DNA from: Pseudotabrizicola algicola
GTDB lineage: Bacteria; Pseudomonadota; Alphaproteobacteria; Rhodobacterales; Rhodobacteraceae
Length of the DNA: 64,000 nucleotides
NCBI RefSeq assembly: GCF_010915705.1
Contig: NZ_JAAIKE010000004.1
Location: 1 to 64,000, forward strand
Reading direction: 5' to 3'
This document shows positions 1 to 64,000 of the stretch, one piece after another; within the stretch, counting starts at the first letter, position 1, and each line of letters begins with the position of its first letter. The position numbers and the translations under genes are program-made. Below the pieces are notes generated by a model. The model was given only the letters and a program-made list of their open reading frames with translations. It made no database searches and was not told where the DNA came from.

Positions 1-291
1 CGGCATGATCCCCGCGCCGATGATATTGTTGACCAGCACCGCGACCGCCTTCGCCGCATGCGGGTTGTTACGGACCAGATCACGCATCCGGTCGCGAAGC
101 AGAGCCCCCGCGACGCCGATCTCGGTGTCAGCCGAGGATCCTGGCGCGCGCCAGCCGTCCGTCCGTCGCCCTTTCGCGGCCCCGTCATAGCCGCGCGTCA
201 GGGTCTCGAAGGCCTGACGGGCCAGCACGCGCCTGGCGGCGGCCCGAGGGGCGACGGAGGCAATTGCACTGTCGAACCAGTTTGCCGACAT
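1..291 (-). CDS. Phage portal protein, lambda family (N-terminal part)
   Basis: This is the first 97 residues of a lambda-type portal protein; the rest lies beyond the left edge. Portal proteins form the dodecameric ring through which DNA enters the capsid and on which terminase docks. The translation starts MSANWFDSAI and reaches RDRMRDLVRNNPHAAKAVAV followed by a VNNIIGAGI segment, which is the typical beginning of this family. The ATG overlaps the TGA of the gpW-like gene by one base (ATGA), so the two are translationally coupled. It was not listed as a separate open frame because it is cut by the window edge. The family is fairly clear from the conserved RNNPHAAKAV...NNIIG stretch. Confidence 0.88.
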   Translation of the reverse strand, partial: MSANWFDSAIASVAPRAAARRVLARQAFETLTRGYDGAAKGRRTDGWRAPGSSADTEIGVAGALLRDRMRDLVRNNPHAAKAVAVLVNNIIGAGIMP

Positions 292-500
292 CAGCGATCT
301 CCGCGGCTGAAGCCAGCCAGTCCGGCCACCGGCAGTGGCCGGGTGGTGCCCGCAATGGCGCGCTCGATGGTGCGGATGCGGGCGAGCAGATCCTCGGCCG
401 AGCCGTAATCCACCGACTTGCCGTCATAGCTGACCCGTGTCGTGCCGCTGGCATAGGCCCGGCGCAGCGCCGAGAGTTCGGTTTCTGTCCAGTCTGTCAT
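291..500 (-). CDS. gpW-like head-tail joining protein
   Basis: A 69-residue protein starting MTDWTETELSALRRAYASGT, matching the size and opening of the lambda gpW (head-tail joining) family, which plugs the connector after DNA packaging. The YDGKSVDYGSAEDLLARI segment is the usual beta-hairpin plus helix of this fold. I chose the ATG two bases after the terminase stop; an in-frame ATG four codons upstream would overlap the terminase end. It sits between the large terminase gene and the portal gene, the standard order of this packaging module. Confidence 0.85.
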   Translation of the reverse strand: MTDWTETELSALRRAYASGTTRVSYDGKSVDYGSAEDLLARIRTIERAIAGTTRPLPVAGLAGFSRGDR

Positions 501-502
501 GT

Positions 503-2491
503 TCAAAACCATCCTTCGCGCCGCGCGAGCCAGTCGGAGCGGCGCTTGCCCTGTGGAGCCTGTCCGGGCCGGTGAATTTGACCGGCGGGATCGGTGTCAC
601 CGTAAGGTGCAGACCCGAGCTGATCCTCGAGGTCGCGCCATTTCTCGTCAGGCCAACGGTCCGCGCCCGCGATCCAGGCGGCGGCGCGGGCATAGACTCG
701 GCAATCCAGCGCCTCGTTGCGCTCGCGCAGCTTCTGCCATTCCAGCCGGGCGAAGCCGCGCTTCGTGCGCACCGTCACCAGCTGTTCGGCCACGAACTGC
801 TTCAGCCATTCGTTCTCGACCCAGTGCGGTAGGTGCACCGAGCCGGGCGGGAATGCCGCCCCGTCGGCCATCTCCTCCTCGGTCGGCCGCGCCAGCCGCA
901 GGAAGCGGTAGGTCTCGGCCTTGAAGGTCGAGACCGCCACCGTCCAAAGCCGCGCGCCACGCCGCAGGCGTTTGCCGCCCTCGGTCGCGTCGACGAAGGT
1001 CGGGCCCGACACCGGGCTCGAGCGGTTGAACCCCTCGACACCCTTCACCGGCGACACCTGCGCAGCGCCTTGCGCCCGCGACCAGGAATAGACCGCCGGG
1101 GCCTCGTAGCCAGTGTCGATGGCGAGCCGCGCGATCCTGAGATGCGCGCCGCGCTCATGCGGCCAGCTTCGGTCGAGCAGCGCGGTCAGCTCCGACCATG
1201 CGTCGTGCCGGTCCGGCCCGCCCTCGATCACGACGTGATCGACGAGCCAGCTTTCCAGCCCGCGGCCCCAGGCCCAGACATCGACCTCGATCCGGTCCTT
1301 CTGCACGTCAGCCCCAGCGGTCAGGAACAACCCGCCCGCGGGCACGATGCCCGGCTTCCAAGCCTCGCGGCGGTCGTAGAGCCGTTGCCAATCGGGGGCT
1401 TCCCCGGTCTCGACCCAAGTCTCACCGAGCGACGTATTGACGAAGGTCTTCATCGTCTCGTCCCCGCCGGAGCGAGCCGAGAGAAAGGCCCGCACCATCG
1501 CCTCCAGCCTGACCCATGGCGAGTAGATCTCGTTCAGGTGAAACCCCGCCACGCCCGCGAAGGGCTGCTCCGCCACCCAATGCCCTTTTGAGACCGCCGC
1601 CCAACGGGTCTCGTCCCGCCACGCCGCATCGCATTCCGCGCAGTGGTAGCGCGCGGTTTCGGGCCGGTGGTCGCCCTCGGGCCCCTTGCTCCAGCGCACC
1701 TGTGTCCAGGTCAGCACCTGTTCCGCCCCGCAATCCGGGCATGGCACCCAGAACCGGCGCTGATCGCTTTCCTCGAAGGCTGCCTCGATCCGGCTGGTGC
1801 CCTTGTTCGTGGGTGTCGAGACCAGCACGATCTTGCGGTTCCAGAAGGTCACCGTGCGTTTCCTGGCGAGATTGATCGGATCACCCTCGGCGCCCGCGCT
1901 GAACGGATAGCGGTCCACCTCGTCGCACAGCAGCAGGCGGATCGGGCGGCTGGCCAGACCCGAGGGTGCGTTCGCGCCCACGATGGTCAGGTGCCCGCCC
2001 GGAAACCGCTTGTGCAGGATCTTGTTGTTGCCGTCGCGCGAGCGCGGATCGGCAATCTTGCCCAACAGACAGGGCGTGTCGCGGGCCATCGGCGAGAAGC
2101 GGTCCTTCGACCAGGTTTCCGCGTCGCGCTCGGTCGGCATCACCACCATGATCGGCGCGGGATCCTGATCGATGTGATAGCCGCAGGCGTTGTTCAGCAC
2201 CTCGGTCTTGCCGACCTGGGCGGAGGACATGATGACCACCGTCTCGGTCGAGGCGTCCGAGATCGCCTCCATGATCCCGCGCTGATATTCGGCCCGGCTC
2301 GTGCGCCATTGCCCGGGTTCGGCGCTGGCCTCAGAGCTCAGCCGTCGGTTCTCGTCCGCCCAATCACTGATCGTCAGTTCCGGCGGCGGGCGCAGCACCT
2401 TCAGCGCCGTCTCCACCGTCCGCTTCAGGATCGGGGAGCCCGTCAATGTCAGCGCTGGCTTCGAGTTGGACATCTGGCTGCGCGAGATCAT
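503..2491 (-). CDS. Phage terminase large subunit, GpA type
   Basis: This 662-residue protein is the DNA-packaging motor and nuclease. The conserved opening LRPPPELTISDWADENRRLS is near residue 33. A deviant Walker A motif (SSAQVGKTE), a Walker B region (LLLCDEVDRYP) and a GADVQKDRIEVDVWAWG segment that opens the C-terminal nuclease half are visible, in the order expected for GpA. The length is normal. The first 42 codons overlap the small-subunit gene by 128 nt, and the overlap includes conserved GpA sequence, so it is probably genuine. An internal Met at residue 7 is an alternative start. The gene leads into gpW and portal. Confidence 0.95.
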   Translation of the reverse strand: MISRSQMSNSKPALTLTGSPILKRTVETALKVLRPPPELTISDWADENRRLSSEASAEPGQWRTSRAEYQRGIMEAISDASTETVVIMSSAQVGKTEVLNNACGYHIDQDPAPIMVVMPTERDAETWSKDRFSPMARDTPCLLGKIADPRSRDGNNKILHKRFPGGHLTIVGANAPSGLASRPIRLLLCDEVDRYPFSAGAEGDPINLARKRTVTFWNRKIVLVSTPTNKGTSRIEAAFEESDQRRFWVPCPDCGAEQVLTWTQVRWSKGPEGDHRPETARYHCAECDAAWRDETRWAAVSKGHWVAEQPFAGVAGFHLNEIYSPWVRLEAMVRAFLSARSGGDETMKTFVNTSLGETWVETGEAPDWQRLYDRREAWKPGIVPAGGLFLTAGADVQKDRIEVDVWAWGRGLESWLVDHVVIEGGPDRHDAWSELTALLDRSWPHERGAHLRIARLAIDTGYEAPAVYSWSRAQGAAQVSPVKGVEGFNRSSPVSGPTFVDATEGGKRLRRGARLWTVAVSTFKAETYRFLRLARPTEEEMADGAAFPPGSVHLPHWVENEWLKQFVAEQLVTVRTKRGFARLEWQKLRERNEALDCRVYARAAAWIAGADRWPDEKWRDLEDQLGSAPYGDTDPAGQIHRPGQAPQGKRRSDWLARREGWF

Positions 2492-2927
2492 CGAGCACCT
2501 CGCGGATGGTCATTCGGATCAGATTCCGGGTGTCTCCGACGGTTGATTGTTCAAAAACCTGCGGCGCCAGCCGGTCCGGCAGCGCGAGCAGACGGGTCCG
2601 CAAAAGCGCCAGAACGGCGATCCAGGCGGCCTCGATCTGCTCGGCCGCGATCAGCGCGCCGCGCTTTTCTTCGGCCTCCATCTCGGCGAGATCAGCCCGC
2701 GCCCGAATGAAGCGCGCCCGCTCGGCCGCATAATCCGGCGCACCGGCCTGCGCCTTCGTGGCCTGATCGCGCAGGTAGCGGACATAGCCGCGCACCGAGC
2801 CGATCAGATCGTACTGGCCGCGCTCGGCCTTCGGAATCACACCCTCGCGGCTCAGCTGCTGGACCCGGCGCTCGGATAGATCGAGGAGCCGCGCGATCAC
2901 GCCGATGGGTTGCGTGGCTGACGACAT
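2364..2927 (-). CDS. Terminase small subunit (Nu1-like)
   Basis: A 187-residue protein with an N-terminal winged-helix segment (GVIARLLDLSERRVQQLSREGV, about residues 9-30) that would recognise the packaging site, followed by a basic and helical stretch (AERARFIRARADLAEMEAEE) and an oligomerisation region ending in an acidic, low-complexity tail. This is the layout of Nu1-type small terminase subunits. It lies directly upstream of, and overlaps, the large subunit. The family assignment rests on the N-terminal DNA-binding motif, the size and the position. Confidence 0.85.
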   Translation of the reverse strand: MSSATQPIGVIARLLDLSERRVQQLSREGVIPKAERGQYDLIGSVRGYVRYLRDQATKAQAGAPDYAAERARFIRARADLAEMEAEEKRGALIAAEQIEAAWIAVLALLRTRLLALPDRLAPQVFEQSTVGDTRNLIRMTIREVLDDLAQPDVQLEASADIDGLPDPEADGGDGAEGAAPAAGTDDQ

Positions 2928-3042
2928 GAGATGATCCGCGCGCTCCGATTAAAGCCATGTAATTGCTGCGATTATACTGGATGGTGAGCCCCGGCAGAGC
3001 GAAGCTGATCCTGCGAAAACGATGCACCCCACGGAGCCTGCC

Positions 3043-3225
3043 ATGACCCTCGCCGAACGCTACAACCTTGAAGCCGCCCGCCTGCTTCCGCACATGGCCG
3101 CCGACCTTCAGGTCGATCCCGCCATCACCCGCGCGACCGAGATCGACGAGATCGTCTTCCGGCGCGGCGAGTTTCTGGGCGGCATGGCCTGCGCGATCCT
3201 CGCGATGATCGAGCAGAAGAACTGA
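3043..3225 (+). CDS. Small hypothetical phage protein
   Basis: A 60-residue acidic and helical protein starting MTLAERYNLEAARLLPHMAA. I chose this ATG because a GGAG motif lies six bases upstream; an upstream in-frame ATG at 3022 has no such site. It is the first of three short plus-strand genes that run against the surrounding minus-strand phage operon. No domain is recognised and there is no membrane segment. Confidence 0.6.
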   Translation: MTLAERYNLEAARLLPHMAADLQVDPAITRATEIDEIVFRRGEFLGGMACAILAMIEQKN

Positions 3226-3234
3226 GGGGGCAGG

Positions 3235-3486
3235 ATGATGACCGACCGCCACCAACTCCGCGCCGAAAAGGCCCGCAGGAACCAAGAAGCCGCGCTGGCG
3301 GCTTTCATTGAAAAGAAGGCCGAGATCGACACGATGCTCGTCCGCCTGCAGAGGCTGAGTGATGACCACTTCGACGCCCATCCCGACGAGATCAACTGGG
3401 GCCACGTCGGTACCCTCGAACACTACGCGAGCCTGTTGAAGCGCATCACCGACAGCGCGTTCGGCGAAGGCGAATTTGCAGACTGA
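3235..3486 (+). CDS. Small hypothetical phage protein
   Basis: An 83-residue charged protein rich in Lys, Arg, Glu and Asp, probably mostly helical, starting nine bases after the previous stop behind a G-rich ribosome site. Two adjacent ATGs (3235 and 3238) are possible starts. The sequence includes NWGHVGTLEHYASLLKRITD. The close spacing suggests co-transcription with the preceding small gene. I do not recognise the family. Confidence 0.65.
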   Translation: MMTDRHQLRAEKARRNQEAALAAFIEKKAEIDTMLVRLQRLSDDHFDAHPDEINWGHVGTLEHYASLLKRITDSAFGEGEFAD

Positions 3487-3580
3487 CCTCCGGAATCTCC
3501 GGACCTCTGCCGCGCGCGGGCGCGGCTCGGGGTCGTAGAAGGGATCGCGACGGACGCGACCCGAATACGGAGACGCCCCC

Positions 3581-4093
3581 ATGACCCAGCTTTCCGACAA
3601 CCAAGCCATCATCCTCAGCGCCGCCGCCCAGCGGCCCGAGCACATCGCCCTGCCGCTGCCCGAGAGCCTGCGGGGTGGCGCCGCCGCCAAGGTGGTTGGC
3701 ACGATGCTCGCGAAGGGCTTGCTCGAAGAGGCCGAGGCGGACATGCGCAAGGGCGAACCCGTCTGGCGCGAGACCGGCGACGGGCACGGCGTCACGCTGG
3801 TTGCCACCGACGCAGGCCTTGCCGCCATCGGCATCGAGCCGAACACCTCGGCTGCCCTCGAACCCGCGCCCAAGACGCGCACGCCGCGCGAGGGCACCAA
3901 GCAGGCCACTCTGATCGCAATGCTGCGCGCGCCGGACGGCGCGACCATCGAGGAGATCATGGCCGCGACGGGCTGGCAGTCGCACACGGTGCGCGGCGCG
4001 ATGGCCGGGGCGCTGAAGAAGAAACTCGGTCTCGAGGTGACTTCCGAGAAGGTCGAGGATCGGGGGCGCGTGTACAAACTCCCTGCCGCCTGA
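3581..4093 (+). CDS. DUF3489 domain protein
   Basis: This 170-residue protein ends in a DUF3489 domain (about residues 105-168): GTKQATLIAMLRAPDGATIE, then a helix-turn-helix-like ATGWQSHTVRGAMAGALKKK and a final strand GRVYKL. The N-terminal half (ILSAAAQRPEHIALPLPESL...) also looks like a winged helix. DUF3489 proteins are common in alphaproteobacterial phages and are presumed to bind DNA; the function is not established. A GGAG motif eight bases before the ATG supports the start. Confidence 0.82.
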   Translation: MTQLSDNQAIILSAAAQRPEHIALPLPESLRGGAAAKVVGTMLAKGLLEEAEADMRKGEPVWRETGDGHGVTLVATDAGLAAIGIEPNTSAALEPAPKTRTPREGTKQATLIAMLRAPDGATIEEIMAATGWQSHTVRGAMAGALKKKLGLEVTSEKVEDRGRVYKLPAA

Positions 4094-4116
4094 CGCAACG
4101 ACCCCGACAAGTCGAT

Positions 4117-4143
4117 GGCCGCCGTCCCGCCGGGGCGGCGGTC
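4117..4143. terminator. Strong hairpin between convergent genes
   Basis: A GC-rich stem of about 11 bp (two G-T wobbles) with a 5-nt loop lies between the end of the DUF3489 gene and the end of the minus-strand remnant. There is no U-tract on either side, only AATCATTT on the plus side. It may end transcription in both directions or stabilise 3' ends. Confidence 0.45.
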
Positions 4144-4145
4144 AA

Positions 4146-4316
4146 TCATTTGGCGCTCCGCATCCGGATCGCCTCGAACACCCTCCGCAGGGCGAAGGAC
4201 CGCGCGATGCTGACCACGGTGAAGACCACGCCCATCTTCAGGTTCTGCGCCAGCGTCGTGTGCAGGCCGAAGATCGGGAAGATCAGAATCTGCGTCACGA
4301 CCGCAACGCCGTAGCC
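4146..4316 (-). pseudogene. DUF7220 family remnant, 5' end missing
   Basis: The frame encodes GYGVAVVTQILIFPIFGLHT followed by a second hydrophobic-amphipathic stretch and ends RMRSAK. This corresponds to the C-terminal portion of the small membrane proteins I know as DUF7220, common in rhodobacterial prophages. An in-frame TGA lies immediately upstream (4320-4322) and no ATG precedes the conserved part, so the N-terminal 15-20 residues are lost. The loss coincides with the truncation of the cytosine methyltransferase gene, whose last codons overlap this remnant. An internal GTG could still start a shortened peptide. Confidence 0.75.
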
Positions 4317-5290
4317 CGTTCACCGGCGTGTTCGCGAGGCTCGTCGCCCCGTCCTTGTGATCCCGCGCCGTCGGCGTCATCCACATCTGGCTGGCATGGG
4401 TCAGATCGGCCGTCTTGCGATTGCCGGCACTCGGCTTGTTTCCGTCCGTTGCCATTGGCGTCGGCCAATCCCGCGCCATGCCGTCGAGACACTTCTCGTC
4501 GCGCCTGTCGCCACCCCGGCTGCGAAAGCTGTCGGTCTGCGGCGTCGGCCACATTGCAGCCGTCGTCGCCAGATTCATCCCGTGCTGGCCCGCTGCCTGC
4601 GAGGGCGTCGGCTTCGTCTGCCGGTTCTCGTTGGCGCTGGCCCTCGGCGTCGGCCACAGGCGCAGCAATTCCGTCCGGTTCCCGCCACTCGACCGGGTGC
4701 CAGAGCAGGCGCGCGGGGTCGGCCAGCTCGTCCTCCTCTCGGATGGCGAGGATGAAGAGCCGTTCGCGCTTGTGGGGCGCGCCGACTTCCGCCGCCGTGA
4801 AGAGGCCTGCCGCAAGGCGGTAGCCCATGCCGACCAGTCCGCTGGCGACTTCGGGGAAGCCGAGGCGGAGATGATGGGCGACATTCTCGAGGAAGACAAA
4901 GGGTGGCTCGACCTCGCTGATGATGCGGGCGACATGCGGCCAGAGGTGGCGCGGGTCGTCCGTGCCCCGGCGCTTGCCCGCGACGGAGAACGGCTGGCAC
5001 GGATAGCCCGCAGTGACGATGTCCACCGCGCCGCGCCACGGGCGGCCGTTGAAGGTGGCAACGTCGTCCCAGACAGGCGCATGATCCAGGGCCGCGTCTT
5101 CCATCCGCGCCACGAGAGTGGCTGCGGCATAGGTTTCCCGTTCGACATGGCCCACAGTTCGATATCCGGGCAAGGCGATGGTGAGCCCGAGATCGATGCC
5201 ACCGGCGCCGGAGCAGAGCGAGAGGCCGAAGAGGCATGCGTCGCCTGTTCCGTCAGGCAGGCCTGCGGAAGGTAAAGCCAGGTCATCCAT
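4295..5290 (-). CDS. DNA cytosine-5 methyltransferase, C-terminally truncated
   Basis: 331 residues. Motif I (LCSGAGGIDLG, about 25-35), the catalytic motif IV PCQPFS with Cys98, and motif VI ENV (135-137) are intact, followed by HKRERLFILA. The second half is a low-complexity run rich in ADA/ADP and Arg, as in the variable region of phage Dcm proteins. The protein stops without the final conserved block (motifs IX-X, typically ending in a GNAV-like sequence) that completes the cofactor site. The reading frame ends over the DUF7220 remnant. It starts three bases after the stop of the upstream methyltransferase gene. It is probably inactive or altered unless the last motif is dispensable. Confidence 0.85.
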   Translation of the reverse strand: MDDLALPSAGLPDGTGDACLFGLSLCSGAGGIDLGLTIALPGYRTVGHVERETYAAATLVARMEDAALDHAPVWDDVATFNGRPWRGAVDIVTAGYPCQPFSVAGKRRGTDDPRHLWPHVARIISEVEPPFVFLENVAHHLRLGFPEVASGLVGMGYRLAAGLFTAAEVGAPHKRERLFILAIREEDELADPARLLWHPVEWREPDGIAAPVADAEGQRQREPADEADALAGSGPARDESGDDGCNVADAADRQLSQPGWRQARREVSRRHGAGLADANGNGRKQAECRQSQDGRSDPCQPDVDDADGAGSQGRGDEPREHAGERATALRS

Positions 5291-5293
5291 TCC

Positions 5294-6520
5294 TCAGCGG
5301 TCTTTGGTCTTGAGGTCGTCGTAGGCCGTTCCATCCCCGTCGAGGACGGCCTGTTTCCCGGTGAATTTCTGCCAGCGCTGGACGGCCACATCGACATACG
5401 CCGGGTTCAGCTCGATACCGAGGCAGACGCGGCCCGTGGTCTCGGCCGCGATCAACGTGGTGCCCGATCCCATGAAGGGCTCGTAGATCGCTTGACCCGG
5501 GCTCGAGTTGTTGAGGATCGGCCGACGCATGCATTCCACAGGCTTCTGGGTGCCGTGGACGGTCTTTTCGTCCTGATCCTTGCGCGAGATATGCCAGAGC
5601 GTTGTCTGCTTGCGGTCGCCCGCCCAATGGCCCTTGCCGGACTTGCGCACCGCGTACCAGGCAGGCTCGTGCTGCCAGTGATAATCGCCCCGGCTCAGCA
5701 CCAGCCGCTCCTTGGCCCAGATGATCTGGGACCGGATGGCGAAGCCCGCGACCTCGAGGCTTTCCGCCACGGTCGCCGCATGCAGCGCGCCGTGCCAGAC
5801 ATAGGCGACATCGCCGGGGAACAGCGCCCAGGCCTCGCGCCAGTCGGCGCGATCATCGTTCAGCACCTTGCCGGTGCGCTTCGTCTTGGCCGCCCCCGCC
5901 TGGTTGCGCCAGCCCGGGTCGTATTCCACGCCGTAGGGCGGATCGGTGACCATCAGCAGCGGCTTCACCGGGCCGAGCAGCCGCTCGACATCTGTGGCGA
6001 CCGTGCTGTCGCCACAGAGAAGCCGGTGGTGCCCGAGCAGCCAGAGATCGCCGGGACGGCTGATCGGCTCCTCCGGTGTTTCTGGGATCTCGTCTTCGCC
6101 CTCCTGCGGACCGGTGCCCGCATCGAGGCTCGACAGCAGCGCGTTCACCTCGTCCTCGGTGAAGCCGGTCAGGCCAAGGTCGAAATCCGCCTCCAGCAGG
6201 TCCGCCAGTTCGAGGTTCAAGAGGTCCTTGTCCCATTCGGCATTCTCGCCGGAACGGTTGTCCATGATCCGAAAAGCGCGCGCCTGGGACGCGGTCAGCC
6301 CCTTGGCGACATGCACCGGCGCGGTCTTGAAGCCGAGCTTGCGCGCAGCCTCCAGCCTTGTGTGCCCGGCGAGCACGACCATCGCCTCGTCCACCACGAT
6401 GGGCTGACGCCAGCCGAACTCCTGGATCGAGGCCGCGACCGTGGCGATGGCCTGCTCGTTGCGCCGGGGATTGCGCGCATAGGGAATGATCTGCTCGAGC
6501 GGCAGGTCGACGACGTCCAT
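5294..6520 (-). CDS. ParB-like domain plus N4/N6 amino-methyltransferase
   Basis: 408 residues. Residues 1 to about 95 form a ParB/sulfiredoxin-type domain (VVDEAMVVLAGHTRLEAARK). The rest is a beta-class amino-methyltransferase with the catalytic DPPYGVEYD and a C-terminal cofactor motif FMGSGTT. Such fusions are frequent in phages and methylate adenine-N6 or cytosine-N4, protecting phage DNA from host restriction. An AAGGA motif stands eight bases before the ATG. It is followed without a gap by the cytosine methyltransferase gene. The target sequence cannot be deduced. Confidence 0.93.
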   Translation of the reverse strand: MDVVDLPLEQIIPYARNPRRNEQAIATVAASIQEFGWRQPIVVDEAMVVLAGHTRLEAARKLGFKTAPVHVAKGLTASQARAFRIMDNRSGENAEWDKDLLNLELADLLEADFDLGLTGFTEDEVNALLSSLDAGTGPQEGEDEIPETPEEPISRPGDLWLLGHHRLLCGDSTVATDVERLLGPVKPLLMVTDPPYGVEYDPGWRNQAGAAKTKRTGKVLNDDRADWREAWALFPGDVAYVWHGALHAATVAESLEVAGFAIRSQIIWAKERLVLSRGDYHWQHEPAWYAVRKSGKGHWAGDRKQTTLWHISRKDQDEKTVHGTQKPVECMRRPILNNSSPGQAIYEPFMGSGTTLIAAETTGRVCLGIELNPAYVDVAVQRWQKFTGKQAVLDGDGTAYDDLKTKDR

Positions 6521-6890
6521 GGGAATGTCCTTGGGGTGCCGGGCGGCGAAATGGGGGCGTGAACCGAAATGCCCCCGCGGAGCCGTTTCGGTTCAGGAAT
6601 GTGGTTTCCGGCGGTCAGACCCTGTGCTCGTTGCCGCGTGGGACCAGGCGAAACGAAACGGGTGTTTTCAGGGGCGTCACTAGGAAACCCTCGCGCTTCG
6701 CCCGCCCGCATAGGGTGGACGCCGGGAAGGACCCGCCGATTTCAAGGAAATGCGCATCGCTGCGGCCCTGCTGTCGCCGGTCCGCGCGAACGGAAACGGG
6801 GAGAGCCGTCTTCCGACGCACTCTCCCCATCATATCCTTCAGATAGCACGGATATGTTGCAGCTGTCGAAGACCAAAGTGTTGCAACACT
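6521..6890. other. 370-nt non-coding spacer with inverted repeats
   Basis: No convincing reading frame is present on either strand. The stretch carries two mutually exclusive hairpins close to the methyltransferase start and a perfect palindrome at the other end, listed separately. It separates the DUF6362 gene from the methyltransferase genes, so it probably holds a promoter or regulatory leader for the latter. Confidence 0.6.
6553..6594. promoter_or_regulatory. Two overlapping, mutually exclusive hairpins
   Basis: GGGGGC (6553-6558) can pair with GCCCCC (6571-6576), and GAACCGAAA (6561-6569) can pair with TTTCGGTTC (6586-6594). The two stems interlock, so only one can form at a time, as in attenuators; as double-stranded DNA the second could be a dyad operator. 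On the minus strand the site lies about 35 bases upstream of the ParB-methyltransferase start. The pairing is seen directly; the regulatory role is inference. Confidence 0.45.
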
Positions 6891-6891
6891 T
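6876..6891. promoter_or_regulatory. Perfect 16-bp palindrome
   Basis: AAGTGTTGCAACACTT is identical to its reverse complement and its last base is part of the DUF6362 stop codon. It looks like a regulator dyad. A related half (ATGTTGCAGC) lies about 20 bases upstream on the plus strand. There is no U-tract, so it is not a typical terminator. Confidence 0.5.
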
Positions 6892-7277
6892 CATGCTCGC
6901 GCAGCATTCAGCCGCGCGGCGATCTTGGTGAGCGCGAGCTTGTGCTGGCGCCATGCGGTGCTGCGGTCGACGCCCAGCTCATGGGTGATCTGCTTCCACG
7001 GCCGCCGGGCAGCGCGCCACCAGATCAGGCGGCGCTCGCTCTCGCCGAGCCAGAGCACCCAATCGAAGGTCTGCTCGAGCCGCGAGATCGCGGCGGCCGA
7101 GGGCCAGACCCGCATCGGTTCGGGCTCCATGGCGAGGATCTCGCGTTCGGTGCGGATGACTTGCGGCCAGGCGTTGAAATAGCCCTGCACCTTCACCGGC
7201 GGCAGCTTGCGCAGGGTGCGGAAGGCCTCCTCGAAATGATCGGCGACGTCCTCGGCGGTCCAGATGTGCTCAGCCAT
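6891..7277 (-). CDS. DUF6362 family protein
   Basis: 128 residues starting MAEHIWTAEDVADHFEEAFR. The features PPVKVQGYFNAWP near residue 27 and the C-terminal WKQITHELGVDRSTAWRQHK helix-turn-helix are characteristic of DUF6362 proteins in alphaproteobacterial prophages. Its place just before the methylases and terminase suggests a DNA-binding or packaging-associated role, but the function is not known. The ATG overlaps the end of the upstream gene by eight bases; a longer in-frame start at 7307 lacks the family's usual opening. Confidence 0.8.
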   Translation of the reverse strand: MAEHIWTAEDVADHFEEAFRTLRKLPPVKVQGYFNAWPQVIRTEREILAMEPEPMRVWPSAAAISRLEQTFDWVLWLGESERRLIWWRAARRPWKQITHELGVDRSTAWRQHKLALTKIAARLNAARA

Positions 7278-7467
7278 GGCGCAGATCCTCGGCCGGGCGC
7301 GGACCATAAAGCCGCGTGCCCAGCTGCTCGACGAGTTCGCGCTCGGGCCAGGTCAGACGCTGGTCATCCACGCTGACGGCTAGCAGGCCCTGTTCGCGCC
7401 AGCCGTCGCGCTTCACCTCATCAGGCGACCGGCGCTGGCCGCCATAGCCCTTGGGGTGGAACCTCAT
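7270..7467 (-). CDS. Small hypothetical phage protein
   Basis: 65 residues, basic N-terminus (MRFHPKGYGGQRRSPDEVKR) and a LTWPERELVEQLGTRLYG segment. It is locked in a translationally coupled chain: its ATG overlaps the TGA of the resolvase gene (ATGA) and its end overlaps DUF6362. No family is recognised. Confidence 0.7.
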   Translation of the reverse strand: MRFHPKGYGGQRRSPDEVKRDGWREQGLLAVSVDDQRLTWPERELVEQLGTRLYGPRPAEDLRHG

Positions 7468-7952
7468 GCCGCACCTCCCCGGGCGTCGAGCGCCCAGAAC
7501 AGGATGGCGATGGCATCGGCCTCGTTGTCGTCTTCGGGGCTGAAGCCTTTCGCGCGGGCCGCATCGATCATGGCTTGCTTGGGCGCGTTGCCCTTGCCAG
7601 TGGCATGGCGCTTGATCGTGCCCACCGGCACGCCCTCGTAGGGGATGCCCCGCAACTCGCCCCAGCTGGTGAGCGAGGCCATCAGCCCGCCATAGACATG
7701 GGCCGCATCGGTTCCGGCGTGGCGGCGGACCTCCTCGAACCAGATCACGGCGATGGGCCCCGACAGTCGGTCCAGTTCGGTCAGCCAGTTGGTGAAGCGC
7801 AGATAGCGCATGCCACCGCCGTCATAGCGCCCAGGCTGAAAACTGGCGGTGCCGCTGGTGATCAGCCCGTCGTGGCTGCGCAAGGCCCAGCCGGTGGTGG
7901 TGCCGAGATCAAGCGCCAGGATGCAGCGCGGGTGTTCGTTGGATTGGGTCAT
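7464..7952 (-). CDS. RuvC-like Holliday junction resolvase
   Basis: 162 residues with an RNase H fold signature: the first catalytic Asp in LALDLGTTTGWA (Asp15), a central acidic pair in WFEEVRRH (Glu73/74), a conserved KRHATGKGNAPK loop (about 114-125) and the last acidic cluster DDNEADAIAI (Asp142, Asp146). This is the pattern of phage RuvC-type resolvases that cut branched DNA before packaging or after recombination. It is the first gene of a coupled trio with the 65-residue protein and DUF6362. Confidence 0.88.
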   Translation of the reverse strand: MTQSNEHPRCILALDLGTTTGWALRSHDGLITSGTASFQPGRYDGGGMRYLRFTNWLTELDRLSGPIAVIWFEEVRRHAGTDAAHVYGGLMASLTSWGELRGIPYEGVPVGTIKRHATGKGNAPKQAMIDAARAKGFSPEDDNEADAIAILFWALDARGGAA

Positions 7953-8342
7953 GAGAGACCTCCTCTTCGCGTTTGTGAGCGAGGCGAGCGGGCTGGCCGG
8001 TGAAGGCTGCGGTCTCGCCAGGCCCCGAAGGGTGGTCTGGTCAGTTCATGGGCTGGGCGGGTGTGCCGCCTGGCAAATCCTTCAGAACCTTCAGAGGGGC
8101 GTCTTGAAAGATTTTCGCCCCTAAGTGGTTGTCCTGTATATGTAATATATAATTCTTCAATTATTCAATATTTCAATGGGCATCTCTCTCCCAATATTAG
8201 ACCACGCGTGCACGCGTATAAGGGAAAGGAGTCCTCTTGAAAGATTGAAGGATTTGAAGGATCCGGTTTTTCCCTTTTGTTTCTGCTGCTTGTCGGTAGT
8301 TCGGCTTCATGGGCAGTTTCAGGCGGATTGAAGGATCTCCGG
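7953..8342. repeat. 390-nt AT-richer spacer with short iterated repeats
   Basis: No gene is visible. TTGAAGGA occurs at 8245-8252, 8254-8261 and 8328-8335, and TCCTTCAG/ACCTTCAG on the opposite face at 8078-8094. The 11-mer CTTGAAAGATT is repeated exactly at 8103-8113 and 8236-8246. Between the two clusters lies a strongly AT-rich run (about 8125-8180) and a perfect 14-bp palindrome ACGCGTGCACGCGT (8204-8217). A GGGGCG/CGCCCC hairpin spans 8096-8121. Clustered repeats flanking an AT-rich core beside the primase-helicase gene resemble a replication origin, or a transcription control region between the replication and packaging operons. Confidence 0.5.
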
Positions 8343-10616
8343 TCACCCGCCCCACCGCGCCATCCGGTAGACCATGGCCTGCTTGGTCGAGGAGCCGCGC
8401 ATGCCCGTCGTGATGTCGCCGCTCTCGATCAGCGTCAGCAGGATTTCGTCGCGGTCGCGCGATTTCAGCCATTGGGAGGCGCGGGTGATCTCGGATTTGG
8501 TGATCCCCTTGGGCCCGGCGGCGCGGACGATCTCCTTCAGGCGCTTCAGATGCGCCTCGGTCTCGGTATCCGCCACATGGCGCTCGACCGCTTCCATGGT
8601 GCGCCGCGCGTAATGGCGCACGAAGCCGATGGCCCAGTCCGCTGCGGTAATGTCGATCTCGGGGCGCACCGGGTCGCGCCCGACAGCGACGATCAGCGCC
8701 AGCTTCAACGCATTCTCCCCGATGCGGGCGAGAATGGCGGTGAAGGCCGTCCCGGCCGCTGCCCGTAGCTCCTCGGTCAGGGCGTCGCTGAGCTCGGCAA
8801 ACCTTGCCCTTGCCGCGTCCGACATCGGCACGGTCATCGGGTTCACGGCGGTATTCTGATCGGCGGTCTTGCCGGTCAGGTTGCCCTTCACGGCCCCGCC
8901 GCCGTTCGCGACCAGCTGGAGCGCATGGATCAGCGCGAGCGGGGCCTGCCGGATGCCGACCGCGAGGTTCTCGTCCGGATAGTCCTCATCGCTCGGCAGG
9001 ATCAGAAAGCGCGCGAGCGAGCCGTCGACCACATTCGCGCCCTGCAGCGCGCCCCAGAAATGCAAGGGCGTCGTGGTGCCATAGACGCAAAGGCAGGGCT
9101 GGTTGATGTCGCGCCGTTCATTGGTGCCGTCGCGGTTCGCATATTCCGCCCCGAGGAAGATCCCGCCCGCCGCCGTAAACAGCTCGGTCATGTTGTCGAG
9201 GATCTCGGTGATGTGGCGCGGGCTGCGCTTGCGGTCGGCGGCGGCCGACAGGAACATCCCGAATTCGTCGATCTGGAACAGGATCGCCGGCTGGCGGTGG
9301 AGCGCGGTCAGGAGCCCCGCGCCAGAGGCGATCTTGTTGCCGCCGAGATGGTGGGCGAGACCCGCCTCAAAGAAGACCTCGTTGATGATCTCGCGGGCGT
9401 GGTTCTTGCCCGAGCCGCTGTCCGCGATCCCCACGACATAGAGGTTCGAGCGCAGGTTGCTGGTCGTGCGGTACCGCCGCCCCATCAGCGCGCCAATGGC
9501 GCAGAGGCTGGCCCCGAGCGACAGAAGCGGCTGTGGCCTGCGCGCGGTGGCCAGCATGTAGCCGGTCAGATCGCCCACGAGGCCATCGGGGATGGTCAGG
9601 CTGAAGGTTGGATTTTCCGGGCCGGTGACGGTCGGTGCGCTCCCCTCCAATCGGGCCAGCAGATCGGCGGCCGGATGTGGGCCGTCCTGATCGACGCTGC
9701 CATCGAGGCGCAAGGCGGCATCGGGCTGCCAGCCGCGTTCCATGGCGAGGTGATAGATCGTGCCCGCGCCGATCCGGTCGGGCTTGAAGCTCGCCCAAGC
9801 GCGGGCCGTGGTCGCGGGCACGTCCTTGGCCGCCTGGGCCGACCAGGTGGCAAAGACCTCGCCGCCTTCATCGCCAAGCGCGCCTTTCAGCGCCATGCCG
9901 ATGCGCATCCAGCTGTCGTAATCGAGCTCGTCATTCGGCAGCCAGTCGAGCGCCGACCGGATGGCGGGCAAGGTGCCGATCTGCCCGTGGTTGCGCAGCA
10001 GTGTGGCCGGTGTTGCCGATCGCAGCCCGCGCTGGCGCAGGGCCTCGGGTAGCATCGCATAGGCTTCATCCAGAAAGGCCGTCGCCGCTTCCGCCGTGAT
10101 TTCGGGAAGGTCGCTGATATCGAGATCGGCCAGCCCCTCGTCGGGCCAGACATAGGGCGCGCCGGTGTCGGGGTGGTCGGCATAAGCCAGAAACTGCTGC
10201 CCGAGGCAGAGCACCTCGAGCGGATGGCGTTTGATGCCCCGAAACGGTGCGGCCGTGCGATAGACCAGCATGCGCTTCGGGGCGCGGCCGATGCGCAGCG
10301 CGGGCGTGTCGCCGAGGCGCGCCCGGGCCAATGCCTCGATCTGCAATGCCAGTTCGGCGTCCGCCGCGATGTCGATGTCGACCGCCGCCACCGCACCTCC
10401 GACGATGCCGATGCCGCAATCGGGCCAGGCAGCCCAGGTCGCGACCTCGACCTCCGTGGTCGGGCGTTCGGCATGGCGGTTCCATTCCCGGTAATCGGCC
10501 CAGCCCCCGCGCTGGAACCGGCCGGGCTTCTTGGTGCCCGGGCCGATCGGCAGGATGGCATAGCCATTGGTGACGAGCCGCGCGCCGAAGCGCGCCATCC
10601 AGGACGTGTCGGCCAT
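8343..10616 (-). CDS. Bifunctional primase-polymerase / DUF3987-type helicase
   Basis: 757 residues from the chosen ATG, which overlaps the stop of the DUF6511 gene (ATGA). Residues about 10-190 are a prim-pol domain with the catalytic pair in VAAVDIDIA (Asp80, Asp82). A PriCT-like segment follows (LDWLPNDELDYDSWMRIGMA). The C-terminal half carries a P-loop GIADSGSGKN and a Walker B-like ILFQIDEFGMFL, as in DUF3987 helicases, and ends in a winged-helix region. The protein should prime and unwind the phage origin. The candidate origin lies just downstream. Confidence 0.9.
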   Translation of the reverse strand: MADTSWMARFGARLVTNGYAILPIGPGTKKPGRFQRGGWADYREWNRHAERPTTEVEVATWAAWPDCGIGIVGGAVAAVDIDIAADAELALQIEALARARLGDTPALRIGRAPKRMLVYRTAAPFRGIKRHPLEVLCLGQQFLAYADHPDTGAPYVWPDEGLADLDISDLPEITAEAATAFLDEAYAMLPEALRQRGLRSATPATLLRNHGQIGTLPAIRSALDWLPNDELDYDSWMRIGMALKGALGDEGGEVFATWSAQAAKDVPATTARAWASFKPDRIGAGTIYHLAMERGWQPDAALRLDGSVDQDGPHPAADLLARLEGSAPTVTGPENPTFSLTIPDGLVGDLTGYMLATARRPQPLLSLGASLCAIGALMGRRYRTTSNLRSNLYVVGIADSGSGKNHAREIINEVFFEAGLAHHLGGNKIASGAGLLTALHRQPAILFQIDEFGMFLSAAADRKRSPRHITEILDNMTELFTAAGGIFLGAEYANRDGTNERRDINQPCLCVYGTTTPLHFWGALQGANVVDGSLARFLILPSDEDYPDENLAVGIRQAPLALIHALQLVANGGGAVKGNLTGKTADQNTAVNPMTVPMSDAARARFAELSDALTEELRAAAGTAFTAILARIGENALKLALIVAVGRDPVRPEIDITAADWAIGFVRHYARRTMEAVERHVADTETEAHLKRLKEIVRAAGPKGITKSEITRASQWLKSRDRDEILLTLIESGDITTGMRGSSTKQAMVYRMARWGG

Positions 10617-11002
10617 CAGAACGGCACCTCCGGCGCCATCGCGTCGAGCCGGTTGCGATCCTTCGCCGCCAGCGCGCGCAGGTGGTCGCAATAGCCGGTG
10701 ACGACGGCATCGAGAAACCGGGCCCATTCCTCCTCGGACAGGGTCGCCAGATCGGACTTGCCGATGGCTTCCAGATATTCGCCGCCCATCTGGCCGCCAA
10801 AGGCCATGGCCTCGGTCTCGTTCGGGGTGGGATCGATCATGCCCTTCCTCCCATGGCAGAGGTCCTGGCAGGCACGGCTGCAGAGCCGCTTGCGGCTGGC
10901 GTCACGCCGCGGGTCGGTGCGGCGGAACCCCGGTTCGAACCAGCCAAACCCGCGAGGTTCTCGGTGGCAGACGGCGCAGAGGCCGGGGTCGGATGGGCGC
11001 AT
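10616..11002 (-). CDS. DUF6511 protein with N-terminal zinc finger
   Basis: 128 residues. The N-terminus has CAVC...CSRACQDLC, a four-or-five-cysteine zinc-binding pattern (about residues 9-49), followed by GRKGMIDPTPNE and a helical C-terminus with TGYCDHLRALAAKDR, matching DUF6511 proteins of rhodobacterial phages. The first 165 nt overlap the helicase 3' end in another frame. A second start at 10840 (MIDPT...) has a strong GGAGGAAGG site and overlaps the helicase stop as ATGA; it would give a 74-residue form lacking the zinc finger. The function is unknown. Confidence 0.78.
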   Translation of the reverse strand: MRPSDPGLCAVCHREPRGFGWFEPGFRRTDPRRDASRKRLCSRACQDLCHGRKGMIDPTPNETEAMAFGGQMGGEYLEAIGKSDLATLSEEEWARFLDAVVTGYCDHLRALAAKDRNRLDAMAPEVPF

Positions 11003-12573
11003 GGGGCGAACCTGTAACCGGAGATCTCAAGATAGCGGCCCGAGGGGCGGACCGAGATGTCGCTGGGGCGCGCAAGGCGGCTCGTCTGCGCGAGGGCCTC
11101 GGCCACGCTCAACGGCACGGGGCAGCCGGGCGCGCGCTTGCGCCACCAATCGGCCGCCTTCTGGCGGGCATAGCCCTGATGCTCGAGGCAGACCCATTCG
11201 CTGTAGGTGGCAAGGCCGCTACTATAGGTCACCTTGAGCGACGGACGGCCGCCAGCCTTGTCGTGGCGGCTATAGGAAACGCCCGTGACCGGAAGCCATT
11301 GCTGCTTCGGCGAAAGCACCGGCAGCGTAGCGGCCGTCGGCGCGATCTTCACCTCGCGCGCCGGGAAGACATAGCCGCAATCCGGGCATTCCGTCGCCGA
11401 TAGCGCGATGATGCTGTCACAGTCCGGGCAGACCTTGGTCGGGGCCTCACCCCCGCCGCCGTCACCGGGGCGCTTGGGCCGCACCAGATCGATCGGCCCG
11501 TGGCGGCGGACATTGCCGGCGAAGTCCAGCACCAGGCAATTCTCCTTGCCCGGCGCGAGGCGGGTGCCGCGCCCGACCATCTGCACATAGAGCCCGGCCG
11601 ATTGCGTGGGACGCAGCAGCGCGATCAGGTCGACACCGGGCGCGTTGAAGCCGGTGGTCAGCACGCCCATCGAGGCCAGCGCGCGGATTTCGCCGCGCTT
11701 GAAGGCGGCAAGGATCGCATCGCGCTCGTCCTTCGGCGTGTCGCCGAATATCGTGCGGCAGCTGATGCCCTGGCGGCCGAATTCCTCGGCCACATGGCGC
11801 GCATGCTCGACGCCCGAGCAAAAGGCCAGCCAGGATTTCCGGTCGCGGCCATGCGCGATGATCTCGGTCACGGCCGCGCGGGTGATGGCGTCCTGATCGA
11901 CTGCCGCCGCCAGATCGCGCGCAATGAAATCGCCCGCGCGGGTGCCCACCTTCGAGACGTCGAGCCGGGTGGCGGGCTGTTTCGAGACCAGAGGGCTCAG
12001 ATACCCCGCATCGATCAGCTCGCGGACCGGGGCCTCGTAGGCGATGTCGGTGAAGAGCGCATTCTGCCCCTCATGCAGCATCCCGCAGTCGAGCCGGAAC
12101 GGCGTGGCGGTCAGCCCGATCACCTTGAGCGCCGGGTTGATCGCCTTCAGCGCGTCGAGGAAGCGCCGATACATCGTGCTCGACTTGCCGGGGATCAGAT
12201 GCGCCTCGTCGATCAGCACCAGATCGGTATGGCCGATCTCGGCTGCGCGGCGGTGGATCGACTGGATACCGGCGAAGAGGATCCGCGCCTGCGCCTCGCG
12301 CTTGCCGAGGCCCGCCGAATAGATGCCCGTCGGGGCCTCGGGCCAGAGGCCGATCATCTCCGCATGGTTCTGGGCGATCAGCTCGCGGACATGGGTCACG
12401 ATCAGGATGCGCTGATCGGGCCAGGCCTTCAGCACGCCCTCGATGAAGGACGCCATGACGAGCGACTTGCCGCCCGCGGTCGGAATGACCACCAGCGGAT
12501 TGCCGGTGTGGGTCTGGAAATAGCCGTAGATCGCGGTGATCGCGGCCTGTTGATAGGGGCGCAGGGTCAGCAT
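10837..12573 (-). CDS. DEAD/DEAH-box superfamily 2 helicase
   Basis: 578 residues. The Q-motif-like opening LRPYQQAAI, Walker A PTAGGKS (31-37), DEAH (122-125), motif III GLTATPFRL and a C-terminal helicase domain with QMVGRGTRLAPGK are all present. A zinc ribbon CPDC...CPDCGYVF lies near 385-410. This SSL2/type III restriction-like layout is typical of phage replication or recombination helicases. The last 55 residues are an Ala/Ser/Pro/Gly-rich tail that overlaps the DUF6511 zinc-finger coding region, so the tail may be a by-product of the other frame. The start overlaps the nuclease gene by seven bases. Confidence 0.92.
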   Translation of the reverse strand: MLTLRPYQQAAITAIYGYFQTHTGNPLVVIPTAGGKSLVMASFIEGVLKAWPDQRILIVTHVRELIAQNHAEMIGLWPEAPTGIYSAGLGKREAQARILFAGIQSIHRRAAEIGHTDLVLIDEAHLIPGKSSTMYRRFLDALKAINPALKVIGLTATPFRLDCGMLHEGQNALFTDIAYEAPVRELIDAGYLSPLVSKQPATRLDVSKVGTRAGDFIARDLAAAVDQDAITRAAVTEIIAHGRDRKSWLAFCSGVEHARHVAEEFGRQGISCRTIFGDTPKDERDAILAAFKRGEIRALASMGVLTTGFNAPGVDLIALLRPTQSAGLYVQMVGRGTRLAPGKENCLVLDFAGNVRRHGPIDLVRPKRPGDGGGGEAPTKVCPDCDSIIALSATECPDCGYVFPAREVKIAPTAATLPVLSPKQQWLPVTGVSYSRHDKAGGRPSLKVTYSSGLATYSEWVCLEHQGYARQKAADWWRKRAPGCPVPLSVAEALAQTSRLARPSDISVRPSGRYLEISGYRFAPCAHPTPASAPSATENLAGLAGSNRGSAAPTRGVTPAASGSAAVPARTSAMGGRA

Positions 12574-13511
12574 GGCGCGGCCTCCGGGGAACGGGCGTCA
12601 TTGGTCCAGGTCGAGCCATCGGCCATGCGGTAGGTGACGACATCGTCGCCCGCATCGATGACCTCGCCCGGGATGAGATCGGGGATGAAGAGATGGCGGC
12701 CGCAGGCGGCGCGTTGCTCGGCAGGCGCCGGCATCCGGTCGTGTCGCGCGCAGTGCCAACCGCCATCGACCGGCGTCGCATGCAGGCAAGACCGGCAGGT
12801 CACCGCGGCACCACCGCCGTCATGGCAGGCGGCATGGTGATCGCAGAATCGGCATTCGAACCAGGCCGGATCCTCGCTGATCCGCGCGGGCGGATGCTGG
12901 GCGAAGATGATGCGCCCGGCCTTTTCCAGAAGACGCTCGGCCATGGCGCGGTCCGCCTCGATCCGCTCGACATGCAGCGCGTCGGTGTCTTTGCAGACCG
13001 CGACGTAGAGGGCGCGCGTGATGCCCGTCAGGTACATGTAGATCTGCATCTGCGCGGCATGCTGGGGCTTCGCTAGAACGACGCCCTTCGCGACCAACTC
13101 ATTGAAGCTCTTGACCGAGTGGGTCTTGAACTCCAGCACATGCCAGGACTTCGGCGCCTCCAGGAGACCAAGGGCCACGCCGTCCAGCGAGCCGCCGAAA
13201 TGGCCGCCATGGGCTTCGACCCGGAACTGACGTCCGGTCTCGGGATCGACCTCGAGCACGGTCGCCCCGGTGGCACGCAGGTTGCGCACGAGCCGGTCCT
13301 CTTCCTGTTGACCCGTCTCGAAGAGGCGCAGAAGGCGGCCAGAATGGCGCGCGGGCGTGACCCAGCGGAAATCGTACCAGAGCGCCCGGGCACAGGATTT
13401 GCCGATGATCGACGCCCCGAGGTGATCGCGGAAGCCATCGCCCTGGCGGGCTTCGTAATCGGCATAGATCGCCGTCAGCGTCGGCGTGGGGGCTTCGGGA
13501 AGTTCTGCCAT
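12567..13511 (-). CDS. PD-(D/E)XK nuclease with Cas4/AddB-type cysteine set
   Basis: 314 residues. Nuclease motifs are GGSLDG (Asp110), LEFKT (Glu127, Lys129) and a QxxxY helix motif (Gln154, Tyr158). One cysteine before the core (Cys40) and three after it (Cys220, Cys223, Cys229) are placed as in Cas4 and AddB nucleases, where they hold a 4Fe-4S cluster. It may be the phage's recombination exonuclease, working with the adjacent DUF669 and Sak4-like proteins. More cysteines follow (CRSCLHAT...CARHD), perhaps a second metal site. Its TAA overlaps neighbouring ATGs, so the operon is tightly coupled. Confidence 0.82.
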   Translation of the reverse strand: MAELPEAPTPTLTAIYADYEARQGDGFRDHLGASIIGKSCARALWYDFRWVTPARHSGRLLRLFETGQQEEDRLVRNLRATGATVLEVDPETGRQFRVEAHGGHFGGSLDGVALGLLEAPKSWHVLEFKTHSVKSFNELVAKGVVLAKPQHAAQMQIYMYLTGITRALYVAVCKDTDALHVERIEADRAMAERLLEKAGRIIFAQHPPARISEDPAWFECRFCDHHAACHDGGGAAVTCRSCLHATPVDGGWHCARHDRMPAPAEQRAACGRHLFIPDLIPGEVIDAGDDVVTYRMADGSTWTNDARSPEAAPC

Positions 13512-13873
13512 TACAGACCCTCCCGTTCAGTGCGGGCCTGCGCCTCGGCCAGAATGCCATCCCAGGTCTCGGGGTCATGGCGTTCGCGCAGGATGCCGAT
13601 CAGGGCGTCCTTGAGCTTTTCGCGACGACGGCGACCGGTGCCTTGGGCGAGCAGTTCAGCGCGCTCGCGGCACAGGTGGCGGAGCGCCGTGCGGGCCCGG
13701 TGGAACCAGTCCGGATCTATGGGCTTCTGGCCGCGCTGGCGGGCCAGATCGGCCGTCGCGATCTGCGTGCGGATCTTGGCGATGGCATCGTCGAGCTCGA
13801 TCAATCGGCGCTGATCATCAGGCAAGCCGGGGCTGTTCACGGCCACGGGGGCCGCGTTGGTCATGTCAGTCAT
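13511..13873 (-). CDS. Hypothetical phage protein
   Basis: 120 residues, mostly helical and charged (LIELDDAIAKIRTQIATADL, then RARTALRHLCRERAELLAQG), probably coiled-coil. It lies between the DUF669 gene and the nuclease gene and its stop overlaps the nuclease ATG. A second ATG three codons in is an alternative start. No known domain is recognised; an accessory role in recombination is inferred only from position. Confidence 0.68.
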   Translation of the reverse strand: MTDMTNAAPVAVNSPGLPDDQRRLIELDDAIAKIRTQIATADLARQRGQKPIDPDWFHRARTALRHLCRERAELLAQGTGRRRREKLKDALIGILRERHDPETWDGILAEAQARTEREGL

Positions 13874-13937
13874 GGGAGTTTCCTTAGATGGGGTTGCGCG
13901 CTGCCCCGTCAGTCAGGGCGCAGGGCAGCGCGAAGGC

Positions 13938-14438
13938 TCAGCCCTTCTTGTTCCAGGGCGCGGAGGCCATTTTCGGCGGCACCGAAGAGCCGGCCGGATC
14001 GGGCGCGGGCTTCGCCGGACGGGCGGCCGGGGCCGAACCACGCTCAGGCGGCAGGTAGGCAATCGCGTTGCTCTCGCCGTAGCCGTTCTTCGGCGGCCGG
14101 ATCTTCACCTGGATCGTCATCGGGATCAGGTGCAGCTCTTCGCTGTCGCTGACATGCATCCGGCCCGTGGCGTGGCAGATCGCCGAGAGCGTGCGCTGCG
14201 CGATCTCCACCGTGGTCGGGTTCGGGTTCACCAGGTTCAGCTGGTCGAAGATCTTCCGGCCCTTGTGCTCGCCCTCGAGGATGTCGAGCATCAGCCAGAG
14301 AAACTGGCCCATGCCGTTCTTCGTGACGCGCATCTCGCTCTCGACGATCTGGGCGCGGTATTTGCCTGCGGGCAACAGCTCGTAGGCGGTGGTGGGCTCG
14401 ACGCTGGTGGCGTCGAAGGACGTGTCGAAACGTGCCAT
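13938..14438 (-). CDS. DUF669 protein (probable single-strand DNA-binding protein)
   Basis: 166 residues. The opening ARFDTSFDA, AYELLPAGKYRAQIVESEMR and LWLMLDILEGEHKGRKIFDQ are the hallmarks of DUF669, which often replaces SSB next to Sak4-type recombinases in phages. The C-terminus is a Pro/Ala-rich flexible tail ending WNKKG. An AAGGAC motif precedes the ATG. The gene follows the ATPase gene after 19 bases. Confidence 0.85.
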   Translation of the reverse strand: MARFDTSFDATSVEPTTAYELLPAGKYRAQIVESEMRVTKNGMGQFLWLMLDILEGEHKGRKIFDQLNLVNPNPTTVEIAQRTLSAICHATGRMHVSDSEELHLIPMTIQVKIRPPKNGYGESNAIAYLPPERGSAPAARPAKPAPDPAGSSVPPKMASAPWNKKG

Positions 14439-14457
14439 GGTCTTGTCCTTGTTCAGT

Positions 14458-15204
14458 TCATTGGGATTGGGGCATGGCCGCGAGGAACTCCGACCACATC
14501 AGCGGCAGTGTGTCCGGCAGGCCGTAACGGTTCTTGGCAAGGAAGGCGGGGCGCTCTTCGGTGTGCATGACGCGCGCACCCGACCCGAGCGCCCGGGTCA
14601 CCTTCTTGTTGAAGCCGACATCGGATTTCGCGACCGAGATCTGATAGTTGGCGAAGAGCACCACGTCCGAATGCTCCTGCAGCAGCGCCGAGGCGCGGGT
14701 CTGCAGCTTGATCACATAGCGGTCGTAGGGCTCGTGCTCGGGGCTGTCGAAGCGCTTGATGTCGGTATGGGCGATCTGGATGACCACCATGCCTTTGCGG
14801 TCGCGAAGCGCGTTGAGCCGGTCGAGATATTCACGCCAGATAGTCAGCGCCTCGGCATAGCCCTTGCCGAACCCCGGCGCCTCGATCGAGGCCCAGCCGT
14901 TGCGCTTGCAGGCCTCGGTCCAGATCAGCGGCTCCAGCCAGTCGACGCTGTCGACGACGACCGTACCGAAATCGTGGTCTTCGTTCAGCAGCGCATCAAG
15001 CGCCTCGGCCACCTCCGCATAGCTGGTGGCGAGCGGGAAATGCGGCACCTGCAGCTTGCCCAGGCCATCCTCGGTCATGAGGAAGACGGGCCGGTCGGCA
15101 TCGGCTGCGAAGGTGGATTTGCCCACCCCGGCCACGCCGTGGATCAGGATGCGCGGCGGGGTCAGCACCGAGGTCGTGCGCAGGGACGCGAGCGAAATGG
15201 CCAT
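14458..15204 (-). CDS. Sak4-like RecA-fold ATPase (AAA_24)
   Basis: 248 residues with Walker A GVAGVGKST (23-31) and Walker B TVVVDSVDWLE (about 81-91), then a RecA-core helix-strand pattern (GMVVIQIAHTDIKRF). It belongs to the small ATP-binding proteins called Sak4 or AAA_24 in phages, which promote single-strand annealing recombination with the neighbouring SSB-like protein. The ATG overlaps the stop of the upstream gene. Confidence 0.87.
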   Translation of the reverse strand: MAISLASLRTTSVLTPPRILIHGVAGVGKSTFAADADRPVFLMTEDGLGKLQVPHFPLATSYAEVAEALDALLNEDHDFGTVVVDSVDWLEPLIWTEACKRNGWASIEAPGFGKGYAEALTIWREYLDRLNALRDRKGMVVIQIAHTDIKRFDSPEHEPYDRYVIKLQTRASALLQEHSDVVLFANYQISVAKSDVGFNKKVTRALGSGARVMHTEERPAFLAKNRYGLPDTLPLMWSEFLAAMPQSQ

Positions 15205-15689
15205 CAGCGCATCTCCTCGTTCAGCACGAGGCGGAACTTGGGCTTGCCGGTGCGGACCGTGCGCGCGGGCTCGAAGCCCTTGCGCCAGCTTTCCGGCAAT
15301 GCGCCATATTTGCGTTCGGAGACCGACAGCTTGGTTTCGATGAATTCCGCCGGGTCCTCGCCCGCCGAGGCGATATTTTCAGCGATCTGCGCCAGCAACG
15401 CCTGATCCCAGTCGATGCGCTTGGGCAGTTCGGCGATCACGGTGACGCCGTCATCCTCGAACCGGATCGTGCCGGTGTCCTTGCCCGCCTCCTGGCGGGT
15501 GTCCTGGGCGCGGCCGGCGTATTTGAGGGAGATGGCCCCGTCGAGCCAGTCCGCGACCGACTTCGCCTGCGTCAGTTGCTCCTCCGCCGCGCCTTTCAGC
15601 AGCGCAAGCTGATCGGCGGGCAGCGCCGCGATCTGGCCCACGGGCATGCGGTGGATATCGGCCAGGGTGATGTGGTTGGAGATCGTCAT
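15204..15689 (-). CDS. Hypothetical phage protein in recombination operon
   Basis: 161 residues starting MTISNHITLADIHRMPVGQI. The segment LPADQLALLKGAAEEQLTQAKSVADWLDGA is helical; the C-terminal half (SVSERKYGALPESWRKGFEPARTVRTGKP) is seen in conserved rhodobacterial phage proteins of unknown function. The open frame extends 48 codons upstream, but that part overlaps the preceding regulator gene and looks like shadow sequence. It is coupled to the ATPase gene by an ATGA overlap. Confidence 0.7.
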   Translation of the reverse strand: MTISNHITLADIHRMPVGQIAALPADQLALLKGAAEEQLTQAKSVADWLDGAISLKYAGRAQDTRQEAGKDTGTIRFEDDGVTVIAELPKRIDWDQALLAQIAENIASAGEDPAEFIETKLSVSERKYGALPESWRKGFEPARTVRTGKPKFRLVLNEEMR

Positions 15690-15700
15690 GTTCCGCCCCC

Positions 15701-15910
15701 TCACGCCGACATCGGACGATGGGGTTCGTGATCCACGCCGCGGATCTGCTCGGCCTCGAAGGCCTCGACATCCTCGAGCCGGTAGATCACCCGGCCGCCG
15801 AGCTTGATGAATTTCGGGCCTTCGCCCGTCCACCGCCAGCGCTCCAGCGTGCGGTGCGAAATGTTCCAGCGAGCCGCCAGCTCGATCTGGGAAAGGTGCC
15901 TGGTCGCCAT
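15701..15910 (-). CDS. AlpA/MerR-like helix-turn-helix regulator
   Basis: 69 residues. LSQIELAARWNISHRTLERWRW followed by GPKFIKLGGRVIYRLEDVEA is the classic AlpA/excisionase fold: a helix-turn-helix with a short wing. It is the first gene of the leftward replication operon and has a strong AAGGAGG site five bases before the ATG. It may activate the operon, act as an excisionase, or both. Confidence 0.85.
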   Translation of the reverse strand: MATRHLSQIELAARWNISHRTLERWRWTGEGPKFIKLGGRVIYRLEDVEAFEAEQIRGVDHEPHRPMSA

Positions 15911-15986
15911 GTGAACCTCCTTGGGATTTCTGCGAACGCTTGCGGGTTCAACATGGCGGAGGGGGTGGTAGGGCTGAGGGAGGGCA

Positions 15987-16010
15987 CCGGTAGGGAAGCC
16001 GGTAGGAAAG
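15987..16010. repeat. Tandem 12-bp direct repeat upstream of early operon
   Basis: CCGGTAGGGAAG is followed at once by CCGGTAGGAAAG (11 of 12 identical), with a further GGTAGGG at 15967. The repeats lie about 75-100 bp upstream of the AlpA-like gene and just beyond the terminator of the preceding operon, so they are well placed to bind a regulator of the early phage promoter. Confidence 0.45.
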
Positions 16011-16022
16011 TCACAAAAGCAA

Positions 16023-16046
16023 AAGGCCGCCCTGATGGACGGCCTT
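16023..16046 (-). terminator. Intrinsic terminator
   Basis: A stem of about 10 bp with one mismatch (AAGGCCG against CGGCCTT plus two G-C pairs) and a 4-nt loop, followed on the minus strand by TTTTGCTTTTG. It ends the two-gene unit at 16070-18218 and separates it from the replication operon. Confidence 0.75.
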
Positions 16047-16069
16047 CAAAATGGCGATGGCTGATCGGA

Positions 16070-16999
16070 TCAGGGCTCGATCCAACAGTTTCCGTCAGCA
16101 TATTTGATGAACGAGCGCCAGTCGTCGCGACCGCTGAAAACCTTGGAGAACGCGTTCGTGCTGTCCCCGTAGCCCGCCTCGAAAAGCACGACCGCGGTCC
16201 GGCACACAGGCGATCCCGACCAGTAGGCGTCGAACAGCAGCCCCAAGAGTTGTCGCTGCTTGTCGCTGCCGAAGGTGAGGGTTTCACCGCGCAGCCGGAC
16301 GATGCCGTAGTCATCCGAATGATCGATCGGGAAACGACGCTGCACTTGTCCGGGGAACACCCGAGCCCCGAGGACTTGGGGCGAGATCGCGAGCTTCGCC
16401 GGATCACCCGCAACATCCGCCACGTTGATGATGTGGTTGCGCTTCTGGGCGGTCGCCGGGATACGCTCGCCGGGTGTGGAGGTCAGGATGATGCGGATTT
16501 CCTGAGGCGGCTTGCGCCCGATCAGCGCCTCGAGCTGTGCCCAGACCCCCGGATCGCCAAGCCGCCGGGCAAACCAGACGGGCACCGGGGCCTTCGCTCC
16601 GGCGAGCTTGATTGTTCCCACCTCCCAGATCAGATCCGAGACCAAGGGAGTCGGGCGGGAAGGCCCGGCGCGCTCGAACGCCACCAGCATCTTGGCAAGA
16701 GCCAGACCGTAGTCGACCCTGCACGCCGCGATGTCCTGATTGGCGACCTTGACCCAACGGCCGGTGCTGTCGTGATAGCCGAACGATTTCAGCTCGGCCG
16801 ACCAGGTGGCCTCGAGCGGTTCATCCTCATAGTCATCCATCCCGACGACGACCGGGACATGCCCGCTCGGCACCAACAGCTTTGCCGCGATCAAAGCGTC
16901 GGTCGCGCTTCGCGAGAACTGGTGCAACGCCGATGTCTGGAGCGACATGCTGCGGGCTTCCATGGCCCGCAGCAGAAGGTCGATCACACGCTTACTCAA
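16070..16999 (-). CDS. Unknown protein, second gene of Xre-controlled pair
   Basis: 309 residues, family not recognised. The N-terminal 40 residues are helical (TSALHQFSRSATDALIAAKL). A beta-rich middle has VGMDDYEDEPLEATWSAELK and IRIILTSTPGERIP. The last 60 residues (LTFGSDKQRQLLGLLFDAYW ... STNAFSKVF) look like a winged-helix DNA-binding domain. There is no signal peptide, membrane segment or obvious nuclease motif. The start is a TTG that overlaps the TAA of the upstream gene; ATGs at 16963 and 16948 are alternatives. It is translationally coupled to the 408-residue protein and closed by a terminator, so the two form a unit. A regulatory or phage-defence role is a guess from context only. 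Confidence 0.72.
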   Translation of the reverse strand: MSKRVIDLLLRAMEARSMSLQTSALHQFSRSATDALIAAKLLVPSGHVPVVVGMDDYEDEPLEATWSAELKSFGYHDSTGRWVKVANQDIAACRVDYGLALAKMLVAFERAGPSRPTPLVSDLIWEVGTIKLAGAKAPVPVWFARRLGDPGVWAQLEALIGRKPPQEIRIILTSTPGERIPATAQKRNHIINVADVAGDPAKLAISPQVLGARVFPGQVQRRFPIDHSDDYGIVRLRGETLTFGSDKQRQLLGLLFDAYWSGSPVCRTAVVLFEAGYGDSTNAFSKVFSGRDDWRSFIKYADGNCWIEP

Positions 17000-18218
17000 G
17001 GATGTCGCCTTCGTCGTTGTCGTCTTTCAGGATGCCCCAGAGCCGCAAATACTTCTCGCCGATCAGGCGCTCTTGCGGCGTCATGTCCTTCAGGTTGCAG
17101 CCATGCGGCATGGTCACGGTCAGCGACAGCGACTTGCCCCGCCCGCCATCGGGGCCCGGGTGGAACTTGATGGTGAAGCGCGCACGGGTGACAACCCATT
17201 CCGCCGCGTCGCCGACGCCACCCAAGATCCGCGCGCCGCCACCGATGTCGAGGCCAATCCGGTGCTCCGCCATCTGCCAGATCGTCCGGTCGGCACCCGA
17301 CATGGATTCGAGCGTGATGCGCTCCTTCGCATCGCCCAGATCCATCAGGCGCAATTCCTTGACGGTCACGCCGGCAATCCCGTCGGCCGGGTCAGTCGGG
17401 AAGTCGAACGGCCGCAGCAGCATGCTGAGATCGTACTCGCGCAGCGGCAGCGACTGCTCTTCATCAAGGGTGATGCCCAGCAGGTCGCGCGCCATGTACC
17501 GGGTCAGGTCGATCCGGTCCTCGCGCGTCTTGGCCACGACCTCGATCACCCCGGTCGCAGCCTCATAGGTCAGCGCCGCCTCGAAGACCGGCTTCACGAT
17601 CCGACGCGACAGGGTGCTGTTGGCGTTGAAGCCCAACGTATCTTCGGGACGCCCCTCCCGGTAGACCGCGACCTGGACTAGTTCGCATTCCTCGCCCTCG
17701 AGGATCACCCGATGGCGGTCGAAGATGTCGACATGGACGTTGGGCGTTTCGAACCGCTCACGGATCGCGGTCGTAAATGCCGCGAGCGACATCGGGTCTT
17801 TCTTCACCACAAGATTGGCGTCGACGCCGAACCCGCTCCACGACCGCGTCCGGCGATGCTCGTCATTGTAGCGCACCTCCTCGGCTTTGCGGAACCGATC
17901 GTATTCGTTCAGGAAAACCCAGAGCGAGCGGTTGTTGGCCCCCTCAAGCGCATCGAACACCGCGCGGTTCACGACGACGTTCTGCAACGCGTTCTGGCCG
18001 GGCTCATCCGCCAGCGCCGCCACGCGGGCCGCATCGAGGACGACGCGCTGCTTTTCGTCATCGGACATGGCGTCGACGGCCTTGATCAGCGACTCTACCA
18101 CCTCGGGCTCGGGCTTCGGCCAGTCGATGGGCGCAAGCGAGGTAAACCCGCCAGCAGTGAAGTAATCCTGCAGACGGATCACGGGGGTCTTGCGGAGAAA
18201 CGCGGCGATGGCGGTCAT
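16992..18218 (-). CDS. Unknown protein, first gene of Xre-controlled pair
   Basis: 408 residues, family not recognised. It begins MTAIAAFLRKTPVIRLQDYF, has a helical segment (VVESLIKAVDAMSDDEKQRV), a Trp/Arg-rich patch (DRFRKAEEVRYNDEHRRTRS), two similar beta-rich stretches (FDRHRVILEGEECELVQVAV and LSLTVTMPHG), and ends in an acidic tail. There is no membrane segment and no Walker motif. An AAAGGG site precedes the ATG. It diverges from a Xre repressor across a region with two matched operators, so its expression should be controlled by that repressor. It could be an early phage function or a cargo defence protein. Confidence 0.75.
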   Translation of the reverse strand: MTAIAAFLRKTPVIRLQDYFTAGGFTSLAPIDWPKPEPEVVESLIKAVDAMSDDEKQRVVLDAARVAALADEPGQNALQNVVVNRAVFDALEGANNRSLWVFLNEYDRFRKAEEVRYNDEHRRTRSWSGFGVDANLVVKKDPMSLAAFTTAIRERFETPNVHVDIFDRHRVILEGEECELVQVAVYREGRPEDTLGFNANSTLSRRIVKPVFEAALTYEAATGVIEVVAKTREDRIDLTRYMARDLLGITLDEEQSLPLREYDLSMLLRPFDFPTDPADGIAGVTVKELRLMDLGDAKERITLESMSGADRTIWQMAEHRIGLDIGGGARILGGVGDAAEWVVTRARFTIKFHPGPDGGRGKSLSLTVTMPHGCNLKDMTPQERLIGEKYLRLWGILKDDNDEGDILE

Positions 18219-18273
18219 GAGAGCCCTTTCTTTGGCCGGGGGGAGGACAGAATCACAAAATTGCGATACAATG

Positions 18274-18295
18274 TTGTTCGATATATACCGAACAA
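18274..18295. promoter_or_regulatory. Operator 1 of the Xre/ImmA switch
   Basis: Inverted repeat TTGTTCG - 8 nt - CGAACAA in the divergent intergenic region. The AT-rich centre (ATATATAC) could be part of a promoter -10 element. It is the same motif as operator 2, 50 bp away centre to centre. The likely ligand is the Xre protein encoded at 18379. Confidence 0.7.
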
Positions 18296-18323
18296 ATCGC
18301 CACGTCTACTTGCGCGGCACAAA

Positions 18324-18345
18324 TTTGTTCGGCATAGCGAACAAA
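18324..18345. promoter_or_regulatory. Operator 2 of the Xre/ImmA switch
   Basis: Inverted repeat TTTGTTCG - 6 nt - CGAACAAA, lying 33 bp before the Xre start codon. The half-sites match operator 1 but the inner spacing is two bases shorter. Two such sites between divergent genes are expected for a repressor that controls both itself and the opposite operon. Confidence 0.7.
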
Positions 18346-18378
18346 CGTCCTGCAACCAAGGATACCAAGGATGATACG

Positions 18379-18699
18379 ATGACCACGTCCCTCGGCGCGA
18401 AGATCAAGCGCCACCGTCAGGAAAAGGGATACTCCCTCGACAAGCTCGCCGAGCTGACCGACTCCAGCAAGAGCTACCTCTGGGAACTCGAGAACCGCGA
18501 TACGCGAAAACCTTCGGGCGAGAAGCTGACGAAGATCGCAGGAGCGCTGTCGGTCACTACAGATTACTTGCTCGACGACAACACCGAACCCGAAGAAGAG
18601 GTCTTCAAGGAGGCGTTCTACCGAAGCTTCAAAAAGCTCGACTTGGATGACCAAGAGAAAATCAAGCAGATGATCGACATGTGGGGAAAGAAGGATTGA
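18379..18699 (+). CDS. Xre-family repressor
   Basis: 106 residues. A helix-turn-helix (SLDKLAELTDSSKSYLWELE, about 19-38) sits within the usual GAKIKRHRQEKGYS... lambda-repressor-like fold, with a conserved ITTDYLL-type end (SVTTDYLLDD) and an acidic-helical C-terminus. I chose the ATG preceded by AAGGATGATACG; the longer open frame upstream runs through the operators. It is probably the master repressor of the divergent pair and possibly of the prophage. The next gene, an ImmA/IrrE protease, overlaps it, the arrangement of an ImmR-ImmA switch in which the protease removes the repressor. Confidence 0.88.
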   Translation: MTTSLGAKIKRHRQEKGYSLDKLAELTDSSKSYLWELENRDTRKPSGEKLTKIAGALSVTTDYLLDDNTEPEEEVFKEAFYRSFKKLDLDDQEKIKQMIDMWGKKD

Positions 18700-19616
18700 G
18701 TCTGCCGACGACGCCTCAGAGCTGGGCCAACCGCCTGACGAAAATCCTGTCCGTGCATCAGGCGGTGCACGGGCTGCCGCGTTTCCCTATCGATGTGGCC
18801 GCGCTCGCGCAGGACTTCTCGCGTCAGGTCTTTCCGGACGCGCCAATCACGATGGTGCAAGGGCTGAAACTCTCTAAGGGCGTCGAAGGCATGCTGCTGC
18901 CAAATCCGCATTGCGCGGGCGAGTGGGGCATCGTCTACAACGAGACCATCCGGTCGGCGGGGCGGCGCAACTTCACGCTGGCGCATGAGCTCGGGCATTA
19001 CCTCCTGCACCGGCAGGCCAACCCGCGTGGGCTCCAATGCTCCAGCCGCAACATGGCCGACTGGGATGAGGCCCGGAACAGGATCGAGGCGGAGGCGAAC
19101 ACATTCGCCTCCTACCTGCTGATGCCCCTCGACGATTTCCGCGCGCAGATCAAAGGCCGGATCATCGACATCGACGTGATGACCGAGCTCGCGGATCGCT
19201 ATGCCGTATCGCTGACCGCCGCGATCCTCAAATGGATGACCATCACCGACAAACGCGCGATGATCGTGGTCGGCAAGGAAGGCTTCATCGATTGGGCCTG
19301 GTCCAGCGAACCGCTCTTGAAGTCCGGGGTTTTCTACCGGGCGCGGCAAGAGGTGATCGAATTGCCGCCCGCCTCGCTTGCGGCGCAAGAGGTGGACGGG
19401 GATGAAGGGCGCTACGGTTGCCACCATCCCGCTGGCATCTGGCTCGGCTCTGAACCGGTCCACGAGATGACTGTGTTCTCGCCCAGCAATGATCAGATGA
19501 CGATCTCGCTTCTGCTCTACCCCGACCGCGCCCCATCGCGATGGGAAATGGCCGATCTGGAGGAAGAGCCGGTCCTCGACAGCTTCGACAGGTTCATGGA
19601 CGGCCGGACGGGTTGA
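18681..19616 (+). CDS. ImmA/IrrE-family metallopeptidase
   Basis: 311 residues with the zinc motif HELGH (102-106) and the downstream EAEANTFASYLLMP segment that carries the third ligand; both are diagnostic of ImmA/IrrE (COG2856) peptidases. These cleave cognate Xre repressors, often after DNA damage. The C-terminal 100 residues beyond the protease fold are of unknown role. The start is GTG within the last codons of the repressor gene (19-nt overlap), so the two are coupled. It could be the derepression switch for the divergent 16070-18218 pair. Confidence 0.88.
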   Translation: MGKEGLSLPTTPQSWANRLTKILSVHQAVHGLPRFPIDVAALAQDFSRQVFPDAPITMVQGLKLSKGVEGMLLPNPHCAGEWGIVYNETIRSAGRRNFTLAHELGHYLLHRQANPRGLQCSSRNMADWDEARNRIEAEANTFASYLLMPLDDFRAQIKGRIIDIDVMTELADRYAVSLTAAILKWMTITDKRAMIVVGKEGFIDWAWSSEPLLKSGVFYRARQEVIELPPASLAAQEVDGDEGRYGCHHPAGIWLGSEPVHEMTVFSPSNDQMTISLLLYPDRAPSRWEMADLEEEPVLDSFDRFMDGRTG

Positions 19617-19669
19617 TTCGCCACGGCCGTCCGACCTAGAGGAGAGCGCAGGGACATATCAGCTACGCA

Positions 19670-19778
19670 GGTTTTCGCAACGCTGCGCAGCGACCGCATG
19701 AGTCCGTAACAAACTGATTTACTTGATATTTTTATGATTTCGCGACACATTTCGCCTATCACAACAGTCGCGAAAACC
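19670..19778. promoter_or_regulatory. Distant inverted repeat and AT-rich leader before the recombinase module
   Basis: GGTTTTCGC (19670-19678) and GCGAAAACC (19770-19778) are exact inverted copies about 90 bp apart. An AT-rich run lies between, and the second arm ends four bases before the next ATG. They may be recombinase or regulator sites, or the promoter region of the integration module. Confidence 0.35.
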
Positions 19779-19782
19779 CGCC

Positions 19783-20031
19783 ATGTCCATTCCCCCCGAA
19801 GACCCGGTTTCCGGGCCCAATCCTCTATGCCCTGAACGCATGTCCCCTGATGCCCGGCTTGCCGAGTTGGGCCGCATCCTCGCCGCAGGCGTCGTTCGCC
19901 TGACTGCCGGGAACTCCAGTTCTTTATCGCCCGCCGGCGGAGACAGTTCCGTGGACTACCCGCCCCGAAAGAGCGGTGGTCGTCGCAGGAAACGCATCCG
20001 CATCGGAGGAATTGATGAAGCATCACAGTAA
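19783..20031 (+). CDS. Small conserved protein before DUF2924
   Basis: 82 residues, disordered-looking, with MSPDARLAELGRILAAGVVR near the middle and a basic GGRRRKRIR stretch at the end. I recall similar short proteins upstream of DUF2924 and recombinase genes in alphaproteobacteria, so it is likely a real member of the integration module. It overlaps the DUF2924 gene by 17 bases. The function is unknown. Confidence 0.65.
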   Translation: MSIPPEDPVSGPNPLCPERMSPDARLAELGRILAAGVVRLTAGNSSSLSPAGGDSSVDYPPRKSGGRRRKRIRIGGIDEASQ

Positions 20032-20512
20032 GATAACGACGCCCAAGCCCGGGCAGGACGCGCGCCTGGACCAGAGCGTCCTGTCGCGCATCGCCGCGCT
20101 CAAGGCCATGTCGGTGAAAGAACTGAAGACCGAATGGGAACGGCTCCTCGGCAGCGCCGCGCCGAACAACAGCCGCACCTTTCTCGAGGCCCGCATCGCC
20201 TATCGCCTCCAGGAACTGACCTATGGCGGCCCCGACCACGAGACCCGTCGCATGCTCGACCTGCTTGCCGACGAGGTCGAGGGCGTCTCCCGCCGCAAGA
20301 ACCAGATCGCGGATCCCCGCAATCCGGTGGCAGGCACGCGGCTTATCCGGGAATGGAACGGGGTCGAGCACATCATCACCGTGCTGAAGGACGGTTTTGA
20401 GTGGCAGGGCCGCAAGTACAAATCGCTCTCCGGCATTGCGCGGGAAATCACCGGCGTGCGCTGGAACGGCTATCGCTTCTTCGGGCTGCAGGTCCGACCG
20501 CGGGAGGTTTGA
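20015..20512 (+). CDS. DUF2924 protein
   Basis: 165 residues. The core is LSRIAALKAMSVKELKTEWE ... FLEARIAYRLQELTYGG, followed by a C-terminal part with GTRLIREWNGVEHIITVLKD and KYKSLSGIAREITGVRWNGY, the signature of DUF2924. These proteins are almost always encoded beside a large serine recombinase in alphaproteobacterial islands and prophages, and may help it bind or choose direction. A GGAGGA site lies four bases before the ATG. Confidence 0.9.
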   Translation: MKHHSKITTPKPGQDARLDQSVLSRIAALKAMSVKELKTEWERLLGSAAPNNSRTFLEARIAYRLQELTYGGPDHETRRMLDLLADEVEGVSRRKNQIADPRNPVAGTRLIREWNGVEHIITVLKDGFEWQGRKYKSLSGIAREITGVRWNGYRFFGLQVRPREV

Positions 20513-20514
20513 CC

Positions 20515-21846
20515 ATGGACATGAACGCACGCCCCGGCCGCCGCCTGCGCTGCGCCATCTATACCCGCAAGTCGAGCGAGGAAGGCCTCGACATGGAGTT
20601 CAACAGCCTAGACGCCCAGCGGGAGGCCTGCGAAGCCTATATCGCCAGCCAGAAATCCGAGGGCTGGGTCGCCACCCGCGACCGCTATGACGACGGCGGC
20701 TTCTCGGGCGGCAATCTGGACCGGCCGGGGCTGAAACAGCTGCTGGCCGACATCGACGACGGGCTGATCGACGTGGTCGTGGTCTACAAGATCGACCGGC
20801 TCAGCCGCGCCCTGATGGATTTCTCAAAGCTGGTCGAGGTCTTCGACCGCAACGGCGTCACTTTCGTTTCGGTCACGCAGTCCTTCAACACGACCACGTC
20901 GATGGGGCGGCTGACGCTGAACATCCTGCTCAGCTTCGCCCAGTTCGAACGCGAGGTCATCGGCGAACGCATCCGCGACAAGGTGGCCGCCTCGCGCAAG
21001 CGCGGGATCTGGATGGGGGGTTATGTGCCGCTCGGCTATGATGTGCAGGACCGCAAGCTGGTGATCAACGAGGCTGAGGGCGCCGCTGTGCGCCGGATCT
21101 TCGAGCGCTTCGTCGAACTCGGCTCGGCCACGATGCTGGCGAAGGAACTGCGGCGGGAGGGGTTTCGCAGCAAGCAGGGCACGCTGATCGACAAGGGCTA
21201 CCTCTATCGGGTGCTCCGCAATCGCGTCTATCGCGGCGAGGCCGTCCACAAGGGTAAGGCCTATCCGGGCGAGCACGAGGCCATCGTCACCGACAAGGTC
21301 TGGGATCAGGTCGACGCCATCCTGCAGGGCAACCGCCACGCGCGGTCCAGCAACAGCCGCATGCAGACGCCCGCACCGCTGAAGGGCCTGATCTTCACCG
21401 ACACCGGCGCGGCGATGACCCCGACCGCAACCAAGAAACGCGGCAAGCTCTACCGCTATTACGTCTCGATGGACGTGATCAAGAATCGCACCACGGAGGA
21501 CGACAACGGTAGCGATCAAGCACCGGTCCGCCTGCCTGCGGGCATGGTCGAGGACGCCATCGTCACCGAGGTCCGGCGCATTCTGCAGACCCCCGAGGTG
21601 GTCACGCAGGTGCTGGCGGCGCTGAAGCGCGATCAGGTATCCGAAGCCGAGGCCATCGCGGCGCTGCATGATTTCGACACGCTCTGGGCGCAGCTGTTTC
21701 CGCTCGAACAGGCGCGGATCATCCAGCTGCTGGTCCGGCGCGTCACCGTCACCGCCGCCGGGCTCGAGGTCGACATCCGGCGCGAAGGTGTCGCGGGCGT
21801 CATCCGCGAGATGATCGCCCCGCGTGACATGGAGGCCGCCGAATGA
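20515..21846 (+). CDS. Large serine recombinase
   Basis: 443 residues. The N-terminal resolvase domain has RCAIYTRKSSEEG with the catalytic Ser (about 21), IDVVVVYKIDRLSRALMDF and FAQFEREVIGERIRDKVAAS; a recombinase domain with ARSSNSRM and a C-terminal coiled region follow. The stretch corresponding to the zinc ribbon (LIFTDTGAAMTPTATKKRGK, then LYRYYVS) has lost the cysteines, as I recall for this alphaproteobacterial clade. It is shorter than many phage integrases of this class. It is probably the enzyme that integrates and excises the element. GGGAGG precedes the ATG. Confidence 0.92.
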   Translation: MDMNARPGRRLRCAIYTRKSSEEGLDMEFNSLDAQREACEAYIASQKSEGWVATRDRYDDGGFSGGNLDRPGLKQLLADIDDGLIDVVVVYKIDRLSRALMDFSKLVEVFDRNGVTFVSVTQSFNTTTSMGRLTLNILLSFAQFEREVIGERIRDKVAASRKRGIWMGGYVPLGYDVQDRKLVINEAEGAAVRRIFERFVELGSATMLAKELRREGFRSKQGTLIDKGYLYRVLRNRVYRGEAVHKGKAYPGEHEAIVTDKVWDQVDAILQGNRHARSSNSRMQTPAPLKGLIFTDTGAAMTPTATKKRGKLYRYYVSMDVIKNRTTEDDNGSDQAPVRLPAGMVEDAIVTEVRRILQTPEVVTQVLAALKRDQVSEAEAIAALHDFDTLWAQLFPLEQARIIQLLVRRVTVTAAGLEVDIRREGVAGVIREMIAPRDMEAAE

Positions 21847-22226
21847 CCCGTGGCAATGACACGATCCGCGTGCTGATCCCCCTGAAGTTGCGCAGGAAGA
21901 ACGGGCGGCCCAAGATCATGCCGCCCGCCGACTACAGCCCGAGCGAGGATCAGACGCAGGACCCGCACATCCTGCGCGCCATCGGCCGGGCATGGGGCTG
22001 GCGGCGGCGCATGGAGGCAGGCGAGTTCGCCACGATCCAGGAACTGGCCGAGGCCGTTGGTCTGGCCGAGCGCCATGTCAGCCGCCAACTGCGCCTCGCC
22101 TATCTGGCGCCGGAGGTGCTGAAGCGCCTGACCTGCAGCCGCGAGGCATCGGCGGTCAGTCTGTACGACCTGTGTTTTCTGGCTGGGGAGACATGGAATG
22201 AGCAGGCTGAGCGGGTGTTCGCATAA
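21843..22226 (+). CDS. ParB/KorB-type HTH protein in recombinase operon
   Basis: 127 residues. ATIQELAEAVGLAERHVSRQ followed by LRLAYLAPEVLKRL closely resembles the helix-turn-helix of ParB/KorB proteins, but there is no nuclease-like N-terminal domain. The N-terminus is basic. Its ATG overlaps the recombinase stop (ATGA), so it is made together with it. It might be a directionality factor or accessory DNA-binding protein. Confidence 0.75.
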   Translation: MTRGNDTIRVLIPLKLRRKNGRPKIMPPADYSPSEDQTQDPHILRAIGRAWGWRRRMEAGEFATIQELAEAVGLAERHVSRQLRLAYLAPEVLKRLTCSREASAVSLYDLCFLAGETWNEQAERVFA

Positions 22227-22414
22227 AAGGTGCAAGGTCATTCACGGTCTAACAACAGAACTTATCCCTCCTGGGATTCCAAGATTCTTATCGGCTCACT
22301 CCAGCACCGCTGACAGCGAGCAGCGCAGTGCCCCACATGACGCATGTCCATGAGCTGAGCGGCATAGTTCGGAAAACTTGTACTAGACAAATGGCTGCGA
22401 TGAGGTTAGAGGGC

Positions 22415-22449
22415 CGCAAGATTTTCTTGCGATGTGCGCTTTCGCAAGA
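22415..22449. promoter_or_regulatory. Three alternating operator half-sites
   Basis: CGCAAGA (22415-22421), TCTTGCG (22425-22431) and CGCAAGA (22443-22449) form two overlapping dyads: the first pair is separated by 3 nt, the second by 11 nt. They lie 36-70 bases upstream of the Xre-ImmA start and are probably the autoregulatory operator of that toxin-antitoxin-like pair. Confidence 0.65.
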
Positions 22450-22484
22450 TAGATTCCCTTCGAAAGTGCAGGATGGAGCGGCAG

Positions 22485-23576
22485 ATGTATGGTGATAGAT
22501 TGAAGCACCTACGCGAACAGCGTGGAATGTCGCAGGCTGATCTCGCCGAGCTGCTGAAGTTTGAGAGCCGTCAGATCGTATCGAACATTGAAAACGGTGT
22601 TCGTCGAATGACCGGAGAAGAGCTCGTAGCTTGCACAGAAATCTTTGACGTCAAGCTGGACTATTTCACAAACCCGTACTTGCTTGCCGGCCAAGGGGCT
22701 TTTTCGTGGCGCCAGTCAGGAGTGGATACACAGGACCTATATGAGTTCGAAACCACTGCAAGCGAGTGGATCGGTGCATATCGCGTATTGAGGGATAAGC
22801 TAAAACAGAGGCCTCGTGCGTTGCTGGCCGAAGTTCGGCTGACGAAGCAATCCTCTTATGAAGATGCAGTTGCCACTGGTGAGGCTGTCGCCGCAGAGCT
22901 TGAGCTTGGAGATGTTCCTGCCGCGGCACTTGTTGGTGCCGCCGAAAAAAAGCTTGATGCTATTGTTCTAATGGCAGATCCGAAGAAGGGCATTTCTGGG
23001 GCAGCATGCCGACTTCCGGAAATGAATGCCATAATAATCAATCGGCAAGAGCCCCTATCCCGACGCAGCTTCGACCTAGCGCATGAAATTTTTCACATAC
23101 TAACGTGGGAAGCTATGCCACCAGATTATCTCGACGGGGTGAATAAAGCAAAAACTCGTGTCGAACAGCTTGCTGACAAATTTGCCTCCGGGCTTCTGCT
23201 TCCGTCGTTCGTAATGGAAAGGCATTTGGACAAGCTTGATGTACAAAGCGACAATTTTGTCCAGCATGTGAATGAAGTTGCCACTGAACTCATGGTATCT
23301 TCCCAAGCGCTGCTTTGGCGCTTGGTCGACCTAGGGAGGCTAAATCGCGGCACATGCAAAGAATTTACGGAAACTGATTGGTTCTCCTACAACGGTGGCC
23401 TTTTGAAGAATGAGACGCCGCCGCTTATGAGCAAGAAGTTTCTCGAACTCCTTGCTTGCGCTTTGCAGGAAGGCTTGATTTCTGAGCGGCGATTTGCCTC
23501 GCTATTGGATTTGTCCTTTGAGGAACTGACCGATCTATACAGCCAACATGGCCTTGAAAGCCCGCTTGGCCTGTAA
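22485..23576 (+). CDS. Xre-ImmA/IrrE fusion, probable antitoxin
   Basis: 363 residues. An Xre helix-turn-helix (about 16-40: SQADLAELLKFESRQIVSNI) is joined to an ImmA/IrrE peptidase domain with HEIFH (about 200-204) and EQLADKFASGLLLP as the second zinc element. I chose the ATG six bases after GGAG rather than the earlier one at 22473. Codon and base use are markedly more AT-rich than in the neighbours, a sign of separate acquisition. The next gene, a PIN-like protein, starts immediately after the stop (TAAATG). Such Xre-COG2856 proteins have been proposed as antitoxins. Confidence 0.87.
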   Translation: MYGDRLKHLREQRGMSQADLAELLKFESRQIVSNIENGVRRMTGEELVACTEIFDVKLDYFTNPYLLAGQGAFSWRQSGVDTQDLYEFETTASEWIGAYRVLRDKLKQRPRALLAEVRLTKQSSYEDAVATGEAVAAELELGDVPAAALVGAAEKKLDAIVLMADPKKGISGAACRLPEMNAIIINRQEPLSRRSFDLAHEIFHILTWEAMPPDYLDGVNKAKTRVEQLADKFASGLLLPSFVMERHLDKLDVQSDNFVQHVNEVATELMVSSQALLWRLVDLGRLNRGTCKEFTETDWFSYNGGLLKNETPPLMSKKFLELLACALQEGLISERRFASLLDLSFEELTDLYSQHGLESPLGL

Positions 23577-24077
23577 ATGAAACGTGGCGATTTAATACTT
23601 GTCGATGCTTGCGTTATTATCGAGGCGCACCGCACAGGAACGTGGACAGCGTTACACAAAGGATTTGCGCTTGAAACTGTCGAAACCTGCATCGTCGAAG
23701 CGCAAACCGGAAAAGCGAACCGGATCAACCAACAAATACTGGATTCCGATCTACGGAAGTGCTTCCAGAATATATATGCTGTGACAGAACTGGAAAGAGC
23801 AATGCATGCAGCCAATTTCGATGGTGAGATGCCAGCTCTTGATGCCGGAGAGCTTGATCTCTGGATACACGCTCTACAGCGAAATGATGTTTGGTTTCTT
23901 TGCGGCCCTGATCGCGCCAGCATGAAGTTCGGGTGTCAGGCAGGCCAAAAAGACAAACTGGTCTCCTTGGAGCAAGCGCTTTCAAGGCTGAATATCGGCG
24001 CCGCCAATCTCAAGGCACACTATCAGGAACGCTGGCTCAGTGATGTTAAGGTAAAGTTCACGCTCGGATTGCACTAA
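23577..24077 (+). CDS. PIN-like RNase, probable toxin
   Basis: 166 residues. The acidic PIN pattern is visible: Asp10 in LILVDACVIIEA, Glu41 in VETCIVEA, Glu92/Asp94 in LDAGELDLWIHAL, and Asp112 in FLCGPDRASM. This corresponds to the D-E-D-D site of Mg-dependent RNases such as VapC. It is encoded with no gap after the Xre-ImmA gene and shares its low GC. A type II toxin-antitoxin or abortive-infection role is likely by analogy; the RNA target is unknown. It converges on the DUF3883 gene with a 24-base gap. Confidence 0.78.
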   Translation: MKRGDLILVDACVIIEAHRTGTWTALHKGFALETVETCIVEAQTGKANRINQQILDSDLRKCFQNIYAVTELERAMHAANFDGEMPALDAGELDLWIHALQRNDVWFLCGPDRASMKFGCQAGQKDKLVSLEQALSRLNIGAANLKAHYQERWLSDVKVKFTLGLH

Positions 24078-24101
24078 TTAGCTGCTGATCGTGGTCGCAT
24101 C

Positions 24102-24938
24102 TCAACAAAAACTCGCCTGAAAGGACGTCGCGGTCAGCGAGACATGCGCGCCCAGCGGCGGGTGCAGCTCGAACGCCTTCGGTTCGCGCGCGAAGTTCCA
24201 GAGCCGGAACAGGGACCATTCCGAACGCCGTTCCTCGGCCACGGCCAGCTCGTTGCGGCTGATGTGGAAAGGGGTGCGTTCCCAGCCATTCGTCGTCTTC
24301 ACCTCGATCAGGCGCGGACGGCCGTCGGGTGCAAAGCTCGCGATATCGTAGCCGGCACCATCGCCATCCTCCTCCGAAACCCAGCGGACCTTGCGCGCAA
24401 GATCGTCGCGACCCGCTGATTTGAGGGCTGCACGTTCATGCGCCAGGACGCGCTCCTCACCGGCACGGCCGAGGGCCCGGTTTCGTTCGTCTCTCGCCGC
24501 GACATCGAATTTGCGGGCGATGTGCAGCATCTGCTCCAGCTCCTGCGGCGGCGGCTGGTTCGACAGCGTGGGCGGCGGCCCGATCCAGATCGGCCGCGCC
24601 TCCGCGAGGCCTGTCGGCGCTCCTACACCGGAGTGGCGGTCGAGCCACGCCGGGTTCAGCGCCAGCCAGCGGGCCACGGCATCCACCAGCGTCATCTGGA
24701 AATTGAAGGCGGGCTTGTAGCCCGGGATCCAGTCCTCACCCAGCCCCTTCAGTACGGCGCTGATGTTCTGGTGCTTGAACTCGACCGATCCCTCGGACCG
24801 ATCATTCAACAGCGGCAGAAGCCCGCGCCGGTGCTCGGCCTTGTTGTAGGGGCGACCACAGACGTCGTCGGCCAGCATCGCGAAGTAATCCGCGACGGTC
24901 AGGTCGTTCTCTTGATCGGTCCAGGCCCCGTTTGACAT
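24102..24938 (-). CDS. DUF3883 protein, probable nuclease-like
   Basis: 278 residues. The C-terminal half is a DUF3883 domain: ALGRAGEERVLAHERAAL, then GYDIASFAPDGRPRLIEVKT with the Asp and Glu-x-Lys of a PD-(D/E)XK fold, and FHISRNELAVAEERR. The N-terminal half (NKAEHRRGLLPLLNDRSEGS, VEFKHQNISAVLKGLGEDWI) is a conserved segment often seen with it. DUF3883 occurs in restriction and other defence genes, but here there is no visible partner. Base composition is high-GC, unlike the adjacent toxin pair. Confidence 0.8.
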   Translation of the reverse strand: MSNGAWTDQENDLTVADYFAMLADDVCGRPYNKAEHRRGLLPLLNDRSEGSVEFKHQNISAVLKGLGEDWIPGYKPAFNFQMTLVDAVARWLALNPAWLDRHSGVGAPTGLAEARPIWIGPPPTLSNQPPPQELEQMLHIARKFDVAARDERNRALGRAGEERVLAHERAALKSAGRDDLARKVRWVSEEDGDGAGYDIASFAPDGRPRLIEVKTTNGWERTPFHISRNELAVAEERRSEWSLFRLWNFAREPKAFELHPPLGAHVSLTATSFQASFC

Positions 24939-25287
24939 CGCGCCAGGCTAAGGGCGGAAACTGCGTTTGTCATCAGGGACTTCGCGCAAGTCTCCCAAGA
25001 CATACCAACGACCACGCCGCCCGTGTCGCGTCTCCATCTGCATCGAAACAAGCCGAAACCAGCGAAACGCAGGCGCAACGCGATCCCGTCAGTTCACTGA
25101 AAGATATGGGGATTTTGAATCCGTCTCGCCGAGAGCGAAGGGCGGGTGGAAAGAGACGGAGGGCGTTCGGAGACCGATCTCGCGCAGGCGGCCAGTCTCC
25201 GAAGGGCGGATGGTTCCTGCAAACCCCTTTGGCACATAAAGAAAAAGGCCCCGCGAGGGACCTGTTTTCGGGTTTGCAATGTGCAAG
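24939..25287. other. 349-nt spacer at the probable edge of the element
   Basis: No gene is visible. It holds the terminator of the tRNA-Ser transcript near its right end. The left part (24940-25110) is compositionally unremarkable. The chromosomal junction of the prophage or island probably lies here or in the tRNA end, but the matching left attachment site is outside the window, so it cannot be identified. Confidence 0.5.
25246..25263 (-). terminator. Terminator of the tRNA-Ser gene
   Basis: AGGTCCC and GGGGCCT (minus strand) form a 7-bp stem with a 4-nt loop followed by TTTTTCTTT, 25 bases past the tRNA 3' end. Confidence 0.7.
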
Positions 25288-25377
25288 TGGCGGAGTGGAA
25301 GGGATTCGAACCCTCGAGACGGTTCCCCGCCTGCACCCTTAGCAGGGGTGTGCCTTCGACCACTCGGCCACCACTCC
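25288..25377 (-). tRNA. tRNA-Ser (anticodon GCT)
   Basis: 90 nt including an encoded CCA. The acceptor arms are GGAGTGG and CCACTCC, the D-arm region reads GGCCGAGTGGTCGAAGGC, the anticodon loop is CTGCTAA with GCT, there is a long class II variable arm (GCAGGCGGGGAACCGTCTC region) and the T-loop is GGTTCGAATCC. The 3' end faces the prophage side. Confidence 0.96.
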
Positions 25378-25957
25378 ACTGACCCGTTTAAAGGGGCGGG
25401 CGGGCGGGGGCAAGGGGCTTGGGAGGAAATATCTTCATCGGGGATGGCTTTGGCTGGTTGCGCCCTCCGACAAAGTGCCCCGCGCAGCAACTTGTCAAAG
25501 GCGGGCCGGTGGACGCGGGGTGCCGAAGGCGGGCTGCCATCAGGCAGACGGGCTGCGGTGACGGGGCGGGAAAGGACAGCGCGGAAAGGGCAGAGCCGGA
25601 AGGCGTCGCGGGGGGCGGAATTTGGCACGGGCATCTGTTTGAGCGCTGGCCCGCGCACTGAACGGACGCCGCGCGTGCCAGAGGCGGCAGATGTTGCCCT
25701 TCTCCTCTGCGCCTTGGGCAGACACCGCGCATTGGCGCGAGCGGCCTGCATAGGCGCCGCAGGCTGGCCTCGCGCAGTGCAGTCAAAGGGCACCGCACGG
25801 CCGTGGACAGACGTGACGCGCGCCTTGCGCCAGCAACCGCGCATAGGCGCCGGCAGACCCGATGCGTGCCCGAGGCAAACACCCCGCTTGCCTCGGACAG
25901 GCGATAAGCGCGCCTTGGGCCTACCGCGCGCGCCTCGGGCGGGGCGGCCTGCGGCGG
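25378..25957. repeat. 580-nt GC-rich spacer with degenerate repeats
   Basis: No credible gene: open frames here have shadow-like composition. ACCGCGCATTGGCGC (25724-25738) and ACCGCGCATAGGCGC (25836-25850) differ in one base and are 112 bp apart; GCGCCTTG recurs before each and again further right (GCGCGCCTTGGGCC). The pattern suggests a decayed tandem array or structured RNA rather than coding sequence. Confidence 0.45.
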
Positions 25958-26983
25958 TCAGGGCTGTTCCATCGCGGCGCGCCATTCGGCGAGGAAGCGC
26001 TGGCGCGATACCGGGTCCAGATTGGCCAGCAGCCCCGGGTCCAGCCGGATCGGGCGCAGGTGCGGGTTGCGCTCGAAGGCCGCCGCCTCCACCGCCGCCA
26101 GACCGCTGCCACGGGCGATCAGGGCCTGCGCCTCCTGTGACAGAAGATAGCGCAGGAAACCAACCGCCGCCTCGGGTTCCGGCGCCATGCGGGGCACAAG
26201 GCCCGTGCGCAGCAGCGTCAGCGTGAAATCCTCGAGTTCCACCACCGTCAGCCCCTCGCTGTGCCCCGCCAGCGCATAAAGCCCCAGCACATTGTACCCG
26301 ACCAGCAATTGCCCCGCGCGCACCGCCTCGATCATGTCGACCGAGCAGCAGTAAAGCCGGGCATCCAGCCGCCCCATCACTTCGGCCAGCCGCCAGAACG
26401 TGTCCGACAGCCGCGCATCCTGCGCCGCAAACAGATAGCCCGCGCCCGATTCCGCCGGATCATAGGTGCCGACACGGCCGCGAAACCGCTCGGGGTTGTC
26501 GCGCAAAAGGGCGATCAGGTCGCGGCGGGTGCGCGGCACCTCTTCGCCCGCGCGCAGCGCGCTGTCCGACAGGATCAGCACCACCGGCTCTTGCGCGACC
26601 GACACCAGAAGATCGCGCCAGCGCGCCCAGACAGGTTGCCCCGCCACCAGATCGGCGGGCAGCGCCAGCGCATGGCCATCATTGGCCAGCTTCATCTGCA
26701 AATCCATCGCCGACGAGATCACCAGATCAAAGGCCGCGCCCTCTTCGGCTATGGCGCGATAGACCTCCTGACTGCTCGCCATCACATAGCGCAGGCCAAG
26801 GCCGGGGTTTCGCTCCAGCCATGCCGTGATCACCGGCTCCAGAATCGCGGTGTCGGTGGTCGACAACACCGACAGGCGCTGCAAGGGCGCCTCGGGGCCG
26901 AAGTCTTGCGTCGCCTCGATATCGAAGGCCAGCGCAGGCAGCGCGCAGAGCATCAGACCAAAGGCAAACAGAATTCCGCGCAT
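25958..26983 (-). CDS. Periplasmic substrate-binding protein linked to two-component system
   Basis: 341 residues with a clear signal peptide (MRGILFAFGLMLCALPALA, cleavage about 19/20). The mature part is an extracellular solute-binding fold of the ABC type (LSVLSTTDTAILEPVITAWL, AFDLVISSAMDLQMKLAND, TYDPAESGAGYLFAAQ). It has no permease nearby. Its start overlaps the sensor kinase gene by 31 bases, so it is co-translated with the kinase and may present the signal ligand to it. It is the third gene of the response regulator - kinase - binding protein operon. Confidence 0.82.
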   Translation of the reverse strand: MRGILFAFGLMLCALPALAFDIEATQDFGPEAPLQRLSVLSTTDTAILEPVITAWLERNPGLGLRYVMASSQEVYRAIAEEGAAFDLVISSAMDLQMKLANDGHALALPADLVAGQPVWARWRDLLVSVAQEPVVLILSDSALRAGEEVPRTRRDLIALLRDNPERFRGRVGTYDPAESGAGYLFAAQDARLSDTFWRLAEVMGRLDARLYCCSVDMIEAVRAGQLLVGYNVLGLYALAGHSEGLTVVELEDFTLTLLRTGLVPRMAPEPEAAVGFLRYLLSQEAQALIARGSGLAAVEAAAFERNPHLRPIRLDPGLLANLDPVSRQRFLAEWRAAMEQP

Positions 26984-28329
26984 GCGCCGCCTCCTTCCCG
27001 TGCGCGCAGGCGGAAACTGCCGCCCATCGCGCTGGCTGCCTGTTCCACGATGGTCAGCCCGAGGCCAGACCCGGTGACATCGCCCACATTGTCGCCGCGC
27101 CGGAAGCGGCGCAACAGGCGCTCGGGCGCGGCACCGCCAAGGCCCCTGCCCCGGTCGCTGATGCGGACCAGCGCCGTCTCGCCCTCGATCCGCGCCGTGA
27201 TCTCCACCACCGTATCGGGGGGCGAATACTTGATGGCATTGTCCAGAATGTTGCGCAAGGCCGCCTCGATCAGCACGGCATCACCCTCGCAGGGCAGCGC
27301 GGGCGCGATGTCGAGCACAAGGTCGATGTCCTTCATCTCCGATGCAGGGGCCAGCCGGGCGGCCACCGCGCGCACCATCTCGGCAAGGTCCAGCCGCGCC
27401 CAATCGGCCTGATCGGCGCGGTAAAGCACCGTCGCATGGTCCAGAAGCTGCCCGGCCGAGCGTGCCGCATCATCGGCCGACCGGATCAGCCCGCGCAGCC
27501 GCGCCCGTGTCGCCTCCTCGCCCGACTGGCGCAGGGCAAGTTCCGCCTCGTTGCGCATCACCGCCAGAGGCGTGCGGATGTGATGCGCCGCCTCGGCGAT
27601 GAAGGTTTCGGTCTGGCTCAGCGTGCCGCGCAAGCGTCCGATGAAACTGTTCAGCGCGGTGACAAAGGGCAGCAGCTCGCGCGGGGCGGGGTCGCGCACG
27701 GGGCGCAGATCGCGCGGACCGCGCCGCCCCACCGCCTCGGCCAGCCGGTCGATCGGGGCGGTCAGGCTGCGCGCGACCAGCAGCGCCAGCGGAATCGCCA
27801 CCAGAAACACCGCCAGCCCCAGCGCCGCTGCCTGCCAGCCAAGCCGAGCGGCAATCGCCCCCTGCCCCTCCCGCGTCTGGCCGAGCAGCACCAGCACCGG
27901 CGAGGCCCGCCCCTCCACCCGCAACGACCGCGCCACCGCCGCCACCCGGATACGCGCATCGCGGAACGGCACCGTGTAGAACACCGGCGCCAGCGTCGTG
28001 GGCAGGCCCTCGGGCAGCGGCAGATCGCCATAGCCCGTCACCGTCTGCCCGCCGATATCCACGCGGTAAAAGATGCGCTCTTCGCCCATCGCCGCCAGCA
28101 TCGAAAAGGTGGCGGGCTGCACGTCGATCACCACGCCGCCCTCTTCGGCGCGCATCTCTTCGGCCAAGGCAAGGGCCGCCGAGCCAAGCACCGCGTCCAG
28201 CGTCGCCTGCGCCGCACGTTCGGCCCCGATCCGCACCGCCAGCGACAGCACCAGCGCCAGCACCGCCGCCAGAGCCAGCAGCTGCCCCACCAGCCTGCGC
28301 CGCAGCGAGAAGGCCACAGGCCGCGCCAA
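26953..28329 (-). CDS. tctE: Sensor histidine kinase, TctE type
   Basis: 458 residues. Two membrane segments (about 12-34 and 168-192) enclose a periplasmic sensor of the TctE/2CSK type; a HAMP linker, a HisKA box with the phospho-acceptor in EAAHHIRTPLAV (about 250), and an ATPase domain with DNAIKY, DRGRGLGG and GSGLGLTI follow. It should sense a carboxylic acid outside the cell and phosphorylate the regulator encoded just upstream. The neighbouring TctCBA genes make TctE the likely type; the ligand is not known. Confidence 0.88.
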   Translation of the reverse strand: MARPVAFSLRRRLVGQLLALAAVLALVLSLAVRIGAERAAQATLDAVLGSAALALAEEMRAEEGGVVIDVQPATFSMLAAMGEERIFYRVDIGGQTVTGYGDLPLPEGLPTTLAPVFYTVPFRDARIRVAAVARSLRVEGRASPVLVLLGQTREGQGAIAARLGWQAAALGLAVFLVAIPLALLVARSLTAPIDRLAEAVGRRGPRDLRPVRDPAPRELLPFVTALNSFIGRLRGTLSQTETFIAEAAHHIRTPLAVMRNEAELALRQSGEEATRARLRGLIRSADDAARSAGQLLDHATVLYRADQADWARLDLAEMVRAVAARLAPASEMKDIDLVLDIAPALPCEGDAVLIEAALRNILDNAIKYSPPDTVVEITARIEGETALVRISDRGRGLGGAAPERLLRRFRRGDNVGDVTGSGLGLTIVEQAASAMGGSFRLRAREGGGACAEFCLPLV

Positions 28330-28332
28330 GAC

Positions 28333-28998
28333 TCAGCCGTCCGTCAGGCGGTAGCCAAGGCCCCGCACCGTCTCGATCCGCGCGCGGCTGCCCGCCAGCT
28401 TCTTGCGCAAGCGGCCCACATAGACCTCGATCGCATTGTCGGTCACCGGCTCCGAGAACGAGAACAGCCGGTCGCACAGATGCTCTTTCGACAGGATGCG
28501 CCCCGGCGCGTTCAGGAACAATTCCAGCAGACGCACCTCGCGGGACCGCAGGTCGCGCGATTCGCCTGCCACACCGATGGTTGCCGACAACGGGTCGAAG
28601 GTCAGGTCCGCAAAGCTGCGCTGCGTCTGCACCAAGCCGCCACGGCGGCGCAGCACCGCGCGGCAGCGCGCCTCCAGCTCGGCAAAATCGAACGGCTTGG
28701 TGATGTAATCATCCGCGCCGGTATCCAGCGCATCCACCCGGTCACTCACGGCAGACCGCGCCGTCATCACGATCACCGGCGTCGTGCGTTCGGCCCGGCG
28801 ATGACGCGCCAGAAAATCGCGCCCGTCGCCGTCGGGCAGCATGATATCCAGCAAAATCAGGTCATAAGACGCCGCCAGCAGGAATTCCTCGGCCTCGGCC
28901 AGCGTGCCGGCACAGTCCACGCCATGCCCTTCCAGCCCCAGACGTGCGGCCACGCTGGCGGCCAGATCGGCATTGTCCTCCACCAGCAAAAACCGCAC
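28333..28998 (-). CDS. tctD: OmpR-family response regulator, TctD type
   Basis: 221 residues. The receiver domain has the acidic pocket (VEDNADL), phospho-acceptor Asp51 (LILLDIMLPDGDG) and the conserved Thr and Lys (VMTAR, ITKPF). A winged-helix domain follows (LRSREVRLLELFLNAPGRIL ... VYVGRLRKKL). It runs divergently from tctC across 150 bp and probably activates that operon. It is followed by the kinase gene after four bases. Confidence 0.9.
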   Translation of the reverse strand: MRFLLVEDNADLAASVAARLGLEGHGVDCAGTLAEAEEFLLAASYDLILLDIMLPDGDGRDFLARHRRAERTTPVIVMTARSAVSDRVDALDTGADDYITKPFDFAELEARCRAVLRRRGGLVQTQRSFADLTFDPLSATIGVAGESRDLRSREVRLLELFLNAPGRILSKEHLCDRLFSFSEPVTDNAIEVYVGRLRKKLAGSRARIETVRGLGYRLTDG

Positions 28999-29044
28999 GC
29001 GCCGCCCCCCGCCCCGTTTTCATCCTGCACAGAAAATTTGCGCA

Positions 29045-29074
29045 TGACAGGTTCGTGTCAGCTTTCCAGCTTTG
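29045..29074. promoter_or_regulatory. Candidate TctD binding sites
   Basis: In the tctD-tctC intergenic region an inverted repeat TGACA - 6 nt - TGTCA (29045-29060) adjoins a direct repeat CAGCTTT (29059-29065 and 29068-29074). Direct repeats near a divergent promoter are typical of OmpR-family sites. Assignment is by position only. Confidence 0.4.
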
Positions 29075-29148
29075 TGTGATCGCCGCAAGACCCGTGCGTC
29101 ACGAGGAGAACACGGGCTGCCTGACATCAAAAGTCTGGGAGGACTTAC

Positions 29149-30114
29149 ATGCGTCTCACCGTTTCCGCGCTGGCCTTCAGCGCAACCGCCCTCTTGGGCC
29201 TGACCACCTCGGCCATGGCAACCGAATGCATCGCGCCCGCCAACCCCGGCGGCGGCTGGGATTTCACCTGCCGCCAGATCGCGAACATCATGCAGGAAAC
29301 CGGCCTGTCGCCGAACATGGTGCAGGTCACCAACATGGCCGGTGCCGGTGGCGGCGTGGCCTATACCCATGTCGTCGGCCAGCGCGACACCGACCCGAAC
29401 GTGTTCATCGCCGCCTCGTCGGCCACCACCACCCGCCTCGCGCAAAACGCCTTTGCCGGCATGACGGCAGATCAGGTCCGCTGGGTCGGCACCATCGGCG
29501 GTGATCCGGGCGTGATCGTGGTCGCCAAGGACAGCCCCTTCCAGACGCTTGCCGATCTGGTCGAGGCGGTGAAGGCCGACCCGTCGGCGGTGGCCTTCGC
29601 AGGCGGCTCGGCCGTGGGCGGCTTTGACCACCTCAAGGTGCTGATGCTGCTCGACCGCGCCGGCTTTGGCGATGCGCGCGCCGTGAAATACATCGGCCTT
29701 GACGGCGGTGCCGATGCCATCACCCAGACCGTGGGCGGCTTCACGCAGGCGATGACGGGCGACATCTCCGAGATCCAGGGCTTCATCCGCTCGGGCGACG
29801 TCCGCGCGCTGGCCGTGCTGTCCGACGAGCGCGTGACCGGCTTCGACGACATCCCCACCGCCAAGGAACAGGGCATCGATCTGACCGCGATGAACTGGCG
29901 CGGCGTCTATGTGCCCAAGGGCATCTCCGACGAAGACTACGCCAAATGGACCGACACCCTGCAAAAGGTGGCCGATTCCGAACAGTGGCAGAAGGTGATG
30001 GCCGAAAACGGTCTGGCCCCCTACACCCTGATCGGCGCCGAGTTCGAAACCTTCGTGAATGAAAACATCGCGGAAATCACCGAAATCTCCAAAGAAATCG
30101 GGCTTATCCAATGA
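29149..30114 (+). CDS. tctC: Tripartite tricarboxylate transporter binding protein TctC
   Basis: 321 residues, signal peptide MRLTVSALAFSATALLGLTT ending in SAMA. The mature protein is a Bug-family receptor: PANPGGGWDFTCRQ at the start, VTNMAGAGGGVAYTHVVGQ, and the AGGSAVGGFDHLK loop that contacts carboxylates. It captures an organic acid in the periplasm and delivers it to TctAB. It diverges from the tctD regulator, has a GGGAGGA motif before the ATG, and overlaps tctB by four bases. Confidence 0.93.
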   Translation: MRLTVSALAFSATALLGLTTSAMATECIAPANPGGGWDFTCRQIANIMQETGLSPNMVQVTNMAGAGGGVAYTHVVGQRDTDPNVFIAASSATTTRLAQNAFAGMTADQVRWVGTIGGDPGVIVVAKDSPFQTLADLVEAVKADPSAVAFAGGSAVGGFDHLKVLMLLDRAGFGDARAVKYIGLDGGADAITQTVGGFTQAMTGDISEIQGFIRSGDVRALAVLSDERVTGFDDIPTAKEQGIDLTAMNWRGVYVPKGISDEDYAKWTDTLQKVADSEQWQKVMAENGLAPYTLIGAEFETFVNENIAEITEISKEIGLIQ

Positions 30115-30554
30115 TCCGCGCAGACCGCATCTTTGGTGTGGTCATGGTGATCCTGGCGCTGGGGTATATCCTCAGCGCCATGTCCATCCAGACCTCGTTC
30201 CTGTCCGATCCGGTCGGGCCGCGCGTGTTTCCCTATATGGTGGCGGGCGTGGTGCTGATCTGCTCCCTCGTCATGATCCTGCGCCCCGACCCCGAGGTTG
30301 ATTGGCCCGTCGGTGGCATGTTGCTGCAGATGGCGCTCGCTCTGGCAGTGCTGTTCGGCTACGCCATGCTGATCCGGCCCCTCGGTTTCGTCATCCCTAC
30401 CGTGATCGCCGCAGGCATCCTGTCGTGGCAGATCAACCCCCGTCCGGTTCCGGCGGCGCTGGCCGGGCTCGGCCTTGGCATCGGGCTGTTCGTCCTGTTC
30501 AAATTCATCCTCGGGCTGGGTCTGCAAGGCCTGCCCCGCGCCCTGATGGGCTGA
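30111..30554 (+). CDS. tctB: TctB small membrane subunit
   Basis: 147 residues with four predicted membrane helices (about 7-25, 38-58, 70-100 in two parts, 115-140), the size and layout of TctB. It pairs with TctA to form the transporter. The ATG overlaps the tctC stop (ATGA). Confidence 0.88.
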   Translation: MIRADRIFGVVMVILALGYILSAMSIQTSFLSDPVGPRVFPYMVAGVVLICSLVMILRPDPEVDWPVGGMLLQMALALAVLFGYAMLIRPLGFVIPTVIAAGILSWQINPRPVPAALAGLGLGIGLFVLFKFILGLGLQGLPRALMG

Positions 30555-30573
30555 TCCAGAGGACTGTCATCAC

Positions 30574-32097
30574 ATGGATACCCTAGCGAATCTGGCGATG
30601 GGCTTCGGCATCGCCCTGACCCCCTATACCCTGATGCTCGCGGTGATCGGCTGCTTTGTCGGCACCATCATCGGCGCGCTGCCGGGCCTTGGCCCGTCGA
30701 ACGGCGTGGCCCTCCTGATCCCGATCTCCTTCTCGATGGGCCTCACCGCCATTCCGGCGCTGGTGCTGCTCACCTCGGTCTATTATGGGGCGATGTATGG
30801 CGGGCGGATCAGTTCGATCCTCCTCAACATTCCGGGCGATGAACCCGCGATGATGACCACGCTCGACGGCTATCCGATGGCCAAACAGGGCTTTGCGTCA
30901 GATGCGCTGGTGATCTCGGGCTTTGCCTCATTCGTCGGCGCCTTCCTTGCCACCGTCGGCCTGATGTTCCTCTCGCCCATGCTGGCGCAGGTCGCCTTCA
31001 AGTTCGGGCCTGCCGAGTATTTCGCGCTCTACATGCTCGCCTTCTGCACGCTGGGCGGCATCGGGTCCAACAACCAGGCCAAGGCCGCGCTGGCCGCCGC
31101 CATCGGCCTCGGCATCTCGATGATCGGGCTGGACAAGACCACCGGCATGCCGCGCTTTACCTTCGGCGAGATGCACCTGATGGACGGGGTCGATTTCCTT
31201 GTCGCCATCGTGGGCCTGTTCGCCGTGGCCGAGGTGTTCCACTTCATCGAAACCCACGGCAAGGACAGCGCCATCGGCGTCAAGCTGGGCAAGATCACCG
31301 TGAACTGGGCGAAACTCTGGTCCACCCGCTATGCCATGCTCCGCGGCTCCGGCATCGGCTTTGTCGCCGGCATCCTGCCGGGGGCTGGTGCCTCGCTCGG
31401 CTCCTTCCTTGCCTACATGACCGAAAAATCATCGGCCAAGGACAAATCCACCTTCGGCAAGGGCAATCCCAACGGCGTGGCCGCGCCCGAGGCGGGCAAC
31501 AACGCCGCCGCCGGTGGCGCGCTGATCCCGATGCTCACGCTCGGCGTTCCGGGCTCCGGCACCACCGCCGTGCTGTTGGCGCTCCTGCTCACGCTCAACA
31601 TCACCCCCGGCCCGCTCCTCTTCACCGAACGGCCCGAGGTGGTGTGGTCGCTGATCGCCTCGCTCCTCATCGCCAACATCATGCTTCTGGTGATGAACGT
31701 GCCGCTGGTGAAGGTCTTTGTGAAGATCCTGTCGGTGCCAAGCTGGGTGCTCCTGCCGGGCGTCACCATGATCGCCTTCGTGGGCATCTACTCGCTCACC
31801 GGATCGTCCTTCGACATGATGCTGATGGTGGCCTTCGGGGTCATGGGCTGGCTGTTCCGCAAGCTCGACATCCCCACCGTTCCCGTCATCCTCGGCATCC
31901 TTCTGGGCAATGCGATGGAAGACAACATGCGCCGCGCGATGGTGCTGTCGAATGGCGACTGGACGTATCTGTTCTCCTCGCCCATCGCCATCGGCCTCTG
32001 GATCGCCGCGGTCGTGGGCTTTGTCGCGCCCATGTTCCTGCGCGGTGTCTTGAAGAAACCCCCGCAACCGTCCACAGACGGCGGCACCACAGACTAA
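30574..32097 (+). CDS. tctA: TctA large membrane subunit
   Basis: 507 residues, about 12 membrane helices. The family signatures GALPGLGPSNGVALLIPISF and its inverted repeat counterpart GFVAGILPGAGASLGSFLAY are both present, as is GVPGSGTTAVLLALLL. It is the ion-coupled permease that moves the carboxylate bound by TctC. Length is normal. Confidence 0.95.
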   Translation: MDTLANLAMGFGIALTPYTLMLAVIGCFVGTIIGALPGLGPSNGVALLIPISFSMGLTAIPALVLLTSVYYGAMYGGRISSILLNIPGDEPAMMTTLDGYPMAKQGFASDALVISGFASFVGAFLATVGLMFLSPMLAQVAFKFGPAEYFALYMLAFCTLGGIGSNNQAKAALAAAIGLGISMIGLDKTTGMPRFTFGEMHLMDGVDFLVAIVGLFAVAEVFHFIETHGKDSAIGVKLGKITVNWAKLWSTRYAMLRGSGIGFVAGILPGAGASLGSFLAYMTEKSSAKDKSTFGKGNPNGVAAPEAGNNAAAGGALIPMLTLGVPGSGTTAVLLALLLTLNITPGPLLFTERPEVVWSLIASLLIANIMLLVMNVPLVKVFVKILSVPSWVLLPGVTMIAFVGIYSLTGSSFDMMLMVAFGVMGWLFRKLDIPTVPVILGILLGNAMEDNMRRAMVLSNGDWTYLFSSPIAIGLWIAAVVGFVAPMFLRGVLKKPPQPSTDGGTTD

Positions 32098-32108
32098 GGA
32101 CCAGACCC

Positions 32109-33467
32109 ATGCCCACCCGCGTTCTCGTGCCTTCGGGCGTCCTCGGCCTCGGCTTTGACCGAACCGCCCTTGCGCGCGGGGTGGCCATGCGTCCCGACAT
32201 CATCGCCATCGACGGAGGGTCCACCGACAGTGGGCCCTTCAGCCTTGGCGCGGGCCAGTCCAAATACGCCCGCGCCGCCACCAAATCCGAATGGCGCGAC
32301 CTGATGCTCGCCCGCGCCGAAGCGGGCGTGCCGCTGGTGATCGGCACCGCAGGCACCTGCGGCGCCGATGCCACTGTCGACTGGATGTTCGACATCACCG
32401 CCGAACTCGCGCGCGAGCTGGGCCAGACCCTGCGCGTCGCCCGCCTCTACTCCAGCCAGACCGCCGATACCGTCACCAGGGCCCTGGGCGAGGGCCGCAT
32501 CATCCCCCTCACCCCCGCCCCCGAGATTTCGCCCGAAACCCTCGCCAGCATGACCAACATCGTGGCGCTCGCCGGGGCCGAACAGATACAGGCCGCGATC
32601 GACACAGGGGCCGAGATCATCATCGCGGGCCGCACCACCGATACCGCCACCATCGCCGCCCTGCCGCTTGCGCGTGGCGATCACGCGGGGGCGGCATGGC
32701 ACGGGGCCAAGATCGCCGAATGCGGCGCGCTCTGCTCCACCAACCCCACCTCGGGCGTGATCGTCGTCGATTTCGACGACAGCGGCTTCACGGTCGAGGC
32801 GATGCACGAAACCGCGCTCTGCACCCCCCATTCCGTCTCTGCCCACATGCTTTACGAAAACACCGACCCCTTCATCCTCTATGAACCGGGCGGGCATCTG
32901 GATGTGACGCGCGCCCGCTACACCGCGCTCGACGCCCGCCGCGTGCGGGTGGAAGGCTCGGAATGGGTGGCGGGCCGCTATACGGTCAAACTCGAAGGCG
33001 CGCGCATCGCGGGCTATCAGACCACCATCATGGCCATCCTGCGCGGCGCGCATTATGCGGCCCACGCGCGCGACTGGGTGGCAAAACTCGCCACCTTCCT
33101 GACCGACACCATCTCGCGCCGCATGGGCCTTGCGCCTGACAGCTACAGCCTCGACTTCCGGCTGATCGGCGTCGATGGCGCGCTCGGCCCCTTGGAAAAC
33201 CGCACAGGCCATCCGGTCGAGGTCGGCGTGCTGGGCATCGTCACCGCCCCCACGCAAGGCATCGCCGCCGAGATCGGCAAGCTGATCAACCCATTCGTGC
33301 TGCACTACCCGCTGACCGAGGATGAGGAATTGCCCACCTTCGCCTTCCCCTATTCCCCCGCCACCACCGACCGCGGCGCGCTTTACGAATTTGCGCTCAA
33401 TCACGTGATGGACCTGTCAGACCCGATGCAGGCCTTCCGCCTGACCGTCACCGAGGTGGGCGCATGA
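32109..33467 (+). CDS. AtuA-like (DUF1446) protein
   Basis: 452 residues from the ATG at 32109, eleven bases after tctA; the open frame reaches far upstream inside tctA but that part is shadow. Family features: VLVPSGVLGLGFD, IAIDGGSTDSGPF, GTAGTCGADATVDW and EIIIAGRTTDTATIAALPLA. AtuA-like proteins take part in acyclic terpene or branched-chain acid catabolism in some bacteria, but the reaction is not firmly known. Its position in a TctCBA operon suggests that it acts on the imported acid or its CoA derivative. It overlaps the DUF4387 gene by four bases. Confidence 0.85.
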   Translation: MPTRVLVPSGVLGLGFDRTALARGVAMRPDIIAIDGGSTDSGPFSLGAGQSKYARAATKSEWRDLMLARAEAGVPLVIGTAGTCGADATVDWMFDITAELARELGQTLRVARLYSSQTADTVTRALGEGRIIPLTPAPEISPETLASMTNIVALAGAEQIQAAIDTGAEIIIAGRTTDTATIAALPLARGDHAGAAWHGAKIAECGALCSTNPTSGVIVVDFDDSGFTVEAMHETALCTPHSVSAHMLYENTDPFILYEPGGHLDVTRARYTALDARRVRVEGSEWVAGRYTVKLEGARIAGYQTTIMAILRGAHYAAHARDWVAKLATFLTDTISRRMGLAPDSYSLDFRLIGVDGALGPLENRTGHPVEVGVLGIVTAPTQGIAAEIGKLINPFVLHYPLTEDEELPTFAFPYSPATTDRGALYEFALNHVMDLSDPMQAFRLTVTEVGA

Positions 33468-33775
33468 GCACGCAGAAACAGCCCCTTGGCCAGCAAGTCC
33501 TCAAGGTCCGCTCCAAGAACGCCGGCCCCTTCTGGGTCACCATCGACATCTTCTGCGGCACGTCCGAGGCTTATGCCTCGGTCCTGCCACGGCTGCACAC
33601 CTCCGACGTGGCCCGCCTCTATGCCACGCCCGAGCAACTGGTGAAGCGCTTCGACATCCCCGATCTGCACGTCATCAAATTCTCGATCCCCCGCCCCGTG
33701 GTGCAGGGGTCGGCGGCAGACCGCGACATGCACGGCGCGCAATGGGCGCATCTCCTCGACGAGATGGCGGTGTGA
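33464..33775 (+). CDS. DUF4387 protein
   Basis: 103 residues; LKVRSKNAGPFWVTIDIFCG and VIKFSIPRPVVQGSAADRDM are the hallmarks of DUF4387, a small partner regularly encoded directly after AtuA-like genes, probably as a second subunit. Start and stop overlap both neighbours (ATGA before, GTGA after). Confidence 0.88.
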   Translation: MSTQKQPLGQQVLKVRSKNAGPFWVTIDIFCGTSEAYASVLPRLHTSDVARLYATPEQLVKRFDIPDLHVIKFSIPRPVVQGSAADRDMHGAQWAHLLDEMAV

Positions 33776-34797
33776 CCCTCCTCACCCGCCCGCGCCTGAC
33801 CACCTTTGCCGTCGCGACCACCGGGGCGGCGCTGTTCTGGTCGCTGAACCTGCCACTGGCGCTGCTGCTCGGCCCGATGGCGGCCTGCCTTGTCGCCGCG
33901 CTGATGGGCGCGAAGATGCAGGATGCCGGAACCCTCGGCACCTTCATGCGCACCTTTCTGGGGGTGGCGGTCGGCTCGTCCATCACCCCCGCCACCCTCG
34001 GCCACCTGCCCGATTTCGCGTGGTCGCTGCTGTTCGTGCCGCTGTTCATCGTGGTGATCGGGGCCATCGGCTACCCGCTCTTCCGCTACGCCTTCGGCTT
34101 CAACCACCCGACCGCATGGTATGCCGCCATGCCCGGCGGCTTGCAGGACATGCTGGTGTTCGGCGAGGAAGCAGGCGGCGACGTGCGCGCCCTCTCGCTG
34201 ATCCACGCCACCCGCGTTCTGGTCATCGTCACCTCGGCCCCGCTGGTGATGACGCTCTACTGGGGCATCGACCTGACGCAGGCCCCCGGCAAGGCGGCCA
34301 TCGAAACGGACCCCGTGCAGATCGCCCTGATGATCGCGGCAGGATTTGCAGGCTGGAAGATCGCCGCCCGCGTCGGCCTCTTCGGGGCATCGATCCTCGG
34401 CCCGATGATCCTGACCGCCGCCCTGTCGCTGGCGGGCATCCTCACCACCCGCCCGCCTGCCGAGATCATCTGGGCCGCGCAATTCTTCATCGGCATCGCG
34501 GTCGGGGTGAAATACTCCGGCATCACATGGCGCGAATTGCGCATCGATGTGGGCGCGGGCGTGGTCTACGCCCTGATCCTCGCCGCCATCTCGCTCGCCT
34601 TCTTCGAGGTGATCTACCTCACCGGCCTTGCGCCCGCGCTCGATGTGTTTCTGGCCTTCCTGCCGGGCGGGCAGGCGGAAATGGTGGTCATCGCCATCAT
34701 CGCGGGGGCGGATCTGGCCTATGTGGTCAGCCATCACCTCTTGCGCATTATCCTCGTGATCCTGCTCGCCCCCGTCGTCGACCGGCTGTTCCGCTAG
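33772..34797 (+). CDS. AbrB-family membrane protein
   Basis: 341 residues from a GTG that overlaps the DUF4387 stop. It has two AbrB-type repeats of about five helices each (LNLPLALLLGPMAACLVAAL; GLFGASILGPMILTAALSL) and the conserved AMPGGLQDMLVFGEE and AFLPGGQAEM sequences. The family (also annotated as putative ammonia monooxygenase) is thought to consist of transporters or regulators in the membrane. A second transport-type protein in the same operon as TctCBA suggests export of a product or uptake of a related acid. Confidence 0.87.
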   Translation: MTLLTRPRLTTFAVATTGAALFWSLNLPLALLLGPMAACLVAALMGAKMQDAGTLGTFMRTFLGVAVGSSITPATLGHLPDFAWSLLFVPLFIVVIGAIGYPLFRYAFGFNHPTAWYAAMPGGLQDMLVFGEEAGGDVRALSLIHATRVLVIVTSAPLVMTLYWGIDLTQAPGKAAIETDPVQIALMIAAGFAGWKIAARVGLFGASILGPMILTAALSLAGILTTRPPAEIIWAAQFFIGIAVGVKYSGITWRELRIDVGAGVVYALILAAISLAFFEVIYLTGLAPALDVFLAFLPGGQAEMVVIAIIAGADLAYVVSHHLLRIILVILLAPVVDRLFR

Positions 34798-35966
34798 CGC
34801 GCGGTCACGTCATGCTTGTAAAGCCAGTCAAACCGCCGCAGCGCCGCCTGCGGCGCGACCACAGACCCCAGCCGCAGCCCCAGATGCGCGACGCCCCGCG
34901 CCAGTCCTGACAGGTGATAGAGCCGCGCATTTGTGTTCGCGGCCTCCACGATCCGCGTGCAGCGCGAGGCGCGCGCCGCCTGATAGGCCGCCAGCCCCGC
35001 CGCCAAGCTGTCATGCGTGGCGAGGGCATCGGCCAGCACCCAGGCATCCTCCAGCGCCATGCAGGCCCCCTGCGCCAGAAACGGCAGCGTCGGATGCGCG
35101 GCATCCCCCAGAATCACCGCCGCGCCCTGCTCGGTCACGCGGAACCACTCCCGCGCGACGGGGTGCCGGAACAGCCCCCACAGCCAGACATCCTGCACCT
35201 GCTCCAGCCAGCCACGCACGCGCGGGGAAAAGCCCTGAAACGCCAGCTTCATATCCATGCTGTCGTCGCGCAGGGACCAGCCTTCCTCGACCCATGTCCG
35301 CCGCTCTTCCACCGCCACGATGTTGCGCAAACGGCCCCCGCGCAGCGGATAGCTCACCAGATGCTGCCCGGGCGCCATATGCACCTCGGCCACATTCGGC
35401 ACCCCCGGCGATTCCGGGATCAGCGCGCGCCAAGCGACCTGATGGGTGAAGAACGGCGCGACCTTGCCCGTCAACGCCCGCCGCACCTGCGAATGGAGCC
35501 CGTCGGCCCCGATCAGCAGCCCCGTCTCGCCCGTGCCGCCTTGCGCATTGCGCCAGCCCGGCCGCGCGCCCGTCAGGTCAACCGCCTCGATCTTCTGCAA
35601 CAGACGCAACTCCACACCTGCCTCGCGCGCGCCCTCCAGCAGCAGCGCGATCAGATCGGCCCGATGCGCGAAATGATAGCCCGCCCCCGCCACATCCAGC
35701 CGCGTCACCAGATCGCCGGTCGGCCCGTCGCGCAACTCCACCGCCGCCGCCCGCGTCGAGACGGCCTCCAGCGCCGCGCCGAGGCCCAGCGCCCGCAGCA
35801 CCGCCGCGCCATTCGGGCTGATCTGCAAACCCGCGCCCACCTCGCGCACCGCGTCGGCCTGTTCCAGAACCGTCACCTGCGCCCCGCGCAGGGCCAGCGC
35901 CCGCGCCACCGCCAGCCCGGCCACGCCCGCCCCCAACACCGTGACACTCTGCCCGATCAGGCTCAT
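34794..35966 (-). CDS. FAD-dependent aromatic monooxygenase
   Basis: 390 residues of the UbiH/salicylate hydroxylase class: the FAD Rossmann motif VLGAGVAGLAVARAL (about 9-23), the middle motif IGADGLHSQVR and the GDAAHPTLPFLAQGACMALE motif near 290. These enzymes hydroxylate aromatic acids with NAD(P)H and O2. The substrate is not evident. It converges on the AbrB gene; both stops lie in one CTAG. Confidence 0.88.
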   Translation of the reverse strand: MSLIGQSVTVLGAGVAGLAVARALALRGAQVTVLEQADAVREVGAGLQISPNGAAVLRALGLGAALEAVSTRAAAVELRDGPTGDLVTRLDVAGAGYHFAHRADLIALLLEGAREAGVELRLLQKIEAVDLTGARPGWRNAQGGTGETGLLIGADGLHSQVRRALTGKVAPFFTHQVAWRALIPESPGVPNVAEVHMAPGQHLVSYPLRGGRLRNIVAVEERRTWVEEGWSLRDDSMDMKLAFQGFSPRVRGWLEQVQDVWLWGLFRHPVAREWFRVTEQGAAVILGDAAHPTLPFLAQGACMALEDAWVLADALATHDSLAAGLAAYQAARASRCTRIVEAANTNARLYHLSGLARGVAHLGLRLGSVVAPQAALRRFDWLYKHDVTAR

Positions 35967-35988
35967 CCGCCCACCCCCCGAATGTAAA

Positions 35989-36011
35989 ACGCCGGACCAT
36001 CGGCCCGGCGT
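35989..36011 (-). terminator. Terminator of dksA
   Basis: ACGCCGG and CCGGCGT form a 7-bp stem with a 9-nt loop followed on the minus strand by TTTTAC, about 45 bases past the dksA stop. Confidence 0.6.
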
Positions 36012-36056
36012 CAGTCTTTCAAACCCTGCAAAGGCCGGGCAAAAACCCCGACGGGA

Positions 36057-36479
36057 TCACTCCTCGCGATGCACCTTCTCGCGGCGCTCGTGCTTTTCCT
36101 GCGCTTCCAGCGTCATCGTCGCGATCGGGCGCGCATCCAGCCGCTTGAGGCTGATCGGCTCGCCGGTCATCTCGCAATAGCCGAATTCGCCATTGTCGAT
36201 CCGGCGCAGCGCCGCGTCGATCTTGGAAATCAGCTTGCGCTGGCGGTCCCGCGTGCGCAGCTCCAGCGCGCGGTCGGTCTCCTCCGAGGCACGGTCGGCC
36301 AGATCCGGCACATTGCGCCCGCTCTCGGTCAGGTTTCCAAGGGTTTCCGCGCTCTGGTCCATCAGCTCCTGCTTCCATGTCAACAGCTTGCGGCGGAAAT
36401 ACTCCAACTGCCGGTCGTTCATGAAAGGCTCATTCTCGGCAGGACGATAATCATCCGGCAGGAAGGCTTCTGGCTTCAT
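36057..36479 (-). CDS. dksA: RNA polymerase-binding regulator DksA
   Basis: 140 residues from MKPEAFLPDDYRPAENEPFM, the normal DksA start; the open frame extends 25 codons further upstream but without family similarity. The coiled-coil (DLADRASEETDRALELRTRD) has the Asp-x-x-Asp/Ala tip pattern, and the C-terminal helix is normal. In the zinc-finger region only the first Cys remains (CEMTGE ... TMTLEA); the other three positions are Thr, Thr and Ala. So it should work without zinc, as reported for some Rhodobacter DksA. It acts with ppGpp at promoters. Confidence 0.92.
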   Translation of the reverse strand: MKPEAFLPDDYRPAENEPFMNDRQLEYFRRKLLTWKQELMDQSAETLGNLTESGRNVPDLADRASEETDRALELRTRDRQRKLISKIDAALRRIDNGEFGYCEMTGEPISLKRLDARPIATMTLEAQEKHERREKVHREE

Positions 36480-36649
36480 CGCAGCACTCTCCAATGTGTC
36501 GGATCGCACCGACAGGTGGGCTTCTGTCATGGCGCACTCCTGTTCGCGCAGCACCTAGACCTTTTCGATACGATTGTCACTAGGTGTTGCGACATTTTGT
36601 GGGCACCGATAGCCTGCGCGCGACACATTCCGCAGGGACGGCATCCGAA

Positions 36650-37489
36650 ATGACCTTTCAATCGACGGCCAGCTATGTGGCCACCAAAGATCTCACCACA
36701 GCCGTCAACGCCGCCGTCGCCCTGCAACGTCCCCTGCTCGTCAAGGGCGAACCCGGCACCGGAAAAACCGAACTCGCCCGTCAGGTCGCGGCGGCGCTCG
36801 GCATGGAACTCATTGAATGGCATGTGAAATCCACCACCAAGGCGCAACAGGGCCTCTATGAATACGATGCCGTCAGCCGCCTGCGCGACAGCCAGCTCGG
36901 CGATGCGCGGGTGCATGACGTGTCCAACTACATCCGGCGCGGCAAGTTGTGGCAGGCCTTCACCGCTCCCGCGCGGGTTGTGCTGCTGATCGACGAGGTG
37001 GACAAGGCCGATATCGAATTCCCGAACGATCTGTTGCAGGAACTCGACCGGATGGAGTTTCACGTCTACGAGACCGGAGAGACCATCCGCGCCCTGCACC
37101 GCCCCGTGGTCATCATCACCTCGAACAACGAAAAGGAATTGCCCGACGCCTTCCTGCGCCGTTGCTTCTTCCACTACATCCGATTCCCCGATCCCGACAC
37201 GCTGCGCGCCATCGTGTCGCTGCACTTTCCGGGCATCAAGGAGACGCTGCTCACCACCGCCCTCACCCAGTTCTACGAGATTCGCGACACGCCGGGGCTC
37301 AAGAAAAAGCCCTCCACCTCCGAAGTGCTCGACTGGCTGAAACTCCTCCTCGCCGAAGACCTCGGCCCCGAAGACCTGCGCCGCGACGCCAAATCCGCCC
37401 TGCCGCGCCTGCATGGCGCGCTGCTCAAGACCGAACAGGATGTGCAGCTTTTCGAGCGGCTCGCCTTCATGTCCCGCGCGGGTCGCTAG
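36650..37489 (+). CDS. MoxR/NorQ-type AAA+ ATPase
   Basis: 279 residues: Walker A KGEPGTGKTE (about 33-42), Walker B VVLLIDEVDKAD, sensor 1 TSNNEKELPDAF and the arginine finger in RRCFF. MoxR ATPases act with VWA proteins to insert cofactors or remodel enzymes; the likely partner is the CoxE-like VWA protein at 39683. I chose the ATG at 36650; the frame is open 22 codons upstream without conservation. Divergent from dksA. Confidence 0.9.
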   Translation: MTFQSTASYVATKDLTTAVNAAVALQRPLLVKGEPGTGKTELARQVAAALGMELIEWHVKSTTKAQQGLYEYDAVSRLRDSQLGDARVHDVSNYIRRGKLWQAFTAPARVVLLIDEVDKADIEFPNDLLQELDRMEFHVYETGETIRALHRPVVIITSNNEKELPDAFLRRCFFHYIRFPDPDTLRAIVSLHFPGIKETLLTTALTQFYEIRDTPGLKKKPSTSEVLDWLKLLLAEDLGPEDLRRDAKSALPRLHGALLKTEQDVQLFERLAFMSRAGR

Positions 37490-38066
37490 GGCATTGTTGC
37501 CGCCCGAGCGACGAATCGGGCAATCTTGCCGTGCTTTAGCCATAGTTCTGACACAATCAGATCACGAATGCGGCATTTCTGAAATATTGTGAAATATTCC
37601 GTGCGCCCATTCGGGCAGATGCGGTGCCTTTCGCCCTTTCGCCCGCGATGGGTAGACTCGTCCCGCCGTCGCATTTTCCACATCATTGACACAGTGCCGC
37701 CCCGTTACGGACATTCGGGGCCTGTTCACTGAATTTTGTCCTCTCCAGCCAAAGGCGCGCCAGAATGGCCATGACCGCCCCAGTGTTCCCCGATCTTGCG
37801 CCCGCTGCCTGCGGGCGGGGTCGGCGGGCCTGCGCGCGCCCCGGCCGGACAGGACAGGGGCCAGCCGCACGTTCCGCTGCGGCCTTGCCCCGCTGCATCT
37901 CTCCCGGATCCGCGCGCCTCTGCGCCGCGATCGGCGGAGGGCGGGAATCGGGGGATTCCCGTTACACGACTCATGGGCTTGCCAGCCGGATCTGCCCCGG
38001 CAGCAGCCTTGGAATGAAACCGGGGGCGCAATCTGCGTCGCCCCATGCAAAAGAGCTGCCACTCTC
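37490..38066. other. 577-nt spacer upstream of the DUF2927 gene
   Basis: No convincing gene on either strand; the frame open into the lipoprotein gene has shadow composition here. A TTGACA hexamer lies at 37686-37691 with a weak -10 region (TTACGG/GGACAT), and GAAATATT is repeated twice near 37580. If the TTGACA is a true promoter the downstream mRNA has a leader of about 350 nt. Confidence 0.4.
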
Positions 38067-39440
38067 ATGCGCCTTGCCAAACTGTTCGCCGCCCTTGCCC
38101 TTGGCACCGCCCTGTCGGGCTGCGTCGCAACTCCCGCCGCCGATGTAACAAAGGGCCGCTTCGACGAACAGGTGGCCCGTCCGGGCGCAACGGCGATGCA
38201 TGCCTTTGCCTCCGGCCCCGCCATCGGCGTGATGCGCGGCAATGGCGAACTGGCCGCCGATTTCCTCGACCTGCAATTCCGCATGGAAAGCGGGCGCGCG
38301 CTGCCCGTGCTGACGCGCTTCGAAGGCCCCATCACCGTGGCCCTGTCGGGCGATGTGCCGCCCGTGGCGCGCGGCGAACTCACCCGCCTGATCGCCCGCT
38401 TCCGGTCCGAGGCCGGGCTCGACATCAGCCAGACCAGCGGCCCCGCCTCGATCACCATCGATTTCCAGCCCACCGCCGCCCTGCGCCGCGTGGTGCCATC
38501 GGCGGCCTGCTTTGTGGTGCCCAATGTCTCGGGGCTGGCCGACTACGCCCGAAAGCGCAACACTGCCGCCGTCGACTGGGCGCGGATGGTCCGGCGCGAG
38601 CGGGTGGCGATCATGGCCCCGTCCGACGGCAGCCCGCAAGAGGTGCGCGACTGCCTGCACGAAGAACTGGCACAGGCGATGGGGCCGCTGAACGACCTGT
38701 TCCGCCTGCCCGATTCCGTGTTCAACGATGACAATTTCCACTCGGTGCTCACCGGCTTCGACATGCTGATGCTGCGCCTCCACTACGCCCCCGAACTGCG
38801 CTCGGGCATGAACGAGGCCGAGGTGGCCGCCCGCCTGCCCGCGCTTCTGGCACGGCTCAATCCGCGCGGTCAGGGCATCGGCGGCGCGCCCAAGCAACTC
38901 AGCCCCCGGTCGTGGATTTCCGCGACCGAAGCCGCCTTCGCCGGCCGCACAGGCGCCCGTCCCGAAGCCGCCGAACGCATGATCACCATCGCCAAGGCGC
39001 AAGGCTGGACCGACGGGCGCATGGCCTTCAGCCTCTTTGCCCGTGGCCGCGCGCTTTCTGGCCGCGACGCCCCCGCCGCGATCGAGGCCTTCTCGCAGGC
39101 CGCCCGCCTCTGGCGCGCGATCCCCGGCGCGCAGATCCACGCCGCCCATGTCGACATGCACCTCAGCGCCTTTGCCCTCTCGGCAGGGCAGTTCGATCAG
39201 GTGCTCGCCTTCACCGACCGCTCCATCCCCGTCGCGCGCAGCCACCAGAACGCCTCGCTGCTGGCGTCGCTGCTCGCCATGCGGGCCGAGGCGCTCGACG
39301 CCACGGGCCGCTCCGCCGAAGCCCGGCCGGTTCGTCTCGACAGTCAGGGCTGGGCGCGCTATGCCTTCGGCTCGGATGCGCAGGTGCGGGCACGGCTGTC
39401 GGATATCGCGACACTGGCCCGGCGCGGCGGGCGGGGATAA
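38067..39440 (+). CDS. DUF2927 lipoprotein
   Basis: 457 residues with a lipoprotein signal (LGTALSGC, lipid attachment about Cys19). The DUF2927 domain spans about 80-260 (GPITVALSGDVPP; ARLPALLARL later) and includes CLHEELAQAMGPLNDL and DDNFHSVLTGFDMLML, which resemble a metal-peptidase-like His/Glu arrangement (HEELAQ). The C-terminal third is helical and Ala-rich, possibly TPR-like. Its function is not known; it is conserved next to MoxR-VWA genes in this family. Confidence 0.82.
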   Translation: MRLAKLFAALALGTALSGCVATPAADVTKGRFDEQVARPGATAMHAFASGPAIGVMRGNGELAADFLDLQFRMESGRALPVLTRFEGPITVALSGDVPPVARGELTRLIARFRSEAGLDISQTSGPASITIDFQPTAALRRVVPSAACFVVPNVSGLADYARKRNTAAVDWARMVRRERVAIMAPSDGSPQEVRDCLHEELAQAMGPLNDLFRLPDSVFNDDNFHSVLTGFDMLMLRLHYAPELRSGMNEAEVAARLPALLARLNPRGQGIGGAPKQLSPRSWISATEAAFAGRTGARPEAAERMITIAKAQGWTDGRMAFSLFARGRALSGRDAPAAIEAFSQAARLWRAIPGAQIHAAHVDMHLSAFALSAGQFDQVLAFTDRSIPVARSHQNASLLASLLAMRAEALDATGRSAEARPVRLDSQGWARYAFGSDAQVRARLSDIATLARRGGRG

Positions 39441-39479
39441 GGCACCAACGCTTCCCCGCATAACGGCAAGGGGAAGCGG

Positions 39480-39647
39480 ATGATCGTTCTGGCAGGCTTG
39501 GTTCTCGGGGTCGCGACAGGGGCCTATACCGCCAGGAAACGGGGCGGCAACCGGCTCGACATGGCGCAATATGCGGCGGGCTATGCCATCGCCTTCATGC
39601 TCGTGGGCCTCTTTCTCACCATCTTCCTCGAACGCGCCCTCGCCTGA
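39480..39647 (+). CDS. Small one- or two-helix membrane protein
   Basis: 55 residues: MIVLAGLVLGVATGAYTARK, RGGNRLDMAQYAAGYAIAF and a final helix ending FLERALA. Short proteins of this type are conserved in Rhodobacterales and often wrongly labelled apolipoprotein acyltransferase. It has two hydrophobic helices joined by a basic loop. The ATG follows a GGGGAAG motif. The function is unknown. Confidence 0.78.
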   Translation: MIVLAGLVLGVATGAYTARKRGGNRLDMAQYAAGYAIAFMLVGLFLTIFLERALA

Positions 39648-39682
39648 TGCGCGCCCAGCCCAAGCCCCCAAAGGCCTGAGCC

Positions 39683-40864
39683 ATGTTCCTGCCGTTCTTC
39701 GAAACCCTTCGGAAAACCGGCGTGCCCGTGTCGTTGCGCGAATTCCTCGCCTTTCTCGAAGGCATGGCCGCCGGCCTTGCCACCTATGATGTCGAAGGCT
39801 TCTACTACCTCGCCCGCACGGCGATGGTGAAGGATGAACGCCACATCGACCGCTTCGACCGCGCCTTTGCCGAAGCGTTCAGGGGGCTGGACGCGATCAC
39901 CCCCGAACAGGTGCTCGACGCCATCGACCTGCCCGCCGACTGGCTGCAAAAGCTGGCCGAAAAGCACCTCACCGCCGAAGAACGCGCGCAGATTCAGGCG
40001 CTTGGCGGCTTTGACGCGTTGATGGAGACGCTGAAACAACGCCTTGCCGAACAAAAGGGCCGGCATCAGGGCGGCAACAAGTGGATCGGCACCGCCGGCA
40101 CCTCGCCCTTCGGCGCCTATGGCTACAACCCCGAAGGCGTGCGCATCGGCCAAGACGGCTCGCGCCACCAGCGCGCGGTCAAGGTCTGGGACAAGCGCGA
40201 ATTCCGCAACCTCGACGACCAGATCGACCTCGGCACCCGCAACATCAAGATCGCCCTGCGCGCCCTGCGCAAATGGGCGCGCGACGGCGCGGCGCAGGAA
40301 TTCGACCTCGACGGCACCATCGACGCCACCGCCCGCACCGGCTGGCTCGACGTGCAGACCCGCCCCGAACGGCGCAACGCCGTCAAGGTGCTGATCTTCT
40401 TCGACATCGGCGGCAGCATGGACCCCTATATCCGCGTGATGGAGGAGCTGTTTTCCGCCGCCCGCTCCGAATTCAAGCACCTCGTGCCCTTCTACTTCCA
40501 CAACTGCCTCTATGAAGGCGTGTGGCGCGACAACGCCCGCCGCTGGGATCAGCAGACCCCGACATGGGAGGTCTTGCGCAGCTACGGCCCCGATTACCGC
40601 TGCATCTTCGTGGGCGATGCCGCCATGTCGCCTTACGAAATCCTGCACCCCGGCGGCGCGAACGAACACTGGAACCCCGAGGCAGGCCATGTCTGGCTCG
40701 AACGCGCCTGCGCCCAATGGCCGCATCACCTTTGGATCAACCCGGTGCCGCAACCACATTGGCAATACACCCACTCGACCCGCCTGATTGCCGAGATCTT
40801 CGGCAATCGCATGGTGCCGATGACCCTCGAAGGCCTCACGCGCGGCATAAAGGAGATCAGATGA
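39683..40864 (+). CDS. CoxE-like VWA protein
   Basis: 393 residues. The C-terminal half is a von Willebrand A domain with the MIDAS motif FFDIGGSMD (about 250-258), YGPDYRCIFVGDAAMSPYEI and a final helix. The N-terminal half is helical, and a linker with NKWIGTAGTSPFGAYGYNP is typical of the family. It probably works with the MoxR ATPase at 36650 although two genes separate them. It overlaps the next gene (ATGA). Confidence 0.88.
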   Translation: MFLPFFETLRKTGVPVSLREFLAFLEGMAAGLATYDVEGFYYLARTAMVKDERHIDRFDRAFAEAFRGLDAITPEQVLDAIDLPADWLQKLAEKHLTAEERAQIQALGGFDALMETLKQRLAEQKGRHQGGNKWIGTAGTSPFGAYGYNPEGVRIGQDGSRHQRAVKVWDKREFRNLDDQIDLGTRNIKIALRALRKWARDGAAQEFDLDGTIDATARTGWLDVQTRPERRNAVKVLIFFDIGGSMDPYIRVMEELFSAARSEFKHLVPFYFHNCLYEGVWRDNARRWDQQTPTWEVLRSYGPDYRCIFVGDAAMSPYEILHPGGANEHWNPEAGHVWLERACAQWPHHLWINPVPQPHWQYTHSTRLIAEIFGNRMVPMTLEGLTRGIKEIR

Positions 40865-41232
40865 CCCTGTTTCGCCGCCATCCCGTGCTGGCCAGCCTGT
40901 TCGCCCTCGCGCTGATGCTCACGCTGTTCTTCGCCGGACGCTTCGTGGCGCAGGTGATCTACTGGTCCGACCCCGCCCGGCAAGAACAACAGGTCGAAGG
41001 CTGGATGACCCTGCGCTATGTCGCGCGCAGCTGGCAGCTTGCCCCGCGTGACCTTTACGAAGCGGCGGGCCTTCCCGCCCCGGTGCGCGGCAGCGCGATG
41101 ACGCTGGAACAACTGGCCGAAGATCGTGGCATCCCCCTGTCGCAGCTGATCGCGGAGATCGAGGCGAGCATCCTTCACCTGCGCGCCGCTCCCACCGGCG
41201 CGCCATCGGGCAACGGGGCCAGCGCACCGTGA
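40861..41232 (+). CDS. Membrane-anchored hypothetical protein
   Basis: 123 residues with one N-terminal membrane helix (LASLFALALMLTLFFAGRFV) and a soluble periplasmic part with PRDLYEAAGLPAPVRGSAMT and LEQLAEDRGIPLSQLIAEIE, reminiscent of small LysM- or HTH-like helical folds. Its ATG overlaps the VWA gene stop and its end overlaps the DedA gene start, so the three are co-translated. Confidence 0.75.
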   Translation: MTLFRRHPVLASLFALALMLTLFFAGRFVAQVIYWSDPARQEQQVEGWMTLRYVARSWQLAPRDLYEAAGLPAPVRGSAMTLEQLAEDRGIPLSQLIAEIEASILHLRAAPTGAPSGNGASAP

Positions 41233-41819
41233 CCGAATGGCTGCTCTCTGCCGTGCCCACCTACGGGCCGTTGCTGGTGGCCTTCGTCACCTTCCTCTCC
41301 TGCATCGGGGTGCCGGTGCCTGCCTCGATGCTGATGCTCGCAGCGGGCGGCTTTGCCGCCTCCGATGATCTGGAGGTCTGGCAGGTGGCCGTCGCCGCCC
41401 TCACCGGCGCCGCCTTGGGCGACCAGACCGCCTATTGGGCCGCGCGCAAGGGCGGCGCACCCTTTGTCGACCGCATCGCCACCGGCGCGCGCGCCCAACT
41501 GCTCGACCGCGCCCGCGTGCAGGTGGCGCGGCGCGGCACCCTTGCGGTGTTTCTCACCCGCTGGCTCGTCAGCCCGCTCGCGCCCTACGCCAACCTCATC
41601 GCAGGGGCCAGCCGGATGAACTGGTTCCCCTTCGCCACCGCCGCCTTCGCGGGCGAATTGGTCTGGGTCGGCGTCTATGTCGGGGCGGGCTACAGCTTCG
41701 GCGACAATCTCGAGGCTGCCACCGAATTTGCAGGCTCCATCCTCGGCTTCCTCGCCGCCGGGGCCATCGCGGCGGGTCTGGGCTGGTGGCTCTGGCATCT
41801 GGCCAAGCGGTCAGAGTGA
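41229..41819 (+). CDS. DedA family membrane protein
   Basis: 196 residues, GTG start overlapping the previous stop. It has a VGVPVPA-type re-entrant helix (IGVPVPASMLMLAAGG), GAALGDQTAYWAARKGG and the conserved FLTRWLVSPLAPYANLIAGA segment with the Arg needed in this family. DedA/UPF0043 proteins are implicated in flipping undecaprenyl phosphate or other lipids across the membrane. Confidence 0.88.
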   Translation: MTEWLLSAVPTYGPLLVAFVTFLSCIGVPVPASMLMLAAGGFAASDDLEVWQVAVAALTGAALGDQTAYWAARKGGAPFVDRIATGARAQLLDRARVQVARRGTLAVFLTRWLVSPLAPYANLIAGASRMNWFPFATAAFAGELVWVGVYVGAGYSFGDNLEAATEFAGSILGFLAAGAIAAGLGWWLWHLAKRSE

Positions 41820-41876
41820 CGCTTTGCCACGCCCCCGCCCTTTCCCGATCCGCGACCGCGCCCCATATTCCCCAGC

Positions 41877-42563
41877 ATGATAAAGTTCCTGCCCGTCATC
41901 CTCGCCATCGCCTACGCGCTCCTGATGTGGCGTTTCTCGGTCTGGCGCACCTCCAAGATGCTGGACGAACAGTCCCAGCCGCTGACCGACCCCGCCATCA
42001 CGCGGCTGGCCGACCAGATGGCACAGGCGCTGGATATCCCCACGATCAAGGTCAACGTCTACGAGATCGACGCGGTCAACGGCCTTGCCGCCCCCGATGG
42101 CCGCATCTTCCTCACGCGCGGCTTTCTGAACCGAAAGGCGCGCGGCGAGGTCAGCGCCGAAGAACTGGCCTCGGTGATCGCGCATGAACTGGGCCATGTC
42201 GCGCTCGGCCACACCCGGCGGCGCATGATCGACTTCACCGGCCAGAACGCCGTCTTCGTCATGCTCTCGGCGCTTCTGAACCGCTTCATCCCCGTGCTCG
42301 GCATCTGGATCGCCAACCTGATCTCCACCGCGCTGATGGCCCGCATGTCGCGCCGCGACGAGTTCGAGGCCGACGCCTACGCCAGCGCCCTGCTGGTCAA
42401 GGCCGGCATCGGCACCGCCCCGCAAAAATCGCTGTTCCGCAAGCTTCAGGCGCTGACGAACAACGCCGGAGCGGGCGTCCCGGCCTGGCTGCTCAGCCAT
42501 CCCAAGACCGAAGAACGGATCAAGGCCATCGAAGCCGCCGAACTCCGCTGGCAGGCCCGCTGA
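41877..42563 (+). CDS. M48 family metallopeptidase
   Basis: 228 residues, N-terminal membrane helix, active-site HELGH (about 102-106) and downstream EFEADAYA with the third zinc ligand Glu. Two further hydrophobic segments lie around 120-145. Related to HtpX-type membrane proteases that degrade damaged membrane proteins. Confidence 0.87.
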   Translation: MIKFLPVILAIAYALLMWRFSVWRTSKMLDEQSQPLTDPAITRLADQMAQALDIPTIKVNVYEIDAVNGLAAPDGRIFLTRGFLNRKARGEVSAEELASVIAHELGHVALGHTRRRMIDFTGQNAVFVMLSALLNRFIPVLGIWIANLISTALMARMSRRDEFEADAYASALLVKAGIGTAPQKSLFRKLQALTNNAGAGVPAWLLSHPKTEERIKAIEAAELRWQAR

Positions 42564-42702
42564 CGCGCCCCGACGCCGCGCCTGCGCCATCTTCCGCAGC
42601 GGGCGCGATCGGCGATCTTTCGCCTTCCACGGCCGCGACCGGGAACCTGCGGCGCATCCGCGCGTTGTCAGGGGAACATCAGGATAAGACCAAGGAGGCC
42701 CC

Positions 42703-43056
42703 ATGTCCGCCCCCCAGACCAATATCGACAAACAGCAGCGCCGCCATCGGGGACCGCTCATCGGCATGATCCTCGTGGTCATCGCGGTGGGCATCGGCTT
42801 TGTATGGTGGCTCGGCTACGAGGCGGCGGAAAGCGACCCGCTGCCCGGCCCCAGCGATCAGATCGACGGGCGCACAGGAGAAACGGTTCCGGGCGATGCG
42901 CCCTTTACCGCGCCGCCCGAAGGCACCCCGCCGGTCCAGCAATCCGAGCAGCCCACGCCCGGCGTGCCCAACCAGACGGTTGACCCGCTCACCCCCGCCG
43001 ATGTGCCGGCGGTCGATCCGCTGCCCGAAAGCTCGCCGATCGTTCCCGCGAACTGA
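42703..43056 (+). CDS. Small single-pass membrane protein
   Basis: 117 residues: a short basic N-terminus, one membrane helix (GMILVVIAVGIGFVWWLGYE) and a Pro/Glu/Asp-rich, probably disordered periplasmic tail. No family is recognised. AAGGAGG lies eight bases before the ATG. Confidence 0.72.
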   Translation: MSAPQTNIDKQQRRHRGPLIGMILVVIAVGIGFVWWLGYEAAESDPLPGPSDQIDGRTGETVPGDAPFTAPPEGTPPVQQSEQPTPGVPNQTVDPLTPADVPAVDPLPESSPIVPAN

Positions 43057-43062
43057 TGCCGC

Positions 43063-43614
43063 TCACTGGCCTGCCGAATCCATCGCGCGGGCCAGACGGT
43101 TCAGCCGCACGCGCCTGAGCAGCGCCTTGCGGCCGAAGGCCTGCCCGGACAGGGCGCTGGCCTTGGCCAGAACCGCCGCCACGACAGCCTCCACCGCCTG
43201 CGGCTCGTGCGACCACAGCTCCCACAGGAAACCGTCGGGATCGCGCCGCACGATGCCCTCTTCCGCCAGCAGGTGCTGCGGGAAATCGGCGGCATTGAAG
43301 GTGAGGATCGCATCGGCATGGCCACCGATCGCCACCGCCAGCACATGCACGTCATCGGGATCGGGCAGCGCCAGCCGCGCCTCTATCTCGGGGCGGGCGC
43401 GGACCATCGCCGCAGGAAAGCCCGCGCGCAGCAGCGCCGCCTCGCCCTCGGCCGCCGCCTGTTGCGCCGCGCCCAGCTTGGCCGTCGCCCGCACCCATTC
43501 GCGCAAGATACGCTCGGACACCAGCGGCTCGTATAGCCCCGCCCGCGCGCAGCCCAGCAGGATCTCGCGCAGCACCGTCGGGTAAAGCACGCAGGCATCC
43601 AGAACCAGCCTCAT
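43063..43614 (-). CDS. PIN domain protein (RSP_2648 family)
   Basis: 183 residues with the PIN pattern LVLDACVLYPTVLRE (Asp6), SERILREWVRA (Glu), DPDDVHVLAVAI and ILTFNAADFP. This is the family I know as RSP_2648 from Rhodobacter sphaeroides. No antitoxin is adjacent, so a housekeeping RNase role is possible. Confidence 0.85.
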   Translation of the reverse strand: MRLVLDACVLYPTVLREILLGCARAGLYEPLVSERILREWVRATAKLGAAQQAAAEGEAALLRAGFPAAMVRARPEIEARLALPDPDDVHVLAVAIGGHADAILTFNAADFPQHLLAEEGIVRRDPDGFLWELWSHEPQAVEAVVAAVLAKASALSGQAFGRKALLRRVRLNRLARAMDSAGQ

Positions 43615-43701
43615 CCCGCCCGCTCCTCAAGCGTGACCGCTTTCCTCGCTGCCCCCTGCGAGGACCGCCCGCAAGGGAGGGACGAGCGCACGCGGCGGCC
43701 C

Positions 43702-44946
43702 TCAGTCCAGCCGGAAGGTCAGGGCCTTCAGATACCCCGACTCCGCCAGTTGCGGCAGCATCGGGTGATCGGGGCCTGCAAAGCCGGTGTGGATCAGCTG
43801 CCCCCGCCGCCCGCCGCGCCCGATGCCGCGCGCGCTCGCGTTGCGGAACGCGGCCAGATCGGCGGCATGCGAGCAGGAACACAGCACCAGATACCCCCCC
43901 GGCGCCACCAAGGGCGCCGCCAGCCGCGCCACCCGCTCATAGGCGCGCAAGCCCGCCTCCAGCGCAGGCTTGGCGGGGGCAAAGGCAGGCGGATCGCAGA
44001 TCACCAGATCAAAGCGCGCGCCCTCGGTTCCCAAAGCCTCCAGCACGGCAAAGGCATCGCCCTGACGGGTGGCAAAGCGCGCCTCGACCCCCATCGCCGC
44101 CGCGCCCTCCGCCGCCAGAGCGAGGGCCGGCGCCGATCCATCCACCGCGAGGGCACTTTCCGCCCCGCCCGCAAGGCAGGCCAGCCCGAACCCGCCCACA
44201 TGCGAGAACACATCCAGCACCCGCGCGCCCTTGGCCAGCCGCGCGGCAAAGGCATGGTTGGGCCGCTGGTCGTAGAACAGCCCCGTCTTCTGCCCGCCCA
44301 GCAGGTCCGCCATATACAGCGCGCCGTTCATCGGCACCGTAACCGGCCCCTCCACCGCGCCCGCGATCACCGCCACCTCTTCGGGCAGCCCTTCCAGCCC
44401 GCGCGACCGGCCCGAGCCGTTCTTGACCACCGCCGTCACCCCCGTGACCGCGACCAGCGCCGCCACCAGCGGCTCCAGATGCGCCTCGGCCCATGCCGCA
44501 TTGGGCTGCACCACTGCCACATCGCCAAAGCGGTCGATCACCACACCGGGCAGCCCGTCCGCCTCGGCATGCACCAGCCGGTAGAAGGGCGCATCGAACA
44601 GGCGCGCGCGCATCTCCAGCGCCCGCGCGATCCGCGCCGCAAACCACGCCTGATCGATCACCGCCACGGGGTCGCGGTCCAGCATCCGGCAGATGATCTT
44701 CGACTTGGGGTTCACCGTGACCAGCCCCAGCGGCCGCCGCTCGCCATCCTCCAGCACCGCGAGGGCCCCCGGCACCAATGCCTGCGTGCGCCTGTCCGTC
44801 ACCAGTTCGTCGGCATAGACCCAAGGAAAACCGTGGCGGATCGCCCGCGCCTCGGCCTTGGGTTTCAGGCGCACCACCGGAAGGGCGCGCGAGGAGAAAG
44901 CATCAGCGGAATCGGGGGCGTCATGCGCAAAGGGAGGGGTCATCAT
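43702..44946 (-). CDS. RlmI-type class I rRNA methyltransferase
   Basis: 414 residues. An N-terminal PUA-like domain (HGFPWVYADELVTD ... NPKSKIICRMLD), a middle domain, and a C-terminal SAM-dependent methyltransferase with VLDVFSHVGGFGLACLA and the DPPAFAP catalytic motif and CSCSH. It is a 23S rRNA m5C methyltransferase-like enzyme (RlmI/RlmK family; RSP_2647 type). Divergent from nothing: it runs with the downstream PIN gene. Confidence 0.87.
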   Translation of the reverse strand: MMTPPFAHDAPDSADAFSSRALPVVRLKPKAEARAIRHGFPWVYADELVTDRRTQALVPGALAVLEDGERRPLGLVTVNPKSKIICRMLDRDPVAVIDQAWFAARIARALEMRARLFDAPFYRLVHAEADGLPGVVIDRFGDVAVVQPNAAWAEAHLEPLVAALVAVTGVTAVVKNGSGRSRGLEGLPEEVAVIAGAVEGPVTVPMNGALYMADLLGGQKTGLFYDQRPNHAFAARLAKGARVLDVFSHVGGFGLACLAGGAESALAVDGSAPALALAAEGAAAMGVEARFATRQGDAFAVLEALGTEGARFDLVICDPPAFAPAKPALEAGLRAYERVARLAAPLVAPGGYLVLCSCSHAADLAAFRNASARGIGRGGRRGQLIHTGFAGPDHPMLPQLAESGYLKALTFRLD

Positions 44947-44987
44947 CCCCTCCCCTTACCGCAATCCCTTGCCGTGGGAAATGCCCC

Positions 44988-45662
44988 TCAGCGCAGCGCC
45001 ACCACCGACCGCTGCGACAGCGCCTGGCTCACCAGCATCGGGTCCGTCACCCGGCCCGACAACTCGGCGCGGATCGCGCTTGCCAGCCGCTCGACCACCA
45101 CCACCCGCTGCGTGCGGCCCATCTGCTCCTCGGCCACCGCCTGCGCGCCGCCCGCTGCCTTGGCATCCGCCGTCACCATCCGCGGCCCTTCGATCACCGC
45201 GCCCGTCGCCGCATCCCGCACCGTCAGAGAAAACCGCATCGAATGGGTGCCGCCGACCGTATAGCGCGTCTTTTCCGTCACCGAATGGAACCGCGCCACC
45301 TCGACATCCACCACGACCTTGCGGCCCGTGTTCATCGTATAGGTGCCACGGTCCATCGCTTCCTTGAAGATCGACATCACCTGCGCATGGCGGTTGCCCA
45401 TCGGCTCGCCGCGCCAGACGATATCGGCCACGGGGTAGAACACATTGGCTTCGGACACGCGCAGCTTGCTGGGCACCGAGATGCGGATGTCCTCCACATC
45501 ATATTGCGCCGCCAGAACCTGCCGGGGCCCGGTCGCCTCGATCCGGCCCTGACTGGCCAGTGTCATCTGGCTTTGCTCGGACCGCATCACATCGGGCGCG
45601 CTGCCCGCACAGGCAGACAGGCCCATCAGAACTGCCAGCATCGGCAAAAGACGTGTCATCAT
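44988..45662 (-). CDS. DUF6778 lipoprotein
   Basis: 224 residues from the ATG seven bases after GGAGGA; the frame is open 18 codons further up. A lipoprotein signal (LMGLSAC) precedes a beta-rich soluble domain (DIRISVPSKLRVSEANVFYP, KVVVDVEVARFHSVTEKTRY). I recall this as DUF6778, restricted to Rhodobacterales; its function is unknown. Confidence 0.78.
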   Translation of the reverse strand: MMTRLLPMLAVLMGLSACAGSAPDVMRSEQSQMTLASQGRIEATGPRQVLAAQYDVEDIRISVPSKLRVSEANVFYPVADIVWRGEPMGNRHAQVMSIFKEAMDRGTYTMNTGRKVVVDVEVARFHSVTEKTRYTVGGTHSMRFSLTVRDAATGAVIEGPRMVTADAKAAGGAQAVAEEQMGRTQRVVVVERLASAIRAELSGRVTDPMLVSQALSQRSVVALR

Positions 45663-45797
45663 CACCCATTCCTCCGGGGGAGTTCTTCCCCTTGCCCGAA
45701 CAGGGTTACCTGCCAATCATGGCACGATTGCGCGCGAATGGGCGCAAAAGCGGGGAATTGTGGTGACAAGACCCGCACAGGTTCTGGTTGCAGGAAA

Positions 45798-45827
45798 AAC
45801 GGGGGGCGGAAGACCCCGCCCCCCGTT
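45798..45827 (-). terminator. Terminator after yjhX
   Basis: A perfect 12-bp stem (AACGGGGGGCGG with CCGCCCCCCGTT), 6-nt loop, followed on the minus strand by TTTTCC. It lies directly past the yjhX stop and could also shield the DUF6778 promoter. Confidence 0.75.
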
Positions 45828-45831
45828 CCCG

Positions 45832-46095
45832 TCACCCGCCCTGATTGTCCACCTGCGCCCGCACCGAAAGTCGGCCCAGCCGCGAGATACGGTAGGGATG
45901 CCCCGCCCGCGATTCGATCAGCCGTTTGCGGCGCAACCGCTGGAAGGTCGCCAGATCGAAGCCGTCAAGGATCATCCCCTCGCGCGTGTGGCAGGTGACC
46001 TCCGTCACTTTCGGTCCGCCCGCACGCTCGTGCAAAATCCAGCCGCCCAGCGCCAGAACGTGCAGGGCGCGTTGCTCCTGTCGTGAAATGTTCAT
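45832..46095 (-). CDS. yjhX: YjhX-family toxin homologue
   Basis: 87 residues from MNISRQEQRALHVLALGGWI; the next parts EVTCHTREGMILDG, FDLATFQRLRRKRLIESRAG and HPYRISRLGRLSVRAQVDN match the YjhX family throughout. YjhX is described as a topoisomerase I-inhibiting toxin in E. coli, paired with YjhQ; no YjhQ-like gene is adjacent here. I chose the family-conserved ATG; the frame extends 22 codons upstream. Confidence 0.87.
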   Translation of the reverse strand: MNISRQEQRALHVLALGGWILHERAGGPKVTEVTCHTREGMILDGFDLATFQRLRRKRLIESRAGHPYRISRLGRLSVRAQVDNQGG

Positions 46096-46162
46096 GCTTG
46101 TCTCGTGTGAAAACGTGAAAGAAACCCCGCGCGCCATTGCGGCAGGGGTGCCCGATGTCACG

Positions 46163-46189
46163 CGGCTCTCTGGCAGTCAGAGAGCCTTT
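46163..46189 (+). terminator. Orphan intrinsic terminator-like hairpin
   Basis: GGCTCTCT and AGAGAGCC form a perfect 8-bp stem with a 7-nt loop followed by TTTT on the plus strand. No plus-strand gene ends here; upstream is only the yjhX gene on the other strand. It could end a small RNA antisense to the yjhX leader, or fold within that leader. Confidence 0.6.
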
Positions 46190-46337
46190 TCACACAAGCT
46201 CTTGCATCCAATCTCCATTGGTCCGTCCGGCGCAACTTGCCGCAACGGCGGGTGCAGCCTAGACTCGCCCGAGGGTGTTTTCAATCCGCCTCCCGCCGCT
46301 CGCGCCCGCCGCCGCCCGGGGGATGGGGCGAGCAAGG

Positions 46338-46367
46338 GTTGTTAGCGCTAACAACACCTGCTATACT
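46338..46367 (+). promoter_or_regulatory. edd promoter with overlapping LacI-type operator
   Basis: GTTGTTAGCGCTAACAAC (46338-46355) is a perfect 18-bp palindrome with the central GCGC and TTAGCGCTAA core typical of LacI/GalR-family sites. TTGTTA (46339-46344) and TATACT (46362-46367) are spaced 17 bp apart as -35 and -10 boxes, so the operator covers the -35. A LacI-family repressor released by a sugar acid of the Entner-Doudoroff pathway is the likely regulator; its gene is not in the window. Confidence 0.75.
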
Positions 46368-46402
46368 CCCCGCACCGCACGCCAACCGAAAAAAGGCCCG
46401 CC

Positions 46403-48208
46403 ATGACCCTGCATCCGACCCTCGCCCGCGTCACCGACCGCATCCGCGAACGCAGCCAAGGACCAAGGGCCGAGTATCTGCGCCGCATGGCGGGGGCGGT
46501 GGCGGCAGGCCCCGCGCGCAGCCACCTCAGTTGTGGCAACCAGGCCCATGCCTATGCCGCGATGGAAGAGGACAAGGCGACGCTTGCCACCAGCCGCGCG
46601 CCCAACATCGGCATCGTCACCGCCTATAATGACATGCTCTCGGCCCATCAGCCCTTCGAGCGTTACCCCGACCTGATCCGCGCCGCCGCCCGCGCCGCCG
46701 GGGCCACCGCGCAGGTGGCGGGCGGCGTGCCCGCCATGTGCGATGGCGTGACGCAAGGCCAGCCCGGCATGGAACTCTCGCTCTTCTCGCGCGATGTGAT
46801 CGCGCTGGCCGCAGGCGTCGCCCTGTCGCACAACTGCTACGATTCCGCCCTCTACCTCGGCGTCTGCGACAAGATCGTGCCCGGCCTCATCATCGCCGCC
46901 GCCACCTTCGGCCATATTCCGGCGGTCTTCGTCCCCGCAGGCCCGATGACCTCGGGCATCCCCAATGACCAGAAATCTGCCGTCCGCAACGCCTATGCCG
47001 AAGGCAAGGCCACGCGTGAGGAACTCATGGCCGCCGAGATGGCCAGCTACCACGGCGCAGGCACCTGCACCTTCTACGGCACCGCCAACACCAACCAGAT
47101 GCTGATGGAATTCATGGGCCTGCACCTGCCCGGTGCCAGCTTCGTCAACCCCGGCACCCCCTTGCGCGAGGCGCTGACCACCGCCGCCGTGGAACGCGCG
47201 GCCCAGATCACCGCGCTCGGCAATGATTTCCGTCCGGCGGGCGAGATCCTTGACGAGCGCGCCTATGTCAACGGCCTCGTCGGGCTGATGGCCACCGGCG
47301 GCTCCACCAACCTCGTGCTGCACCTGCCCGCGATGGCGCGGGCGTCGGGCGTGATCCTCGATCTGCAGGACTTCGCCGATCTGTCGGATGTGGTGCCGCT
47401 GATGGCCAAGGTCTATCCCAACGGCCTCGCCGACGTGAACCATTTCCACGCGGCGGGCGGGCTGCAATTCCTCATCAACCAGCTGCTCGACGCAGGCCTC
47501 CTGCACCCCGACGCCAAGACCGTCGCGGGCGACGGGCTCGCCGCCTATCGCCAGGAACCCACGCTCAAGGGCGGCAAGCTCGGCTGGCAGGACGGCCCGC
47601 GCGACAGCCTCAATGACAAGGTGCTGCGCCCCGCCGCCGATCCCTTCGCCGCCACCGGCGGGCTCAAGCAACTCAGCGGCAACCTCGGGCGCGGCGTCAT
47701 CAAGGTCTCCGCCGTCGCCCCCGAGCGCCATATCGTCGAAGCCCCCGCCCGCATCTTCCACACGCAGGATGCCGTCAAGGCCGCCTTCAAGGCGGGCGAA
47801 TTCACCTCCGACACCGTGGTCGTCGTCCGCTTCCAGGGCCCCAGCGCCAACGGCATGCCCGAACTGCACTCGCTCACCCCCACCCTGATGGTGCTGCAAG
47901 ACCGCGGCCTCAAGGTCGCGCTGGTGACCGATGGCCGCATGTCCGGCGCCTCGGGCAAGGTGCCCGCCGCCATCCATGTCTCGCCCGAAGCGGCCAAGGG
48001 CGGCCCCCTCGCCCGCCTGCGCGACGGCGACATCGTGCGCCTCGATGCGGTGGCAGGCACGCTCTGCGTGCTGGCCGACGATTTCGACAGCCGCCCCGCC
48101 CTCTCCATCGACCTTTCGGCCAACAGCCACGGCATCGGGCGCGAACTCTTCGATGTCTTCCGCCAGACCGTCGGCACCGCCGATACCGGCGCGGGCGTGG
48201 TGGTCTGA
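46403..48208 (+). CDS. edd: Phosphogluconate dehydratase
   Basis: 601 residues, the normal length. It converts 6-phosphogluconate to 2-keto-3-deoxy-6-phosphogluconate, the first committed step of the Entner-Doudoroff pathway. IlvD/Edd family features: [58 protein letters not shown] (cluster Cys), [18 protein letters not shown] (cluster Cys) and [20 protein letters not shown]. Transcribed from a LacI-type promoter and followed by eda. Confidence 0.96.
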
Positions 48209-48300
48209 TCCGCGCGCCCCTTGCCGCATTTTCCGTCTTCAAATATCCCCGCCGGAGGCTCCCGCACTCTCCGCCTTCCCGACGCCAAAGGACCCTGCCC

Positions 48301-48942
48301 ATGACCCCCACCGAACAATCCGCCCGCGCACTGGCCGTCTGCCAGCTTGCCCCCGTCGTCCCCGTCCTCGTGATCGACGATCTGGCCCATGCCGCACCGC
48401 TGGCACAGGCGCTGGTCAAGGGCGGGCTGCCCGCGCTGGAAGTCACCCTGCGCACCCCTTGCGCGCTCGACGCCATCCGCGCGATGGCCGAGGTGGCGGG
48501 CGGCGTCGTGGGCGCAGGCACGCTGCTCACCCGCGCCGATGTGAAGGCCGCGAAAGAGGCGGGCGCCACCTTCGGCGTCTCCCCCGGCGCGACCGACGCG
48601 CTGCTTGACGCCTGCGCAGAATTCGAACTGCCGCTCCTGCCCGGCGCAGTCACCGCCTCCGAGGTGATGCGCCTCCTCGAACGCGGCTACACGGTGCAGA
48701 AGTTCTTCCCCGCCGAACAATCGGGCGGCGCGGCCTTCCTCAAATCCATCGGATCGCCGATCCCGCAGGTCCGCTTCTGCCCCACCGGCGGCATCAGCCT
48801 CAGGAACGCAGCCGATTATCTTTCCTTGAAGAACATCCTCTGCGTCGGCGGCTCATGGGTCGCGCCGAAAGAGGCGATGGCCGCCGGCAACTGGGAGGCG
48901 ATCACCACCCTTGCCGCCGAGGCCCGCGCCCTGCGCGACTGA
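48301..48942 (+). CDS. eda: KDPG aldolase
   Basis: 213 residues. It cleaves 2-keto-3-deoxy-6-phosphogluconate to pyruvate and glyceraldehyde-3-phosphate. Visible: [20 protein letters not shown], the Glu in [26 protein letters not shown] and the Schiff-base lysine in [12 protein letters not shown], then RFCPTGGI. The 92-base gap to edd has no obvious promoter, so both should be one transcript. Confidence 0.95.
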
Positions 48943-48951
48943 TCGGACGGC

Positions 48952-50562
48952 TCACGCCGCCCAGTCCAGCATCTGCGCCCAGCGCCACCGGCGTCTGGGC
49001 GCGGCCTCCGCGCGCTCCAGCCCCGCCGCAACCGCCGCCCCGATCTCGGCCGAGGCGGTGATGCCCTGCACAAAAGGCCGGTCGTGCATCAGATAGGGCA
49101 AGGCCGCCAGCACCAGCCGCCCGCCATAGCCCGGCACCCCGCGCAGCACATAGCCCTCATCCAGTTCCGGCAGGTCCTGCCCCGCCGCCTCCAGCGCCGC
49201 GCGCAGAGCGGGAAAGGGCAGGTCTGCGCTCTGCATCGGCCGCTGACCGCGCGCATCGATGAAGACGTCGAACCGCAGCACCCGCCCCTTGGTGCCTATC
49301 TGCGTGCCCGTCTCGCCGATCTCCAGATCATAGTCATCGCCCAGCGCCGCCACCTGCAAGACCCCGGCATCGCGCAGGGCCAGCAGACGCCGGATCGATT
49401 CCGGCGGCACCGCCGCGTAATTGTCGATGAACACCCGCTTCAGCCCGGCATCGAAGCGCGCGCGGTCCGCCTCCGGCAGGTCCGCCAGCACCGCCTCCAC
49501 CGTCTCGTGCATCCGCAGGATGGCATAGCGCCAGCCCACCGTGCGCCGCGCCGCGCGGTCGCGCTCCACCTCGGCCAGATTCTCCCGCGCCCAGCCGAAG
49601 GGGTCGCGCGCCAGCCGGTCGGCAAAATAGGCGGCGGCAAAGCTGTCGGCGTCGAGGCGCTCCAGCCCCACATGCGCCGCATAGCCCGGGTCCGCCGCCG
49701 CAATCTCGGCGCGGAACAGGTCAAACAGCGCATCCAGCGGGGCCGGCCCCGCCAGCGCCTCCGACAGGGCCGCCCCCGTCATGATGTCCAGCGGCGCATA
49801 GGGGATCGGGCAATAGAAATCCGCCTCCGGCAGCACCCCGCTGCGCGACATCAGCATGATCTGCAACCCTTCCGCCTGCCGCTCGTAGACCAGATCATCC
49901 GCCTGCCCCGCCGCCCGCACGAAGCGCCCGTGCTGCGCTGCCACCGCCATCGCGGCATCGATCGCGCTCAGCGAGGTGCCCAGCACCCCCACCCGCGCCG
50001 CCGGAACATCGGTCTGGATCAGCCCCGACCACGGGTTCGGGAAATAGCGCGCCGTCTGCGCATCCTCGGCAAAGCTGTGGCCCGATGCCAGAACCACCCG
50101 GTCATACACCGCCTCCTGCGTCCCCGCGACCACGCGCAAACCCCTGTCTCCGGCCCGCACATCGGTCACCTCGACCCCGGTATGCACCTCCACCACATGC
50201 CCCGCCGCCTCTGCGGCGGCGATCAGCTCCAGAAACTGCGCGTTGAACCACGCCCCAAGCATCAGCCGTGGCGTGAACAGCCGCGCATCCAGATCGGCAT
50301 GGGTCAGACCGAAGCGGCGCAGGAAGGCGGCAGGCTGGGCCTGCATCCAGTCCAGATAGCCGCCGCACAGGGGTGGAATCTCTATGCTGGCGATATTGGC
50401 CAGCATCGCGCGGGTCGCGGTTTCCTCGGAATAGGGTGTGCCGACGCCAAGGCTGTCTCCCTTCTCATAAAGGGCGATCCGGCAGGGCTCCTGCCGTTTT
50501 GACAGCGCGGCGAAGGTATAAAGACCGGTCGGGCCAGTGCCGACGATTGCAACAGACAACAT
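48952..50562 (-). CDS. FAD/NAD(P)-binding protein
   Basis: 536 residues from MLSVAIVGTGPTGLYTFAAL; the frame is open 41 codons further upstream without family similarity. The opening is the GxGxxG FAD motif; VLASGH, VGVLGTSLSAIDAAMAVAA (a second nucleotide-binding motif) and FDVFIDARGQRPMQ follow. This is the NAD_binding_9 class of flavoproteins, related to HI0933 and hydroxy-acylglutathione-like YdhS. The reaction is not known. Confidence 0.82.
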   Translation of the reverse strand: MLSVAIVGTGPTGLYTFAALSKRQEPCRIALYEKGDSLGVGTPYSEETATRAMLANIASIEIPPLCGGYLDWMQAQPAAFLRRFGLTHADLDARLFTPRLMLGAWFNAQFLELIAAAEAAGHVVEVHTGVEVTDVRAGDRGLRVVAGTQEAVYDRVVLASGHSFAEDAQTARYFPNPWSGLIQTDVPAARVGVLGTSLSAIDAAMAVAAQHGRFVRAAGQADDLVYERQAEGLQIMLMSRSGVLPEADFYCPIPYAPLDIMTGAALSEALAGPAPLDALFDLFRAEIAAADPGYAAHVGLERLDADSFAAAYFADRLARDPFGWARENLAEVERDRAARRTVGWRYAILRMHETVEAVLADLPEADRARFDAGLKRVFIDNYAAVPPESIRRLLALRDAGVLQVAALGDDYDLEIGETGTQIGTKGRVLRFDVFIDARGQRPMQSADLPFPALRAALEAAGQDLPELDEGYVLRGVPGYGGRLVLAALPYLMHDRPFVQGITASAEIGAAVAAGLERAEAAPRRRWRWAQMLDWAA

Positions 50563-50745
50563 GGGGTCACGGTTCCGATACGGCTCGACAGGAGGGTCCT
50601 GTCCAAGCGGATGCCCATCAACGCGGCCCGCGTCACGCGGGTTCCCGCAGCCCCCAACGCGCGCCATGCGGGCCGACCCAAACAAAAGCGCCGGGGGTCA
50701 TCCCCCCGGCGCGCGCCCTGCCACTGCCGGCAGATTGCCGGCATA

Positions 50746-51240
50746 TCAGTCCAGATGCCGCGTGTCCTGCAGCAGCACCACGATCTCGTCACGCATGTCG
50801 CGCAGATCGGTCACATCGGCGGGCGGCATGCCATTGGCGATGATCGCCTCGTCAAAGGCCTGCATCACATGGTTCTCGCCGTTGCGGATGCTGTCCATCA
50901 CATCCTCGTCGATCTCGTCGAACAGCGCGCGCAGCGAGACCACCGCCTTGTTCACCGTGCCCATAAAGGTGCCATCTGCATCCGGCTCCGCGCCGTGGCG
51001 GATCAGCATGGCGGTCAGCGCGGCGTTGTGCCGGTCATGCAGGGCGCGGAAGCGGTCGGCCACCGGACGGAACTCCGGCTCGGCCTTCTCGACCATCTTC
51101 ACATAACCCACCAGCGCATCCACCGTGCGGCGCTGCACGTTCAGCAGCGCCTCGCTGGCATCGGGGGCGGCCTGCGGCGCGTCACCCTCATGCGCTGTGT
51201 CCGGGGTCAACATCATCGAAGCGGTTGTCGGGGGCAGCAT
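50746..51240 (-). CDS. DUF2383 ferritin-like protein
   Basis: 164 residues from MLPPTTASMM, preceded by AAAGGAA. LLNVQRRTVDALVGYVKMVE and FRALHDRHNAALTAMLIRHG followed by TFMGTVNKAVVSLRALFDEI match DUF2383, a helical-bundle domain related to ferritin-like folds with His/Glu ligands. The N-terminus is flexible. Its cellular role is unknown. Confidence 0.8.
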   Translation of the reverse strand: MLPPTTASMMLTPDTAHEGDAPQAAPDASEALLNVQRRTVDALVGYVKMVEKAEPEFRPVADRFRALHDRHNAALTAMLIRHGAEPDADGTFMGTVNKAVVSLRALFDEIDEDVMDSIRNGENHVMQAFDEAIIANGMPPADVTDLRDMRDEIVVLLQDTRHLD

Positions 51241-51436
51241 GGAAGTTCCTTTCATGCAAATCAGGGGTGCAGGTGAACACCGGTCGATCCGGCCAGAAAG
51301 GCCGGCCAGACCGTGTGGCTCTTGCAAATCAACGCGCAAACGGCCCTGCCGGTTCCCCGCCCGCCCCCGATCCCGAGGCACCCTTGCACCCTGTCCGGTC
51401 GGGCCGGGACGCTGGCACGCCCCGGCCCGACCCGCG

Positions 51437-52225
51437 TCAGAAGGTCAACCCGCAGGCCTCGCGGATCGCGACCTGAACCGGCGAAGGCGGCAGCGCCGGA
51501 TCGAACTCTGCCTTCGGTCGCAGGGGCGGCTGCGCCATGAAGCGGGGCCGCGTCCCCCGATGGGGCTGCGCCGCATGCACAAGGAACGGATGGCACAGAT
51601 AGACCGTGCCCGCCGCCCCCGTCGCAAGCACCTCGGGGCAGTCCGCGGTCGAGGCATATCCCCCTGCCGACAACTGCCGCAAGCTCGCGCCGCCCTCGCC
51701 AAAGGGAAGCAATTCGCGCGCAATCGTCCGGTGTGACCCTTTCCGGATACGGGTCGGCGCGTCATCCGGCCCGACATCCGAAAACAGGAACAGCATCAGC
51801 AACGCGCGCTGGCTGCTCTTCACATTGGCGCGCCATTCCATGAAATCGGGACTGTCGCCAAAGCTGACATCCACATGCCACCCGTCATCGCCGGGGGCAT
51901 CCGCCGAAGGAAAGCGGATCGGAAAGGTACCAAGCCCCTGCGGCGCAATCCAGCGCCCCGCCCCGACAAGTTGGTCATAGGCCCGATGCAGGCGCGGCGT
52001 GTTCGCGGCCTGAAGGAACGCGGGCGAGGCCATTGACGCGACCCGTATCACAGGTTGCGTCCAGTCCTGCGGCCTGTCTGGCGAAAGCCCTATGGCAGAC
52101 CACAGCTCGTCCCTGCACTGCTCTGCCAGTTCGGCAGGAAAGGCCTCGTCGATACGAATGAAGCCGTCGTCGATAAATTCTCTGACCTGACCAGATGTCA
52201 GGCCGCCCTCTGCGGAAGATTCCAT
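51437..52225 (-). CDS. Phytanoyl-CoA dioxygenase family protein
   Basis: 262 residues. The Fe(II)-binding triad is visible as WHVD (HxD) near 140 and the distal His in LCHPFLVHAAQPHRG, with the 2-oxoglutarate-binding Arg soon after (TRPRFM). A first helix reads SGQVREFIDDGFIRIDEAFP. These are 2-oxoglutarate-dependent hydroxylases; the substrate is unknown. Confidence 0.88.
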   Translation of the reverse strand: MESSAEGGLTSGQVREFIDDGFIRIDEAFPAELAEQCRDELWSAIGLSPDRPQDWTQPVIRVASMASPAFLQAANTPRLHRAYDQLVGAGRWIAPQGLGTFPIRFPSADAPGDDGWHVDVSFGDSPDFMEWRANVKSSQRALLMLFLFSDVGPDDAPTRIRKGSHRTIARELLPFGEGGASLRQLSAGGYASTADCPEVLATGAAGTVYLCHPFLVHAAQPHRGTRPRFMAQPPLRPKAEFDPALPPSPVQVAIREACGLTF

Positions 52226-52471
52226 TTTTCCATTCTCCGAACGGCGCCCGCAACAGCGAAGCGCCTTGCATTGATCTCACGGCGCCCTGCGCCGCACGGC
52301 GGGGCCGTTCAGATCAGCGGAAAGAATGTGGACATGAACATCATGCCCGTCAGTTTGCGACAAGGACCGGCGGTCGTCAACTCCCGCAGCCTCCGGATGG
52401 CGCGCAAATGGCGGGTTTGCTCCGATGATGCTCTGCCGCCCGAGGCAGCGGGGGCAAGGCCCCCCGTCGCC

Positions 52472-54526
52472 CTATCCCTCCACCAGCACCACGACCGATT
52501 GCCCCGGCGCGGTGATCGTGCCGCTGGCGGGTTCGGCCATCGCCACCTCGTCGCACGCGCTGCACAGGCGCTGCATCCAGTCACCCTCGGGCAGCACAAA
52601 GTCGCAGTCATCGCCCGCGTTCAGGATCACCAGCACATCGGCCCGCTCGCAGCGGCGCAAGAGCAGCCCCAGCGGCCCGTCCTGCCCCCAGTCGTCCTCG
52701 GCCATCTCGCGCCCGTCGCAATGCAGCCAATGCGCCTCGTCGGCCACGCCGTCACTGTGGCCCGCCCCCACCGCAAAGCGGCGACTGGCCAGCCCCAACT
52801 CCTGCCGCAGCGCGATCATCGCGGCAGTCGCGCGCATCAGGCCCTCGTTGCCCGGCCAGTCGATCCACGCCAGTTCGTTGTCCTGACAATAGGCGTTGTT
52901 GTTGCCGTGCTGGCTGTTGCCCATCTCGTCGCCCGCCAGAATCATCGGCACGCCCTGCGACATCATCAGAGAGGCCAGCATCGCCCGCACCCGCCGCGCC
53001 CGCCCGTGCAGGATGCCCGGATCATCGGTCGGCCCCTCGGCCCCCATGTTGTGCGACAGGTTGTGGTCATGACCATCGGCACTGCCCTCGCCATTGGCCT
53101 CGTTGTGCTTGTTGTCATACGAGACACAGTCCCACAGCGTGAACCCGTCATGCGCCGCCAGAAAGTTGACCGAGGTGGTCGCAGGCCGCCGCGAATGGTG
53201 GAACTGCGTGGGCGAGCCGAGCAGGCGCTGCGACACCCGCCCGCGCAAGCCGCCATCGCGCCGCCAGAACCCGCGCAGATCGTCGCGCGCCTTGTCGTTC
53301 CATTCGCGGAACGGCCAGGGAAAACCCCCGACCTGATAGCCGCCCTCGCCGATATCCCAAGGCTCGGCGATCAGCTTGACATGGGAAAGCACAGGGTCCT
53401 GCCGGATCGCGTTGAAAAACGCGCTTTCCCGCTCGAACCCCGCGCTTTCGCGCCCGAGGGTCGAGGCAAGGTCAAAGCGGAACCCGTCCACATGCATCAC
53501 CTGCACCCAATAGCGCAAGGAATCCAGCACCATGCGCAGCACCATCGGATGCGCCACGTTCAGCGTGTTGCCGCAGCCCGTGGTGTCAAAGCTGTGGCGC
53601 GGATTGTCAGGCGACAACAGGTAGTAAGACGCATTGTCGATCCCCCGGAACGACAGCGTCGGCCCCATCTCGTTGCCCTCGGCGGTGTGGTTGTAGACCA
53701 CGTCCAGCAAGACCTCGATCCCCGCCTCGTGAAAGCGGCGGACCGCGTCCTTGATCTCGGAAAGCTGGCCGGTCTTGAGATAGGGCGCATGGGGCGCAAA
53801 GAACGAAAGCGAGTTGTAGCCCCAGTAATTGCTCAGCCCCTTTTCCAGCAGATGCCGGTCCTGCACGAAGGACTGCACGGGCAACAGCTCGATCGCCGTG
53901 ATCCCCAGCGCCTTCAGATGCTCGATCACCGCAGGCGCGGCCAGCCCCGCAAAGGTGCCGCGATCGGCCTGCACCACACCGTCATGGCGCATGGTCAGCC
54001 CCTTCACATGCGCCTCGTAGATCACCGTCTCTTCCCACGGACGGAAGAGTGCCCGGTCCGCCGACCAGTCATAATTCGGGTCCACCACCCGCGCCTTGGG
54101 CATGAACGCCGCCGAGTCCCGCGCATCGAAGGTCAGGTCATCGGTGCCGATCTCGTATCCGAACAGGCTGTCATCCCAGTCGATCGCCCCCGTCAACTGC
54201 CGCGCATAGGGGTCAAGGAGCAGCTTGTTAGGGTTGAACCGATGCCCCTCCTCCGGCGCATAGGCGCCATGCACGCGGTAGCCATAGGCCTGCCCCGGCG
54301 CGAGCCCCGGCAGATAGCCATACCAGATGCCGCCCTCCATCTCGGGCAGGTCCAGCCGCGCCGTCTCGGTCACGCCATCATCGTCGAACAGACACAGCTC
54401 CACCCGCTCGGCATGGTCGGAGAACAGCGCGAAGTTCACCCCCGCTCCATCATACTCCGCCCCCAGAACCGAAGGCCGGGCCGAGGCCGCGTCGAACACC
54501 AATCCCTGCGGGGCCGCTTTCAGCAT
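52472..54526 (-). CDS. glgX: Glycogen debranching enzyme
   Basis: 684 residues. An N-terminal CBM48 domain (AEYDGAGVNFALFSDHAERV), then a GH13 catalytic barrel with DGFRFDLASTLGR (nucleophile Asp), LIAEPWDIGEGGYQVG (acid/base Glu) and FLAAHDGFTLWD. It hydrolyses alpha-1,6 branches of glycogen limit dextrins. The open frame begins far upstream inside glgC; the true ATG overlaps the glgC stop (ATGA), so the two are coupled. Confidence 0.95.
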   Translation of the reverse strand: MLKAAPQGLVFDAASARPSVLGAEYDGAGVNFALFSDHAERVELCLFDDDGVTETARLDLPEMEGGIWYGYLPGLAPGQAYGYRVHGAYAPEEGHRFNPNKLLLDPYARQLTGAIDWDDSLFGYEIGTDDLTFDARDSAAFMPKARVVDPNYDWSADRALFRPWEETVIYEAHVKGLTMRHDGVVQADRGTFAGLAAPAVIEHLKALGITAIELLPVQSFVQDRHLLEKGLSNYWGYNSLSFFAPHAPYLKTGQLSEIKDAVRRFHEAGIEVLLDVVYNHTAEGNEMGPTLSFRGIDNASYYLLSPDNPRHSFDTTGCGNTLNVAHPMVLRMVLDSLRYWVQVMHVDGFRFDLASTLGRESAGFERESAFFNAIRQDPVLSHVKLIAEPWDIGEGGYQVGGFPWPFREWNDKARDDLRGFWRRDGGLRGRVSQRLLGSPTQFHHSRRPATTSVNFLAAHDGFTLWDCVSYDNKHNEANGEGSADGHDHNLSHNMGAEGPTDDPGILHGRARRVRAMLASLMMSQGVPMILAGDEMGNSQHGNNNAYCQDNELAWIDWPGNEGLMRATAAMIALRQELGLASRRFAVGAGHSDGVADEAHWLHCDGREMAEDDWGQDGPLGLLLRRCERADVLVILNAGDDCDFVLPEGDWMQRLCSACDEVAMAEPASGTITAPGQSVVVLVEG

Positions 54527-55776
54527 CACGACACCACCTGCTGGAACAGCGCCCCGAACCCGCGGCTGGCGCGCGGCTTGCGCAGCGCGCGCCGTGACAG
54601 CATCTGCGTCGTCACCAGAGTGGTTCCCCCCGGTGTCACCCGGAACCAGCGCCGGTCCTCGTCGGGGTCCTCGCCCACCACAAGCCCCTCGGGCAGCGTC
54701 ACCCCGGGCGCGATCAGCGCCTTCGTCAGGCGGCACCCCGGAGACAGCCGCGCGCCATCCATCAGCACCGATTGCTCCATCATGCCCCAACTGGGCTGGC
54801 CATTGCGGTTGCGCAGCGGCGCAAACAGCTTCACCCCGCCCACCGCGGTCGACATGCCAAAACGCGACAGCGCCGGTGCCGCCTCCACTGCAAATGGCCC
54901 CAGATCGGGCGCAGGCAGCGCGCAGGGCGTGTCGCTCTCGAATTGCAGCCACGTCTCGCGCAGCGCATCCAGCGTGCCGACATCGCGCCAGAACACCTCG
55001 TGCCCCTCTGCCGCTTCCCAGTTCCACGCAAAGGCCTGCCCCGCCCGCACCGCACGCGGCAGGATGTCATGGCCAAAGTCATGGCTGCTGCCCGCCAGAG
55101 CCGCATCCTCGGCCAGCATCCGGCGCAGCCATGCCCAGTCGCAGACATAGATCCCCATGCTCGCCAGCGCATGATCCGGATCGCCCGGCAGCGTCGGGGG
55201 CACATCGGGCTTTTCCACGAAATCGGTGATCTTCCCCGCCGCGTTGGCGGTGATCACGCCAAAGCCGCGCGCCTCGTAACGGTCCACCACCTTGGCGGCC
55301 AGCGTCACCTGCGCGCCCGCGCGGCGATGGGCCGCGATCAGCGGGCGGTAATCCATCTGGTACACATGGTCCGCCGACAGGATCAGCACCTCGCGCGGGG
55401 CAAGCGCATCGATCTGCTCCACATTCTTCCAGACCGCATCCGCCGTGCCGCCATAGGACAGCGCCGCCACCTGCTCGCTGCCGCGCCGCACCATCAGCCC
55501 GCCGGGTGCCAGCCGCCCCGACCATGCCACCGCCAGATGCGCCTCAAGGCTTTCGGGCCGGTATTGGCTGGCCACGACCACATTCTGCAAGCCCGATTGC
55601 ACGATGTTCTGCATGGTGAAATCCACGATCCGCCGCCGCCGCACGAAAGGCAGCGCAGGCTTGCAGGTCCGGTCCGTCAACTCGTAAAGGCGCGATCCGC
55701 GCCCGCCCGCAAGCAGGATTGCAACGGGTGCCTTACCGGCATCTTCATGCGTGATTTCAGACACTTGATCGGCCAT
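54526..55776 (-). CDS. glgC: Glucose-1-phosphate adenylyltransferase
   Basis: 416 residues starting MADQVSEITHE; a CGGAG motif precedes this ATG. LAGGRGSRLYELTDRTCKPA is the nucleotide-binding loop, followed by IVDFTMQNIVQSGLQNVVVA, LILSADHVYQMDY, FVEKPDVPP and the C-terminal beta-helix (VLMDGARLSPGCRL). It makes ADP-glucose for glycogen synthesis. No glgA or glgB is in the window. Confidence 0.96.
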   Translation of the reverse strand: MADQVSEITHEDAGKAPVAILLAGGRGSRLYELTDRTCKPALPFVRRRRIVDFTMQNIVQSGLQNVVVASQYRPESLEAHLAVAWSGRLAPGGLMVRRGSEQVAALSYGGTADAVWKNVEQIDALAPREVLILSADHVYQMDYRPLIAAHRRAGAQVTLAAKVVDRYEARGFGVITANAAGKITDFVEKPDVPPTLPGDPDHALASMGIYVCDWAWLRRMLAEDAALAGSSHDFGHDILPRAVRAGQAFAWNWEAAEGHEVFWRDVGTLDALRETWLQFESDTPCALPAPDLGPFAVEAAPALSRFGMSTAVGGVKLFAPLRNRNGQPSWGMMEQSVLMDGARLSPGCRLTKALIAPGVTLPEGLVVGEDPDEDRRWFRVTPGGTTLVTTQMLSRRALRKPRASRGFGALFQQVVS

Positions 55777-55946
55777 GTTGCGAAACTCCGGCAAGAGGGA
55801 ATGGCCCGCGGGGGCCTGTCATTCCACGATGGGGACATGCGGGTTAAACTCGTCACATCGCCAGAGGTTGCATCACTTTTGCATCAAATCTTTCTGCACC
55901 CGCATATTTTTTCGGGCAGGCCGGCACAGCGGCGTGCCGCCTCCGG

Positions 55947-57737
55947 TCAGAGCGGCCAGAACAGCAGGATCGCAGGCACCCCGACCACCGTCACGATCAC
56001 CTCCAGCGGCAGACCCATCCGCCAGTAATCGGAAAACCGATAGCCCCCCGGCCCCATCACGATGGTGTTGTTCTGGTGCCCGATCGGGGTCAGAAAGGCG
56101 CAAGAGGCGGCAATCGCCACCGCCATCAGATAGGAATCGGGGTTGGTGCCTGTCGTCTCGGCCAGACGGATGCCCACAGGCACCGCAAGAATGGCCGTCG
56201 CATTGTTGTTCAGCACGTCCGAGATGAACATGGTCGCCACCATGAGCGCCATCAGCCCGACCCATGCGGGCAGTCCCGCCGTCGCCGCCGCCAGCCCTTC
56301 GGCAATCAGCCCCGAGGCCCCCGTGGTATCCATCGCCACCCCCAGCGGGATCAACGAGGCAAGCAGCACGATCACCGGCCAGTCGATATGTTCATACAGG
56401 TCCTCGACCCCCAGAATCCGCACCAGAACATAGCCCACAACCACCGCGCCCAGCGCCACCGGCATGCTGGTCAGCCCGAGGCTCACGGCCGCAATCGCCA
56501 GCGCGAACATCACCACGGCAGCCACCGAACGCTTTTCCATCGTCACCGTCTCGCGGCGCCCCAGCGGCAACAGACGCAAGGCATCGGCAATGCTGTCGGC
56601 CTGCGTCTCGGGGATCAGCATCAGCAGGATATCCCCCGCCAGAATCCTTGTGTCGCGCAGCTTGTCATGCAGCGTGCGGTCGCGCCGCATGATGCCCAGC
56701 AGCACCGAGTCGTGGTCTACCGCCAGCTTGGCCTGCCGCGCCGTGCGCCCCACGATGCGCGACTGGTCGGTCACGACGAATTCCACCATCACCTCCCCCG
56801 CAAGCGAGATGCGCGGCGCATCGGCGGCCAGCCCGTCGGGGTAGGCCAGTTGCAACTCCACCCGCGCCTCGTCCAGCAGCGTCGGGCTCGCCTCCACCAG
56901 CAGGATATCGCCCACCTCCAGCACGATGGTGTCGGGCAGACCGTAAACACGGCGGCCCCGCCGCTTGACCGCAATCAGGCTGGCGCCCAGTGCCTCGCAA
57001 TCCGCGCGCAGCTCCGCCTTGTTGCGGCCGATGGTCTTGGACTCGTCCGGCACCACCAGTTCGGTCACATAATCGCGCATCCGCGCCTCGACATCCGCGC
57101 CCGCACCGGAATCCTGCCGCTGCGGCACAAAGCGCCAGCCGACAAAGGCCACGAACAAAAGACCCGCCACCGCCACGATGCCGCCCGCATAGGCAAAATC
57201 GAAAAAGCCGAAGGGCGCGCCCAGCGCCTCGCGCCGGAAGCTCGACACGATCAGGTTCGGCGGGGTGCCGATCAGCGTCAGCATCCCGCCCAGAATGGTG
57301 GCAAAGGCCAGCGCCATCAGCGTCAGCCCCGCTCCCCGCCCCGCCTTGCGCGCGGTCGCCACATCCACCGGCATCAGCAGCGCCAGCGCGGTCACATTGT
57401 TCATCACCGCCGAAAGCAGCGCGCCCACCGCGCCCAGCCGCAACACATGCAGCGACACCGGCAGATCGGGGTTCGACAGCACCCGCGCCAGCGCATTGAT
57501 CGCGCCCGTGCGGATCAGCCCCGCCGAGACGACCAGCACCATCGCCACCGTGATCACCGCCGGATGCGCAAAGCCCGAAAACGTCTCTTCCGCAGGGACC
57601 AGCCCCAGCAAGGTGCCGACAATCACCCCGCCCAAGGCCACGATATCATGCCGCACCTTTCCCCAGATCATCAGCACGATTATCACGGCGAAAAGGGCGA
57701 ACAGCAGGGCCTGATCTTGGGTCAATTGGCGATGCAC
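55947..57737 (-). CDS. SLC13/DASS-type permease with two TrkA_C domains
   Basis: 596 residues. Membrane helices at both ends flank two cytoplasmic RCK/TrkA_C domains (about 230-300 and 315-385: PRISLAGEVMVEFVVTDQSR). The SLC13 signature motifs MNNVTALALLMPVDVATARK plus GGMLTLIGTPPNLIVS and their repeat NNNATAILAVPVGIRLAETT plus CAFLTPIGHQNNTIVMGPGG are present. It probably takes up dicarboxylates or sulfate with Na+ under control of the RCK domains. Confidence 0.9.
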   Translation of the reverse strand: MHRQLTQDQALLFALFAVIIVLMIWGKVRHDIVALGGVIVGTLLGLVPAEETFSGFAHPAVITVAMVLVVSAGLIRTGAINALARVLSNPDLPVSLHVLRLGAVGALLSAVMNNVTALALLMPVDVATARKAGRGAGLTLMALAFATILGGMLTLIGTPPNLIVSSFRREALGAPFGFFDFAYAGGIVAVAGLLFVAFVGWRFVPQRQDSGAGADVEARMRDYVTELVVPDESKTIGRNKAELRADCEALGASLIAVKRRGRRVYGLPDTIVLEVGDILLVEASPTLLDEARVELQLAYPDGLAADAPRISLAGEVMVEFVVTDQSRIVGRTARQAKLAVDHDSVLLGIMRRDRTLHDKLRDTRILAGDILLMLIPETQADSIADALRLLPLGRRETVTMEKRSVAAVVMFALAIAAVSLGLTSMPVALGAVVVGYVLVRILGVEDLYEHIDWPVIVLLASLIPLGVAMDTTGASGLIAEGLAAATAGLPAWVGLMALMVATMFISDVLNNNATAILAVPVGIRLAETTGTNPDSYLMAVAIAASCAFLTPIGHQNNTIVMGPGGYRFSDYWRMGLPLEVIVTVVGVPAILLFWPL

Positions 57738-57954
57738 TCCTTGGGGCAGACAGGAAACGTGGCAGCGCCGCTTCGGGTTCCGGCCCGCAGGGGCGCGGCG
57801 CAGATAAATCCGGCCCCTCCGCCGCCGTCGCGCAAAGCACGCCAGCCCGACGCCGGACCCGTCCCGCGCAATTCCTAAGAAACCGTTAAGCCCGCAGGGT
57901 CAACCCGTTGAAATCACGGGAACTCCACAGCCGTAACACAGGGGGCCGCCTTGC

Positions 57955-58224
57955 CTACATCCCCACCCGCGCCGCCCGCCCGCCGCGCCGCCGCGGCGGC
58001 TCGGGCGCGGTCAGCGCCTCGGTCAGCACGCGGGTCATCGGATGCTCCGGTGCCGCCATCCCGTATTCGGCCAGCACCACCCGCAGGGCCTCTGCACTCT
58101 CCACCCCCGGCCGCAGGCTCAAGGCCCAGTCGATGAAGATCGACCGGCACTCCCCGCCCGTGATCCCCTCGATCCGGTAGCTCTCCCGCACCAGCCCCTT
58201 GGGGTCCGCCTCATCCAGCCGCAT
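57955..58224 (-). CDS. Small conserved protein downstream of glnE
   Basis: 89 residues from MRLDEADPKGLVRESYRIEG with GGECRSIFIDWALSL and a basic tail (PPRRRGGRAARVGM). It overlaps the glnE end by 14 bases and is therefore coupled to it. Such proteins occur in Rhodobacterales; no function is known. Confidence 0.72.
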   Translation of the reverse strand: MRLDEADPKGLVRESYRIEGITGGECRSIFIDWALSLRPGVESAEALRVVLAEYGMAAPEHPMTRVLTEALTAPEPPRRRGGRAARVGM

Positions 58225-61009
58225 CACTCGCCTCCCCATCCGCGCCCCCCATCATGGCCGCAATCACCCGCTCGGCCCGCCCCGTCACCGCCTCCAGCCG
58301 CGCCGTCAACGCCTCGGCACTGGCCTCGCCCGTCTCGCGCAGCAGGAACGCCCGCCCCCCGATGCCGAGGCTCTCCATCTCCAATGGCCCCTCGGTCAGC
58401 AGGCGGGTGCCGCATTGCAGCCGCCAGAGCAGCCTGTAGGCATCCAGCAGCGCCGTCTGATCCGAAGGCGACACCCCCGCCGCCGTTCCCGCCGCCACCT
58501 GCCGCTCCACCCCCCGCGCGGCACTGCCCGAGACCAGCGCGATCATCTGCGCGCAGAGTTCCACATCCATCAGCCGCCCCGGCCCGTTCTTGGCCTCCCA
58601 GCTGCCCTTGGCGGGCTTGGCCGCCTGCAACCGCCCGCGCATCGCGGCCACATCGGCGCGCACCGTGGCCCCCTGCCCCTTGCGCGCCAGAAGGTCGCGC
58701 CGGAACGCCTCCACCTCGGCCGCCAGCGCCGCATCCCCCGCCAGCACCCGCGCGCGGGTCAGCGCCAGATGCTCCCAGGTCCAGGCCTCGGCCTCCTGAT
58801 AGCTGGTGAAACTCTGCCACCCCGTCGCCACCGGCCCCTGCCGCCCCGAGGGCCGCAGCCGCATGTCCACCTCGTAAAGCCGCCCCTCGGGCATCTGCGC
58901 GGTCAGCGCCGTGACCACCGCCTGCGTCAGCCGTGCATAATAGGGCCGCGTCGCCAAGGGCTTCGGCCCGTCCGACTGTTCCACCCCCGCCGCATCATAG
59001 ATCATGATGAGGTCCAGATCAGACCCCGCATTCAGCCGCTGCGCCCCCATCGAGCCCATGCCGATCAGCACCGCACCCCGCCCCGGCATCGGCCCGTGCT
59101 TGCGGGCAAACTCCGCCGTCACCACCGGCCACAGCGCGCCCACCACCGCATCGGCCAGATCGGCATAGCTTTTCCCGGCCTCGAAGGCATCGATCAGCCC
59201 GCGCAAGTGATGCACCCCCACCCGGAAATGCCATTCCTTCATCCAGCGCCGCGCGGTATCGAGGCGCTTTTCGTAATCCGGCACCGCCTCCAGCGCCTGC
59301 GCAAGCTCGGCCCGCAAGGCCTGCGTGCCGGGCCACGCGGTCCAGAAACTGCCGCCGATCACCGCATCCAGCACCCCCGCATTGCGCGACAGATGCCGCG
59401 CGAGCGAAGGCGAAGTGCCCGCAATGTCGATGATCAGCTCGATCAGCGTCGGGTTCGCCTCGAACAGCGAGAAAATCTGCACCCCCGCCGGCAATCCCGC
59501 CAGAAAACCATCCAGCGCGCGCAGCGCCTCGTCGGGGTTGGCGGCGCGGTGCAACTGCCGGAGCAGTTGCGGACGCAGCCGCCGGAAGATGCCCTGCGCC
59601 CGTTCGGACCGCAGCGCCGGATAATGGATCCAGCCCGCCACGATCTGCGCGGCCGCCTCCGACAATTCCGGCCCCGCCTCGGCCTCTCCGGGCGCGAAGA
59701 AACTGTCGGTCAGGCTGTCAACGCGCGCGATCCGCTCCAGCAGTCCGGCACGGAACGCGGCCTCCTCCTCGCCGCAAAAGGCGGCAATCCGCGCGACCCC
59801 TTCGGCGGTGACGGGCAGATCATGCGTCTGCGCATCGCCCACCATCTGCAGACGATGTTCCAATTCGCGGTGCGCGCGGTATAGCGCGGTCAACTCGCCC
59901 GCCACATCGGACGGCACCCAGCCCTTGGCCGCCAGCACCGCCAGACCGCCCACAGTGGTGCGGTCGCGCAGATCGGGGTCACGCCCGCCCGCGATCAGCT
60001 GCCGCGTCTGGGTAAAGAACTCGATCTCGCGAATCCCGCCCTGCCCCAGCTTCATGTTGTGGCCTTCCACCACCACGCGGCCATTCAGCCCCCGATGCTC
60101 GCGGATGCGCAGCCGCATGTCATGCGCATCCTGAATCGCGGCAAAGTCCAGATGCTTGCGCCAGACAAACGGGGTCAGCGTTTTCAGGAACCGCTCCCCC
60201 GCCGCCAGATCACCGCCGCAGGGCCGCGCCTTGATATAGGCCGCCCGCTCCCACGTGCGCCCGACGCTTTCGTAATAGCTTTCCGCCGCCGCCATCGACA
60301 GGCAGACAGGGGTGACAGAGGCATCGGGGCGCAGGCGCAGATCGGTGCGAAAGACATAGCCCTCGCCCGTCAGGTCCGACAGCAGCGCCGTCATCTTGCG
60401 GGTCACACGGATGAAGGCGGCCCGCGCCTCCTGCTCGGCCCCCGGATAACGGGTTTCATCGAACAGGCAGATCAGGTCGATGTCCGACGAATAGTTCAGC
60501 TCGCCCGCGCCCATCTTGCCCATCGCAAGGCTGACCATGCCCGCCGCCGTCTCCGCATCCTCGGGCGTGGCCCCGGGGATCTTGCCGCGCCGGATCTCCT
60601 CCGCCACCAGCCGCACCATCGCCAGATGCACCGCCCGGTCGGCCAGCGTGGTCAGCGCGCCGGTGACCGTCTCCAGCGGCCAGACCCCGCCCAGATCGCA
60701 GAGCGCGGTCAGCAGCGCGACGCGCCGCTTGGCAAGCCGCAGCCCCGAGCCGAGATCATCAAGGGCAAGTCCGTCGATCCGGTCGAACTCGGCCTCCAGC
60801 GCCGCCTCGGGCGCTTGCGACAGCGCGGCGCGCAGCCATGCGGCCTCGCGCGTCATCAGCCCGCGCAGGTAAGGGCTGCACCCCGCCGTGGCTGCCAGCA
60901 GCCCTGCCACCTCGGGCGGCAAATCGGCAAAGCCCGCCCGCACCTCGGCAGCGGTGGCAGCGTCAAACGGGTGGGGTGAGCGGGTCAGGCGTGCTGAAAA
61001 ATCGGTCAT
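58211..61009 (-). CDS. glnE: Bifunctional glutamine synthetase adenylyltransferase/adenylyl-removase
   Basis: 932 residues, normal length. Two nucleotidyltransferase domains are visible: MGAGELNYSSDIDLICLFDE (N-terminal, deadenylylation) and MGSMGAQRLNAGSDLDLIMI (C-terminal, adenylylation), separated by a helical linker. It switches glutamine synthetase off and on in response to PII proteins. I chose the ATG at 61009 (MTDFSARL) over the one three codons upstream. Confidence 0.95.
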   Translation of the reverse strand: MTDFSARLTRSPHPFDAATAAEVRAGFADLPPEVAGLLAATAGCSPYLRGLMTREAAWLRAALSQAPEAALEAEFDRIDGLALDDLGSGLRLAKRRVALLTALCDLGGVWPLETVTGALTTLADRAVHLAMVRLVAEEIRRGKIPGATPEDAETAAGMVSLAMGKMGAGELNYSSDIDLICLFDETRYPGAEQEARAAFIRVTRKMTALLSDLTGEGYVFRTDLRLRPDASVTPVCLSMAAAESYYESVGRTWERAAYIKARPCGGDLAAGERFLKTLTPFVWRKHLDFAAIQDAHDMRLRIREHRGLNGRVVVEGHNMKLGQGGIREIEFFTQTRQLIAGGRDPDLRDRTTVGGLAVLAAKGWVPSDVAGELTALYRAHRELEHRLQMVGDAQTHDLPVTAEGVARIAAFCGEEEAAFRAGLLERIARVDSLTDSFFAPGEAEAGPELSEAAAQIVAGWIHYPALRSERAQGIFRRLRPQLLRQLHRAANPDEALRALDGFLAGLPAGVQIFSLFEANPTLIELIIDIAGTSPSLARHLSRNAGVLDAVIGGSFWTAWPGTQALRAELAQALEAVPDYEKRLDTARRWMKEWHFRVGVHHLRGLIDAFEAGKSYADLADAVVGALWPVVTAEFARKHGPMPGRGAVLIGMGSMGAQRLNAGSDLDLIMIYDAAGVEQSDGPKPLATRPYYARLTQAVVTALTAQMPEGRLYEVDMRLRPSGRQGPVATGWQSFTSYQEAEAWTWEHLALTRARVLAGDAALAAEVEAFRRDLLARKGQGATVRADVAAMRGRLQAAKPAKGSWEAKNGPGRLMDVELCAQMIALVSGSAARGVERQVAAGTAAGVSPSDQTALLDAYRLLWRLQCGTRLLTEGPLEMESLGIGGRAFLLRETGEASAEALTARLEAVTGRAERVIAAMMGGADGEASDAAG

Positions 61010-61267
61010 CATGCGCAACAGCTTTGGCCAAGGACAGCGTCCGGGTCAATTCCTGTCAGGCAGGCACAGGCGGCACGCGTCGGGGGGCGCCGCCCCCGCC
61101 TCCGGCCCCGCAGAGCCTGTCCGAAAGGCGCAAGGCAAAGGACGGGCGTCCTCGTGCGCGCGAAAGGTTAAGCCTTCCTGAAGATGAAAGGCCAAGCCCA
61201 TGATTTCATTGACTCGAAGGCGTGTAACACAGCGGGAAGGCCGGATGACATCGCAAGGCCCGCAAAC

Positions 61268-61292
61268 CAAAAATCCCCCACTTTCGCAGGGG
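61268..61292 (-). terminator. Terminator after tRNA-Asp
   Basis: CCCC(T) and GGGG(G) on the minus strand form a short 4-5 bp stem with a 9-nt loop, followed by ATTTTTGG, 15 bases beyond the tRNA 3' end. Confidence 0.5.
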
Positions 61293-61307
61293 CCTTTGGG
61301 GCAGGAA

Positions 61308-61384
61308 TGGCGCGGTTGACGGGGCTCGAACCCGCGACCCCCGGCGTGACAGGCCGGTACTCTAACCAACTGAGCTACAACCGC
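61308..61384 (-). tRNA. tRNA-Asp (anticodon GTC)
   Basis: 77 nt with encoded CCA. Acceptor GCGGTTG/CAACCGC, D-arm GTAGCTCAGTTGGTTAGAGT, anticodon loop CTGTCAC with GTC, T-arm GCGGGTTCGAGCCCCG. Confidence 0.96.
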
Positions 61385-61516
61385 ACATTCCGTCCGGCCC
61401 AAGGTCACCCCCGCGCCGTAGGGGGCTTTTAGGGGCATGCGCGGGGGGCGTCAAGCGGCAGAGCGCAGGCAGCGCGGCTTTTTTCGCGCGGCCTCCAGCA
61501 GGTGCTTGCGCAGTCC

Positions 61517-62455
61517 CTAGCGCGGGGGGGCTGGGATGAATTCATCAGCATCGTCAGGGGGCAGGCGGAAGCGGCCATGCGCCCAGTCTCCGGCGCGCCA
61601 CGCCTCGCGGGCGGCGTCGATCCGCTCGCGCGAGGAGGCCACGAAGTTCCACCAGATGTGGCGCGGCCCGTCCATCGTCGCCCCGCCCAGCAGCATCACC
61701 CGCGCACCCCGATCTCCCGCCTTCAGCGAGACGCGGTCACCGGGGCGGAACACCAGCATGCGGCCAGTCTCGAAACTCTGCCCGCCGACCGTCACCTCAC
61801 CCGACAGAATGTAGGCCCCCCGATCTTCGTGGTTCTCCGGCAGCGGGATCGCCGCCCCGGGCGCGAGCACAGCGTCGGCATAGAAGACCTCGATTCCGGT
61901 CGGCACCGGCGCGGTCTCCCCATAGGCCGAGCCGAGGATCAGGCGCAGGTGTTTGCCCTCTCCCTCCAGTTCCGGCAGCGTGGCCTTCGGGGCGTGCACG
62001 AAGGCGGCGGGGTCATCCTCCATCGCGCGGGGCAGCGCAAGCCACGTCTGCAGGCCGAAGAGATCATGGGGCGTGTCGCGGATCGCGCCGTCCTGCCGTT
62101 CGGAATGGGTGATCCCCTGCCCCGCCAGCATCCAGTTCACATCGCCCGGCGCGATCCAGGAATTGGTGCCGAGGCTGTCGCGGTGGTGGATGCGCCCCTT
62201 CATCAGATAGGTGACAGTCCCCAGCCCGATATGCGGGTGCGGGCGCACGTCTATGCCCTTGCCGGTCAGGAATTCCGCAGGCCCCATCTGGTCGAAGAAG
62301 ATGAAGGGCCCGACCATCTGGCGCGCGGCAGACGGCAAGGCGCGGCGCACCTCGAACCCCCCAAGGTCACGCGCGCGCGGCACGATCACGGTTTCGATGG
62401 AGTCGACTGCGTCACCGATCGGGATGGAAGGGTCAAGAACGGGGTTCCAGCTCAT
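61517..62455 (-). CDS. Pirin family protein
   Basis: 312 residues (start chosen six bases after GGAG). Bicupin fold with HPHIGLGTVTYLMKGRIHHR (iron ligands His and Glu are expected here and in GQGITHSERQ), QTWLALP and a second cupin (YILSGEVTVGGQSFETGRML). Pirins are Fe-binding regulators or quercetinases; the bacterial role varies. Confidence 0.9.
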   Translation of the reverse strand: MSWNPVLDPSIPIGDAVDSIETVIVPRARDLGGFEVRRALPSAARQMVGPFIFFDQMGPAEFLTGKGIDVRPHPHIGLGTVTYLMKGRIHHRDSLGTNSWIAPGDVNWMLAGQGITHSERQDGAIRDTPHDLFGLQTWLALPRAMEDDPAAFVHAPKATLPELEGEGKHLRLILGSAYGETAPVPTGIEVFYADAVLAPGAAIPLPENHEDRGAYILSGEVTVGGQSFETGRMLVFRPGDRVSLKAGDRGARVMLLGGATMDGPRHIWWNFVASSRERIDAAREAWRAGDWAHGRFRLPPDDADEFIPAPPR

Positions 62456-62542
62456 CATGCGCTCCTTTTGCCTGAATTTAGGGCCTGAGGGGCGCGATGT
62501 CTTTGCCGATCCCCGCGCGGAATTTGTGCGTCACAGCACGCT

Positions 62543-63694
62543 TCAGCCCAGCAGACGGCGCAGGATGGCGGTGAAGGTGGCGGCTCCGGGGGCGATCAGC
62601 GCATCGGGAAAGTCATAGGCAGGGTCGTGCAGGGCGGCACTGTCGGGACCGGCCCCCAGCAGAAACATCGCGCTCCGCGCGCCCGTCCCGGCAAAGCGCC
62701 CGAAATCCTCCGAGGGACGCATGGGGCCATCGGCGGGGCCGAAGGGGATGGCGGCGTCGGCAAGGCCTGCCTCGATCTGGGCGACCGCCAGAGGATCGTT
62801 GTCACAGGCGGCAAAATCATCATGCCAGCTCAGGTCCAGCGCGATGCCATGCTGCGCGGCAATCCCGGCGGCAAGCTGGCCTGCGCGGGACTTGAGCGCA
62901 ATCATGTCGGCATCCGTCAGGCTGCGCAGGGTGACCCAGAGTTCACCATCGCCGGGGGTGATGCCGAATGTGGGCGCACCCAGACGGGCATGGGTCAACG
63001 TGACCAGCCGAAACCCCGGCTCCAGCGCCCCGCCGGGGCCGAGCGCGGTCAACGCGGGGATCAGCTCGAACAGGGCAGCGGCGGGCGACAGGCCCGTATC
63101 GGGGGTTCCGGCATGGGCGGTGCGGCCCGTCAGGCGCAGGCGCAGGCCGCAGGACGCGCAATTGGCCGGACCGGCCGAAACCCGCGCCTGCCCCAGCGGC
63201 AGACCGGGCATGTTGTGCAGCGCAAAGGCCCAGTCGGGGCGCAGCGGCGCAAAGGCGGGATCGGCCAGAACGGCGGCGGCACCAGAGCCATCCTCCTCGG
63301 CAGGCTGGAACAGCAGCACGGCCCGCCCCTTGGCCGGTCTTTGCCGCGCCAACAGCCGGCCGACGCCAAGCAAAATGGCCGAATGCCCGTCATGGCCGCA
63401 CAGATGCGCAACACCCGGCACGCTCGAGGCATGGGCCGGACCGGGCGCTTCCGGAATCGGCAGCGCGTCAAGCTCGGCGCGGATCATCACGGTCGGCCCG
63501 GGGGCGGCACCCGAAAACACGGCTGCCACTCCATGCCCGCCAAGGCCGGTCACGATCTGGTCTGGCCCGAGCGGGGCAAGCGCCGCCCGAACCCGCCCTG
63601 CCGTTGCCGCCTCGGCGCCGGAGACCTCGGGGTGGCGGTGCAAATCGTGACGCAGCCGGGTCAGGTCTGCGATGTCCTCGGGGGTGAGAGTCAT
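62543..63694 (-). CDS. M20 family amidohydrolase
   Basis: 383 residues from [20 protein letters not shown]. Metal ligands appear in [33 protein letters not shown], and the final His in PAYDFPDA-adjacent HDP. Dimerisation-domain residues follow. It is of the aminoacylase/hippuricase-like class and hydrolyses N-acyl amino acids. The frame is open far upstream of the start, but that part is antisense to surE. Confidence 0.9.
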
Positions 63695-63814
63695 GCCATG
63701 CGCCTTTCTTTTGGCCAGAGCGGACCCTGCGGCGCGCGCGATGTCAAGCGAAGCTGCGGCTTGTGCTTGCCGCCTGTGCAGGTGTCGTCTAAGCAGGAGG
63801 AAAGGACGGTTTTC

Positions 63815-64000
63815 ATGCGCATTCTGATCACGAACGACGATGGTATCAACGCTCCGGGGCTGGAGGTTCTGACCGCCATCGCCCAGGAGATCGCAGGGCC
63901 GGAGGGCGAGGTCTGGACCGTGGCCCCGGCCTTCGAGCAATCGGGCGTGGGCCATTGCATCAGCTATTCGCATCCGATGATGATCGCCAAACTGTCCGAG
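63815..64000 (+). CDS. surE: 5'-nucleotidase SurE (N-terminal part)
   Basis: 62 codons before the right edge: [20 protein letters not shown] with the metal-binding NDDG, then [20 protein letters not shown]. SurE dephosphorylates nucleotides and is usually followed by pcm and nlpD in this group. AGGAGGAAAGGACGG precedes the ATG. Confidence 0.95.

Follow-up and report, generated by a model that had tools for sequence, protein, structure and literature searches.

The operon described here is a new combination of known parts, a tripartite importer and an enzyme of the citramalate lyase type with a putative substrate. It is located in a 64,000-nucleotide stretch of the Pseudotabrizicola algicola genome (contig NZ_JAAIKE010000004.1), the whole of which is referred to below as the window. 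TctCBA probably imports a branched 3-hydroxy acid, which would be split in the cytoplasm by a CmlAB-type AtuA-DUF4387 pair, with acetate and a carbonyl compound as the products. The usual annotation of this pair, "acyclic terpene utilization" and "domain of unknown function," steers readers to terpenes. The link to a solved citramalate lyase offers a concrete, testable reaction, accounts for the two genes staying together, and points to a set of carbon sources for Rhodobacteraceae and for further bacteria of the sea and the soil.

Organization of the operon

The six genes are all open, run in one direction on the forward strand, and are spaced by -4, +19, +11, -4, and -4 bp in order, the last value applying to the AbrB start at 33772. 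This is the arrangement given in the sequence-only reading, which had placed the genes correctly and described overlaps or short gaps between them; the families named there are confirmed by Pfam scores, which are above the curated cut-off for each of the six genes. The first gene (29149..30114; PF03401, 101 bits) encodes TctC, the periplasmic solute-binding protein of the tripartite tricarboxylate transporter (TTT). Its best solved relative is 25hk_A (E = 1.5e-31), and the TctC matches in the PDB name no one useful ligand. The small membrane subunit TctB (30111..30554; PF07331, 62 bits) and the large membrane subunit TctA (30574..32097; PF01970, 500 bits) follow, and the assignment to TTT is based on PF03401, PF07331, and PF01970 all being over their cut-offs in consecutive genes.

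The next two genes encode the AtuA-family protein (32109..33467; PF07287, 80 bits), which corresponds to the large subunit of a CmlA-type lyase, and DUF4387 (33464..33775; PF14330, 84 bits), which corresponds to a small subunit of the CmlB type. The host genome of 4.49 Mb contains one AtuA and one DUF4387. The optional last gene (33772..34797) encodes an AbrB-family membrane protein (PF05145, 256 bits; TIGR03082, 158 bits, over the cut-off); its start is either an ATG at 33742 or a GTG at 33772, the latter being the choice of the gene caller and giving a 4-bp overlap with DUF4387.

On the reverse strand, divergent from the operon, lie the genes of an OmpR/PhoB-type response regulator (28333..28998; PF00072 and PF00486) and a sensor histidine kinase with a 2CSK_N sensor domain (26953..28329; PF08521, PF00512, and PF02518). 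The kinase gene is followed on the same strand by that of a periplasmic binding protein (25958..26983; PF13531, 61 bits), which the sequence-only reading did not mention and which is possibly part of the sensing.

Relationship of AtuA and DUF4387 to citramalate lyase

In a sequence search against solved structures, residues 4-441 of the window AtuA match 9erq_A (E = 3.4e-76), which is titled "Acyclic terpene utilization AtuA family protein | Citramalate lyase, subunit A (cmlA)," and DUF4387 matches 9erq_B, labeled "(cmlB)" (E = 3.8e-9). The AlphaFold models of AtuA and DUF4387 (pLDDT of 85 and 95, respectively) each have a sole PDB match at E ≤ 0.001, namely, 9evf_A (TM = 0.89) and 9evf_B (TM = 0.82), from the entry titled "Citramalate lyase - ADP - pyruvate complex." With VIA-align, the AtuA model is superposed on 9evf_A with a Z-score of 42.5 (445 residues, rmsd = 2.6), and the runner-up has a Z-score of 9.0. 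These sequence and model comparisons are decisive for a fold and a descent common to both window subunits and CmlA/CmlB. The earlier statement that the reaction of the AtuA-DUF4387 pair is outdated: each of the two subunits now has its match in a citramalate lyase of solved structure. Because no paper on CmlAB was found in the open-licence literature (one may exist elsewhere), its function is taken here from the PDB titles and the gene context; the same literature yielded no papers on DUF4387 alone or on citramalate with AtuA.

Other structural matches were rejected. Among the 30 sequence matches of AtuA to solved structures, 29 are armadillo-type proteins aligned over ~35 residues, where no single stretch passes by itself, and the VIA-align matches with Z-scores of ≤9.0, which mostly cover residues ~301-427, reflect a general alpha/beta arrangement rather than kinship.

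The printed part of 9erq_A is 92%, 94%, and 53% identical to the proteins of E. coli, Salmonella, and Prevotella, respectively. In the records of these bacteria, the genes of glutamate mutase and methylaspartate ammonia-lyase are directly followed by AtuA and then by DUF4387, with a fumarase nearby. DUF1446 is an earlier name of AtuA. In PMC4682846 (2015), on the cluster of E. coli O157:H7, the DUF1446 gene lies downstream of the ammonia-lyase gene with its function then unassigned; citramalate is the product of mesaconase, and what becomes of it is described as unclear. The names of the PDB entries 9erq and 9evf fill this gap.

The window pair resembles CmlAB in having an AtuA-family large subunit and a DUF4387 small subunit of the same folds, whereas its surroundings are different: the window pair stands beside a tripartite importer and a two-component system, and CmlAB stands beside glutamate mutase, methylaspartate ammonia-lyase, and fumarase. 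A DNA search for TctCBA in E. coli genomes found nothing, and neither glutamate mutase, methylaspartate ammonia-lyase, nor a mesaconase-type fumarase is among the ten window genes scanned. The host genome has no match to class I fumarase, for which the same search was positive in 5 of 14 control genomes, and its match to methylaspartate ammonia-lyase is below the cut-off; the acid is therefore more likely imported than made from glutamate along this pathway.

Conserved residues and phylogeny

The window AtuA is ~36% identical to CmlA. Residue conservation was evaluated in an alignment of 81 window-clade, 4 citramalate-type, and 31 other sequences (thresholds of 97%, 100%, and 95%, respectively), from which AtuA frames of ≤400 amino acids (e.g., that of locus L115) were omitted and in which the window-type loci L112-L117, L145, and L163 are counted among the 31 others. 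Across the three groups, 27 positions are conserved, and all of them are kept in the window AtuA; they include the polar or charged residues Asp35, Ser38, Asp40, Arg175, Asp178, Lys201, Glu204, Cys205, Glu250, Lys294, Glu296, Glu371, and His432. As judged from the alignment, these shared positions favor a common type of reaction.

The tree, which comprises 69 sequences, has a clade of 14 (100/94) that includes all four citramalate-type rows. These do not form a clade of their own; other rows, e.g., that of a fumarase-linked Neorhizobium, fall among them. The window is outside this clade, in the other half of the tree (41 rows, 100/99). Position 177 is Thr in the window clade, whereas it is Tyr in the four citramalate-type rows (9erqA, E. 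coli, Salmonella, and Prevotella) and in the two fumarase-linked rows (Klebsiella and Neorhizobium). Positions 304 and 394 are Gln and Asn in the window clade but Arg in the rows of 9erqA, E. coli, Salmonella, and Prevotella, and Thr179 and Glu259 of the window are replaced by Pro and Gly, respectively, in the citramalate-type enzymes. The clade-specific residues at 177, 179, 259, 304, and 394 adjoin conserved ones, which, together with the separate clade, hints that the window enzyme may act on another substrate than citramalate.

Conservation of gene order

Genomes were scanned at one per species, and the best 80 of 159 related loci were kept; the counts below refer to these 80 and are not independent, as nine SAR116-type loci have one common neighborhood. 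The nearest named relatives are Pseudotabrizicola (L054 and L024, with AtuA identities of 91% and 89%, respectively). DUF4387 is directly 3' of AtuA in 78 of the 80 loci, and in the remaining two, the contigs stop 46 and 2 bases past the match. TctA is directly 5' of AtuA in 46 of the 64 loci that have at least 7 kb upstream, and a TctA relative is absent in 16 of these 64, so the pair can occur without a nearby importer of this kind. The regulator is found in 37 of the same 64 loci, as is a relative of the extra periplasmic binding protein (also 37/64). For AbrB, 68 loci have enough downstream sequence (at least 1.5 kb), and it is directly 3' in 16 of them, a count that possibly misses distant AbrB relatives. 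The conserved core is thus TctCBA-AtuA-DUF4387, often with the sensor genes, and AbrB is an occasional addition. Of 398 genomes sampled across the phylum, 25 contain a member of the DUF4387 family, as do 17 of 61 near-relative genomes.

The neighbors across the wider AtuA family are very mixed. In Shinella, whose AtuA is 66% identical to that of the window, TctCBA is followed by an Ldh_2 dehydrogenase, a hydroxypyruvate-isomerase-like protein, and a cupin. A BhcA-like aminotransferase lies upstream in two loci (L088, with a score of 633.8 against a cut-off of 650, and L094, by clustering only), and loci from sponge and other metagenome-assembled genomes contain oxidoreductases and a TauD-type dioxygenase. 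As a clue to the substrate, the neighbor genes give no theme that is consistent across the window clade.

Proposed function

In the proposed pathway, TctCBA would bring in an acid of the form HO-C(R)(R')-CH2-COO-, e.g., a 2-alkylmalate, and the cytoplasmic AtuA-DUF4387 complex would cut it into acetate plus a carbonyl compound, for instance a 2-oxo acid. Cleavage of citramalate releases acetate, which is a poor leaving group, and the classical lyases first attach the acid to an acyl carrier protein. CitDEF is the classical citrate/citramalate lyase with such a carrier. If the window pair is indeed a lyase, it carries out the same overall kind of cleavage as CitDEF, but the six genes match only the TctC, TctB, TctA, AtuA, DUF4387, and AbrB families, and the operon would achieve the cleavage with no acyl-carrier-protein lyase of its own. 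Instead, a nucleotide is probably involved, because the solved relative 9evf is deposited, by its title, as a complex with ADP and pyruvate; ATP may serve to convert the carboxylate to an activated acyl phosphate ahead of C-C cleavage. That a branched or hydroxy acid is taken up and converted had been suggested earlier, and this holds insofar as the importer, the enzyme pair, and the divergent two-component system form one carboxylic-acid unit and the nearest solved relative acts on citramalate, one of the acids then listed. The identity of the acid is a separate matter: the chances of another 2-alkylmalate or 3-hydroxy acid appear evenly balanced, citramalate itself seems rather improbable, and something else altogether is doubtful to a similar degree.

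The simplest alternative, in which TctCBA imports citramalate and the pair splits it to pyruvate and acetate, would fit CmlAB being the nearest solved relative of both subunits and the retention of all 27 conserved positions; it is rather unlikely given that the window lies outside the supported 14-row clade that holds all four citramalate-type sequences and has Thr177 in place of Tyr and Gln304 and Asn394 in place of Arg. The scaffold might also serve another reaction, such as hydration, isomerization, or phosphorylation, with the importer bringing in some other acid. An identity of ~36% leaves space for such a change, and the neighbors of the family include oxidoreductases, hydantoinase-type genes, MmgE/PrpD, and ABC transporters, but the polar residues are conserved across the clades and both subunits stay together in all but two of the 80 best loci, which makes a changed reaction distinctly unlikely.

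The role of the second membrane protein was weighed in the same way. The sequence-only reading took AbrB as a partner that may export a product, and an exporter of acetate or an oxo acid would suit its 4-bp overlap with DUF4387 (start at 33772) and its adjacency in part of the clade. That claim is weakened by how seldom AbrB directly follows the pair (16 of 68 loci), and a working part for AbrB is doubtful. The preferred reading remains import by TctCBA followed by cleavage of a branched 3-hydroxy acid by the AtuA-DUF4387 pair.

Relationship to the long AtuA proteins

The long AtuA proteins of acyclic terpene utilization consist of a PF07287 core and a C-terminal PF23544 domain ("AtuA_ferredoxin"). 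The core is homologous to the window AtuA and the small domain is distantly related to DUF4387, whereas the core identity to the window AtuA is 25%, the window carries DUF4387 with PF23544 absent, and the long AtuA adjoins acyl-CoA enzymes in the record examined, with no such neighbors among the window genes scanned. The review PMC4097962 assigns a step considered in this context to liuE. PF23544 has no match in the host genome and was found at 35 places in 32 of 249 genomes. Among the 33 loci examined, which were drawn from these places and from other loci of the analysis, 17 have the core and the domain in one frame, 15 have a separate domain frame beside the core, and L177 is ambiguous because its frames overlap.

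Among the frames of all the loci collected up to that stage, the PF23544 profile picks out 20 of ~162 DUF4387 frames at E ≤ 0.001 (best, 1.2e-6) and no other family; the window DUF4387 is above this E value and is not among the 20. When 24 DUF4387 proteins were scored against PF23544 without filtering, the values were 7.9 to 28.9 bits (median, 15.5), and the best of 4800 shuffled controls (2536 reported) reached 8.0 bits, which the lowest real score of 7.9 does not exceed. A comparison of the two profiles gave a probability of 96% in local mode and 90% in global mode. On this evidence, DUF4387 is likeliest a diverged, separate version of the PF23544 domain, and the pair would be a split AtuA, although this link is weaker than the others. 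The one long AtuA that was aligned agrees with the window at 16 of the 27 conserved positions; another 5 are lost to gaps, and the other 6, including Lys201, Glu296, and His432, carry different residues, so any mechanism in common with the long AtuA is putative. If the split is real, a single mechanism would cover the terpene AtuA, the citramalate lyase, and many uncharacterized relatives. Going further, we tentatively picture the AtuA family as a superfamily of acetate-releasing C-C lyases, in which a core and a small ferredoxin-like part are fused or split (PF23544 or DUF4387/CmlB) and a nucleotide replaces coenzyme A or the acyl carrier protein; the window operon would then be a module that imports and cleaves a branched hydroxy acid that is new as a substrate. 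As a whole, this picture is somewhat less than probable.

Regulatory region

The transporter genes TctC, TctB, and TctA stand in the same order as in the TctCBA systems with TctD/TctE and likewise have a divergent regulator and kinase, but the window differs in the extra periplasmic binding protein and in a regulator that is below the TctD cut-off. The label of a TctD/TctE-type system given earlier is therefore loose: TctD is indeed the best NCBIfam model of the regulator, but its 195.4 bits fall short of the cut-off of 337. The best model of the kinase is PmrB, where the score is 125 and the cut-off 314.

A conserved box, TGACAGGTTCGTGTCAGCTTT (29045..29065, forward strand), lies between the response regulator and tctC and contains two similar half-sites, TGACAGGTT and TGTCAGCTT, 11 bp apart. 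In control of the OmpR/PhoB type, half-sites about 11 bp apart lie upstream of the regulated gene, and the box is a candidate site for the response regulator. A repeat scan of the 150-bp intergenic stretch reported none, and no sigma-70-like promoter was found in a scan; the case for the box rests on its conservation across species and not on these scans. The divergent regulator probably controls the operon through this box 5' of tctC, in response to an acid that the kinase would sense, perhaps jointly with the neighboring periplasmic binding protein.

The pattern was derived from an alignment of 36 regulator-tctC stretches of the same clade. The box occurs once in the window and in none of 100 window shuffles at ≤3 mismatches; genome-wide, there are one exact copy and one more site at 3 mismatches. 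Among the loci with the regulator, the box is present at ≤4 mismatches in 38 of 40 (L028 and L064 are without it) and at ≤2 mismatches in 32 of 40, whereas it is present in 2 of 40 loci without the regulator, both at 4 mismatches; the count of 38 is partly circular, as the pattern was built from the same clade, and the informative part is the contrast with the regulator-less loci. In most loci, the box is located ~80 to 120 bp 5' of tctC.

Genes flanking the operon

The gene for a periplasmic binding protein of the PF13531 family (25958-26983) lies in one run with those for the sensor kinase (26953-28329) and the response regulator (28333-28998), which are divergent from the operon. A relative of this binding protein was found in 37 of the 64 related loci with at least 7 kb of upstream sequence, and the protein may be a sensing partner. 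At the other end of the window operon, a PF01494 FAD monooxygenase gene (34794-35966, minus strand) overlaps the end of the AbrB gene by 4 bp on the opposite strand; clustering placed relatives of the monooxygenase at the same position only in the related loci L024, L054, and L116.

Neighbors and domain arrangement in related loci

A BhcA-like aminotransferase is encoded divergently upstream of tctC in two loci, both from Albidovulum: L088 (3323-4513; 633.8 bits versus a cut-off of 650) and L094 (3444-4634). Nine SAR116-type loci (L075, L080-L082, L084, L090-L092, and L098) retain AtuA-DUF4387, near which TctA was not found; the pair is preceded by a 312-aa protein that gave no match in a Pfam search.

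The same family and genus contain a second, more canonical AtuA-DUF4387 pair (L104-L109), which was grouped separately from the window pair in the tree. This second pair is downstream of ABC transporter-like genes, recognized by eye, and a PF03417 acyltransferase gene, and a sigma-54 activator-type gene also precedes it in five of the six loci.

PF23544, the C-terminal domain of long AtuA proteins that is probably distantly related to DUF4387, is fused to the AtuA core in 17 of 33 loci (L167-L196, L119, L120, and L166) and forms a separate small frame adjoining the core in 15; the arrangement in the remaining locus is ambiguous.

Plasmid-borne AtuA-DUF4387 pairs were also observed. The pair on a Klebsiella plasmid (L149) is accompanied by a class I fumarase and dehydrogenases, and this record also bears beta-lactamase and fosA3 genes; among the matches listed, AtuA matches occur in 12 Klebsiella records. 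On a Streptomyces plasmid (L153), the pair is located upstream of a non-ribosomal peptide synthetase gene and a beta-ketoacyl synthase gene.
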